DNA of 64,000 nt from Acanthochlamys bracteata. Lineage: Eukaryota > Streptophyta > Magnoliopsida > Pandanales > Velloziaceae. The stretch's first letter is position 1, and each line of letters opens with the position of its first letter. The translations under genes were made by a program, and so were the position numbers. Below, in pieces: positions 1 through 64,000 of the stretch. The stretch spans positions 9,114,001-9,178,000 of the forward strand of contig CM034127.1 of NCBI GenBank assembly GCA_019914995.1, read 5' to 3'. The notes under the pieces are model-generated. The model had not been told where the DNA came from and did no database searches. It was given only the letters and a program-made list of their open reading frames with translations.

Positions 1-3000
1 GTTATGCGAAGCTTGCAAACCTCCCTCCTATTCTTGGACTTTGTAAGTCTCTCTCTTGACAAAACGTTAAGTAGCTAGCTATTGCGGGCACTAACATCTG
101 AATCCAAGACTTCCGTGAAGGATTATTAATGGAAGGGTGTCTTATAACTAGATCGATTTAACTGGTTGTCGATTATTTGTCTCTTTCAGCAATGGTTAAT
201 AACATGTTGATGTTGGACTTATATGTTGAAACTAGCTAATTAACTGTGGGCTTCCTCAATTGTGGGTGAAGATTCGAGTTTCGTACCACCGTTTGTGTAC
301 GCAATGATGGGGAGCTCAAGGGACCTGGCTGTTGGGACAGTAGCGGTTGGATCGCTGTTGATAGGATCCATGCTCAGTAATGAGGTTTCCCCAGTGCAGG
401 AGCCAGCGTTGTTTGTTCACTTGGCCTTCACTGCTACCTTCTTTGCTGGATGTATCCAAGCAGCCCTCGGCTTGTTGAGGTATGTACATGTACATATATA
501 TATACACATGTATGCGCATATTTATGTATATGTTTGTATGTTCACAACTGGGTAATTACATAATTCGTTTTAAAACTTGCAAACAGGCTTGGTTTTGTAG
601 TGGATTTCCTTTCACATGCAACCATAGTTGGGTTCATGAGTGGAGCAGCAACGGTTGTTTGTTTGCAACAATTGAAAGGAATCCTAGGACTTCAACACTT
701 CACTACTTCCACAGACCTCATTTCTGCTATGAAATCTGTATTCAGTCAAGTGCATCAGGTATGTACACAAACAACACAAAAATACATGTTACAAATATGT
801 AGCTCAAGTAAATTCCTGACAGCATGTTTAATGTGACATTGTTACGTTTATCATTGACTCATTCATATATAAATGGGATGTCAATGAAAAAGAACCGAAT
901 TTTTGTTACCTCTTGGAACTTTATGAATTATCAAACAACTTTATGCTTTGCATAATTGATTAGTCCTTTTCATTTCTTTTGGGTGTTACAGTGGAGGTGG
1001 GAGAGTATTGTACTTGGATGTGGCTTTCTCTTCTTCCTACTCATCACAAGATTCTTCGTAAGTTATATTGCTTAATTTAATTCTTTCTTCGCTAATTAAT
1101 TTCAATCACAATTCACATTTTATCATGGATGCATATGACATAAAATTTTAGTTACCGTAGTTTCCTTCTTATCCACTTATGAAATGTAACTTTTTGAAAC
1201 ATGTAATAGACTAAGAAAACATAGATGTTATTGAAGAAAACACAAATAACAGGATCAAAATCGTTCAATTCTAACTGACCTATATATTTATATTACATCA
1301 AAATTGTCAATTTTAATTAAACCTATTTAATAACTAATCAAATTCGAATCGACTTTTTTAATAATTAAAATTATTAAAATAAAAATTATAAAAATTAATT
1401 TTTAACAATACTATATGAAAATTATTAATTATCATATAACTAAAAAAATATTCATTTCGATAAAATCTATAAATTTAATAATAAATTAATTAAAATATGA
1501 TAAATTAAGGAAAAAATATAAATTAAATTAAATTTTAATATTATTATTTAAATAGATCAATTTTGAATCAACTCAAATCTAATCTGAATTTATTTAAATT
1601 TTCGGATCAAATTCAGATCAATCTGAAATTGATCCAAATTTGTCTAAGATCAAATCCGAATCCGATATAAATAGATCGATTTCGGATTGAGTTCGCAGAT
1701 CGGTTTATGTATTGTCACATCTAACTCACAAGGAATACGGTTGCCTTGTTTATGTTAAACTTTAATATATGTTGCCCTATCAAGTAAGTGCCAACCATGA
1801 TGAGTATATGAAGGGTCCAGAATTACACTCATGGGACGTGCCACATGTTAGAGATATATCTTGTCAACAGATTTGTGTACTACCCTCAAGTTTTAGGAAA
1901 CAGATGGTAGGGAAGTGGAAGATAATGGAGATTTGTCGGTAAAGCTCTTGGGCTACATGGTCCACGAACACCCACATAATGCCCTGAGTTATAACATGGA
2001 CATGGATTCAAAGATAGCAAGCACATTTCTTTGTAATCGTTTGAGGCGCAAAGATTCTGAAAAGACATCCGATAAAAGAGTGTTTCCTAACGAAATGCTT
2101 GTTATCATACATGCACCTTCATTCTTCTATTTGGACTTCTACTCAAATTTGGGTAGCCCACCGAAAACATCTATATCTCTTAGTGGAAAGATATATTAAA
2201 CTGGCTGACTCAAACCTAACTCAATATCAGCTTCTAATAGCTCACTTTAGTTGTTATACGTGCAAATTTAGCTTAGCCATATGCAAATCAACGGTATATA
2301 TATCAAGTGACGTATTAACCATGCCCCATTACACAATGGGATGAATCCTTAGGCTATGCAGAAATAAGGTACTATCTAGTTTGTAGGTATTAGGACATTA
2401 ACATGTTTTATGTCACATTTGGTCTACAGAGCAAAAGAAATCCCAAATTTTTCTGGATTTCTGCAGCAGCTCCATTGACATCAGTAATATTGGGAAGCCT
2501 TCTGGTGTACCTAACTCATGCTGAGAACCATGGTGTCCAAGTGGTAAACAATAAATATCTCCTTCACAAATACTTAAGCTAATGCAGAAAATTTGTTTTC
2601 TAACTTCTCTGCTACTGTAGATTGGTCATCTGACAAAGGGTCTAAATCCGTCATCGGTCACAAACCTGGTCTTCTCCACACCACAGATGATGCTTGCTCT
2701 TAAGACTGGCTTGGTCACAGGAATCATAGCTCTTGCTGTAAGTCAAGTTGCATTCGTGTAAACTTAGCATATATCGAACGTTAGCAATAAGTTCACCAAC
2801 AAGGCATAAAAAGACCAAGCACTTATTGTTCTACTAGTAACCAAAAATAACGAACTCAGGATACATAATTGGTATTGCTTTCTATATTCGTGATCATGAC
2901 ACAGTATTTAATCCCTGCTTCACTTCTCTTTGCTGACTATTTTAGCTTGTGAGTTCTCATACAGGAAGGCATTGCTGTTGGGAGAAGCTTTGCTATGTAC

Positions 3001-4431
3001 AAGAACTACCACATTGATGGCAACAAGGAGATGATTGCGTTTGGGATGATGAACATCACTGGTTCACTTACATCTTGCTATCTCACATCAGGTACCGTTT
3101 CTAAATTGGTTCTGACATATATAGTAAACATGAAATCATTTGGCTGATGTAGCAGATACCGATCTCATTTGTTAAACAAGTACAATATCCTGGGCAAGTA
3201 CTTACCGTGTTCTACTTAATTACCAGGTCCATTCTCAAGGTCTGCAGTGAACTACAACGCAGGATGCAAGACTGCAATGTCAAACGTGGTCATGGCAACC
3301 GCAGTGATGATCACTCTTCTGTTCCTCACTCCTTTGTTTCACTGTACCCCTCTGGTTGTCTTGTCTTCCATTATCATTTCCGCGATGCTTGGCCTTATTG
3401 ACTATGAGGCACCGTTTCACCTCTGGAAAGTAGACAAGATTGACTTTTGCGTTTGCATTGGTGCTTACTTGGGCGTTGTCTTTGGCAGTGTTGAAGTTGG
3501 CTTAATCGTAGCAGTATGTATTCACTTCATAGATTGAAGAAACTTCAGAGAATCTGAATAGTCTAAGTATGAAAGCATATCTAAAGAATCTAAAATGCGA
3601 ACTTGTGGCTTGTATCTTTCCAGGTGATGGTCTCGATCCTCAGAGTTCTACTGTTTGTAGCTAGGCCGAGGACTACTGTGCTTGGAAACATTCCAAATTC
3701 CATGATTTATAGACGAATGGATCAATATCCAGTAGCTCAAAGAGTTTCAGGGGTGTTGATCCTGCAGATTGATGCACCAATCTACTTTGCCAATGCTAGC
3801 TACCTTAGAGAAAGGTGAACTAAAATCTAAAAGAAACAGCATTGGAAAATCTTGAGTTGTTCTAAATATTCATATAATAATCGTTACAGGATCTCAAGGT
3901 GGATTGATGAAGAGGAAGACAAGCTCAAATTAAAAGGAGAGACCAGCTTGCAATATGTGATACTTGATATGGGTGGTGTGTTAGATTTTTTTCCGCATTT
4001 GTTATTGCTGATGTAGATGTTCGATACCTCTGCAGAAGTTAACTTTTTACTTGTGTGGCTTTGCAGCTGTAGGAAGCATTGACACAAGTGGTATAAGTAT
4101 GCTGGATGAAGTAAAGAAGAGTATGGATAGGAGAGGGATTCAGGTATTAACCTTCAGTACTACCTCTTGTTACTCTGCTTTACAAGGTGTGTATTCTATA
4201 CCTTATCCATAAAATGTTATTCTTTCGCGTGAAAAACAGCTTGTATTGGCCAATCCTGGAAGTGAAATAATGAAGAAGCTGGATAAGTCGAAAGTACTTG
4301 AAGCCATTGGCCAGGAATGGATCTTCCTCACTGTGGGAGAAGCGGTTGAGGCATGTACTTACATGCTTCATACATATAAGCCTGGAACGCCAGGTCAAGA
4401 AGCCATGCCCAATAACGATAACAACGTTTGA
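1..4431 (+). CDS. SULTR3: Group 3 sulfate transporter (SULTR3;1/3;2-like), 5' partial
   Basis: Anion/sulfate transporter of the SLC26/SulP family, expected in a cell or plastid membrane; group 3 members are linked to chloroplast sulfate uptake (family knowledge). Twelve coding exons join in frame: 1-42, 272-479, 587-758, 992-1057, 2430-2543, 2621-2737, 2965-3091, 3227-3513, 3624-3814, 3890-3975, 4067-4143, 4240-4431 (558 complete residues plus stop). The window starts inside the first transmembrane segment (YAKLANLPPILGL), so roughly 95 N-terminal residues lie outside. The membrane domain shows YSSFVPPFVYAMMGSSRDLA and ITGSLTSCYLTSG. The C-terminal STAS domain (exons 9-12) carries the conserved IDTSGI. 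The ending NNV resembles Arabidopsis SULTR3;1. Intron 4 is long (1372 bp) and holds AT-rich transposon-like DNA. Family is certain; the exact paralogue (3;1 or 3;2) is inference. Confidence 0.95.
1240..1730. mobile_element. Degenerate AT-rich transposon-like DNA in SULTR3 intron 4
   Basis: This part of the 1.37 kb intron is extremely AT-rich and ends in a GATC/TCCGA-rich stretch (about 1590-1710) followed by ATTGTCACATCT. The same kinds of words recur in the elements near 25351-25905 and 57789-58581. Only the right end looks like a terminus; no matching left terminus or target duplication was found, so this is a tentative relic. Confidence 0.3.
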
Positions 4432-5715
4432 AACCCGAACAACACCTGTCTACGGAACAAGTTCCTTTTCTAATTTTTATTTTATTAGATGGGAAATGTA
4501 GGAAGAACACTCTAGCTTTAAGTTGTCAAGCTTTCTCTCACAATGGCCTTTTGCCAGAGTGCGTGTATTAGCCTAAAAGCGTTCTGTCTGAAGAAACAGA
4601 TTTCTCTTACCAGCTTTCTGATATCTAAGACCAAAATAGAAAAAGGAGAAACATTGATTTTGGGAATTTGACATAGCATATAGTGATGTCTGGTCAATGA
4701 ACAACACTGATTTTAACCAAGACGGGCGTTAAGCTTTTTGTAACAACGGTTTTATCATGTGATGGGATTTTGCTGTGATGTCTGGTCCATGAATAGCTTC
4801 ATTTCATTTCTATCCATATGTTACCAGCAGGATGATATCTCACCTTATCCCAATAAGCCGGAGGGTCCTACTGTTGTTGATTGTAGTAAAAGCTTTACAA
4901 AGCAGATAATTTAATTTTTTGGGGCGATGCTAACATTACGTCCATAAACAGAGATCTTCAGTCAATGACAGTATAATAGAAATTATTACATCCTTGTATA
5001 TCTGACTTTAGCAATGAAGGTTTAACAGTTACAGAACTTTGTGAAGAAGTTCCACACCATTACCAGAAAAGTTAGACCAATGTCATTTATGAACTTTGCA
5101 TCCAGATAAAGATGCATTTCCAAACGATCAATAGCGATACTTAAAGCACTCTCTATCTTCATTTGAGCTTTCGTTGTTGCCAATCTAGAATCTCTTGAGG
5201 TCTGAATCACCTGAAAAACATTGATAGTATTAGCGACCATTTTTACCAAATTCTTCTTCTGAGAAAAATGTACTCTAGTGAAATCAGTAACCTCTTTTAT
5301 CTGTATTACCATATCATAACAATCCTTTTTGAACCTTCACAAACAAATTCAATATATGAACTACCATAAATGCCGTCCTACTAATATAGGAGAAGCTCAT
5401 TACACTCTCTTAAGAATGTTATAGGACCATAGGTATACATAAGTTCTTGAATGTGATTTTGATACTTAAGTTTGATTTCACATGTCACTAAAACGGTTAT
5501 GATATCATACACAACAAAGTTAATGCTGGAAGATATGCCTTTCAGGATCAAGAATGCCACAGAACAATGCACGAAGCAAGTCTGTCTTACAATACAAGAG
5601 CTAGAAATAATTCAGTAGCTAGGTAACTTTTTCACCATCTACTTACATAGAATAGATTTCATATATAGGGCCAGAAACTAAGTGCCTGGGATTGAAGTTT
5701 TCACAACACCGTCAT
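4432..5715. other. 3' UTR and intergenic DNA after SULTR3
   Basis: The first few hundred bases are the likely 3' UTR of the sulfate transporter. Beyond that, no open frame resembles a known protein on either strand, and no tRNA-like fold or strong repeat was seen. Confidence 0.5.
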
Positions 5716-7700
5716 TGTCACGACCCAACCCGGCCGCGACTAGCCTAAACTAGACCTAGTCTAGATCACATTCAGACTCGGTCAAGTATAATAAGTCTGG
5801 CCTAAAAGCACCATAAATGATTCATCAAATATTTTCAAATAAATAAAATTTTGGCAAGATCTTTCCTATAATTTCAAGTGAAAACTTATACCATAATAAA
5901 TCACTTGACAACGACGAAATAAAACAGAAATAAACAAATAATATAAATATCAAAACCAACTAATAAAATATCTATTGGCTATCAGTAGCCGTTCATACCT
6001 ATTACATACCCAAAATATTAATTTACAAATCAAATACCAAACAAAAAATATATAGAAGAGTAATACACATCTTTAGAGAATAACAAGAGCCACCTATATG
6101 ATAAAATGTAGTATAAATGCGCGGATCCATCGTCGACACGCTATACTACTACTCGGTGCTGTATTCTATCAACTCCCACTAGTCTTTGTAATATCTGAGA
6201 GAGGCAAAAGAAAGAAGAAGAGATGAGCCCAGACTCAGTAAGGTGAAATAATAGAAGCACTATTTAGAGTTTTTAATGCATTACCTAATTGTTTCAATCC
6301 TATCGGTTATATGTAACAGATGCAACGATAAATCAGAACATGCCCTATCGGGTCCTATATCGTCCCATACCAATTCATTTTTCAATAAGGACAGATACGG
6401 AGGACTTGACATGCAGCTAATGCAATTCAAGAGATCACACTATATTACTATGCAATAATATTCATTAGGTGCCATCACTATAAGAACAAACAGCATAGTT
6501 TATGCTTCTTTCATTGTGGCATCCTAAATACATAAAATCCATCATGCACGCTATAATACCATTACGGATTCATAAATGTATTGTGCATTATCCAAACATG
6601 TCTAATATGGTTTCATGCATGTATATCTATCTATATACATGAGATAACACTAGTCATGGAATCAGAAAGATAAACATATAACATAAAGCGAGATATAGTT
6701 TTCAACTCAACCTAGTAACCAGGCTACTTCTGCCTCGACGAGGTACAACCACCCGAGTGATCGAACCGAATGGGCTGTAGTATTACTCTCACATCCATGA
6801 GCCTAACAATACTATGTTTATATGTGGATGCCCGCCCCACATTCATTGGAGTCTTGATATAATCTTCCAACTCGCCTGCTCTCGTGCAGCGCGAGTGTCT
6901 ATGCATTATGACAAGTAAGCTTATGCCATTATAATTCAGTATAAATTATGTCTCTGTGCACTTATAGAGGTTCATAGCTTATTCAGCAATGCTCAATGAT
7001 CATAGTCATGTAATAAACAATAGTCATTCTCGATTTTACAGAGCTACCATGTTTGCTATCATTATAGTTAACATTAAGCATGCTCCAAATGCACTTTGCA
7101 TTATATGCAAGAACTCGTATGACATAGGTAATTATTAATGCTATAGATATAATCAATGGTAAAACTTTTAAATGCAACATGCTTTAAGATTAGTTCAACA
7201 GTAAATTCTATACAAGCATGACCCAAACATAAAGACATCATCTAGCATGAGGAATAATCATAAATAGATAGTGGCAAAATATGCCGAGATTTCAAATCAG
7301 ATGTTATCTGTGCCAGAAGCCTACCATAAACTAAGAAAAAAAAGACACGATAATCCTCACATATTTTCTTGCAATCACTTAGTTTTCTGGTTACTTTAAG
7401 TCATACCACTTGGTTCAAGTCTTTTATAAAATCCTATTACACATACAGACACATCTATTACTTAAATTCGTTGAATGGAATTAACTTGAAACTATAATAC
7501 ATAGCACAATTCATTATAAACACATCGCCGCAACAGTGAAAATCTCATTATAAGGTTTCATCCAAACAACCAATCAACTAATTCCTATCAACAACTTGAC
7601 TAACCAACGTTAGAAAATCAATAAGCTTACCGATTAAAATAAGACAATTAATTTCTAAATTAGCTTTGAACCGTCGAAAATTAGTAAATTAAAAAATAGA
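5716..7700. mobile_element. Possible LTR-retroelement-derived non-coding block
   Basis: The block opens with TGTCACGACCCAACCCGGCC, a start typical of plant Ty3-type LTRs. It continues for about 2 kb of moderately AT-rich, non-coding DNA with GC-rich islands (about 6720-6900), unlike its surroundings. No gag, protease, reverse transcriptase or integrase motif was seen, and no matching second LTR or target-site duplication was found. A solo or truncated LTR is the best guess. Confidence 0.3.
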
Positions 7701-8077
7701 AAGTATAGTTTTTTAAAAATAAAGTGGAAGGAGTTCAGTGTTTGTATTTCAATAGTTTTTTAAAATGTGTTAAAAATTAAAAAATATAATTGTATTGAAA
7801 AATATATAAATAAGAAAATTGGAACTAAAATTTTGCATGTGAAAGTAGAATTCTGAATTTCTTGTAAAATTGAAATATATGAATTGTTCGAAACTTAAAA
7901 TCTGATGAAAAAAAGTGAAATTACAGGCGTTCGAAATACGCTCTTATCACAAAAAGCACGGAATGGATGCTTTCTAATTTTGAGTTTATTAGGTGTTGCT
8001 TGGAGTGTTTTTTGAGGTGCTTATCCCGAACATTAATAAATTTAAAAGCAGCAGCTAAAATTCAAAATAAATTATAC

Positions 8078-8102
8078 ATTATATATATATATATATATAT
8101 AA
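8078..8102. repeat. (AT)n microsatellite
   Basis: Uninterrupted AT dinucleotides upstream of the cyclophilin leader exon. Confidence 0.85.
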
Positions 8103-8170
8103 TTTTATTATTTTTAATAAAAAATTAAAGTTAATCTTTTTTAAAAAACTTTTTGTATTTCAATCGCTCC

Positions 8171-10650
8171 AAAAAATGTCCGCACTCGGATCCAAACGAC
8201 TGTCACTGTGCAGGGTTTATTTCAGGCTTATTAGTTCGTTTTTCGTCCTCTCCCTTGTTCTTATTCTCCTCGGTGTCATCTCTCTCTCTCATTTGTTCTT
8301 CTGCTCTCTCGGACCACTGTTTGATTTCAGGTTTCCAGGTAATTTGGTCTTGATTTTGCTTGGTTATAGTATTCAGTGTTGTTTGATTTGTGTGATTTTT
8401 GGAACGGGAACGGGAAATTTGTAGCGGCCTTGATCTCGTTTCATGGTTTGAGGACGACTATGAGTTGTTGTAGTTTGTAATGGAAGTTTCAGGAACCTTG
8501 AAAGATGGAAACTTGCTTCTATACTTTGTAAGGGAACTGTGCTTTCTGCGAATTTGGTGTTTCTGTATAAGATAGCTGTAGTTTGGGTAAGCAGATGATG
8601 GATTTTGAGAATCTTAGGTTCAGAATTCTTGTTGGAGTTTGGTATTGTGGCAAATTTTGATGATCTTGTGCCAGCATGTTTAGGAAGAGACAAGCAGACT
8701 GGGACTTTTCCCGGCAACGTTATACTGTCAAACTGGATCTCTGGTAGCTATAAAGGCTACATATTATTTATTTTTAGAGAAAAGCTAATATAATGGATAT
8801 GTGAGAGATTTAGGAAGTCAGATGAATTGGCATCACATGGTAAGAGATTAAACTGAATTATGCTGTTAAAAGATAAATGTATCAGGTATCGGGATGAGAA
8901 ACTGTAGGAGCTTTCATGGTGCCATATTGTTTTCTTAAATATAATAGGATCACTGTCACCACTTACAAATTTTCAAATGAATTTGCTTGCTTCTTTTTCT
9001 TCATGAAAATGAATGGTTTATATAACAAAATGATTTCTCTAGCCTTAGAATTATTGCGTAGCTAGGTTTTATTTATGAATCTTAGGCTTTGAGAAAATTT
9101 GTTACTTTATGTTGTATTATTTTTGATGCATTCTCATGCTTGTCTGTCTTCAATTCTACTTAGACTATGATATTGCTTTGGGAGTGTTAAACTAAAGATA
9201 TCAACATTAAAATAAGCACACTATTATATAAAAAGAGACATACTATACATGACTTCTGTCATGGTTAACAATCTCTATTTCCTGGAAGAAAATTGATGTT
9301 AGCATGTTATATGCTTTGATTCTTAGTCATACCACCATGTTTGAGTTATTGACATGTCAGGTTAGTAACATGGTAGGTAAACTTATCTCAAAATTTACAT
9401 TTGGGGTAACGACTGTTTACAGATATGTAGGAAGCTTTGTTACCTTTCTTTTTCTGCTGTTTTCCAAAGTAGATACGTCCTACTTAGGACTTGCCTGTTA
9501 GTAGTTAGAAAGTGAAATTGCAATGGTAAGGGTTCATTTGTTTTCCTTCCTATAAATTTAGGATGACAAAGTAATGCATTTAGCTATGAAGTTATATTTT
9601 GAGGTTACAAGAATAATTTAACATTCTATCTTAGAGCATTTTGTACTTTGTATATAGCAACAGTAATTAGGAAATTGATTAACAATACCTGAAAATTGTA
9701 TCTCTTTACTGGTGACCTCCTTAGTAACAATATGAGGGTCTCGTATGCTATGTACATTGAAGGTCACTGAGGGCGTGTTTCAAATGCCCGTAACTCTATT
9801 TTCTTCCGCCAGATTTTGAGTTCCGAACAGTTCCTATGTTTCAATTACACAAAGAACTCAGAACTCCACTTCCACATGCGGAACTCCAGTTCCAACTTTC
9901 TTATTTATACACTTCCCAATATAATTATATCTTTCAATTTTCAACACACTTCCAAAACCTATTGAAACACAAATACTGAACTCCACTTCCACTTCATTTT
10001 TCAAGAAACTCTACTTTCTACTTTTCACTTTCACGAAACTCAGTTACGGGCATTTGAAACACGCCCTGAATGATACATGGTTCATAGAAATGAGCTTCAG
10101 TGTAAGCATAATGGTCTGAAACTATTAGCTTTAAGGACATACTTCCATAAGTTGAAGAAACCTTTTGACCCATCATAAATGTAAGAGGTTTTGACATGAT
10201 TTTAGGAAAGGTAATGAGCTTATTTTTGTTGGTTGGGTGCTAATTACTTTATGAAAAATGATATCATCTGCCCTCTTTTCCAGAAAATGTGTTTGATAGA
10301 CAACTATACAGTTGTCGTCTTTCTGTTCAGTGATCTATTTAGTGTTTCTGATCTGACCGTTCGCTCCCTCTTTTCCTAAACCTATATCTTGGTTAAATTC
10401 ACTTGTCAAATACTGAATTCATTATAATTTTCTACTTCTGAAATAATTGTAAAATACAATAGTTGATACTTTTTTTTTTGGGTTTATTGAGAAACCAAGA
10501 ATATTATTGTTCGCTAGTTACTAAACTTTTGTTTCTCCAGAAGTGTTGTCATAGTAGACTTTCCAGCTTCTGTATCTCATTTAGCTGTTGCGTTGAACCT
10601 GTTTCCCAGGGTGTGGGATCTTGTTGGAGGATTGCTGACTAAAATACCTT
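8171..10650 (+). other. 5' UTR exon and long 5' UTR intron of the CYP21-4 gene
   Basis: A CT-rich leader exon appears to end at 8338 (CCAG before GTAATT). It is joined to 10610 after an acceptor (TTTCCCAG), 41 bases before the start codon at 10651. The 2.27 kb between them has no coding exon and contains the MITE at 9771-10066. The transcription start cannot be placed exactly. Confidence 0.6.
9771..10066. mobile_element. Tourist/PIF-Harbinger-like MITE (296 bp)
   Basis: The two ends are perfect inverted repeats of at least 25 bp: the left starts GGGCGTGTTTCAAATGCCCG and the right is its exact reverse complement. Both sides are flanked by the trinucleotide TGA (9768-9770 and 10067-10069), a 3-bp target duplication of the size expected for PIF/Harbinger-type elements. 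There is no coding capacity. The near-perfect termini suggest a fairly recent insertion. Confidence 0.85.
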
Positions 10651-13600
10651 ATGGCAAGATTAAAGCCTAAAGCTCTGTTGCTTCAAAGCAAGAAAGGCCA
10701 TACTCGAACTACTCGTACTACAATTACTACTTGTAATCTTGTTATCATCTTGATCGTGCTGTCTGTTTATGCTACCTACAAACACTGGCATGGAAGGTTA
10801 ACTCCAATTCTCTATGTTACAGCTCTATGCTATTTTCCTCTACTGTTTGTCATGTTTTTGGCATTTCTCTCTTTTTGTCTGTTCTTTTTCTTTCTTTTCT
10901 TGTTGCAACATTTGTATCGTTCTTTAATAAAAGTAAAGTTCGAGTTGATGCCTAACGTTGTGGTATTTTGTTGTGGTATTTTACCATAATAAAGCAATTT
11001 TCAACATGTGATTTGTTTACATGCTTCCCTCAACTTCCATTAGTATTTAGCTAACTGGCCACTTCATACCCTCCTTCATGGCACTTTTTGCAATTATGAG
11101 CTACACTTGAAGAAGAACTTTTGAAGTTCTAGACATCATATAACTTTAGCAGGATTTTCTTCCTACTAGAAATGCTGGCATATGAAGTAGGATGAAGTTG
11201 ATTTTTATGCGCATGTAGTCTGGTTATGCTTAAAGTCCTATGTAGGACCACCCTACGGAAAGTTTATTGTTGGACCTGTTGAGAAATAGAGTAAATGTCA
11301 AAAATTGATGTGCGAAGAACCTATGGGATAAGGTCTAACTAATGAAAATGTTGCCTTCTTAACTTCTATTTCATACTATTTTTGGCTTTCAAAAATCTAT
11401 TTAGCATTTATGTGAAGACATTAACATTCGTTCTTAAAACTTGTTGTAGGTCGAGCACACAACTTGGAGATGATCCAGAGGTCCTAATGGTACATTTCTT
11501 ATAGCCTTAGTCATAATTTATCTTAACTGGGTGTCTTTTTACTCAAATTACTTGGTATGGAATATCTTATGTACATTCTTTCACATATTAGATATACCAA
11601 TTAACATTAAGATAATTAACTGTTTTAGCGATATGAATCTTTTTCACTTGCAGGTCGGAAGGAGATTTGGACAAGGGAAGAAAAATGATGTTCCTGGTTA
11701 TGCAGTAAGTTTCACATATTGCAATGTGCTATTTTCAGTTATATTTAGGCAAGCTTTTAGAGAATATTTGATCTGAGTTGTGCACTGTTATACTATGTGT
11801 TTCAATTCCACTAATCAAGGATTATTGCTAGAAACTATTTTTCTAAATCAAGTTTTTATTGCATAGTTATTGAACTTGTTGACGCTAGTCCTTGTTGCTC
11901 TGAATTGTTTGTGGGTTTACTGTGGTGTGGAGAATCCCAGTCTAGTATAAAGAAGGGTCACACTAAGTACAGGAAACTTTACAATCACAGTTGAAGTGCT
12001 ACTTCGTGGTCTTCTTGTACGAATGGGCTTGAGTCATTTGACTAACTCTAATACAAATGGTGAAAATAAATAGGTTTACATTTGGAAGGACATTGTTGTA
12101 ATCGAGTGCTTAGTTGAGCATTTAAAACAGTAAGGCCCTGGAGTTGCGGTTGCCTGATTTATTGGAATCAGTTTCATTAGGCAGACTTCCTATCAGGCTT
12201 CTGTATCCTAATTAGTGGGCTAGTTTATATTTTGCTTTCTAGTTTAAACTGTTTGTCATATGTGGTTATCTACACAGTTTTCGTGATTGGTTGGTTAAGT
12301 ATTAATATTTTTTAAGTTTTTTGTGTTTTCACTAGATAGTGAGCACATCAAAAGGGTCAATAACTGTGGAGCTATATAGAGATTCATCTCCTGAGATTGT
12401 GGATAAATTCATACAGTTATGGTGAGCTTTGATGATTTCTTTTGGCTCTCTTAATTCAGACGAAAGGTAGTAAGAACATTATACACTCTTCTCATGACTT
12501 TGCTAGTTTGTCATAGTAAGCAGCTAGCATTTTCAAAATAAAATAAATATATTAAGAATTTATACTTAAATAAAGCACAGTATGTTATTGTCACTTCCCT
12601 TAGTAATAGTGAATAGGTGTGGCACGAGTTTGATTGAGGAATTGGAGGCAATAGATCGGGTTGGTAGTCTACCAAGATTTTGGAGTAATATTACTTCGTT
12701 TATTAAAAGATGGTTCCTGCATACTAAGCAAACCATCTGGAAAGTATTGTCTCTACTGCCTAGTTACACATTTGTATTTGTACTTCTAAACAGAAATCAT
12801 GAAGAACAACAAATGAAGAAGAATAAAGATTATGAATAGTAAAAGGAAACTTTAGAAGTCTGATAATGTTCTCTCTGCACAGACAATCTGTGGGCTCATC
12901 CTACCTACAAACCTAAACAGAGTTTTCCCATTACAGAAGCGTTGCACTAAGATCAGTCTACTTGCCTTTAATTTGTAGAAAGTTTGTACATTTGTTGTTG
13001 TTACTGTTTTGAAGTTGGTGGTTCTTTCTAGCTAGCTGATGTAAGAACACGTGTTGGCTGTTATTTTATCAGTAGAAAAGGATACTTTAAAGGAATGCTT
13101 TTCCAACGTGTGATTAAGAACTACGTAATCCAAGGAGGTGATTACCAAAGATTGGGAGCAGCAGAAGATTGGACGTTAAAAGGAAAAGATAGCAATGGTG
13201 TAACAAGGTTTGACTGCCCCTTTAGTTTTTTCCTCACTCCTGAATATGCAAAAATTAGTTCGTATATGGTATTATATGTACGGCATTATGTAACTCTGAA
13301 GTATTTAATTAACCACTTTAGTACATTCTTTCTGTTTTGTGCTTTTTTAGTTATATATTAACATCACTTATGCCATTTACTCGTTGATTGCACCTTTACC
13401 ACCTACAAAGACATCACTCGATTGAGCTCATTATCCTCTCTTACCATATCTTTAATGACCTAAAGAGAGAAGAATATTATTAAACCTCTTCCTCTGATAG
13501 CTAGCTACAGAGAGGCAGATAGATGCCATGGCTATTGTTTGGGAAATGGGTTCATCAGCGACGCAGACAACTTCTCAATAATAACTATCAGCAGATGTCA

Positions 13601-15294
13601 ACTTAATTTTCTCATTTATGTTAATATATTTGGAAACTACTACCCTGAAGCACATATGGATGCACGCACGCATGAGGGCACACACGCGCACAACCACAAA
13701 CACACACACATAGTAACTAAGCCATGTATGAGTAAGAATTGCTTGATATATGCTTTATCAGAGGGAAAAAAAATGCCATTGTGCTGGATCAGATCCTCGG
13801 GCAACCAAGCCAACCCAACCAATTCCGTATACTGAAATTCCAAGGATTGTAAACACCTAAGGAGATTTGAAGTTACTATGTATATAATGCCATGTCAAAT
13901 TTCTGTAGTTACTATGTATACTGAAATTCCAAGGATTGTAAACACCTAAGGAGATTTGAAGTTACTATGTATATAATGCCATGTCAAATTTCTGTAGTTA
14001 CATCAACTCTAAGGTGAGTCCACTGTTAACTAAAGAGCCCGATGTCTCAACTCTCTCTCTATATGGTGATCTCCTTCTTGTAACTTATCTTGTTAGGGCT
14101 TTAGACCTTTTAGTTGCCTCTCCTTAGCAATCTAGGAAGAGAAAATATTATAACTATGTGAACTATCTAAAGGAAAAATTCTGAAAATACAAAAGGATTT
14201 ACCTCTGGTTCACCCTAGCTAAAAGAGTCGGTTCCTCCATTTTATAATGTAAAGTGTATGAAGTCTGCTTACCAGGTTCATCTATGAAATCTATAACTCA
14301 ATAACCAAGAGTTCGCCTTTCATCTTATTTATGGGGTCTTGATATTTAAATTGATAGTTCAAGGTTTAACGAGGCATAAGATAAATAAAATGTATGTTGT
14401 AGTAAATAGCCTAGCAGTTGTTAGTCTGACGAATGTTGAACTTGAAATTCATATCTCAGCTTTCTCCCTTGAGTTGCTTTTTAGATCTTATTTCTTAAAT
14501 CTAGAGCACAATGAGCGAAAATATGGGTGAAAATGGGACAATTGGTAGAAATGCTAAAAATAATTTGCTGATGAAAAATGGAAACAGGAACAATATCATC
14601 TCATGCCACATTTATAACACTTCCACATGAGATTCACATTCAGAAGTACCTGCAGTGTGATGTTCATTATGTGCAACGTGATGTTCATTATGTGAGCTTA
14701 TTAAGTAGTAATTGCTATTGGTTGCGGTCTTTCCTGTACTTTTGTGGTACATGTGCTTATAATGTAATCCCCTTGTGTTTATTTGTAGTCCAAAGCATGA
14801 GGCCTTTATGCTTGGTACTAGTAAGACTAAACCTGACAACGAGGGGTTTGAACTGTTTATTACAACAGCACCAATTCCAGACTTGAATGATAAACTTATT
14901 GTTTTTGGGAGGGTCATGAAAGGTGAAGATGTTGTACAAGTAAGAAACATTCTACCTTCTCTAGTAACTTGCGGTTGAACACTTGCTTGGTCTATATGCT
15001 TATTTGAACTCACAATTGTGTATATGCTGTTTTGTAGTTGATACTTTTATCATTATATGTAGATTTAGTGTAAATTTGTAGTAAGTCATTCTTAATTGCA
15101 CCTCACAGAATAACCCTTTATGAAAAAAGTCCCCTTGAATATATTATTACTTCATGTTTGTCATTTCAGTTCTTAAACTCTCTTAACTGCATTTGTCTTG
15201 TTGTCAGGAAATTGAAGAAGTTGACACTGATGAGCATTACCGCCCGAAGTCTAAGATAGGTATCAATGATATTACTTTGAAGCAAGAAGTCTGA
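10651..15294 (+). CDS. CYP21-4: Cyclophilin-type peptidyl-prolyl cis-trans isomerase, CYP21-4-like
   Basis: Membrane-anchored cyclophilin of the plant CYP21-3/CYP21-4 type (Arabidopsis At3g66654-like). Family members catalyse proline isomerisation; CYP21-4 is reported as a Golgi protein. Seven coding exons join in frame: 10651-10796, 11450-11489, 11654-11704, 12336-12421, 13073-13207, 14789-14939, 15208-15294, giving 231 residues. The start [16 protein letters not shown] is a basic cytosolic tail, followed by one hydrophobic segment (about residues 28-43, [15 protein letters not shown]). The cyclophilin domain follows, with [32 protein letters not shown] and [19 protein letters not shown]. 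The usual catalytic FHR is FQR here, and the active-site tryptophan of human CypA is not evident, as in its CYP21-4 relatives, so activity may be weak. It ends [16 protein letters not shown] followed by NDITLKQEV. Confidence 0.93.
13831..14003. repeat. 89-bp tandem duplication in a CYP21-4 intron
   Basis: The block starting ACTGAAATTCCAAGGATTG at 13831 is repeated essentially without change from 13920, giving a period of 89 bp and almost two full copies. It lies in the intron 13208-14788 and does not touch coding sequence. Confidence 0.9.
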
Positions 15295-16522
15295 ATTCTT
15301 GTCTATACTCCTCGAATTTGTTCTTTGTAAGCTCCAGCATAGTTATCGAGCTTGCAAGCTCTTGAATCTGCAGGATGAGCATTTCAGATCCGTTTATGGG
15401 TAATAGTATAATTTCTGAAGCTTAAAATTTCTTATCAAAAGCATGCTTGTGCATAGTTTAGTGGTTTATTGATTGATATCATCCCATCCGACCGTGTAGT
15501 TAGGGTATAGCACAAAGTTTGTATCGCCTTTAGTTTTTAAAATCAACATCAAAATCTGTATTGTATTTCAAAATTCTCAGATACACAATTACGATAATTC
15601 TTGCTTAGTAAGTTTGGTGTATGCTACTATTCTACCTCAGCGAGGTTTATGTTGACTAGAATATTCTTATAATAAGCAAATTGTCGGTAACCTTTGTTCC
15701 TGGACCATCAACTCCCTTGAAATGGATGCTTGATACAATTCTTCTTTCTACACAACTCTAATATAGTATTTCGCATTGGATGTCATAGCGAGATGTGGCT
15801 TTGATAATTTTTTGACTCGAGATGTTGCTTTTACCTTACTCTACTAATCTTTTTCAGCTCTTATGTAGTTAAAAGCTGAAAGCAACTTGTTAACAACATT
15901 TCCCATACTGCTCTATTTGTTTGAATGATTTTTTATTCGCGTTGGGATAATGAAGTTATGATGGTCTCCTATGTCCGTTAGTAGTCTTTTTCAGCGGCTA
16001 AAAAGCTCGAAGCAACTCGGCTTTTCCTTTATATTAGCAAACTATATGTTTTTCCAATGCAGCAACCGCCACTCGCACTGGTGCTACTATCTCATTACCT
16101 TTTGTCCTTGATGCGGAACATAGAAGATGAATGTTGCAGAAAAGATTCTTTCATATCTTAGTAAACAATATACGTATATAGGGAGAGGGAGAGGGAGAGA
16201 GTAGATATAAGCATTATCATGACATAAAATAGAAACATGCGGCATATATGGCTAAATAAAATATGCTTTAAACTAGTGACAAGAACTTGGAACTCCATGC
16301 AACACAACACTTGCTAATGCCTTCTCTGAAAGTTACAGTAGCATTGCATAGGGGATGAAATAAACCAAGACTAAAGCATTAACCAACTAGCATTGTTTTC
16401 TAATTTTCCCAAGCATGTTTCAGAAAAACCTCTAAGTGATAACTGTTGCCTAGAGCTACACCTCTATACAGGAAGTGGCATCCAGCTCGGGATAGAACGT
16501 GGGAAGTGAATGTTGAAGAAAA
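15295..16522. other. Convergent 3' intergenic region
   Basis: This separates the 3' ends of the cyclophilin (+) and NET1A (-) genes, so it should hold both 3' UTRs and polyadenylation sites. A short GGGAGA/GA repeat lies near 16180-16200. No gene was seen. Confidence 0.6.
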
Positions 16523-19500
16523 TCATACTTTGGTTTTGGGTCTTATACACCCACAGAAAACGCGCCTTTTCCTTCTTCTGTTCTCTCCTTTCTCGCTGAT
16601 ATAGTCTTTCAGAAGGGTAGCGGATCTCCTTTCCATGGCTTTCTTTTTGTGTTCTCGTTCCTCTTCAAGTTTCAATAAGATATACTGAATCTTCTGCAGC
16701 GCCAGTTCCAAACTCTCAATCTTTTCTGATCCTCTTCTTGCACGCTCTGAAAATCGCATCTTCTCCATTCTCTGAAGCTCTTCCTTTTGGCCTTCCAAAC
16801 TACCAGGAATAGCAGAATACTCCTCGGCCTTCTTTTTCATCCTGTTATTGATATCAGTTAACTGTAACACAGCCCCCTCTGTCTCTTTTAACTGTATCTT
16901 GATCAAGTTGTATTCAGCACTTAAAGGGGACTTTTCCCTTTCAGAATTCTCCATTTTCTTCTTCAGTTCTTGTAAACTTGTTTGGAGAACTGAAAGTTTC
17001 TGAGCATCAGAGTGGAGGCTCTCAGTCATCAATGACTTCCATTTGAGAGCCTCATTTAACTTGCGAAGCTCCAGTCTGTCGACTCCCAACTCTTTCTCAG
17101 CAATGAACTCTGAAGATGGGTGCTCGCTCTTATCTTCTTCAACTGCTTTAATTTCATGATAATCTGTGTCCTTGTCATTAGATGACATTGATGCCCTCTT
17201 GTTCTTGTCATTATAGTCTCTTTCAGCAGTTTCCCAAAGTTCCAGCATTTCATCTTCAGTTGCAGCTCTTTTGCTCTTACCTAGCCTGTATAAGTGGGAG
17301 CTGCTCCCATATAATGAAGAACTGGAAATTTGGTCAAGTTGAATGTCTTTCATCTTCAGTGCATGGTTCAATTTAGAGAATTCTGTATCAGTCTCAGGGC
17401 TCAAGTAGACTGCCTGGAGTTCCTCTTGGCTGACTGTATCCTCCAAGCTAGCATTTGAGTGAAGCCTTTCCTTTTCAAGGAAATTCCTACTACTTATTAA
17501 GACATGTTGAAGAGCTTCAACTTTTGCAAGCAACTTTTTCAAATATGACACGACTACAGATTCTGAAGATGTGCCAACGTCCTGAGTATGTTCTTCATGG
17601 TTTCCATCAGGAGCAGGAGGCTGGGTCGATGTGTCCTAGAAATCAATTCAAAAGATTTTAGAATTTAAATTTCAGTCTAGGTTTTAAGCAACTATATGTC
17701 GAGATAGTTTTCGATTAAGAAATACTGCAAAAAAAGTTGGAGAGGTATACCTCTTGTCCTAGCTTTGATTTGTGATGCTTTAGTAGAGAAAGAGAGTGTT
17801 TTTCAAGAGAAGCAATTGCATCCCGTAGTGATATTACAAGAAGCAAACATGTAGCTAGAGTAGTTTTTAGTTCTCTATTTTCTCCCTGTAATCCATCAAG
17901 TTTGACTGTCAAACCATTGACGTAAGAACTTTGCACACTAAGTTCTTCATGCAACGTCTGCTTTTCCAGGAAAACACATGTAAGGTGACTCTCATATTCC
18001 ATTAAGCTCTCAAGTGCCTTCTCTTTGAAAATGGCTGTGTCAACTTTGGAGATATGGACCTCTGCTAACAAACCTGCAATCTCTTTTTCACATTGCTCAG
18101 CTTCATCCATAGCGTTTCCCAGCTTGGAGGTCAGTTGTTTCTCCCTGTTTCTAAGCACTTCAAATTCTCTCTGCAATTTTGTGGACCCTGCTTCAAGGTT
18201 CCTTTTCTCATCACAAAGACATAATATTTTTTCGTCCTTGTATTCGTTGCCTTTGATTAATGAAAGGATATTGCTTTCTAAAACTTCTTTAAGAACTTTT
18301 ACTTCCTCAACTGCCAGCTGAAGATCTTCAAACTCTCTCTCGTTTTTCATCTCCGTGGACTCGATAATCAGATTTGCATCTGATAACTTCTTGTCTCTAT
18401 CCACTAATAGACTTTTTACATTTTCAAATTGAATGATGAACTCTTTAAACATACTTCTGGCTGATTTCAGTTCCTGCTCTAAATGGAGCACAGATTCCTT
18501 GAGGTGCAACTTCTCTGCAATGGAGACCTCCATTCTTTCATTTAATGTTCTAATCTTTTCTTCAAGGTGATTCTTTGTCCCTTCAAGGCAGTTCAAGTCA
18601 CCACTGAGCAATTTCACTTCCATCCCTCTGTCGCTGCTAAGACTTCTAAAATACATATAGAGGAATTCCATGGTGAAAGCCTCAAGAAGGACAGCCATGT
18701 TCTCTTCATTTACGGCATTCGTTTGCTCCAGTAATTTGCCCAGTTCCTTCAACAGAAATTTATTCTCTTCCATCAGTTTACTCTTTTCACTCAATCCTGT
18801 GTTGTGGGCATGCTTCAGAGAATTAACTGCCTCGCTTAGCTGCAATTTTTCTACTACTAGTGCTCCCATTTTCTCACTCAATATTGTCAAGTCCTCATTA
18901 AGGCCACTCTTTTGTACAACGAGGCAGTCCATGCTGTCTTTAAATGACATCAATTCCAATGCTCTTTCAGAGCTAAGACTCTTGAAGTATGAAGAGAGGC
19001 AATCAAGTGCCACATACTCCGTAAGGATAGTGCTGCACTCCTCTTCCACTTTGTCTTTCTTCCCCTCTAAGTCATGATATCTTTCTGACAATAATTGAAC
19101 TTCTGCAATCAACTGCAAAATCTTATCTTGTAAGGTCTTCTCAACCTCTTCCACCTTTTTAGTTACTTCCAGAAGCTCCAAGTCCTTCTGCATCAATACA
19201 TGATTTCCTGTTTGAATCTGTAGGCTTAATTGCTGACACTGACTTTGTGCTGCGCTGAGATCAAGCCCCAGATTGTATACTTGACATTTGTACCCTTCCA
19301 GAGCAGAGATGGATCCTTTTAGTTGTTTGTTTTCACACTGTAATTCTGCAACTTTTTCATTTAAGATTCCAATCTCCTGGCAAAGTTCATCATTCTTACC
19401 ACACAAGTTTTGCGTAGTGTTAGTAAGTAACATTAACTGAGATGCTCTTTCATCACAAAGGCCACTGAAAATCAAATTTTGGCAATCCAAGGTCAAGGCT

Positions 19501-22500
19501 TCTTCAAGTATAATGCTATTCTGCATTTCAGTCTCACCCATTTCCTCCAGCACTTCATACACTTTCTTGGACAAGGCTTGGTCCTCTTCCTTGATCTTGC
19601 AAACTTCTATCTGGAGTGCATCATGAGCTCCTTGCAAAGTTGACAGTTGCTCATGGAGGATTTCCATTTGAACCTTCAGTGTGGCTTCTCTTTCATTACT
19701 GGCCTGTAAATCTTCTCGGAGCTCGAGCCACTTATATTGTAACTGTGAGAGTTCCTTGCTTTTGACTAGATGCTCCATCTCAAAATCATTTCTTTGCGCT
19801 CTCAAGTCAAAATTGTCCTGTGCAAACTGCTGAAGGATGGTAAAACTAATCAATTTGTCAAGATAGAGTTGTTGGTTTTCTGTATGAGCATATGAAGATG
19901 AAACTAACAGCTTAGTAACTTCATCCCTCACAAGCTGCAACAGTAGCAAGCCCTTTATTCCGTTAGCTGACTCCTGTTCCGTGCTTATGTTGAGTGCCTT
20001 CAGCCATGAAGAAATGCCTTCCATGAGTTTCTCATTATGCTCTGTCAACAAAGCCGCCATTTTCTTTTGTGCACAACTTTCCTTGTTTAATTCCCAAATT
20101 AAGTTCTCAGCAGAACTTGAAGCATCTAAATGCTTGTGACATTCACTAGAAAGACTTACGTTCATCTCAGTCATATCAAGCATGCATTCCCGAAAGATAA
20201 AGGCCTCATTCTGGGTATAGAAAAGCAGTTTTTGTTCCATATCCAATTTTTGCTCCCGTACAAGAAGTTCTCCCATCAAGAGTTTCAACTTGCAACCTAG
20301 AGTGGCTAGCTCAAATTTGGTTGACTCAGCAATACTTTCATGCTTATCTTTCTCCACTCTCAGGTGATCCACTAACTCCGTAAGTTTATGAACTTTTAGT
20401 ATTTCTATGCATTCTAGATTGATACATTTTTCTGCTAGCTTTGAGAACTCATTCTCCATTTCTGCTAAATTATCGCAAAGCTTTTGTACCTGAGACAGAC
20501 GGAGATATAGGTCAAGGTTGTACACAAATACAAAGGAAACTGTCAAGGTAAAAGAAATTCATGAATAGTGTACTGGAAATTCCAGACAACATGCATCCTA
20601 GAGACCTGATAGAGTAATGACTCGGACCATTTACCTGAGAGATCAGGGCATCTTTTCGTGTTGAAAGAAGAAGCCTCTCTTCAGAAAGCAACTGATATGA
20701 TTCTTCTAATCTTTCTGCTTTCAACCTCATAGATGTCAGTTCAGTTCTAGAATCACTCAGGTACAACTCTAAAGCAGCATTCTCCTTTGAAACTTTGCCG
20801 ATACGCTCCTCGGCCTCATTTGCCTGAAATATCAGAGAGCTATGTAAAATCTTCAAACACATAAATATTCGAGTTATGGGTGTGTTTCAGCGGCTGAGCA
20901 TATCCTAAAAGCATCTTGATCTATGTGCAATGTATAAGTTCTACACATGCATAGATTGGGCGAAAGAAGGGAGGTGGGACAGACCCGAGAGGTAAGTGCA
21001 TTCTTTTCTGCAAAAACATTAGAATATTCATTTGAGAGAGTCTGGCAACAATCTTCCAAGTGCCTCAACTTTACTCTCAGATCTTCAAGTTCCACAGTGG
21101 CATTCAATAGGGATTTCTCCAAGAAGGCATTTTCCGCTGAAAGCTTCTCCATACTGTGAGCAGCAGATTCTACCTGTAGAAAACAAGAGAATGTTCATAA
21201 TTTACGTATATCAGTATATATACTATTATTGTGAGTGTGTGAGGGAGTAGTACTAAAAATTGTGCCTATAGAATTTATCATTATTAACTTATGCAGATAC
21301 CTTATATTCGACAAGTAGATGTACTCTTTGCTCATCAAAAGACGAACTTTGGATTACAGTAATAATAATGTTCAATTTTTTGTGCATATATATCACATTT
21401 ATCTGAGTGGCATGCACTGAACAAGTAATCAAGCTTCTCATTTTTTTCCAGTAAAATGCAGGTTGTGGATGTGCACATGAGAAGAAAAGATATTTAAGCA
21501 GGTACCTTAGAAGAAAGTGTATTATTTTCTGCAGTTAGATTGAACTTATCATTGGAGAGGTTTCGGCAGGAATCTTCGATGCTTCTCAGCTTTTCTCTTA
21601 GACCTTCAGCTTCAGCTGTTGCATCATGCAGGGATTTCTCTAAGAAACTATTTTTCTCTAATATTCTCTCCACATTTTGGGTGGTTGTCTCCACCTGAAT
21701 CACAGCACAAATTTCCATGATAAGCATTTGTTTGGGCATACTAGAACAAAAGCTAAACTTTCGAGCTTATTATATGTTATGTTTAGGAAATGGTTTTGTT
21801 ATTGAAAGACCTCAGAAGCAAGAACTTTCTTTTCTGCAACTAGATCAGATTTTTCATCAGAGAGCCTCTGGCACAGATCTTCGAGGCCTCTCAACTTTTG
21901 TGTCAGATTCTCAAGTTTAGCAGATGAGTCATAGAAGGACTTCTCTAAAGAAGCATTCCTCTCTGAGAGCTTCTCCGCATTCTGTGCAGCAGTCTCTAAC
22001 TGCAAAACAGCAACAACCTTTCAGGACAGATAGAATTAATTGTGTACATATAGGCTAATAGTTTTATCACTCATGGCTTATCAAACCATAAAGTTCAACT
22101 TTCAAATTTTCAAGAGTGATTGGAGGGATTCTCTAAATAAACCTGAGACACAAGTTTAGCTTTCTCAACAAGAAGATTTGCGTTCTCGTCACAAAGAAAA
22201 TGGAAGCAGCCTTCTAGATTTGTCAACTTTCTGCTATGAACTTCAAGTTCCCTACTACCATCCATCTGGGATTGTTGTGTCATATTAACACTAGTCTTCA
22301 GAAGCTTCTCAATATTTGTTGTAGTAGTCTCAATCTGAAAAGTAATAAAAACTGTTCTCAAATAAAAGAATACAGGAAGGCTTAAAGAATTAGAGATTTC
22401 TCTCTATATAGAATATCTTTTCAGCAAATCACACACTGGCAGCCTACTCTTTGATTTCGTTACTTCAGAATCTTGACATTCGACTTACTTAGGTATGTTG

Positions 22501-25500
22501 ATTTGGGTAAAGTTATGTACCTCAACCAATTCTCAATTAATTAATTTCTTACAGCATAATATGCAGCTATAATGTTAACATGACACATCAGCTTCCATGT
22601 GAGTGTGTATAGGTGTTCTATGTTGCAGTTAACATGGAGTCCTTATAATTTATACTTGGCAGTGTATATGTTAGGAAGAAATTGCAAGAAATTTTGAAGC
22701 TGCAGATCTTGAAATCTGTGAATAGTTTGTGTCAAAATTCTGAAGTAAAACAACCAAGTGCAACAACCCAAAAAGTATAGATATTAACAATATTCTCAAG
22801 ACAGCAATGCATTTCTGTTGGACATTACATATGGAGATTATAAATAATAACCTGAAGAGCAAGATTCTTATTTTCAGCGAGAAGACTGGATTTTTCGTCA
22901 TGAAGAGAATGACATAGTTTCTCCAAATCTTTGAACCTTACTTCCTGAGCTTTGACTTCTGCTTCCTTGTCGCTGAGGGAAGTTTCTAACAATATCCTGT
23001 TCTCTGCAAGTTTCATTGCCTCCAAAGTGCGACTTTTCACCTATAGGTAAATATGTCTAGTCACGTAGCTCCAGAGCAAGTCAAGTATTGTTTGAAAAAA
23101 AGAATTTATAGTAGCACACATTTACCTGAGACAAAAGTTCATTCCTCTCACAAAGAAGCTGGGATCTTTCATCATCAAGAACCTGATATGACTCTTGCAA
23201 AGTTCTCAATTTTGCTTCCAATGCATCATTTTCTGTATTTACTTTTGACAGGGAATCTGCAAGGGACATATTTGACTCAGAAAGCTTCTTCATGTCCTCG
23301 CCGCTAGTTTGTAACTGACCGATTAGCACTTCTTTTTCAGAAATTTGGACAGAGAGTTGTCCATTTAGGGAATCACAGGATTGTTGTAGCGCTGATAACT
23401 TCTTTCTTAATTCATCAAGCTCCACACTCGCATCTGATACAGAATTTTCCAGAACTGCATTCTTCTCATACAATTTTTCAGCATCTCTCATCTTTTCAAG
23501 ATATAGCAGCTTTTCTTCTTCTTGCTTCTGGCAAGCAACTTTGAGATTCGCATTCTCGCCCAGCAGTTCCTTTATCAACTTCTGCATAGCCTCAAAGTTG
23601 AAGTTGATCGACTGTGTTTTCTCTTGAATGTCTTTATGTTTCTGCTCAAGGTCTTCTCGAACACTTTTTTCATGCAAAAGTTCTGTCTGAAAATTCTTCT
23701 TCTCCTCAACATGAAAAGTCACTTCCTTTTCAAGTTTCTCTTCTTTTTCTTTCAAGAGGCTTATTTCATTTTCAAAGTTCCCCATCTTTTGGGAAGAAAA
23801 GAGTGCCTGTTCTTTTAAGTTACAGTTTTCTTCTTTGAGCTTGTGCATCTCTTCAGCCAAAGACATATTACTCAATTCAATGGAATTCAATTTTTGAATT
23901 GCTTTTTGGATACTTTCACTTAGATTTTGGACCTTCTCATGAGATTCAGCGTGCATATCTTCCAGGGTCTTGAGGGACACTACTAGTCTATCCAACTCCC
24001 CTTGTTTCTGGTCAAATTTGTGCTGTTGTATTTTGGTTTTCTGATCCAAACTTCTCAAGTTTGACTTCAGACATTGGTTTTCACTCTTCAAGACAACGCA
24101 TTTTTCTTCAGCATCCTTTAGATTTATGACTTCTTTTGCCATCTCATTGTTGAGGCTCTTGAGGTCCTCTTGAGTTTGAGAAAACTTAGTTTCTAGGTTT
24201 GAAATTCTTTCTAGTGATTCATGATATCGAACAAGAGCTTCTTCCTTCTCCAGCTTTAGTTGTGATATAGTTTCTTTGAGAGTCCCTATTTCAATTGCAG
24301 CTTTGTCTGCATGCTCAGCTTCCGATGTTATTTGGCACTTGAGGTTTTGGATCTCCGTCGACAAGCGAGAAACTTCTTCTTGAAGATCAGATTCTTGGTG
24401 GTTGGAACTGTTTTTGTGCTCAAGAAGTTCTCCTTCTTCCTCATGAAAGTTCAGTCCTTTCCTCGCCTTCCATTCACCAAACTTTGTACGAGCTTGCTCT
24501 TCTCCATTTGAAAACATTTCATTCAATTGCTTCAATCCTTTCTTCCTTTGATTTCCATCTGAAAATGTTCCATTCTTTTTTATATCATGATAAGTAGATG
24601 ATCCCAAGGTTTCCTTTTGCAAATCATCACTTTCAGAGAAAGAACGAAAAGGCATTTCAGGTGTATGAGGCTCCACATCAGAACAAGAAGAAGAAGCAGT
24701 AGGAGAATCATCTGGCAACATAAGTGGAATTTGGTTCGGGAAAGCCTCTGCCATTGTCCTATGTGCCTGACGAAGTGCCCCTGTTGCATGGTCATATCTC
24801 TCAGCTAGGGCTCTGTATGTTCGGTAAAACTCTTCCATTAATGCCATAAGCTCTGGGCGTTTCTTATAATACATCTCCGCTCTCTTTGCAAATGAATCAG
24901 CATCTTCTTCTAACAGCTTAATCATTGCATTGATCTTTTCATCCATATCTGCTCAAAGTAGGACAAAGTTTTGTCAAAATGACTCCAGATAATTAAGTCT
25001 AGGAGAACGGTCCATAGCATGCAGCTTGGAGAAAAAAAAATCATTTAAGCAACCTTTTGCAGAATTTCCATGACAACTCACAAGCTGCACACATTCAAAA
25101 ACCCATAATTTGTGATGATAATGAGGAATACGAAAAGGCAGAGTTGTTAGGAAAGAGAGAGAAGGCATCACGAGCTACATACAATTAGCTCAAAGTTAAA
25201 ATTGCTCTAATTTACATTTGATTCATGTATTTGCAGTCACCAAAAATGCAAGTCCACCTGATTACAGGGCTCTAGGGAAAAGTTCTTCCCCGATCAATTG
25301 AAGGTTTGGGAGGACAACAAGGACTTGTAAAAGTCTACCTCTATTCATGTAACGTAAGATGACAATAATTTCTGACCCAACCCGCGAACCCTATCCGAAA
25401 TCAATCCGAAAAGTAGGATTCCTGTCAGATATAAACCCTAAACCTGAAAAAATCGATCCAAACCTGATCCAAAAACTTAAATAGGTTCAGATCACATTCG

Positions 25501-26815
25501 GATTGCCTCGAAATTGACCCGTTTAATCCGTATAATTATTTATATAATATATATTATTTAATAATTAGATAATATTTAGAATAATAATATATAATTTAAA
25601 TTTAATTTATATATATATATCTTTCTAAACTTATCGTAATTTAGTTAATTTTTACTTAATTTATAAATTTATCAAAATTAATATTTTTTTCACTTTAGAT
25701 ATATTATAATTAATAATTTTTATATATTATTTATTATAAATTTTTATAATTTTTATTCTCATAATTTAAATAATTAAATAGGTTGAATTAAGATTGATAA
25801 TTTTGACTTATATAAATAAATTGATCGGATTAGAATTGAACGATTTTTATCCGGTTATTATATGTGTCGACCTGAAACCTACTCATGAATCCAAATTCTC
25901 ACCCCTAACTTCCACGTAGATACGGACTCTCAAGCTTAGAACTTAAGATAAACTGATTGAGGATAAAGAAATCCCACTCCAATAACTGCATTAGTCTAGG
26001 ACAATCTGCAGACAAGAACATGTCTTATCTATTACGTAAACACATACAAAGCATACAGAGGAAAGGATACTTCTGTTTTACTATGAGAGCTACATATATT
26101 TAAAAGGTAAAATATATAGCCAATTTGTTGTTCTAGCAAAACTTCTTCATGGAAAGGAAGTTTCTTGATGACATGACTGAAGTACAGGCCTTAAATGGAA
26201 ATAACAAGCAAACAGAGGTTCTCAATGACCAAGTTAAGCAACCATGGTCCATATCTGCTAACATCAAATGCTTTGTGTAAAGCCACCAGCTTCAAAAAAT
26301 GTTCTCCATGAAGTATGACTGAACAAAATTATGCTTTCGACTCCCTAGATACATTTTTCTTAATACAATAGTGCGGACTGCTTCAGATTGACTCAGTAAG
26401 TTAACAAAAATATTAGGATGGAAGCAGGCAGTTAAAAGATATAGCAAGTAACTCCTGATAAAGTACGAAGTAAGTGGATGAAAAAGAACCCAATTCTTTC
26501 ATGAATAATACAAAATCTTTATATTCCTACAGGGAAATCATTTCCACAGAAGCAAACGTTGGAGTACATGATAAGTATGATAGGCACTACATCTCTACTA
26601 CAATCTGCAACTAATGATAATCTTGAAAGACTGATAAAGGAGTGCTCATCTTCAAATAGGTGGTTCTATCTCAAAACGACTGGAAATAAACTTGAAAGGA
26701 CAAAATACATGCCTGTAAGATTTTCCAGAAGCCATTTTGAGTTCTTGGGGCTAATGTGGCTATCCCACCACCAAGAATACATGCGCTTTGATTCACTATG
26801 CATCAGCGTCGCCAT
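16523..26815 (-). CDS. NET1A: NETWORKED 1A-like actin-binding protein (NAB domain plus giant coiled coil)
   Basis: Plant-specific NET1 protein; family members bind F-actin through the N-terminal NAB domain and link it to the plasma membrane and plasmodesmata. Ten coding exons join in frame: 26815-26713, 24948-23126, 23040-22852, 22334-22143, 21999-21811, 21694-21506, 21173-20985, 20823-20635, 20489-17751, 17635-16523 (about 2304 residues; Arabidopsis NET1A is about 1730). Exon 1 encodes [20 protein letters not shown] and the rest of the NAB start. Exon 2 continues with [20 protein letters not shown], ending the domain near PNQIP (about residue 105). The remainder is coiled coil. Exons 3-8 are six copies of a 63-64 residue unit. 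The first long part of exon 9 holds about three looser repeats containing [10 protein letters not shown]-like segments. The basic C-terminus reads [17 protein letters not shown], as in NET1 relatives. Intron 1 has a GC donor. Confidence 0.93.
20635..23314 (-). repeat. Tandem array of 189-bp symmetric exons (63-residue coiled-coil unit)
   Basis: Exons 3, 5, 6, 7 and 8 of NET1A are each exactly 189 bp, and exon 4 is 192 bp; all are phase 0 at both ends. The last 189 bp of exon 2 (23314-23126) code for one further unit. The encoded units align end to end: an N-terminal EKLSE.N.FLEKSL.DA core, a central LR.KLR.LED.C..LS core, and a C-terminal EKS.L.AEK..L.S ending. Exons 5-7 are the most alike; exon 4 is the most diverged. 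The separating introns differ in length (85, 517, 143, 116, 332, 161, 145 bp). Confidence 0.9.
25351..25905. mobile_element. Degenerate non-autonomous DNA element in NET1A intron 1
   Basis: The left end is GATGACAATAATTTCTGACC; the reverse complement of the right end is GGGGTGAGAATTTGGATTC, an imperfect terminal inverted repeat. TAA lies on both outer sides (a possible 3-bp duplication). The interior is very AT-rich, with TCCGA/GATC-rich arms. No coding sequence was seen. Confidence 0.5.
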
Positions 26816-28450
26816 GAGCTCAAGCAGCAACAAGATAATTTGTTTTGTTTTTCTTGATCTAGGGATGAGACAAATAAGCTTTATAATAAATAGCTAAGCT
26901 AATAACTGATGCGGAAAAAAAATCCAAAAAACTGATTCAGTCTTAGCAAGGAACTTCTTTTGCTTCACAAAGTGATATGAGATTGATCATCTTTTTCAAC
27001 AGATAACAAAAACTTTTTGTTTACACATGGCAGATTAAGAATCCAAACCCAAACATCAGAAAGGCATAGTTAATACCTTGTAGATGAACTATAATGTCAG
27101 AAATCAAAGGCACGCCTGAAGTTTCTGAGTGATTGGAAATAACTAAAACTGCAACAAGGATAAGTTTAATCACAAACCTTAAAATATAAGAGTACCTCAC
27201 TTTCCACAAACAAACTCCTCATCTCAGAATTAGCATTACTTAAGCTGGAACTCAGCTGATAGCCATCAAATTTAGAAACATTTGTAAACAGGAAATTGAT
27301 CTACTATCGCTCTGAAGATACCAAATGTAGAAACATTTGCTCAGGTGAGCAAATGCACTATCCAAATTAAAGCAACCATCTTATTTCCATGTTCAATCTT
27401 AACATCTAGACATCTCCTGCTCAACATCAGCGCATGTTAAGTCATCAAAATCCAAGATCAATAACTGAAAATACAAAAAGGTAACTTAAGCCAAGCGACT
27501 CAATGGATATAAAACTTAAAGAAGGACTATCAATGAAAAATACAATCTAACATTGTAGAACTGTGAAACGGCAAGAAATGACACAAAAAGAATGACCCGA
27601 GCTATCAGCATTGCTAAAAAGAAGATACAAACATAACCCCTATTCAGTTAGACTACCTCTCATGGAAGATCAAATAACAGAAATCCAGTGTACCTATCAA
27701 ACCCCAATTCTTCCAATGAGATCAAGCTTAACCAAAAACGAAAAAGAAAAATCGCAAACACAAAATAGCATTTCCATCTGGGGTCCTCAAAATAAATTTT
27801 TTTCATACCAGAAACGAAGGAAAAAAGATGAAATCATACCAGTAGAACTACTTTCTTTTGGGGTTTCAATTCAACCATGCATCTGGCCTTTTCTACAATG
27901 ATCCAAGATATTTTCTTTTGATCTCCCCACATTATCTCATAATTCTATTTCTCTTTCTGAGTTTAAAAAAAAACCATCTTTTTTACGAAAATGAATAGAA
28001 AATCTTCTTGTGAGAAAATTCCTCACTCTCTCTTTACTTAACTATCTTAATAAGAGACAGTCATCTTCTCACTCTCCGTTGGCTGAGAGTGATGATGGAT
28101 GGAAAAAAAGAAAAGATCTTTGTCCTATTTGGCAGACTTGGTTAGTGCCATCAACTACACTTTGCTTTTCTTTGTCTTTTTTTTTTTCTCTACAGTTCTC
28201 TTATTGATTTTTTCTGGTGGTGGTTGAAAAACAGTGCCCGCTGCTCTGCTCCTTCAATCAGAAAAAAAGAAAAGAAGAAAGAAGTGGCAAAAAATTAAAA
28301 CAAAGTTTAAAAATAATTTGGTAGTCTGTCTTCCTTGTGAAAAGAAATTTGCTTGCAGGTTTTAGATCTGAAGACTTTGTGAGTTACAGTGAATGAGTGT
28401 GTTGGGTGGGAGTGGTGATAGGAAACAAAATGCTCACGTTATTAGAGTGA
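26816..28450 (-). promoter_or_regulatory. 5' UTR and promoter region of NET1A
   Basis: NET1 genes usually have a 5' leader, often split. CT-rich DNA near 27900-28260 is a plausible leader/promoter region for a minus-strand transcript, but no UTR splice sites or TATA box can be fixed with confidence. No coding exon was recognised here. Confidence 0.35.
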
Positions 28451-31400
28451 GAATAATTAATTTCTGTATTATGGATGGATGGAGATGTTTCAATAGATTT
28501 GGCATTTCAATCTTCTTGTTAATTTATTAAATATTGTTTCAAATCACATGCATTGTAGAGGTGGCCTTCTTTTCCTTACCAAAATTTTAATATATTCTAC
28601 TCTAGTTGATTGAGTGAGGTGGCCCTAAAACAATATCATAAGTAAAGCGAAGCATTATTATTACCCTAACATTACTTATACACTTAAACAATATCTTCCC
28701 TGATAACGTTTAAATGATAGCAATTATATTACATCAGCATTGTTATGGTGGGTAATAATAAGTATAGAAAATAGAATATAACAACATTGACAAGATCAGC
28801 ATCTTGTTATAGAAGTAGTAAATGAGTTTGTCTGGATTGATCATGCACTACTATGTTAGCATCGGGGGTTTGTTTGTGTTTGATAGCTACGGAAACAAAT
28901 AATGCAACAGTAGCTGAGGCTGTAGGAATTTTTATTGGGTCTTGGGGATTGAATTAACATGAGTAGAATGAAGGGAGAGTGACTCGACTTTGGGACTTTG
29001 GGCGGTGTTGGAATCTGAAACAGGAGAAGAAGAAGAAGGTCCACCATTACCGTATGGCATTTGGGGTGCTGCCAATTCAATTCAAGGCTTTTCTTCTCTT
29101 TTCCTGTTCTTTTCTTGGGTTTATTAATTTTATCTGCATGGGTTGGTTGGTTGGTTGCTTGGTGCCACGCGGTGAGTGGGCCTTGTTTCAAGTGCTGTAG
29201 CTCGTGGGTTTTTGTTTTGTCCTTAACAAAAAGGCATGTTTTTTTCTATATTCACAAACCGAGGCATTGTCTGTTAGATTTGTTTGTTTCTGTTTTTCTT
29301 TTCTTTTTTTCTTAAATCTTTATTATTATTCGAGGTACTCAAAGTATTATTCTTTTTAAATTTTAGCATCAATTAATTTGAGTTGAGCCGCTGCGGTACG
29401 TTTAAAAGTATTTTAAATTTTTTTAAAATAAAAATATTTTAATTTTTGTAAAAATATTTATATTTTTTATTAAAAAATAATTAAAAAATAAAAAAATTTG
29501 TTACATAAATTTTTCTATATTTAAAAATTTTTTATAATATTTATATATTTATAAATATATTAAAAAATATAAAATAAAAAAATAAAAAAGAAATTTTTGA
29601 GGAGAACTTTTCCCAAACACTAAGGATTTCTTTAGAAATTAAAGATATTTTAAAAAATTTTAAGAAATAACTTATTCATATCTAAATATAATAAGAATAA
29701 ATAATAATATGATCTCATTATTTAGAATATTGTATATTATTTAAACTATTAAAAATTTTCTAAATTATTATAAATTAAAAAATTAAAATAAAAAGTCAGA
29801 AAACTTAGTCAATAGTATCTTAACTGTGATCGGTGGTGGTGCCGACCATATTAGATAATATTTAGTAGTATTTATTATTTTTATTTATTTTATTTTAATT
29901 TTTTAAAAGTTTTTAATAATTATTAAAAATATTTGAAAATATATAAATAAATTATACATTATATTTATTTTATATTATAATTATTTTAGTGAAAAAATAA
30001 ATTTAAGTTTTTAAAATAAATTAAAAATATTTATTCGATGAAAAAGCGTCAATTTTGTCCAAGGAGTTATGGGTAAACTTACGTCAATTGAGACTTCGTG
30101 AGGTAAACTTACGTCAATATTACGGAAAAACAACAAAAATTAAACTGCATAAGGAAGCATTTGGGAGTTTTTATAAAATAAAATTTTTTTAAAATAAAAA
30201 AACTTTTTTAAAAAATAAATTTTATTTTTTTATTTTTAAAAAAAATAAAAATATTTCACTTCGTAAAATTTTTCTATATTTTTTAAATTTTTAAATAACT
30301 TTTTAATATACTTATTAAATATATATTAAAAAATATAAAATAAAAAAAAAATTAAAAATCAGTTTTTGAAAAACTAAATCAAACGCGCTCTTAGAGTCCC
30401 GGCACAATTAAAACGTATTTGAATATCAACTGTATTTGAACACCACAACGAAACTAGTATGGTCATGCTTGGCACAATTACAACGTAACGCAGGACACAT
30501 CTGACTTCGATTTTCAACTATTGTTTATTTTACTTTTTAATGTTAATTTTCAAATAAATTATAATTTTTTTATAAAATTCATTAACAAACCCTAATTAGA
30601 AATATTCTTTTATTAGTATATGTTTTAATAAAAATAAATATTAAAATATTTTTTATTTTAAAATATAAATATTACTAAATATTTCCGTAATAATTTCTCC
30701 GACAGCATTTCAGTCGTCACTTTTGCAGGAGGAGACCACCATCATTGGTCCTTGTGTCTTTTATCAGGTTATTACTACGAGCACCTTCAGAAGTAACCGA
30801 AACAATAAATTTCTAGAAAATTTATAAGTTTTTACAAAAAATTGTATTGGGTAATTATTTATAAAATATAATTTATTTATACTTTTAAAATTTAAAAAAT
30901 TCTAAAGCATTATGAAAATTTTTTGAACTTAAAAAAAGCTTATAAATACAACTGATTAAGTCATATGCTAAAATACATCTCTAATACGTACCGCACTCAC
31001 AGCCCACACCACATTCATTTATTAAGATTCAGAAGCAACTGTTGAATCTATGGACCTTCCTTATAAATATTTTAGTTAACTAACTAAACTAGAAGCATCC
31101 ATTTGATTGAATCATGAATGAGTTCTACTTTGTAGCTATATAATATTAGCTTGATTACAATGTAAGACAACGAAGACCAACGAACCTTCTGATTTTCAGT
31201 TTCATATGACAGCTTCGGTTTTCTTGTACTGTAGTTAGCTTATATTTTAATATATTCAACTATAGTTGTAAAATCAGAATCGACCATCAATTCAAAAATA
31301 TATTCAAATTGATAGTTTCTGACAATACCATATTCAAGAAAAACAAAATCCAGATCACCCTGACAACTAGTCAGCTAATTTATATTGGTATACTTAAAAC

Positions 31401-31896
31401 TTGAATTTTGATTGTAATGGCACTTATGCTGCGATTTATACATGTTGTCTTTGTCATGATCATTTGGATATTTATTTTTATTAGGTTGAATGGTTGTTGG
31501 TAATGCTTTTTAAGGTGTTTCACTTGTATGAAGAATGCTGGACGAGGGTTATGAAAACCTGATTAACCAGTGGCTCTGCTTTTGGTTTCTAACTACTGTT
31601 TTAGAGTTAATAATGATTAATTTCAAAAAGTAACACAGTTTTTTCTTTGCAAACAGTAACACGAGTATATATAAAGATTATACAGAGCCATATATGTTAT
31701 TTCAACTTTCAACTCATAATAATATATTTTCAACTCTTACTCACACTTCTTCTCAAGTTAGTACATAAATATTTGTAGTGCCCAATTTTTTCAAGGTAGT
31801 TGTGAAATACTTTATCAGGAGATGTTCTTTGTTGAACTCATCTACTTTCCCGGAGCATGTGTGAACTTGCTGACTCTAACGAATTTAGAATTCTTG
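28451..31896. other. AT-rich intergenic DNA with MITE-like blocks
   Basis: No gene was recognised. Two highly AT-rich blocks (about 29395-29625 and 30150-30400) have GTTTGG/CAAAC-like ends typical of small TIR elements, but clean target duplications were not found. A short direct repeat (GGTAAACTTACGTCAAT, period 30) lies at 30072-30118. Confidence 0.4.
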
Positions 31897-32094
31897 CCTA
31901 CTTCAATACTATACGACGAATACTATACTCACTGTTCTGAATGAATTAGATTACGTACACTGAAATAAATCAGGTGGCTTGCCTTGAACCGAAGTGAACT
32001 ATGAAATCCCTGAATTAAGTATATAATAAAATTAAATTTAGTTCAGATCCTAAGCTAATTCGGTCTACCCTACTTCAATACTATACGACGAATA
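31897..32094. repeat. 26-bp direct repeat, spacing 172 bp
   Basis: CCTACTTCAATACTATACGA and its next six bases (CGAATA) occur at 31897-31922 and again at 32069-32094. A related AGGATTCTTG/AGAATTCTTG word lies beside each copy. There is no coding context. Confidence 0.75.
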
Positions 32095-34010
32095 TAGGAT
32101 TCTTGAAATTATTAATTGGCGATAGATAGAGTAAACCAAAGTCTTCATGGATACTGCGGACTATTCCTAGTTAAACCTGTCATAAGAATACTGGTAGAGG
32201 TAAACATTGGATCACCAACCAGTGTTGAAGAAAACAAATATTTTGTTTTGAAATCAAATTAATGGAAATATACCCGAAGCCTTTGGTGCCTGTTGCTCCT
32301 TCCAGTAACCATCTCTTGCCCATAATGCTGCTGAAGGAAGCTTCATTACGTCATTCTCAGCCATGTTCTATCATAGTATAATTTGTTGAAACACTTCTGG
32401 AGTATTACTCCTGCAGCTGTTATAGCACATTATTACCATCTCCACTCTACAATGTATATAATGAAGGTGAAAGTTGTTGGCAGAGTTACAACATCATTAA
32501 TATGGGCAACATAACACTAAGTAGTACGAGTAGGTGAGAGATACATTGGTTATGCAAGAACTGCAGTACAGAGCAAGAAGAGCAATTGATTTAGGCTAGC
32601 AATTACCTGGCTTATAATGGTCTTCGCTCCTAAAAACACAGAATGATTTCACTCTTTTACTACGCCAGAAAATTTTCACTGGACTCAATATACCACCACA
32701 AGAATAGCTGAGGGAAACAAATGTTTCAGTCGCTGAAATTGTAGGAAGTCTCCTTGATATTGATAGAGTATATGAAGAGATGACAGAAGTCACTGGGGAA
32801 CATTTCCAACCGACCATACTGTGGAGCCTGATCGAAGGTTAGGCATTTTGGATAAATCGAAATTAATTTAGAACTAGAAAGGAGATTCATTCAGAAAATC
32901 TCACATTTTTAATCATTGCAAAAGACAATGAGTGAGCAATTAAGAAAACAAAATTAACTTATCTCAAACTCCTAAAAATAAAAATTGCTATGATGCATAA
33001 AAATAATGTCGATGAGAATTGATCATGCAAGTGCTATCTCTTTATGTTGCCAAAGTTCTACAGTGTTCCATTGTAGAAGATACCTACCTACAGAATGTTT
33101 GTGTTTCCATTTCATTTGTTCTCTGAAAAGTTTGCAGAGCAATGAGCTAGGATCAAGCTAGGAGGCAGAGGGCAGAGGTCATGCCACAAAGAACCACCTC
33201 TTAGAGATGAAACAACTACCTTGAATCAAACTTCCATATTATTCACTCTAATCCAATAATGTCATGATGCTAGGAATACTACATGTGTTCACCATATATA
33301 TATAACATTTAACTACATATAATGCAACTCATATAAGAGTGAGCCTGATTGGATACTTGCAATTCATAGAAGTTTAATCTAAAAACTTCGTACTATTTAT
33401 TATAAAAACCTCATAGCTATACATTTGAAAGTCTTGAACATTAAATGTGAAGAAAACTTAATTATTTTTCTGTCCTGGAAAATACTGTTATATGAGGAAA
33501 TGGTTCTTATCCACTATAGGCTCCATCCTAATGTATCTCAGAACTGCAGAAGACTTGCACAGTAATTTCTTGATCATAAATTGATCCTGGGCAAAATTTG
33601 AACAAGTCTGAACGGTAGTCCCCTTTAATGAGTCTCTATCAAGTTGTCCTAGGCTTTAAACATTATCTTCTGTGACAAAATGATTTCTACATCACTTGAC
33701 ACTTCTTTAATCCATGAGAAATCTACCAGGCTCTAGCATAATGCATCCCGCGATTACAAGATTCATTCTCATCTTTATTCAGCTGTCCGTCTTCCTAGAT
33801 AATAAAAAGCATCATCTTGAGCAAACTTGAGCCACATAGAAATTTCTAACAAGTAGGCAATCTCGATCTCAATGTAGTTATTAAATGCTTGTAGGAGTCT
33901 TAATTCAAGTACGAAGACAGCCCATCTGTTGAACATGTGATAAGGACATGGTGTCATCCTCATGAACTGGTACGGAAATCTTTCTAGTTTTATAAGTCGC
34001 ATAGATTCTA
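32095..34010. other. Intergenic DNA downstream of the PPR gene
   Basis: No protein family was recognised on either strand; the short open frames here have no domain-like content. The part adjoining 34011 should include the 3' UTR of the minus-strand PPR gene. Confidence 0.4.
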
Positions 34011-34107
34011 CTACCAATAATCTCCACAAGATCAGAACCCTTTGTGGAAAAAGTGGAACGGTTATTGTCCATTACTATAATTTCTCGATCATAGATTGTA
34101 GAGATAT
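34011..34107 (-). pseudogene. Out-of-frame remnant of the PPR gene's DYW domain end
   Basis: Read on the minus strand in the frame not used by the upstream protein, this stretch gives YISTIYDREIIVMDNNR. After a one-base frame slip near 34056 it continues FHFFHKG, then an in-frame TGA at 34032-34034, and finishes SCGDYW and a TAG at 34011-34013. This is the conserved last third of a DYW domain. The middle of the domain (zinc-binding HxE and first CxxC region) is absent between here and the RHS codons at about 34108. Confidence 0.85.
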
Positions 34108-36441
34108 ACTGTGCCTAGTCAAAAGAAATTCTTTTTCTGATTCATCAACATCTAGTAAACCTTTATTCAAATCAGGTAGATAACCTCCCGTTGCAAGTTT
34201 ATCAACAACCTCTTCGAGCATCTTTGATGTCTGAGCCATTTGAGGATGAGACTCATCATTGGATGCGAACTCATGGATGACTCCATCAACCTCAATTGAG
34301 CTGCAACCAGGGAGCTTCCTAACACCTTTTTCTTTTAAGCTCAGTCTTACCTTAGCAGCATCCTTCCATCTTCCTTCAGAAGCATAAATGTTAGAAAGAA
34401 GGACATGAATACCTGCTCTATCCGGAGCCAATCTGATAAGATGCTTGGCTGCATACTCTGCCATATCAATATCATGATGGACACAACTAGCAGCCAATAA
34501 TGCCCCCCATACTACATCATTTGGTTCAATATGCATGCTCTCAATTAGATCGCAAGCTTCTTTTAGCAATCCAGCACGCCCTAGAAGGTCCACCATGCAA
34601 CCATAGTGGACAACTTGCGGAGATATCGCATAGCTTGTAGTCATTGATTCAAAGATCTTGCGGCCATCGTCCACCAATCCACTATGACTGCATGCAGTCA
34701 ACACTGACACAAACACTCTCGCATCTGGCCTAATTCCTTGTTTAATCATTTCATCAAAGTACTCTAATGCCTGCTTCCCATTTCCTATAGTGGCGAAAGC
34801 ACCGATGGCTGCTGTCCAAGCTGAAACATCTTTCACCTTAATTTCATCAAACAACTGCGTAGCACTTTTCGAATCTCCACACCTAGCGAACATACCAACT
34901 AAAGCTGTGCTGAGCTTAACATCTAAAGCTAATCCTTTTTTCCTGATATATGTTAGTGTCCATTTTGCAAGATCGAGATAGCCTAGATGGCCACAAGCTG
35001 AAGCAATGCTTGCCATAGTTACTCTATCAGGTTTTAGTCCAGAGTTCTGCATTGCTCGGAAAGCTTCAATTGCGTCATCAAACAAACTTTCTTGAACCAA
35101 AGCATCCATCAACGTATTCCAGGTTACAAGATCCCTCTCTGGCATTATGTCAAAGTTTCTCCAAGTAGATTCCAAATCACCATTTCGTATGTATCCAGCA
35201 ATAAGAGTATTCCAGGACACTACAGTCTTGTCATTCATTGTATGGAACACTCTACAGGCAGCATGTAGCTCCCCACATTTCATATACATATCTATGATAG
35301 AATTGCTAACACTACCAAAAACACTCATCTGATGTCGCAAAATGTAACCATGCAAACGCTTCCCAATTCCCACATCCCCTACTTGTGCAGTTGCACTAAC
35401 TACAGCAAGTAGGGTGACCCTATCTGGTCTCACCTCAGACAGAAGCATCTTATTGAACACTGCAAGTGACTCCTTCACCATTCCAAGGCGTGTATAGTTT
35501 GATATCATTGTGTTCCAAAGGACTATATTTTTGTCAGTGCACTCATAAAATAGTCTCTCCGCTGCCGCCACAGTATCACATTTCATGTACATGTCTACAA
35601 GGGAATTCACAAGCACTGTACTAAGTATAATATTCTTCTCCAAAATATAAACATGAATCCTTTCACTCGAAACACAATCCTGCAATTTGGCACAAGCAGA
35701 GGCCACACAAGCCATTGTGACCGAATTCGGCAAAATCCCACTTGTCCAGACCATTTCATCAAACACTTCTACCGCTTTCCTTGGGTTAACTCCCCTAGCA
35801 TACCCGTCAATCAAACTCGTCCATGACACAACATTCCTCTCATTCATTCCATCAAACACCCTCTGTGCAGAGACCATATCTCCAATTTCAGCATAAAAAT
35901 GTATCAACGAATTACATAAATAAAGATCATTACCAACTTCCTCACCAAATTTGATCAGCAACCCATGGAGCTGTACTCCTTCATCAAAAGCTTCAGCTTT
36001 TGAGAAAGCAGTAAAAAGTGGCGGAAACGTGAACCGGTCCGGCTGCACACCGCGCCATAACATTCGCATGAAGAGCTCCAGAGCATCGTCTGCTAGCCCA
36101 ACTGAACAGAAACGTCTGAGAAGTGAGTTGTAGGTGAATTGGTGACATTTATGTTCCTCACTCAAGAGGTTGAAGGTTTTTAAAGCGTAGTCCAAAGATT
36201 GCAAGGAAGGTGTACGACAATATGCTGCAATGAGCTTTTGCATTGGACCAGCGTTCTGGATTTCACCAATGCGGAACAACTGTGCATGGGTTTGTTTGAG
36301 CTGTTGGAAATCTGTTGCGGAAGGAGAAGATTTTGAAGAAGAAGAAGAAGATGAAGAAGAGTGGGGAGAGTTGATGGTTTTGGCATGGTCATGAAAGTGT
36401 GAAGGAAGAGAGTGGGAAGGAGCAACAGCTGCGGTGCTCAT
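34075..36441 (-). CDS. PLS-class pentatricopeptide repeat protein, DYW domain lost (At3g22690-like)
   Basis: Intronless, 788 residues, and collinear with Arabidopsis At3g22690 (YS1, reported as a plastid RNA editing factor for rpoB transcripts; family knowledge). The N-terminus is Ser-rich (run at residues 28-38), fitting an organelle transit peptide. About 16 P, L and S repeats follow (roughly residues 95-640), with typical NVVSWTSLIDGYARG and VSWNTLIAGYIRNGDLE units. The E/E+ region follows (YGCMVDLLGRAGLLKEA, LLSNIYASEGRWKDAAKVR, KKLPGCSSIE-like, DESHPQM). The reading frame reaches LLTRHS, where relatives continue into the DYW deaminase-like domain. Here an internal deletion shifts the frame and the protein stops 10 residues later (ISLQSMIEKL). 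It may still bind RNA and recruit a DYW partner in trans, or be losing function. Start chosen at the first Met before the transit-like region. Confidence 0.92.
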   Translation of the reverse strand: MSTAAVAPSHSLPSHFHDHAKTINSPHSSSSSSSSSKSSPSATDFQQLKQTHAQLFRIGEIQNAGPMQKLIAAYCRTPSLQSLDYALKTFNLLSEEHKCHQFTYNSLLRRFCSVGLADDALELFMRMLWRGVQPDRFTFPPLFTAFSKAEAFDEGVQLHGLLIKFGEEVGNDLYLCNSLIHFYAEIGDMVSAQRVFDGMNERNVVSWTSLIDGYARGVNPRKAVEVFDEMVWTSGILPNSVTMACVASACAKLQDCVSSERIHVYILEKNIILSTVLVNSLVDMYMKCDTVAAAERLFYECTDKNIVLWNTMISNYTRLGMVKESLAVFNKMLLSEVRPDRVTLLAVVSATAQVGDVGIGKRLHGYILRHQMSVFGSVSNSIIDMYMKCGELHAACRVFHTMNDKTVVSWNTLIAGYIRNGDLESTWRNFDIMPERDLVTWNTLMDALVQESLFDDAIEAFRAMQNSGLKPDRVTMASIASACGHLGYLDLAKWTLTYIRKKGLALDVKLSTALVGMFARCGDSKSATQLFDEIKVKDVSAWTAAIGAFATIGNGKQALEYFDEMIKQGIRPDARVFVSVLTACSHSGLVDDGRKIFESMTTSYAISPQVVHYGCMVDLLGRAGLLKEACDLIESMHIEPNDVVWGALLAASCVHHDIDMAEYAAKHLIRLAPDRAGIHVLLSNIYASEGRWKDAAKVRLSLKEKGVRKLPGCSSIEVDGVIHEFASNDESHPQMAQTSKMLEEVVDKLATGGYLPDLNKGLLDVDESEKEFLLTRHSISLQSMIEKL

Positions 36442-37599
36442 AGAGTAAAGATAGAGAAAAAGTATCGCTCAAGAGTCGACAACAAACAGAAATGGATAAC
36501 TCCATCCATGTATTTGCTTTACGCTGGGGTGCGTTTCATATTTTTTATCGCTTATGAAATGTTTTTCATTTATCCATTTTAGTTCATATTTTTTAATAAA
36601 TTTTATAATATTTTATAAAATTATCTAAAAATTTAAAATTATAAAAAATTCTATGTTGTAAATGGTATTATTAATTATTTTTTATTATTGTGATAAAATA
36701 AATAAAATAAAGTTTATTTTTTAAAATATAATAAAAATATTTTTATTTTAAAAAAATTATATTTTATAAACACTATCAACCACAACCGTAATGCTATTCA
36801 TCAAATGTCTCTAATGTATTCTCTCTGACTTCGTAAATTAATTGTTTATTGACATATCAATCATGATAGGGATCATGGCTAAACAACTCCGACAACTTGG
36901 TAGTTTTTCTGAAAAATTAATCTAAATATTTTTGCATCATGTCTGATAAATATCACTACTCTATTGTTTCCTAAATTTATATTGAATTTCATGAAACATA
37001 GAACACTATGTGTAAACACTGTCTAATGGTTCTATTTTGAGAAATCAGACAAACACCTGTAACATGGCATCGCCAATTTTTTATGCAGAAGACTTACAAC
37101 AAGGAGCATTTTGTGCTCGTTCAAAGAGGAAATTATATTGATGAATGATCAACTTAGCTCGAAATTTGCAATTTATGTTTATTTTGATACGTAAAACGTG
37201 TATTTCAGAGAAATTTCAGTTCAGATTTACATAAGCTTTCTTATGTTCAGTCAGATTTTGCAATGCTCCAAACGTAGCGCAAAACCAATCTCCAAAAAGA
37301 GTGCAAAATCTGTCAATCCAAACTATCGAGTTGAAGGTAGAAAAGGTATGCGTCGATTTTCGAGGATTAAAAGAACTCACGAGCTACATTCTGGAATGCT
37401 GCTAAGTCACGATCTAGGAAAGAATCCTCCTACGGCAAGCTCAGCAAAACAAAAATATCCTAGGTTCAATGTGGGATCAATACTAAACTCACAAGGAACT
37501 CAACTCACACAATACCACGATATAAATTTTCGATATACTATGAGAAAACTCTCAAACAATTTGGAATTATCATGAATACCAAAAATCCTATACAATATC
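36442..37599. other. PPR upstream region and AT-rich intergenic DNA
   Basis: About the first 80 bases are the likely 5' UTR/promoter of the PPR gene. A very AT-rich stretch (about 36527-36780) opens GGTGCGTTTCATA and closes TATAAACACTATC, MITE-like but without a clear target duplication. An open frame at 37198-37575 has no recognisable domain. Confidence 0.4.
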
Positions 37600-37898
37600 G
37601 TGAGACTACCTCTTATTCAGAGGCAATCTCAGGTCCACTTTGGTAGGCTACATTTAACGAACTTTCTGCTTTACAAAAAACAAATACTTTTATGACTAAC
37701 ATTGGTAAAAGTACTATTGGATTTAGTTGGGATTACAAAACCAAAACAAAATTTGATGGGTCTAAAGTTCAAATGTATAAGGCTAGATTTTTAAAAAAGT
37801 TTTGTAGTAACAAGTTTTGGATTATAAGGAGATATTTTTACTCTAGTTTGAAAAATGCCCACTACAGGTTTTCTTGTAGCAGTAGCCTTTGTCCTCTA

Positions 37899-38114
37899 GA
37901 ATGTATTTATCTTGAGACAAACTTATTAAAAATTAAATTAAAATTTAAAATATTTATAAAAAATACTTTTTATACTAATTTTATATTAATAGTAAGTTTT
38001 AAAATTAAATTTTGAAAACAAAAATTGATAGAAAAATTTATTTTTATTTATTTATTTATTTTATTTTAAAACTAAGTTTGAAAAGTGAAGTTTGGTTGAT
38101 AGATAAACGTGCCC
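37899..38114. mobile_element. TIR element (216 bp) inserted in the copia reverse transcriptase
   Basis: The element interrupts the copia frame between the VAVA and MDVNVFLNG blocks. The left end GAATGTATTTATCTTGAGAC and the reverse complement of the right end, GGGCACGTTTATCTATCAAC, both run into CAAACTT, an imperfect inverted repeat. CTA flanks both sides (37896-37898, 38115-38117). The interior shares a long AT-rich word with the element at 63523-63835. Confidence 0.75.
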
Positions 38115-39311
38115 CTAGTGTTATGTTAGTCATATGGATGTTAATGTATTTTTAAACGGAGTCTTGACACGAAGTTAGATACCTCCTACTAATGTTTCTT
38201 ATAAGACTGGAGAGAAATGTGTAAATTCATAAAACTTTATGTGGACTAAAACTGGCTCCTTAAAAAATTTATTTTGAGAATTTCTCTATTAGTATTACTT
38301 CCTTGGTTTTCACGCTAATGCTTAGGATCCTGATATGTTTTAGTTATCTACTTTCAATGCTACGATCTTTTTCTAATTATGTTAATGATATGATTATACT
38401 AGTGGTAATATAGACGGCATTGCAATATTGAAGACCGAATTAGCTCATCATATAGAAATGAATGATTTGGATCTCTTGCGGCATTTTTTTAGATATTGTG
38501 GTAGCTTCATCTTCAAAAGTCGCCTTACTTTTCAATCCAAGTATGCAGCAGATATATTTCAAAGAGTTCTTCTTATTGATATTTGAATGTGACTCTTCCA
38601 GACTTAAATGTTTGTTATTCCTCCATATATGATACATCTCTATCTGGCCCTACATTATGTTAGACTATTATTGATAGTTTGGTCTATCTCACTATTATTC
38701 GTCTAAATATCACCTATGCAATGCATATTGTAACTTAATCTATTGTAGTTCGTTGGGCTGCTATTCTTTGCATTATGTGATATCTTATAGGCACTTTATA
38801 TCAAACTTTGCTCTTTTCAGACTTTTTCTTTTCAACTTTATGCATACTGATGCTTATTGGGTTAATGATATGACTGATAGTAAATTCAGCACTTTGCATC
38901 TTATAGTGGCTCTCTCATCTCTTAGATAAATAAAAAGCAAGCACTAGTTTCTCTATCTTCTATAGAGGTATATGGTGCTATGATATTTACCACTACAGAA
39001 ATTATATGGTTGCGATAGTTGTTAGCAAATATGGGTATTTTTTTACTACTCATGTTTCTTTTACTATGACAATAAGAGTGTTATTTAGATTGTTTACAAT
39101 GCAGTCTTCCATGAGTAGACCAAGTATATTGAGGTTGACTGTTATCTCATATAGTTCCATTTTTACGATGAGACTATGAGTTTGTCTTTTGTTTCCTCAT
39201 CTTTTCAAATTGTGAATATTTTTAAAAGCTCGACGATATTAAGCATTTTCATTTTTGTTGCCAAATTCTCGATACTTGTTATCACATTGTGAGTTTGAGG
39301 AAAAATATTAA

Positions 39312-39719
39312 CACTACAATAAAATGTATTAATAGCGACCAATATTATTAGTCGCTAATGAAAAAAACTTGTCGTTATTGGTAATAGAGACCAGAACAAG
39401 TGGGTCGCTAATCCGGTCACTAAAAGCTAATCGCTGATAGTAATAGCGATCAGATTTTTCTACAGATCGCTATTGCACAAAATATAAGCGACCAAAATAG
39501 TCAAGTTGCTATAATTAATATCGACCAAGTCAAACTGATCGATATAAATGTGCAGTAGCGACCAAGCAAAAACTGATCACTATGGCCAAGTAGTAGCGAC
39601 AAATCTTATATTGATTTCAACTGGTTGGCAGTAACGACCATGTAGTTAGGTCGCTATTGTAGCAACTACGTTATTCTTGGTCGCTACGCGACCAACTAAA
39701 GGTATTTTTCTTATAAGTT
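39312..39719. mobile_element. Non-autonomous CACTA (EnSpm-like) element, about 408 bp
   Basis: The element begins CACTACAATAAAA, the hallmark CACTA terminus, and ends TTTTTCTTATAAGT, an imperfect inverted copy. The interior carries many copies of GCGACC/GGTCGC and TCGCTA/TAGCGA in both orientations, as in the subterminal repeats of plant CACTA elements. It sits at the junction of the copia polypurine tract (GAGTTTGAGGAAAAATATTA) and the LTR. Confidence 0.85.
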
Positions 39720-39845
39720 ATTAGCTAGAAGTAGTAAGATACTATAGTATTTTCCTTATATAAGACTATGTATAATCCTTACAAACCCCTATCTATGGTG
39801 TATAGCGGTGCAGAGAATTGTTCTTTTGCATTTTGTCTTTCACAA

Positions 39846-42800
39846 GATACTTTAAAGAAAATGACAAATCATAAACCATTAAATCCTTAGTATTAACCTA
39901 CATAATGGGCATTTGTGAGTTCCTACCTAAACTAAAAAAAGGAGGTTATTATTGTAATCTTTAATTTATAAATCTCATGTTCTGAAAATGCAACAATCAA
40001 GTACCCTTCTGGATATTGGAGAAATACCCAAGTGAACTTTCAATGGAGAGTCTCCTATAATATTGTACCTACAGAAAAAAAAAAAAAAAGACTCTCCCGT
40101 AATATTTCACTAAAACTAAATTTTCGATTGAAAAACTAAGCAATTATACAACTATATGCATTCTATCACATTTTAGTAAATTCTATTCATTTATTTATTT
40201 TTGTTGAGGAATTCTATTTACTACATTATATTGTGTTGTAGTATAGCCGCTATATTCTGGTACATCAAATATATAGATTTATAAAATTGGTAATAAATTA
40301 TACTTAATTATGAGTATTTTTGAGATTGTACTCTTTTATGAATATATTGTAATATATGAAAACAAAATGAGAGAAAATATTAAGGAATAGTTTAACGTCA
40401 TAGTTTAAAGATAAGTGTTTGTAGGCGCTTTAACAGTTGGTCCGCAAAATTAATGGTAGACTACTAGCCATCCTGAATCACATCACCAGTTACTTCAAAC
40501 AGATCTCAATAATAACGGGAACCAACTGCTGGATCTCCCCATGCATGAAGCTCGTCTGAAGCAGTCCCTAATATATAATGCACGTTTAAAAGAAAATCCT
40601 CTCTTTCTTACTAACCCAACTTGTACAAGAAATAAGTTTGACGATAATGTATCAGGAAAACGGATACCACTCAGGATACGAAATTGAAAACTCAAGTAAT
40701 AAAAATTTAAAATTTACCCAAGAAAAGTTAATTTCATAGATCTAACAAATGCTCCAGAGTTTGAAGCTATAGGCACGAATAAATTGTTGTATCACAAATA
40801 TAAAATTTCAACTGAAAGTAGTCAACAAAGCTAGGAAACACAATATAACTAACCAACAAATGGGATCTACGTTAAGAAATAGCTGGAGTCAAGAATAGCA
40901 GTAAAGAAATGAAAAAAGTGATTAAATGGTACAACCAGATAAGATACTAGAAAATTGGGCGGAAGCAAAACCAAGTTACAGCTCGTTTGCAATCGAAGTG
41001 GAGTAACAGTGAGCAAGAGGATTCATTCCAGATTCGTATCAAAATAATTCTACAGGTCAAGTAACTGGATAAGGAAATTTGATGAGTTCAAATACACATG
41101 ACTAGATTTGAAACATGTTTACCAACAGATTTCCAGAAGCAGATTACATAAACAAGAATCTTTTAGCACCAGGATTTTAATTTTTTAAGAAGCAAATAGC
41201 AAAATCATAAAGCCATGCAATTGCGTCTTCAATTTGTTTCTGGGATTCAAAAATACAAGGCATGCATTACCAAGATGCTTTTCTTACCACAAAGCTCTGC
41301 TTCAAGTAAGTATAAACTTTTCGGCGATGACAACCAAGGAGTATTGTTGGTTACCTGAATTTCATCATTAAGTGCACGCACAATCATAATGCTAGTCATA
41401 ACAGCCATTTTCAACAGTGACTGAACTATGCACAGCACCATCAACTTCGGTGATATTTGGTATTACTTTTCATTCACTTTTAATTTCATATATTTTTAAT
41501 AAATTTTGTTTTTTTTAATAATTTTCAAAATATTAAAAAATCTTACATCATAAAATTTTATTATTATTTATTATTTTATTTTTTTCAACTGTTAATTCTT
41601 TGCCCAGAAATATATTTAAGTTGCACGGAACATTTGCCTTGTTAAATCTTTGTCACGCCTCGCGTGCCAAAGTCTTAGAGGCCCAGAAATATACTCCGGA
41701 TATCCAACATGCCAAAAGAAAGAGACTTATCCTGGCATGATCGAATAACGGAAGTATGGGTACCTGTGGAGCTCTCTTCTAATCTTTTTAGTGCAGTGCA
41801 TAAAATTATGTTTTCCCACTGTTTGTGCGACCGGCATGCACGAATATGTTAGGCTTCTTTGTCCTAGCACTTGGGTACCACGTACGAGGAGGTCTAGAAG
41901 TTCATATAAGCAGCACTACGCACTAATAAAGGGAACGACGCAGAGAAAATTTGACACTTAAATAAACACTTCGTACTGCCATGAAACTCGATCGAGTTTC
42001 AAAAACTTTCATTTTAACTTGTTAAAACAGAGATAAAGAAAGAACTAATTTAATCGTACTAAAACACTAGTATCGTGTATAGTCAGGCAAAGTACTAAGA
42101 ACAGCAAACGCCAACTGGCTTCCTTGGTAACTCCACAGTGAATACGAATAAATGTTTGCAAGGGATATCGATTTTCGACTTCTCATATATATATGTTTGT
42201 GAGAGGAAATGGAAGGAATTAATATTTGAGAGAGTTTTTTGAAAAGGCAAAGATGATATTACATCAAGTATAGCACTACACACATCCTTCAGTTTGCACA
42301 GAAACAACTATGGGACAGACATGACGCTGCAAAGCTTCATTGAATTCAAAAGTTACTTTAAGTTTTTTAGAATCCAGTAGATCTATGTTACATTTTTAGC
42401 ATCACAATATGTGCACGCACAAATGGTCATGACCAAGATTTGTGCAAGTGAAACTTAGTATCTAACTGAGCATTCTTGATTTCTGTCATTAACTAAGATA
42501 GCCGACACCTGCAGCACTACATACAGATCATGGCCTAGAATATCAAAAAAAGTCCCATACAGAAAGTGAGTCGCTTGAATTAAATGTGCTTGTGGTCCAT
42601 ATGTGGAACGTTACTTTAAATTTACGTACTTCTTCATCACCTTCCCTTGCCTTGTTGTGCCACGAAAGATACAACTCTTATAAGGTACATGGACCATATC
42701 GGTATCCTCATGATCATCAGCCGCAAAGATCCCTTTTAATTTGAAGATTCAAACTTAGAAAGCCATGATGTACTTAAAGGCCAACTACATTAGCATGAAT

Positions 42801-45800
42801 ATTATTCCCTTCTTTGCCTATGCGAGCAGGGAAGTTCGAACACTCTATATAGTTGTTCTAAGTACATGTTTATCAGGCTAGCTAGCCAGACGGACATCAT
42901 CAAATGGCTGCAATATCGTGCGTAACTGAAGTTTCTTTGGAGGTTTTAATAAATTTCTAAGAAATGTTTAAACTGATGGGTGAGGCGAGTGAAACAAGGA
43001 CATAAGCAAAAGGCAAGTTTTTTAAAAGCAAATTGTTGAAGGTAGAGTAAAGGGAGGGTTTGCAAAGAACTAGAAGAAGAAGAAGTTTGTTTTATAAAGC
43101 TGAAAAGCAAAAGATTTGGTAGATGATGATCATCAGTGATTCTATTCCATTTTAGTCTTACAGCAGAATTCAAGTAATCTCTCTTTGACTGTTGTCCTTT
43201 GTTCAAATTGCATTATTAATTATTTTGAAATCTTAAGACAAACACTGGGATAGTGTGGGATTTCTGCGGGGTTGGGTATTCATAACTAAAGAAGTTCCAT
43301 TGATTCTTTCCATCCAACTTAGTATTTTCTTTTGCGTCTCATTTGATAATTTGTTGTATGAATTACTTTGCTGATTTAGTACTGGAACACATATGAGGTA
43401 CTAAGCGAGAACTATGGACTTGCTATAGTAGAGAAAATTAATGTTGGCCATGCTCCCATGCATGCTTGATTAGTTTGAATTATGAGATAAAGTATTGAAG
43501 CTTTGCATATGATAATCGTGTTTTCTTATAATCTATACATTAAATCATCTTCTTATAAGAGATAATATAGTCAAAAGGAATTGAAACCTATTCTGAGAAA
43601 GATAACCTAGCTACCTAGTACTTTCAAGGATTCGATGAGTGAAATAAGTTTCAATCTGTTTGTGGAAGTGAAAGCAAAAACAAAAGCACCAGAGATTTCT
43701 TACCGAATGAGGGCAAGCATCTTCGTGTAACATCTTTTAAAAGGCGATAACTGGCGGTTTTACCACCAATACAACTGTTATAACTTAAGAAGACTATACT
43801 CTTTTTAAAACTCAAAGAAATAAAAGCACAAAGGGTGGATTCCTTCACTTGAAAATTTACATTATACTTATAACTAATTCAATTGCAACATGTACATATG
43901 TTCATAGCAAGATTAAATATTCGAAGCTATATTTGAGTCCTACTGCACTGAACTGCAAAGGCATTGGTTCTTTAGTTTTATTTTCGACGAACTTCTAATT
44001 CCATGAAAGTGACATAACAGAAATTCACCTTAAGTTATTCCACGAATGCTGGGATATATCATGGAACCAACAATGCTACCTTTTGTGAACTTGTAAATCC
44101 CACTTATATAACAGTTAAAAGTGATTCAATTCAAGTGTCTTTCTCACACATGCTACGAGTGCATAACTTTGCTGTGACAAATCTTTCAATCTCTTCTTTC
44201 GTTTTGATTGAACCTCAACACCAATCACAACTCATACTTTAATACCACTTTTTCTTTTCATCTTCTTCTAAGAAATTTGAATTTTCCCCTGTTCCAATGG
44301 ATTCCAAAGACCCACAAACACCTGATTAGAAGCCACTAAAGGACATGGTGTGTGCCTTCTACAGATTATGTCAAAGAGCCCACAAAACACTATTGTGATG
44401 TGCATTGCAGGTATGTCATAGATTTTTTTGTTTTTTTAATAAATTTTATGGACACAAGAACGCCATTTGCCAGTAATTTTGGGTCCATTTGTGTAGGGAT
44501 AGTGCTACACTTGACAAGTCTTATAAACACAATTCAGAGCAGAGAATCCTATCTATCGTATGTAGATCTGACTTGACTCGAATCTAACCTTTCTTCTCTT
44601 CAATCAGAACCAACTTGCCCTGGATAGATCAAGGACAGCATATGCGTAATACTCCAAGACAATCGGCTACAATAACATCTCCCTATTAAACAAGATCTCA
44701 AACATCTCTTGTATATGTGATCAGATTTGTATGGAAGCTTCACTATATAGCTTTTGCAGGGTTTTCGATTCTGATATTTGTTCTTTGTGAGTGAGTAACT
44801 CTTCGAAAAGCCTGTTGTTTACTGTTGCCATACAGGGACTTGTGCAGAGAAGAAGTAATTAAGATAATGAAGATTTTTGTTGAATGAGAATGTGGATTTC
44901 TTTTTAAGTGGAACATCAGCACAGTCCTCATTACAGTCAAGCCCTTGAGGTTTGAGACAGTACTCTTAATCTTTTCATGTAATGTGGAAGTGAAACAAAA
45001 TAATCTTTCTTGATAATGATGCCATTTAGTTAATAAAACAAGTGTTAGAAGACAAAAGCAAGTCTTTCTTGAGAGATTAAAGCTTTGAACATGTAATTTT
45101 ATCCTTCCACTATCATTCATTGATCCTTCTAAAATTAAGTAGTTCTAGAATAAATTTTCTTTTTGTATTATGTATTTGGATCATAATGCAAACATTAACA
45201 AGCGTCTAAAGATGTCAATCTAGAATCAAACGACTTTGGGAGTTAAAATAAAAAACAAGTTGGAAATATGAAAGCAATATTGTTAGGAAAATTGTGAAGT
45301 TGATAGTGTGAGATTGTTTCAGTTGTAGTTAATCTGCCTAAGAATATTATCACAAGAGTATGGTAGGATTTATGCTACTAATCCTCTACGATAGTATGAG
45401 ATTTTGTTGTTATTGTTTATTGTCCCGGCTGTAGTGAAGCTACTGAGTTTCTTATATTGGACAAGCATCAAAACAAGGCGGTTTGACAAAATATCATTTG
45501 CCTAAGATTTTTCTTCTGTTTGAGAAACACCTAACTAGTGGTACCAAAATGCATATCAACTTTTAAAATCCACCTGAAGTTTACATAAAAGTAGATTTGT
45601 ATGCATGAATGCTTTATATAATTCAGTCACTATCCAGCTTATAGATTGCTTCAAGTCTATGAAAACCTTGCACCCAAATAGGCCAACAAAGACAAGCTAT
45701 GAACATGAGCTATTGTTCTTTGCTTACCCTACGTATAAAAGCCTAGATCACTAACAATTTGAGTTAAAGAAGTTTAATTAATTTTCATTAACTTATTCAT

Positions 45801-46400
45801 CTCCAACTAAGCAATGGCTAGGTTTGATTATAACTTATGAGCAGCAGAAGCTAATTGCTTGCAAGCCCTAGCTAGAGTCTAGTCTAGGTATTGAGACAGA
45901 CATGAACTTTTGTTATTTAAGAACTGCTAGTACAGAGAGATTAACTTAATAAACACTTCAGTTAAGTAGTTAGTTAACTAAGATACCAACTTGAAGTTCT
46001 GGCACAATTCTAGAGGAAAACCCTCCATTCTTTCCCATGCAATAAAGCAAAATTCTCAAAAAAACATTCACTTGTATTTCCAAGTTCAACAAATACCAAC
46101 CATCTTGAAGTTGAGTAAACTTTAAAATTAAATTTGTTTATTAGTAAAAAGAACGTTAAAAGAAAAGAAAGACAAATTAAAAGAAGGGAAATCTTCAGTC
46201 TATCTCTAAACTCTAACACGCTTTATTTAGTCTTTTTTTTTTTTCCTTTAGTTTGTTTTTCCTCTCTTTGCTTCCGCTACATGGGAAAAGACCAAATTGA
46301 AGAAAAACTGGTAAGGGCCAGAAGGGAGTGGGTGAAGAACTTGGCCCTAACTAGTACTTTCATCCAATGAAACACTGCTCAGTTTCATTTTTTCTTTTAT
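39846..46400. other. Gene-poor intergenic region
   Basis: About 6.5 kb with no recognisable coding exon, RNA gene or complete element. A GC-richer island at about 41645-41905 (opening TGTCACGCCTCGCGTGCC) differs from the AT-rich surroundings and may be an LTR fragment. A 125-codon minus-strand open frame at 44743-45120 has no recognised domain. Short AT-rich MITE-like pieces may be present. Confidence 0.45.
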
Positions 46401-47014
46401 TTTAATCTTCAAAAATTCAATGTTTGTTTTCTTTTTTACCATTTTGCTTTTTCTATTTTTAAGCTGTTCTTGGTTTTGCAGCAAAAGGCCTGACACTTCA
46501 GAGCAGTTTCTGTGTGTGATAGGAGATCGAGCGAGAGAGAGAGAGATTCACCACGCAAACACTTTATATTCTCAACTCTCTTCTTCAAATTGTATTCATT
46601 TGAAACTGGTCTTCTTGTTTCTTCTCTTCTCTTCTTTATCTCTCTCCCGCACACACAAACAGCACCCACAAATTTCTCTTCTTCTTTGCTGCAGCCACAT
46701 TGTTTCCTTCTTCCCCAAAAATGCAATCTTACTCCTGTGCATTGAGCGATTGCTAATCATTGCTCAAAAGCTTTTGCTTCTCTTCACTGTACAAGTCATT
46801 CCTGTTTTTTGCCAATCTAAAGTCTTGTACGGAACTTGTTCTACATGGAGATGGGTTTAGCTGTTCTTGTTTCTTCTTGGTTTCCATTTAGATAAGACCC
46901 AAAAGAGCGTCGTCTTATCTTGTTTCTCATTTTTCATATCGTACAAGTTCATGATTGAAGAGTTGGGGGAAGGTGGAAAGACTGTTATTGGCCTGATGAA
47001 GTAGTTGTGAAGCA
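46401..47014 (+). promoter_or_regulatory. Likely promoter and 5' UTR of the inositol 5-phosphatase gene
   Basis: This CT-rich region with a (GA)n run at about 46535-46546 precedes the ATG at 47015. It contains several upstream ATGs in short frames, but the transcription start and any UTR intron cannot be fixed from sequence alone. Confidence 0.4.
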
Positions 47015-50000
47015 ATGAGAGAGGAGAATCCAAAGAAAAGCAAGGTTTTTTATTTCCCACTTGTTTTATTTTCTCCATGCTCTGTAACATTGTGAAAATT
47101 CGCTTACCTATTGCTTTGTTTGAAACGGAAAAGCTTTCATGGTCTAAGAGCCTGGTTAGGAAATGGTTCAACATTAAGAACAAAGCTCAAGACTTCCACG
47201 CCGACGAGGATGTTGGCAGAGGTAGGGCCTTTTGATTCTTTTCATGCCGCAACTCTTTACTGGGATTTGAGTCATTTGACCCATTTGCTCCCAACACTTG
47301 TTTCTCTTTTCATGTAAAACATCACAGTGGAGTTGAGTATGCATTAAACTTTTGATATTCTTGATTTTTTGCACAATCTATTGTTGTTCAAAATTTGTCA
47401 GGACCACTTGGTCCGTTACTTGCTCGGAGTATTGTTGTTTGTTTTAATCTGGTGTTTAATAGGATTTCATTCATAGCGCTGTTTCAAATTGGTCTTTAGA
47501 GTTAAAGCAAAGAAGGCCCTATGCACAAAATTTCTTCTTTTCCATTGAACGTTGTGTCTTGCGCTTTTTTCAGGAAGTGATGGGCAATGGAGGAGCAGCT
47601 TCACAGAAGGGGAAGCATGCTCAGTTAAGAAAAGCAAGACAGGTTTCAACACAAATGCTCTTGTTGCCTAATACTCATGGACACGTACTAATATATCTGT
47701 TTATTTTTCTCTTTACTCATGGACCGGACTAGTATATCTGTTTTGTTCTCATCCAATTGCCAGTTCACTCTAAAAGTTTTCTCAATAAGGTTGAATTTTA
47801 TATTCTCTTTGTCTTTAGAGAAATTATCGAGAAGAAAATTTGATCGAAGTCGCGGAAAGATAGACCTTAACCCAGCTGAAGTTACTGACATACATGAATA
47901 TAGGTGCTTCAATTTAAATACAAACACTGATTTTCAATTCCTTTTTTGTTTCTGTCTTAGTTTTATCAATGATTTGCCTATGGTAAATAGGATATTTGTT
48001 GCAACATGGAATGTTGGTGGGAAATCCCCATCAGGTTATTTGAATCTCGATGACTGGCTACACACATCTCCCCCTGCAGATATCTATGTAATCGGGTATA
48101 TATTTCTTTACCCCTCATGTATCTGCAATTGTTCTTTGTTGTAGATTTATTGTAAGTACCTTGTAATTACGGCACTAATAGCAAAATTGTTGATTGCTTT
48201 GTTTAGGTTTCAAGAAATAGTTCCCCTCAATGCTGGTAATGTTTTGGGCACAGAAGATAATGGACCTGCAAAGAAATGGGTAGCTCTTATAAGGAAAACA
48301 CTGAATAGTCTTCCAGGAGCTAGCCTTAATGGCGGTTACCACACCCCCTCCCCTGTTCCGGACCCCATTGTGGAGCTTGATGATGATTTCGAGGGTTCAT
48401 CGAGAAGGCAGAAGGCATCATCTTTCTTCCACCGAAGATCATTCCAGGCCTTGAGTCGTAGTTTGAGAATGGACTGTGATATCATGGCCCCACAACCGCG
48501 ACTTGAGCGACGGTTTAGTGTTTGTGAAAGGATGATTTATAGTGGCAGACCAAGTGATTGTGATCCCAATTTTAGATGGGGTGGGTCGTCAGATGATGAG
48601 AATGTTGGAACGGATTCACCAAGTGTGGTCTCCTTCTCACCAATGTCATATGGGTATTATGCTCCCTCAGCTCTGGAGCAGAGAGAGAAACTAGGACACT
48701 CTAGGTACTTACTTCCTTATATACGGCATTATGTATCCAATGATGTAATGATTTTTGCCTTTTATGTTTGAGATCAATTAGCTAATCTATATAGTTAAAC
48801 TTTAACAGCAAATCTAGGTATTGCCTTGTCGCAAGCAAGCAGATGGTTGGGATTTTTCTCACAGTGTGGGTGAAAAGAGAGTTAAAAGATGATGTGAGGA
48901 ACTTGAAGGTCTCCTGTGTTGGCAGAGGATTGATGGGCTATCTTGGAAACAAGGTGAGATCCTCTGGTGTGTCCTTGTTTATTATAAGATGATATCTGCG
49001 CTTATTTGATACATAATATTTGACCTGTGAGAACTTATTGTTTCTTTCCTCAGGGTTCAATTTCTGTAAGCATGTATTTGCACCAAACAAGTTTCTGCTT
49101 CGTCTGCTGCCATCTAACCTCAGGGCAGAAAGAAGGGGATGAAATACGCAGGAATTCTGATGTAATGGAGATTTTGAGGAAGACGAGGTTCCCTCAGGTT
49201 TATGGCCATGGCAATGATAGATCACCTGAAACAATCCTTGATCATGAGTATGTTCATCCACCTTACTATTGGTTAGCTTAAAAGTTTACATAAATCATGA
49301 ATATATATTGCCAGCATAATTACTTGAACTCTTGATGTAACACCTCACAGTCGTATAATATGGCTTGGTGATTTGAACTACCGAATAGCACTCTCCTACC
49401 GCTCTGCAAAGGCTTTAGTAGAAATGCACAACTGGAAAGCGTTGTTGGAAAAGGATCAGGTAGTTAGGCTATCCCTTATTTCCTCGAGAAAAGTAATCTA
49501 TGTTTTTCTGACATAGTTTGATTAATGTTCCGAAAACCAACCCTTTGCAAGTGTTGTGCAAGTGATGTTTCTATATTTTTTCACTTGTTTATATAAAAGA
49601 TTTAGACTAATAAAATATTTCTTGTAGTTGAGAGAAAGTTCAACTTCTTGTGTGCATAATTGGATAATTGTAACATTTAGGGAATGTTTATATGCAGCTT
49701 CAAATAGAGCAAAGACACGGGCGTGTCTTTGAAGGGTGGCTTGAGGGAAGAATTTACTTCCCTCCAACATACAAATATTCAAATAACTCGGACAGATATG
49801 CAGGAGACGAGATGAACCCAAAGGAGAAACGGCGAACTCCTGCATGGTAAGAACTCATATATGATATATAAATAATTAAATAAGTTTTAATAAAGTTGTT
49901 AAAATTCCTTTGTTGATGCACCTTACAAAAACTTTTGCCTTTTGGGATGTGAAGGTGTGACAGAATTCTATGGTACGGGAGGGGCCTGAACCAGTTATCC

Positions 50001-50177
50001 TATGTTCGTGGAGAGTCGAGGTTTTCAGATCATAGACCAGTTTACGGCATTTTCACTGCCCAAGTTGAATCTATAAACCATAACAGAATCAAGAATATGC
50101 CATCTTGTAGCTCTCGGATAGAGGTGGAAGAACTTTTGCCATATGCACATGTATACCCAGATCTCAATTTTTTCTGA
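47015..50177 (+). CDS. IP5P3: Type I inositol polyphosphate 5-phosphatase (At1g71710-like)
   Basis: Expected to remove the 5-phosphate from inositol phosphates (such as Ins(1,4,5)P3), damping calcium/phosphoinositide signalling (family knowledge). Eleven exons join in frame: 47015-47044, 47134-47221, 47574-47642, 47819-47903, 47991-48095, 48207-48704, 48809-48953, 49054-49247, 49351-49459, 49698-49846, 49955-50177 (564 residues). The N-terminus [20 protein letters not shown] and WFNIK is typical of the plant type I group. The catalytic domain starts with [10 protein letters not shown] and [14 protein letters not shown], has a Ser-rich insert in exon 6, and carries the motifs [47 protein letters not shown] and [10 protein letters not shown]. 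No WD40 domain is present. Closest remembered relative is At1g71710 (end ELSFF versus PDLNFF). The tiny first exon is missed by long-frame scans but starts with the conserved MR..KKSK. Confidence 0.93.
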
Positions 50178-53100
50178 ATAAGGCATTATACTTCATCGAG
50201 TAAGGAGGTAAAACTCTCATTTAAAATTTTCTTGTCGATTAGAGTATTCTTATATTGTCTATCACATTGCTCGTAGGAAATTGGTCTGCAAGCGTCACAA
50301 GCAATTGACGAGTTTCCGCCTCAAAAGCTCATTTCTTACTTTGAATAGGGCCAACGAGTAAATTCTAAATCCAACTATACATAGTCTGTTTTCAACTACA
50401 ATAGCTTGATTGTTTTCCAAAGGTAGTTACTTTTACTATGAATATGTAGAGAGAAAGCAATTGGCATTGAGGACTTGTAAAGCTTCTTGACCAGGTGATT
50501 CCTTAGCTACCAGTGAGTAAATCAGTGTATAAGTTACCTTAAACATTTAATCATGAAACCACCAATAAAATTACAAAGAAGACCGTCAATGAATGAGTGT
50601 TGAATAAAGTTTTGCTTACGCAGGTTTTCTAGAAAAGTGAGGACATATACTTCCAACTACAGGTTAGTTCTGTGCCTTACGTTAGTATCTTTTTTCAACA
50701 TTGATTAAAAAGTTTCTTGGTATTCTTTGAACTGAAACTAATGCTCTCTATTTATTTTATTACAGGAAAGGAACATCACAATTTTGTTCTAACCAAGTTC
50801 TAACAGCTCAGATACTAGTCTGTGAAACTAACAATCATGCTGCTGCAACAGATGTTCGTAGTTTCAAATAACTAGCAGGACAATTCAGGCTTGATATACG
50901 GTGACTTTTTTGGGTTTTACTCAATGAATTATTGATACATAATTTCGAACCTTATGTAAGGGATTTTTACAGTTGGGTGTGGGCGAGTAAACCAAACATA
51001 TGATAATGCTGTACAGTTTAATCTTTTTTAAGTTAATTATTTACCCACAGAAGGGAGAGAAGATTTTTAGAACTGCATGCACATTTCATACTCATTGCAA
51101 ATTGTTATAGTGAGAAGCAAGCTATGATTTTTTGTTCTGAGCAACCACTGCTTATCATTTGGCTGGAAAAGAAGAAAAAAAAATCCATTGATTGTCTTCG
51201 CCGCTGTTTGAAGGTTAGTGTTCTGTTTGTTTTTTCATGCTTTTGGAGAAGCACAGCAAAGAGAAAAAATTTAAAAAAAAAGAAAGGAACAGGAACTGAT
51301 ATGTGGTACGGGTGATATGAAATTCAATAAAGACAAAGGAGGTACTGGAAATAGTGTTTTCTGCCAAAAAAAAAGAGAAGGATTCTTTATTATTCTTTAG
51401 CTTTCATATATTTTGAACTATTGGGTATGTGGTAAAAAAATTTCCTCTTTTTTGGGATTCATAAAACTGAAGTAGTTTTACTTATAATAGCTTCAATTTC
51501 TAAGCAGATATGTGATTACTGTTAAACTGACAAATCAGAAAAATTATGACAGCAGTAAGAAAAATTACGCAAAAGATGTTAAGCACAATGATGTGCAGGT
51601 GATTTTATTTTCATATTTGAATCATTCCAGATAAAAATGTTTTTAAACAGCAATAAATTTATCTACGGCACCCAAATGAAAGCAAACTAGGTAGGTAATA
51701 ATACCTCGAAGCGTGTCAATCAACAGAGCGTTCTTTCTTCCTGAAAATTTCCACCTTTTGATCTTTTCTAGAGTCATTAGACCTTTCTTGCTCATGAAAA
51801 CAGATACTTATGCCCTGCAAAAGTTAACGGCACGCTGTCAATCAATGTTCTTTACTTTGCTCTCAAAAGAATGCAACTTTGATGATATTAGCACACAAAT
51901 GGTTGTGCCTTGCATTGAGCTCTGAGTCTTCATTTTCAAAATTTTGTAGAAGATATCTGTCATTGTTTGCCACCTTATTAGAAACTTTAGCATATAAATT
52001 AAGTTAAGATACTCGGAGTTACAGGATCAATTATATATAGATGACGAACAAGTGATTCTGTCTTACAGACTTCGAGTTGCCAACACAATTTGCATTGATT
52101 TTTCAACACAATAGATCAATGCCTAGCTACTTATAGTAGGCATGATGATGCATGATATATATAATTAGATGAACAAACTTTTGAGGGATTTGGAATCTTT
52201 AGATGTTTCAACGTATAAATATGATAGTTGTTATAGGATTAATAATGGGTATCTCCTACATGCAACTTCTTATTATTAACCTTCCCTGTTCTACTTGATT
52301 TGGTTCTTAAGCAAGAAAACTACTTAGCAAAATAACAATAACTTGTATAGCTTTCCTATATATTGTGAGTGCATGGAATTCTTCATGAAAATTTGGGCCA
52401 TTTGTTGTTGCGTGGAGATGAAGGTGTCATAAAAAAAAAACATTCACAAAGATATGATCATTTGCTTCTTTGTCACTTATTTGTATATACTGCAGCTATA
52501 ATAATTTCTTGCTTTTGAATATGAGAAGCATTCACCTATATTGGTGTTACTACACATCTTCTCAGTGGATCTAAAGAGCACCAAAGAACGGCAACAAGAA
52601 AGATAAACTCAAAACCAAAAGAAACATACCTGTTGTGAAAGACAGAATCTAATTAAATGTAGAGCAGCGAAAGAGCGAGTGAAAAAGAGAAATATTGGAC
52701 TCTGAAAACCATGGTTTGCATGCACTCTGCAGAATGATGCAGTGCTGCACGTGGTAAAAACATTCTGACTTCTCTTACAAATCCAACATCAGAACATTTT
52801 TTTTCTTGCCAAAATTAGACTTCAATATCATTGTTCATATTTGTTGATAATAACTATTCACTTGCTCATGAAAAAAAAAAACATATATGAATAAATAAGT
52901 ACAACTCCTACAAATCTGCTTATGAGGTGAGGCTACAGCAGTAGCAAATCCTCGGCAGAGATTTTTCTCTTTCTAAGTATAAGTATAACCAGCAATCAAG
53001 TTTGTGTTGCTTACACGCAACAATGCGTAGGACATGAGATAAATCAAGACTGGAACTTACCCTGCATATATACTCTTTGTGGCCAAATGTAAGCAAACCT

Positions 53101-53533
53101 TCTACCAGCACCATTCCGGGTTCCAGATGATGAACTGAAGAGTTGCTTCAAAATTAATAAATATTTTATTAGTTCCCTGATGCATGGTAATTCTCTTACC
53201 CAGTGCCCACAGAAGAGAGTCTAACTGAATTCTTGAAGAAGATTGCAACTTACAAAACATGTCTTCACTAGGATGAAACATCAGTACATGTATTTCTAAA
53301 AGCATTAAGGTATATGTTGCTACTAGCACGATTCAACAACATATGTGTTTCAATGCTCAAAGTTATACTTGAGCGGCTCGGCTCAAACAGTTACGTTCAA
53401 AATTTTCCATTATGCAACTGCTTCAAAGAATTTTCTTATGTACGTGGCTAATAGCTGCAAACAACAGTACTTACAATTTTTTGTTTTCCACAAAATTATG
53501 CTATCATGTTAGCCAATCCATTTCTTATTTCCA
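50178..53533. other. Intergenic region after the 5-phosphatase
   Basis: The first part should be the 3' UTR of the phosphatase, perhaps with unspliced 3' segments. The rest shows no recognisable gene or element, apart from short A-rich runs. Confidence 0.45.
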
Positions 53534-55761
53534 CTTAAGCTTCAATCTTCTGAGCCTTTCCCTTGTAAAGTGTCCTCTGATACTTCAACCAAATTGATCG
53601 ATACTTGAACTTATCAATGAAAATGTTGCCCTTCTCTCTCTATTCCTTCCATAGCTCTAAGGAAGAATCCCCTTCCAACAAAACAACATAAGAACGAGTC
53701 TAAGAGCTCCTGAATTTGAACTAGCTAAGACTTTCCTCTCACGCCATATTTCTGTTACTTTCACATACTTGCCTCCAATTGCTGCATAAGCAGTGACCAA
53801 AGAATGGTATATCAGGGCGTTTGGGCTGTGGCCCAAAGCTCTCATCTTGTGAGGGCCTTCTATTCATCGTGCATCAGCCTTTCTTGCAGAAAAATTGTAC
53901 AATGTTTTCCAGTCATGAACTACTGAACTCGTTCTGTTATCTTCTCCAATTTCCATCAAGAGCTTGGTCATCAAATTTGCTTCACTGTTCTCAGCACATC
54001 CTTCCACGAGAATCTGAAACTCAGGATTGCCGTGTTTTGGCACTTTAGACTCTTTCATCTCCTTGTAATGATGAAGAGCACCGCTTGAATCCTTCTTATG
54101 CACACGTGACTCAATTAATGCTTCATAAACAGCTTGAATAGAGCAGAAACCCATTCTTATGTGCATCCTTCAAAAGCAAAGTTGCCTCATCTTGTCTTTT
54201 CCACTTTTACGAGCTTGAAGCAGAGAAGAATACACAGATGACCCAACTTTAATTCCACTAAAACTCATCTCCTCCAACAGATCATGCGCTTGGTCTAACA
54301 AACCAAGTGAAATGCAAGCATTTCTAACTGTACTACAGCAGAATCTTCCTTATTAACTTTAATTAGAAAAGCTGCCTTCACTTATCTTGTCAGCTTTCAG
54401 GAAAGATCTAACAAGCTTAGCATAGATTGTAGCAGTTGGATGCAGGAAGCCTTGTTCTGATTTGACTAGTTCAAGTTGAAACTGCAGTATTTCGGATAGC
54501 AGACTGAGTGATTCCTTTGCCTCAGCTTCAAGCCGTGAAAAGTTTCCATCCTTTAAAACTCCTTATAAGATGGAAGAGAACGTTCAACTAATTTGAACTC
54601 AAACTGGACATTTAAATTGTCCTCAGAATCTTCCCGATTATGGAAAGCATTTTTGCCACCTTCTACAGCTTCCAATACTAATTTTGCATAAGCTGATGAC
54701 TGCATTGCTTCCTTAGCTTTCCTAAGCATTTGCAAGACCATATCAGTGGCAGTATTTAGGTCTCCAAATTTCAAATGGCATGAGAGCAAGCAATCATAGA
54801 ACTGCCGAAACTCATCCTCAAGGGCAGCATCTTGCTCTACAAGGTGTCTCGACTACTTATCTCATCCACCAGCCCCTTTCTTTCAAATATTCTAGCCGTG
54901 ATTACAAAGTACGCTGGCATCTGGCTTCACCCGTATCGAGGCATCAGATCCAGAAGCTGCTCGGCGTTTCTTGAGGTCTCAAACAAAAGAGAAGCAGTTA
55001 GACTAAGTTAAATGCAAAAGCATAAGGCTTCATCGACAGTAAAGTTCTATTGCCCTTTTCTCTAGGATCCACTCAATTATCCTTCAAGGGAAAATAGATC
55101 TCAGTAACGAGCTCTGCAGCAAGAAATACCACAGTTGCAGTTTGAGACATGTACCCTATGATACCCATTCATGCTGACAGGGGTGGCCATGCTTCGACTT
55201 GCAGAAATTCTCTAAGAACATTTGAAGCAAAAATGGGAAGCTCATGCCTTGCAAAACGAATAAATAAGGCATTCCCTTTCCAAGTCATGCTTCTGTTTCA
55301 TCAAAGGCATCCTCCACCAAGCTATAACTGTTCTTCAGCCAGATATCCTTACAGCTCTCAGCAAAACCTGAAATGAACTGGTTAAATTTTGAGGGAACCA
55401 TCCATAACACTTGCTTCTCATATGCCTTCCATGCATCTTCCAATCTGTTCTCGCTTACTGCATCAAGCATCTTTGCGGCAAGTCTAGAAGGGTCATGAGC
55501 TTGGATAAGAATCAGTTCAGCTAATATGGAGAAGAAGAGTACAGATAGGGTGTGATGTCCCTTCTGGGTGCACGTGTGAATGGTGCCAGAATCATTTCCA
55601 AGACCATTCAAAGCGGACTTATTATATGCATGGAGAATAGTATGATAACCAGCATCCTCACTAACGTGGTAGTTCCATTCCATAAATAGAGGGAGTGAAG
55701 ATAGCTTGGACTTTTGAGCATATCGAAAGGCAATCTTTTGAAAAATCAGCATGTTTCTCAT
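53534..55761 (-). pseudogene. Broken mitochondrial-type PPR gene (At1g03100-like)
   Basis: A full-length collinear relic of the single-exon PPR gene like Arabidopsis At1g03100. It begins MRNMLIFQKIAFRYAQKSKL at 55761, a likely organelle-targeting start. It continues ILIQAHDPSRLAAKMLDAVS and ENRLEDAWKAYE. Frames then change repeatedly: KHDLERECLIYSF, MKPYAFAFNL and NAEQLLDLMPRYG, FYDCLLSCHLKFGDLNTATD, EALIESRVHKKDSSGALHHY, MRALGHSPNALIYHS, AAIGGKYVKVTEIW, and finally IFIDKFKYR and TLYKGKAQKIEA before a stop near 53534. Stops and frameshifts occur throughout, so no full protein can be made. The neighbouring genes are intact, which argues against general sequence error. A leader exon with a good donor survives upstream. 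Function would have been in organelle RNA metabolism. Confidence 0.88.
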
Positions 55762-56880
55762 TTAGGAAAATTGACAGCTGGAAACTTTATTTGCAAGTTT
55801 CTACTGGAAACATATTCCTTCGATCTTGTTTACACATGGTTGTAACTAGAACAAGGGCAGATTTAGCAAAATAGAACACCAAACAGGAAAATTTAGTTGC
55901 TTCAAACTCTCTTCTTACTTGAAAAGATTAGAAGCAGAAGTACATGAAACACGTACATCGACTAATGTGCAAAATACATAAAATTCTGATAATCAACATG
56001 CAAAATGCAATACACATAATCTTCGAAAAAACTGAAAAACACGCATCTGAATCATTACTCGTCATGCAGAAGGCCATGCAAGTTACATTGCTCTTAACCT
56101 GCTTACAACACTGCTCGTGTTAGATACTATGTGCACTTGTGGCTCCATTTCAGCTAAACTATCGGTTCTGATGCTATTGTTGGGGAGATACAATACTAAG
56201 AGAGTTAACCTTAAGAACAAAAATTAAACCTGAAGAGTCCGCACCACACACAGAAAAGCCCAATCCAATCCAAAATATTTAACTAATGAGTTTTGGAACT
56301 TTCTAATATATTAACCCCTTTCGTATCTTATTTTTATTCCATGTGGAACTAATCCAACTCGCCCTTATATCCAACAATATATAGGACCCCCATGTCCCAA
56401 AAGCATACCCCAATGAAGAATATACAAAAAACTTACATTTTTGCATCTACTTGAAACGAAGACCGTAAAATAAATCACAGATTTCGGCACTAGTGTGCTA
56501 TTTCAAAGCAAGCATAGCTTTCTAATACTCACCTTAAAAGGGAACTAAGAGCACTTAACTAACACCTAGATAGACAAACAACAATCAGAAGCATACCTAG
56601 AAGTTAATATTCAACCAGACTCTTTCAAGCAAATTCACAAACACTTGTGTGCACGATATCGCGTCAAGGTCTAGACAATCAAAAGTTTCCGAAAACAAAA
56701 AACATACAATAATAAGAAAAGCATGGCACTAAAATCTCAAGAGTCAAACAGAAATGTTCTATGACTACCCGAATTGCTTGAAATGAAAGATCACCTGGAA
56801 AGCAAGCGAAGGAACATTCGTTGCAGTTGGATGGAAGACCGAGGATCCGCGAACTCTATTGGAGCTGGCCGCGAAAAGTA
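55762..56880 (-). promoter_or_regulatory. 5' leader of the broken PPR gene, with a 5' UTR exon
   Basis: On the minus strand, a GC-richer leader exon (about 56880-56796) ends CGCTTGCTTTCCAG and is followed by GTGATC, a good donor. The intron would run toward an acceptor a short distance upstream of the ATG at 55761. The survival of this structure suggests that the coding region decayed in place, not after retroposition. Confidence 0.5.
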
Positions 56881-56923
56881 GAATATATTGGGCCATTCAT
56901 TAGACAGGGCTGAGCCAACCTAA

Positions 56924-57105
56924 GGGTGTTTTTTTTTATACACAAAATTGATTTCTCTTTACTAAATCATTTTTAACTTATTTTTTATAAAAAAATATAA
57001 AAAATCATTTAAATTTATTTTTTAATACAAAAGATATATCACTTTCAATAATATTATTTCTAATAACTCATTTTCAAATCTTATTTTTAAAAAACTAAAT
57101 AATGA
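56924..57105. mobile_element. MITE, same family as 63293-63487, 3' end decayed
   Basis: This copy starts TAA then GGGTGTTTTTTTTTATAC. Its interior (AATACAAAAG, then ATATCACTTTCAATAATATT) lines up base for base over long stretches with the element at 63293-63487. The right terminus is no longer recognisable (about 57105). It lies about 45 bp upstream of the leader exon of the broken PPR gene. Confidence 0.7.
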
Positions 57106-57788
57106 GGCCAGTATATTGTACTACATTTATATTTAAACGATATGCATTATGTCCTTTAAGCCAAAAAAATAAATAATGAATACTTTCGTTCTTTTAGAAT
57201 TCAAGTAGTGAATAGTTTCTTATCTAACTTCTTAAACTTTATTTTATAATTAGAGCTTGTTACTAACCCACCAAATTTACTTTTTTAAAATTATTTTTAA
57301 TACAAAATAAATAAATTTTGAAGTAAATTTTTTATAAAAAATTTATTTTCAAAACTTAATTTGAAATTTTACTTATAAAATAAATATAAAATTTTATTTT
57401 TTAAGATTATTTTGAAAAATAAGTTTATTTTAAGATAAATACGGTAACGTTTAGTAATAATAATCGGATACTTTTGTAGGTACCTCAATTGGTACCATAA
57501 TTTTCACATCTACTGCTTATTTTCTAATACCAATTACAAAGTACAGATGTTAATTCCATCTCAATTTTCAATTAGCTATCTCGGTTTGTACTAGTTTTAG
57601 AATTATCATGCATTCAGTGTGTCTCAAGATTAAAATAAAACATTTTTCATTTCAATGTATTATTTTCTCAGAGCAATAAGCTGGCGTTGATGCGATCAAT
57701 ACTTTTATCAAAATCCTGATGTACGTTTAATTATACCGAATCGCGTGCATCCAAATTTTGTCTTATCTAGTTTAACTGATATTAAAAG
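57106..57788. other. AT-rich intergenic DNA
   Basis: No gene or clear element was seen, only AT-rich sequence and short degenerate repeats. Confidence 0.4.
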
Positions 57789-58581
57789 CATAGTTATAAA
57801 AATCGGATCAGATATCGAACCGAAAAACTGTCTGGATTACGATTCTCGGGTTGAACCGTCGGATCAACCGATCGAACCGTCGGATCAATAATATTAAAGC
57901 ATTTTTAACTAATAATGATAATAATTATAGTAAAAAATCTACTGGCAATAACACTACCAATAATAATAGCTATAGCAATCATAATAAAAAATTAAAGTAT
58001 TTTTATTATGCTATTACTATCAACAACAACAGTAATAATAATCACAACGAAAATTAAAATATTGCCACCATAATTGCCAACACCAACAATAATAATACTA
58101 ACTAAAATTTATAATGAGAAATATTTAAATAAATTAGGAGATTAGAAAAAGATAAAACCATAAAATAGATAAATTATAAAAAAGATATAACTAATTTTTT
58201 TAGGTATACATATTTGAGTCTAAATATTTTATAATATAAAATTTTAAAAATCACTAATAATTGATATTATAAATAAGACACAATCAATTATATTTTTACA
58301 TTATCACATTCATGCAAAATCTAAACTACATATTATTTTTCAACATAGAGCTATTAATAATTATTTTTGCATTAAATATAACCCAATTTAAAAATATTTA
58401 ATTAATTTTTTAAATATTTTTTCAATCTGGTTTGATCCGGACGGACGGATCAACCGGGTTGAAGCAGGTCAAAACAGGTCAATTGCATAAACAATTTTTT
58501 TACAAATTCGGACCGATTTACCGTCCGAATCGACGCTTTTCGGATCGATCCGGATAGGTCGGTCCGGGTCTGACAACTATG
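57789..58581. mobile_element. Non-autonomous DNA element with GATC/CCGAT-rich arms (about 790 bp)
   Basis: The left end CATAGTTATAAAAATCGGAT and the reverse complement of the right end, CATAGTTGTCAGACCCGGAC, form an imperfect terminal inverted repeat. Just inside lie arms rich in GATCGAACCG and CCGATTTACCG-type words. The core is a simple AAT/AAC-rich tract (57880-58090). The flanks ATTAAAAG and TATCAAAG are similar but not identical, so the target-duplication size and superfamily (hAT or Mutator-like) stay open. Confidence 0.55.
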
Positions 58582-59536
58582 TATCAAAGGTGTGTTCCAA
58601 ATACACATAACTAATGGCATATTTTGAAGAACTTTTTCCCCCAATTTTTTATTTCACGTTTCCTAATAAAATTTCTAAAATATTCTATAGAAATTTTTTA
58701 AAAATTTTAAAAGTGAGAAAAATTCTACGTCGTAAAATCTTCTTGTTAGTTACTTTTATTATTTTTTTGAAGTAAAAAAATAGGACTCATTTTTCAAAAA
58801 ATTTCAAAATATCTCTCCTTTTCGAAAATTTTTTTTTCAATAAACACTCCCAAATATCCCCTAATTTTTACGAAACTGAATTTTATAAAAGTAAAGTTTA
58901 AAAACAAAATTTGAAGTGACATTTGAATCAAGTCAAGTGAAATTTAAAATTAACTTTTGATAAAAGTAAAATTCAGTGCGAAAGAAAAATAAAATTCGAA
59001 GTGATAATTGAAGACATAAAATTGGTATATTTGAAATAAGCCCTAAAACACCAATCAGATTTTAGATCCAAATAAGTTGAGCGGAAACTAACAATTTGAT
59101 TATTATTCTAAATCATAATTAATAATTTATTATATGCAGTTACTAATGTGTTTTTTGTTTATACGATCAGAAATTTTAATCGAGTTATTCGCCTTTTCAG
59201 CTTATTGGGGTGTTTTGAGTAGTTGAAAAGTTTGTCGCTTTTACTTTTATGTAGGACTGCTTTTGTTAAATCTATATGATATCATGAGTCAAGGAGTAGC
59301 AAAATGAAACACAAGTAAAAGGAATGGAAATGCCTGATGATCAAGTGAACAGAGAGAAAAGGAAACAGAATTTAAACTAGCTAGATGAATTCAAGAGGAG
59401 CACACACTGGGAATTAGCCACATTAACATCACAGAAAGTGATGGAATTTATGACTCAAAGCGAATGGCTATACAGAATGAAGAGAAAAGGAAAACCTAAA
59501 CTGTGACTCCCAATTGATTCTTGGCAGCAAATCCTG
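58582..59536. other. Intergenic DNA before the FLZ gene's 3' end
   Basis: The region is AT-rich. A MITE-like block (about 58590-58860, opening GGTGTGTTCCAAATACAC and closing AAACACTCCCAAATATCCC) was noticed without a clear target duplication. The right part should include the 3' UTR of the minus-strand FLZ gene. Confidence 0.4.
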
Positions 59537-61728
59537 CTAGAGAGAAAAGGACGGTTCTTCCTTGGTGCACTTATCCATCTCATCATCAAACAACATCTCT
59601 TGGTATCGGCATTCCTTGCTGCAAAATGCTTGCTCACCTCTGACATTGAAATACATTCATTGACTTTGGTCAACCGAGATAGTTAAGATAATTAACAATA
59701 TAATATATCAAGAATAAATAAACCACCAAGCATCTTTTTATTCATCTACAGCTATCTAATAGCACTGTTAAATGTCAGCAAAGCATTATGCTACAGTGAG
59801 AATGAAATGCCTGACAGAAGCTTTGGCTTTGTGAATGCTGGAAGGTTATATTCATGCGTAGGTGTTCTAAAGGTACAAGTTGCGTAACATATTTAACCAC
59901 AAACTAAAGGGTAGAATGTCCTGCACAAGAACGAAGCACACATCAACTCAATCCAAACAAAATGCTTATGAAAAGAAACAAATGCAGCCACAAATTCTAA
60001 GATTGAAAGAAGGACAGCAACTTTGTTCAGGCACCCATAATACCACAGGGGATAATTGACCACAATAACGGGCGTTGGTAACTTCCAAGTCCACTTGACA
60101 TTAAAATCCCAAGAACAAGTATATTTTCTCATTACAAAATTGACAAGTTTTTAAACTGATCATGGAGACGCTATGTTTTCCATTTCACATGAGAACAATA
60201 TATCATTGCCATGCTGAGTGATGAAGTGAAATGAATAGTGACTCCTTAGATCTTAAATATGTGGCTGATTTACCTATAAACTTTGCTGAGGACAAAGGTG
60301 GTTGGGTTCAGGGGTTACTAAAGATGCCACTGAAAGTTATGGACCCTGTGAATAATGGTCATTAGTGATTTCAGAGAGTACATTATATAGTCTTCAGTCA
60401 CCTTGGTGGACAGAATCCCAAACAGTACTTGTGTCTGGAAAAGCCACTAAAAAGGTAACTAAAGAGTGATATGTACATGCCCAATAATTATAGAAACCAT
60501 TAGGGGTGTGATAGAGTAATTTATCTTTTAAAAGTCTTAGCAATGCATGCATAAGTCGGATAGTCCTAGATTCCTGAAACAATTATATAAGAGTTTACTC
60601 CTAGTTATGATAAATCCAACAAGACTCTATTCATAGCATATTTGACTAATGGAAGACTGCTTTTACTCACATCTATTCATTCGTAAAATGAAACAGCATA
60701 TGGAAGAATGCTTTTATTCGCATCTATTCATTCTTAAAATGAAACAGCATAATCAGTTAACTTTCATCATTAAAAAATATGAAGATATTCACTAGAGTAT
60801 ATCAAACAAGAGCCAAGGTGAGTTAGAAAACAAGTTTGAAGGCTGACCTGTACATGAAAACATGTTTTCCCTGCTCAAGATTCTTTTTACATGCATGGCA
60901 GAAGCTCAAGAAATCATCTGATGAGTAACTCAATAGATCTGATGAGGAATTATTGTTATTCTTGCTCAGCATAACAAACTCATCACCTCCATAACTCTCC
61001 ACAATGCAATTGTCAAAGATGTGGGTGGTCTTTGGATTTGGCCCGTGCATGATGACACAGGTATAATCCTCTGAGAGCTCCATCTCCCTTGGTGACAAGG
61101 ACCCTGTTAGCACCCTCGGCGAAGAGTTGACTCCATCACGAGCCAGACTAGGTGATCTATGGGCAGGAGAGTATAAAGCCAGCTGTGAGTCCCTGTTTTT
61201 GATGCCAAACTCTATAGGAGAGTGCACGCACTCAGTGGAGCCAGTCGGCGACACAGAATTCGAGCCAACTACAGGGATTTGAATCTTAAGCTGAGAGCCA
61301 AGGATCACCATCCTACTCTGTGGCTTCTGTGAATTGGGATCACTGTTCTCTTTGCTCAAAACATCAACAAGGCCAAGTCCTATTGCCTTGGTCTCCCCAT
61401 TCCCCCAAAATTCGTGCTTTGTTTCTACTGCAGTTGTTGGAACTTGAGTGATGGATTTTCTGTCAGAGAAGAATGTATTCTTGAATGAAGAAGAGAAAAT
61501 TTTGGTTTCAACTAAGGATGTAGGACTCCTCGTAGTACTTTCAGAGGAATCCATGGAGTTAGATTTAGCAGAGAGGCCTATAAAGTGTTTAGCAGGAGAT
61601 TGGAAGAGTGAAGAGGTTAAATGCCTTGGTTGATTACTAGTTAGAGAAGGGACTGAAGTGAATAGGTTATCAGGCGTTAGAGTTGCCTTGCCGCTGTTGC
61701 TTACTGTCCTTGATCTCTTCCTAATCAT
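59537..61728 (-). CDS. FCS-like zinc finger (FLZ/DUF581) protein
   Basis: Plant-specific FLZ protein; family members act as adaptors that bind SnRK1 kinase subunits (family knowledge). Two exons: 61728-60848 and 59639-59537, joined in phase across the intron 60847-59640, giving 327 residues. The start is MIRKRSRTVSNSGKATL. The long disordered Ser-rich N-terminal part has the family blocks GLGLVDVLSKENSD, RMVILGSQLKIQIP and EMELSEDYTCVIMHGPNPKT. The FLZ motif runs FLSFCHACKKNLEQGKHVFM, then across the intron YRGEQAFCSKECRYQEM, giving the Cys-x2-Cys and FCS-x2-Cys zinc ligands. It ends TKEEPSFSL and TAG. The frame shifted by two bases continues AGFAAKNQLGVTV before its own stop at 59498-59496, so the end may be a recent truncation. 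Closest group is the FLZ8/FLZ10 type; exact member not assigned. Confidence 0.92.
60650..60751. repeat. 51-bp tandem duplication in the FLZ intron
   Basis: The unit starting TGGAAGACTGCTTTTACTC at 60650 is repeated from 60701 with a few substitutions (TGGAAGAATGCTTTTATTC), ending in AAACAGCATA both times. It lies wholly in the intron. Confidence 0.85.
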
Positions 61729-62700
61729 GCTTTATAGCCTTGCTTGAGTACATCAAAACAATGAAAAACACTGCAAACAAAAGGAGAAAAGGAGAAATTT
61801 AACAAAGAAATGTGCATATATGGGAACAAAAAGGAAAAGAGAAAGATGATTCTTCCTCTTTCAACACCTCCATTATTATATTTAGAAGTTCATCATATAC
61901 TCTTCTAAACTTTATTGAGATAATACTCCAATGCCATAAAGACTCTAACAGATAAGTATAATCTATGTAAGGAATCAATCAAAGAATTCAAATAAAATTA
62001 TACTCTTAATATAACAGGACTATTTACTTACACTGGCTTGAGATGAAATTCTTCTCCGTAGTTTCTTTTTCTGCTCCGGTCACCTTCTCAAAACCTTCTG
62101 TTTCTTTACAGCTTAACTAACTTGTACACCAAAAACTCCACTACTCAACCAAAAAAGAGTTTCTTTTATCTCAATCAAAGAACTCAGCTCCTAAACCCAA
62201 TAGAAAACGCGCATCTTTCTCTCAATTTAATTCAACTTCTTAAATGTAAAACTCTAAGAAATGTCTTCATTTGCATTCATCCGACTCTAAAACAAGGAAT
62301 CAAGGCACAAACACAAACTTCCAACTTAAAACACCAAAATCCTCCCTCAAAGAAACTACCGAGAAGAGAAAACCACTCCAAATACAGAAATAGCTATAAG
62401 TTCTTCATCAAGTACAAGAAAAACAGACATTTGGTTGCCCAACTTAAACACCAAAACTCTTGCAAAATTCCCACAAGAAAGAACTACCCAGAAAGAGGAA
62501 AACCACCCCAAAAACCAGAAACAGCCACAAATTCCCCACCAAAACTACAGACAACAAACTACGCGGATCAAGAGAAACCATAATAGAGATAAAAATGTCT
62601 TCTTTAAGCTTCGATTCAACTCACTGTTTGTTTGGTTCTCTCTCTATCTGAACGAATACTGGTCCTTTGTTGGAAAATCTAGTAGAGGAGGGGAAGGTTG
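61729..62700 (-). promoter_or_regulatory. 5' UTR with intron, and promoter region, of the FLZ gene
   Basis: A 5' UTR intron is well supported: the minus-strand donor AAGCCAGT followed by GTAAGT puts the upstream exon end at 62032, and the acceptor TTTGTTTGCAG puts the downstream exon start at 61770, 42 bases before the ATG. The upstream exon extends to an unknown start before about 62700. The plus-strand open frames here are antisense artefacts of this leader. Confidence 0.55.
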
Positions 62701-63292
62701 AAGGGTTGGATTTTAAAGAGCTTGACAGTCACCACGACTGCACGACACCATTACACCATCACTACCACACTCAACACACAAGCACAGTGAAAGAAAAGAA
62801 AAACAAAAACAGAAAAGTTTTTGCTTGGTTTTCTTTTCTGAAAAATAAAAATTGCTTCAATTTCAAAAGTGCGACCTTTTCTATTACTAGCTTAATAATA
62901 TTAATTGACTAAGCACGTACGTGAAATATTTCTTATTTTGTTTTTTCCTTTCATGAGCACGGCTTTAATAAACAAAAATGAAAAAGAAAACACTTAGATT
63001 ATGTGGTCTAATCTGGTCGTGATCCTGACTGAATACATACATAAAACGTTTCTTCTTTGCATTTCATTTATGTTTAATTAAGTTGAATAATAATAAATAA
63101 GCATGCAACTTTCGCTTTATGATCACTTAAGATAAGTTATATTATGCTCAAAAAAGTAAATAAATACATAATAAATAAATCTCAGGTGGTATTGAATTTA
63201 GGCAAGATTATGGACTAAACACAGATGCTAATGCATGTATATGGTTTAAGAGAACACATAATAAACCAATCCAGATGCTAAACACAGATTTA
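62701..63292. other. Intergenic/promoter-distal DNA
   Basis: No gene seen; AT-rich upstream DNA of the FLZ gene. Confidence 0.4.
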
Positions 63293-63487
63293 GAGTGTGT
63301 TCTTTTATACCCGAAAGTCACTTTTTTCTATTAAGAAGTCACTTCTAACTCATCTTTTATTACAAAAAGAACATAAGAAATCACTTCCACATATTTTTCA
63401 ATACAAAAAGAATACATCACTTCCAATAATACTATTTTTAACACTCACTTTCAAAGAACTCACTTCTAAAGCCAAAAAAACACACCC
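63293..63487. mobile_element. Tourist-like MITE (195 bp) with TTA target duplication
   Basis: The left end GAGTGTGTTCTTTTATACCC and the reverse complement of the right end, GGGTGTGTTTTTTTGGC, form an inverted repeat. TTA flanks both sides (63290-63292 and 63488-63490), the classic PIF/Harbinger target site. The interior is shared with the copy at 56924-57105. Confidence 0.8.
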
Positions 63488-63522
63488 TTAGACAAGATCG
63501 GTCCGAACTAGAGTCTGAGTTA

Positions 63523-63835
63523 GTGCGTGTTTATTTAGGGGTTTTAAAATATTTAATAAAAAGTATTTTATATTAATTTTATATTAATAGTAAGTTTTAA
63601 ATTAAATAGTAAAATTTTGAAATGTTAGTAAATATACCCTAATGATGAAGAGAATATGATATAAAAAGTAATTTAGAATTGATTATTTCTAAAATTAAAA
63701 TATTTTAAAATATATAAACTTTTTTTATTTAAATTAAAATAAGTAATGAGAACTTTATTTAAAATTTTATATTTTAAAATTATATAAAATAAAATTTAAA
63801 ATAAGAATAATTGAAAATTACTAACAAATATCCAC
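63523..63835. mobile_element. TIR element related to the insertion at 37899-38114
   Basis: The left end GTGCGTGTTTATTTAGGGG resembles the right terminus of the copia-nested element (GGGCACGTTTATCTATC, reverse complement). The interior word TAATTTTATATTAATAGTAA followed by GTTTTAAA is shared exactly with it. The right end (about CAAATATCCAC) is imperfect and the target duplication is unclear. Confidence 0.55.
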
Positions 63836-64000
63836 GAAGCCTGACCTTGATAAATTTAACACATTATTACTGATATGTCACTGACTGTTGCACAGCATGC
63901 TGAAAGTCTACAATTATTTTAAGTTTTGGGGGCCGGAAATTACTGTTCTGTCGTCATCATAATTAGTGGGCTCCGCCGCACGGAGATAAGTAAATTAAAT

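What the first reader, a model, noticed from the sequence alone, without database searches (positions are those of the whole stretch)
20635..23314. NET1A coiled coil enlarged by serial duplication of a 189-bp symmetric exon
Six adjacent exons are 189, 192, 189, 189, 189 and 189 bp, all phase 0, and the last 189 bp of the preceding exon encode a seventh unit. Each encodes 63-64 residues, exactly nine heptads for the 63-residue copies, and the products align end to end. From memory, Arabidopsis NET1A has only two or three such units inside one large exon, and this protein is about 575 residues longer. This is a clean case of growth by whole-exon duplication that keeps heptad register, so it could lengthen an actin-membrane linker stepwise. 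Exons 5-7 are the most similar, suggesting the newest copies.
Basis: partly seen in the sequence, partly recalled or inferred. Interest (0 to 1): 0.75.

Follow-up and report, generated by a model that had tools for sequence, protein, structure and literature searches.

The report
Plant actin linker lengthened by exon copying
A plant gene for a rod-like protein of a family that links actin to membranes has grown by repeated copying of one 63-residue exon, so its rod carries eight matching pieces where two related genes in the same plant carry two; this is a clear example of a known evolutionary process, not a new kind of system.

Summary
A ten-exon NET1-type gene (minus strand, 26815-16523, 2304 aa) contains six adjacent phase-0 exons of 189, 192, 189, 189, 189 and 189 nt, each encoding one 63-64-residue coiled-coil unit. 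The preceding exon ends with two more units, not one, so there are eight. In leave-one-out profiles 8 of 8 units outscore all 1575 control windows from the same protein. The plant's own genome decides between duplication and intron gain. Two paralogues (C4, C6) have only two units, in one exon, then one intron at the same codon boundary. A sister copy on C1, in a collinear segment, shared the array but has decayed. The six exons group with the second unit, the one next to the shared intron, apart from the first. So 'unit plus intron' was most likely duplicated in series, before the C1/C2 duplication. Heptad register runs through 505 residues with one skip; six exons would add roughly 55 nm of rod. 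Splicing and function are untested. Coil growth by heptad-multiple exons is known (chicken BG genes): a new member of a known kind.

The parts
26713..26815 (-). Exon 1: first part of the NAB/KIP1 actin-binding domain (start codon to LENLT), with a GC donor
   Evidence: KIP1 PF07765 over the joined start of exons 1-2, E 2.1e-37
23126..24948 (-). Exon 2 (exon A): rest of the NAB domain, coil, and units u1 and u2 at its end
23315..23503 (-).
   Evidence: leave-one-out profile 46.0 bits, 0 of 1575 controls as high
23126..23314 (-). Unit u2 (63 aa), the type with which the six exons group
   Evidence: 50.8 bits; u2-type units plus E1-E6 separated from the u1 units with 92% (protein) and 98% (DNA) support
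22852..23040 (-). Unit exon E1 (exon 3, 189 nt)
   Evidence: 37.2 bits; counterpart in C1
22143..22334 (-). Unit exon E2 (exon 4, 192 nt, 64 aa, one skip residue)
   Evidence: 32.1 bits; decayed relic in C1
21811..21999 (-). Unit exon E3 (exon 5, 189 nt)
   Evidence: 72.8 bits; C1 counterpart
21506..21694 (-). Unit exon E4 (exon 6, 189 nt)
   Evidence: 62.0 bits; 5' part present in C1
20985..21173 (-). Unit exon E5 (exon 7, 189 nt)
   Evidence: 74.9 bits; no own counterpart in C1, its best match there is C1 E3
20635..20823 (-). Unit exon E6 (exon 8, 189 nt)
   Evidence: 31.1 bits; only its last 32 nt matched in C1
17751..20489 (-). Exon 9 (exon B): long coil after the array; its start continues the heptad register but is not a unit
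16523..17635 (-). Exon 10: C-terminal part with the stop codon

Best explanation
The gene is a NET1-type actin-membrane linker. Its ancestor had two 63-residue (nine-heptad) coiled-coil units at the end of one large exon, followed by a phase-0 intron exactly at the unit boundary. The segment 'second unit plus intron' was then duplicated in tandem several times, giving six extra exons. Each is a multiple of three bases and starts at heptad position a, so each copy added nine heptads without breaking the frame; only one copy carries a register-shifting extra residue. The growth came before the chromosome-segment duplication that made C1 and C2 and, most likely, after the split from the other NET1 lineage of this plant. 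The C1 copy later decayed and the window copy stayed open. Shown: unit homology, exon structure, structure of the paralogues, presence of the array before the C1/C2 duplication. Inferred: growth after the lineage split, inclusion of all six exons in the mRNA, a dimeric rod about 55 nm longer than with two units, and a longer reach between the actin-binding head and the tail.
For: Exons, phases and frame. Unit homology against 1575 control windows from the same protein. Paralogues C4 and C6 with two units and one intron at the same place. Trees: u1 units apart, E1-E6 with the u2 type. C1 copy with E1, E3, part of E4, an E2 relic and an E6 tail; five matching introns align between C1 and C2. Collinear matches along 48.5 kb of the window and about 72 kb of C1. 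Heptad register continuous over the array. The u1+u2 stretch is predicted as one helix, mean pLDDT 96.9. Unit hits in 4 of the 11 strong NAB loci, the four NET1 loci.
Against: No RNA evidence. Introns within the array share no sequence with each other, so their copy origin rests on position and on the exons. The order of duplications among E1, E2 and E6 is unresolved (bootstrap 13-59%), and the DNA tree puts the C4/C6 u2 units among the E exons, with 32-51% support, which would fit an array older than the lineage split. Against the C1 copy, E1 shows substitutions spread evenly over codon positions (13, 9, 11) and dN/dS 0.78, and E2 12, 9, 14, so strong constraint on these two exons is not shown (C1 is decayed, which inflates this). 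Donors of E2-E5 match the consensus at only 5-6 of 9 places. Polarity rests on two paralogues of one genome and on one published tomato gene.
Confidence: 0.8

Rival explanations
1. Intron gain: an old uninterrupted exon with eight units was later cut by introns at the unit boundaries.
For: The introns share no sequence, so no direct trace of duplication is left in them. A tomato NET1-like gene has no such introns at all (three exons, PMC7307856).
Against: C4 and C6 have only two units and already have the boundary intron. Independent insertions at the same codon of successive units are improbable. The array introns do not resemble each other as a burst of one inserted element would.
Confidence: 0.04
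2. Loss: the common ancestor of all NET1 genes of this plant had the long array, and the C4/C6 lineage lost the six exons.
For: Most unit distances are near saturation (dS above 1 or undefined in 23 of the 25 pairs outside E3-E5), so the array is old. The DNA tree nests the C4/C6 u2 units among the E exons, with low support (32-51%), and C4 u2 is a little closer to E3 (44%) than to the window's own u2 (38%).
Against: No unit relic in the C4 or C6 introns, which are only 124 and 200 nt. The protein tree puts the C4/C6 u2 units outside the E exons (48%, also weak). Tomato SD1 is reported with three exons and 1860 residues (PMC7307856, passages read).
Confidence: 0.12
3. A splice ladder (not exclusive of the best explanation): because every unit exon is phase 0/0 and several have weak donors, the gene makes in-frame isoforms with two to eight units, a tunable rod.
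For: All six exons are multiples of three. Donors of E2-E5 match 5-6 of 9 consensus places. E2 has the weakest heptad core, 10 of 18 a/d places.
Against: No RNA data; the donor of exon B also matches only 5 of 9, and weak donors are not rare in plant genes (recalled).
Confidence: 0.2
4. Tolerated growth (not exclusive of the best explanation): the coil is a spacer whose length matters little, and the copies persisted without benefit.
For: The sister copy C1 decayed although it had the array. E1 shows little sign of constraint against C1 (dN/dS 0.78). C4/C6 also differ from the window gene in exon B length, 579-585 against 913 residues.
Against: The window copy has kept all six exons open and in register since before the C1/C2 duplication.
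Confidence: 0.4

Closest known systems
Chicken BG genes (butyrophilin-like), coiled-coil cytoplasmic tail
   Same: A presumed coiled coil encoded by many small exons of 21 (sometimes 24) nt, that is one heptad (sometimes eight residues), with exon number differing among genes (13 to 36); the tail of a related protein regulates actin-myosin interaction (PMC4046983, passages read).
   Different: Animal membrane receptors; the unit is one heptad against nine here; far more copies, across a gene family. The 21/24 nt alternation resembles 189/192 here only by analogy.
NET1 subfamily of NETWORKED actin-binding proteins (NET1A-D)
   Same: NAB/KIP1 domain at the N terminus with the R-x-Y-S before WWW stated for NET1, long coil behind it (PMC4046492, passages read).
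   Different: Ten exons and eight units; the C4 and C6 genes of the same plant have two units; tomato SD1, most similar to NET1A/B, is reported with three exons (PMC7307856, passages read).
SMC protein arms
   Same: Coil length differs among proteins in discrete steps (PMC5344682, passages read).
   Different: There the steps are about 100 residues and near the superhelical period; here 63, tied to an exon. No relation by descent is claimed.
Tropomyosin
   Same: Continuous actin-related coil of seven roughly equal repeats (mentioned in PMC5344682).
   Different: About 280 residues in seven repeats; nothing here shows that the NET1 units bind actin.

Membership tests
NETWORKED (NET) superfamily | N-terminal NAB (KIP1-like) actin-binding domain | tested here: met
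   PF07765 E 2.1e-37, 127.5 bits against a cut-off of 33.9, over all 74 profile positions
NETWORKED (NET) superfamily | Binding to F-actin and localisation at a membrane | not testable with these tools
   Needs experiment
NET1 subfamily | R-x-Y-S directly before the WWW motif (as stated in PMC4046492) | tested here: met
   [12 protein letters not shown] in exon 1
NET1 subfamily | Assignment to NET1A/B or NET1C/D | not tested
   No plant reference sequence was available in these tools
Tandem exon duplication | Adjacent exons of the same phase and near-equal length encoding homologous sequence | tested here: met
Tandem exon duplication | Relatives with fewer copies and otherwise matching structure | tested here: met
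   Paralogues C4 and C6: two units, the same boundary intron, then exon B; orthologues in other species not available
Tandem exon duplication | Sequence similarity between the introns of the copies | tested here: not met
   No similarity among array introns beyond 11-base matches; expected if the copies are old, so not decisive
Tandem exon duplication | Copied exons included in the mRNA | not testable with these tools
   No RNA data
Continuous coiled coil | Heptad register kept across the junctions | tested here: met
   LIVMF fraction 0.46 at a and 0.74 at d, 0.03-0.18 elsewhere; phase constant from u1 into exon B except one +1 shift at E2

The most novel reading that the evidence does not exclude
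The array is a splice-tunable molecular ruler: a plant-specific actin-membrane linker whose rod length is set in steps of about 9 nm by how many of six interchangeable, frame-neutral exons are included, so that tissues or cell contacts can select the reach of the linker.
Probability: 0.12. Interest if true: 0.78.

Novelty: new member of a known kind. Interest (0 to 1): 0.42.

Why it matters
It gives a traceable example of how a coil that is often treated as a fixed-length spacer can be lengthened: the two-unit state, the boundary intron, the expanded array and a decayed copy all survive in one genome. The six frame-neutral exons form a natural length series, so whether NET1 rod length matters for actin-membrane spacing could be tested by removing whole exons. 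As a process, exon duplication is well known, so the value is as a clean case.

Tried and rejected
Intron gain and loss in the paralogues were considered and disfavoured (see rivals). Assembly artefact was rejected: the window's units are at most 52% identical to each other, and remains of the same array lie on a second contig, C1.

Hidden further units in introns or in other NAB genes: none found. A unit profile over six-frame fragments of 10-kb stretches around ten NAB loci and of the whole window found units only in the four NET1 loci. Three weaker KIP1 matches over the cut-off (C2:4785200, C1:4584884, C14:6193790) were not given to that scan. The whole-genome search with two joined units listed 16 matches; the 9 with E below 0.001 all lie in the four NET1 loci, and three weak ones elsewhere (C10 E 0.35, C14 E 6.3, C17 E 7.9) were not followed. 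Exon B start as a ninth unit: rejected.

Recent duplication visible in introns: not seen. Array introns show nothing beyond 11-base matches. Repeat searches on the DNA found no family at this period, as expected for copies this diverged.

Homogenisation of copies: not seen where testable; C1 E1, E3 and part of E4 pair with their own window counterparts at 85-100% support. Pfam on u1+u2 gave 16 coiled-coil-like families at E up to 0.01, one just over its cut-off (DUF7603, 27.4 against 27 bits); I take these as coil composition. Exon B and exon 10 gave none.

Literature: seven searches on NET1A/NETWORKED/exon, tandem exon duplication with coiled coil, NET1A/plasmodesmata/NAB, exon duplication in plants, NET1D, coil length, and symmetrical exons with coiled coil. 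Judged by titles and abstract starts of the listed papers (20 of 29, 3 of 3, 5 of 5, 10 of 10, 20 of 22, 10 of 436 and 1 of 1), none describes this expansion; only open-licence PMC papers are held and supplements could not be opened. PMC4350178 and PMC5082667 have no hit for exon or duplication.
Full report
What is there. The window is C2:9114001-9178000 of an unnamed plant genome of 195.5 Mb in 557 contigs. On the minus strand lies a gene that I model with ten exons, 26815 to 16523; it reads through as 2304 residues with one terminal stop. Its N terminus is a NAB/KIP1 actin-binding domain (PF07765, E 2.1e-37) with the sequence RMYSWWW, which fits the R-x-Y-S before WWW stated for NET1 (PMC4046492, passages read).

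How many units. There are eight: the last 378 nt of exon 2 encode two units, u1 (23315-23503) and u2 (23126-23314). To separate homology from shared coiled-coil composition, each unit was scored with a profile built from the other seven and compared with the 1575 overlapping 63-residue windows of the same protein that lie outside the array (residue 101 onward). Scores were 31.1 to 74.9 bits; 0 of 1575 windows reached any of the eight, and the highest control score was 11.2 (1538-1574 of the 1575 received a score). The first 63 residues of exon B score 4.6 bits and 376 of 1575 windows (its own included) do as well, so exon B does not start with a unit. By simple pairwise scores 25 of 28 unit pairs beat every control window seen from both partners; the exceptions are u1-E2 (64 of 1575 windows as high, seen from u1), E1-E6 (31, seen from E1) and E6-E2 (3, seen from E6), each of which beats all windows when seen from the other partner.

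Paralogues. A search of the own genome with the KIP1 family gave 21 matches, 14 over the cut-off, of which 11 have E of 1.7e-20 or lower. A unit profile run on 10-kb stretches around ten of these 11 loci and on the whole window, which holds the eleventh, finds units in four: the window gene (8), C4 (2), C6 (2), and C1 with u1, u2, E1, E3, the 5' part of E4 and the 3' part of an E2 relic. In C4 and C6 the two units sit together at the end of a 462-residue exon part, then comes an intron of 124 or 200 nt at phase 0 directly after u2, then exon B. So the boundary intron is shared by both NET1 lineages of this plant, and the six extra exons are found only in the C1/C2 lineage. A tomato gene most similar to NET1A/B, SD1, is reported with three exons, two introns and 1860 residues (PMC7307856, passages read). 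That excludes separate unit exons there, and its length speaks against a long array, but its units were not examined here; it also means that the boundary intron itself was either gained in this plant's line or lost in tomato's.

The sister copy. Protein-level matches between C1 and C2 run in the same order along 48.5 kb of the window and about 72 kb of C1. The C1 gene has E1, E3 and part of E4 at the expected places, and the introns A-E1, E1-E2, E2-E3, E3-E4 and E6-B align with those of the window gene. It is decayed: a one-base frameshift in exon A (besides two small indels that together keep frame) and one in the last exon, an acceptor AG displaced at E1, a frameshift with stops in E2, and E4 joined to the last part of E6 with a length that does not keep frame. 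The array therefore predates the duplication of the segment.

Descent and age. The u1 units of all four genes are split from all other units with 92% (protein) and 98% (DNA) support, and E1-E6 fall on the side of the u2 type, the unit next to the shared intron. E3, E4 and E5 form a group (87% DNA, 57% protein), with synonymous distances 0.74 to 1.06. Of the other 25 window pairs two are below 1 (u2-E1 0.84, u2-E5 0.93) and 23 are above 1 or saturated. The window and C1 copies differ by 0.41 over exon B and 0.18-0.56 over smaller pieces, C4 and C6 by 0.31-0.37, and the two NET1 lineages by 2.73 over exon B, near saturation. The likely order is lineage split, exon duplications, segment duplication. 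The first step of that order is the less certain one: the protein tree puts the C4/C6 u2 units outside the six exons (48%), the DNA tree among them (32-51%), neither with weight. Branching among E1, E2 and E6 is not resolved.

Constraint. Between the window and C1, dN/dS is 0.34 over exon B, 0.37 for E3 and 0.31 for part of E4, but 0.59 for u2 and 0.78 for E1, and substitutions in E1 (13, 9, 11 by codon position) and E2 (12, 9, 14) show little third-position excess. Decay of C1 inflates these figures. They do not show strong constraint on E1 and E2.

Structure. With position 1 of each unit as heptad position a, LIVMF fill 46% of a and 74% of d places against 3-18% elsewhere. Register is constant from u1 onward, shifts by one at E2 because of its 64th residue, and then stays constant into exon B. 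The u1+u2 stretch is predicted from its single sequence as one helix, residues 2-125 of 126, mean pLDDT 96.9; this says little beyond helix, and the spliced array was not folded. An asparagine stands at the third a place in 6 of the 8 window units, a feature known from parallel dimers (recalled). At about 1 nm per heptad (PMC5082667, passages read) the six exons would add roughly 55 nm to the rod; this is a calculation, not a measurement.

How it likely works. NET1 proteins bind actin by the NAB domain and NET1A is found at plasmodesmata; how they attach to the membrane has not been identified (PMC12127668, passages read). The simplest reading is that the coil separates the actin-binding head from the tail, and that each copied exon lengthened it by nine heptads. 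Whether the added length serves a purpose or was only tolerated cannot be decided here. All six exons are frame-neutral and the donors of E2-E5 match only 5-6 of 9 consensus places (exon B's donor too has 5), so isoforms of different length are possible; RNA is needed.

Place among known things. Exon duplication is well known, and a coil built from heptad-multiple exons is known from chicken BG genes, with 21- or 24-nt exons in numbers from 13 to 36 (PMC4046983, passages read). The literature searches made here listed nothing on such an expansion in NET genes, within an open-licence library and judged by listings. I file it as a new member of a known kind, with moderate interest.

Noticed in passing
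24949-26712: The first intron of the gene has a GC donor (CAG|GCATGT), where the C4 and C6 paralogues read GT.
   Followed up: partly
L015 (C1 paralogue), whole gene: The sister copy is a decayed gene whose array also shrank: E4 is joined to the tail of E6 and E5 has no counterpart.
   Followed up: yes
22143-22334: Unit exon E2 carries one extra residue and a glycine, has the weakest heptad core (10 of 18 a/d places), and is the unit with stops in the sister copy; it may be the least constrained unit.
   Followed up: partly
243-48768: The window matches C1:9531531-9603499 in the same order, the sign of a large segmental or whole-genome duplication.
   Followed up: partly
23120-23128 and 20629-20637: The donors of exon A and E6, the two outer borders of the array, are the same CAG|GTAAAT (8 of 9 consensus places), while those of E1-E5 differ (5-7 of 9).
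   Followed up: no
17751-20489: Exon B is 913 residues here against 579-585 in C4 and C6, so the coil after the array also differs in length for reasons other than unit exons.
   Followed up: no
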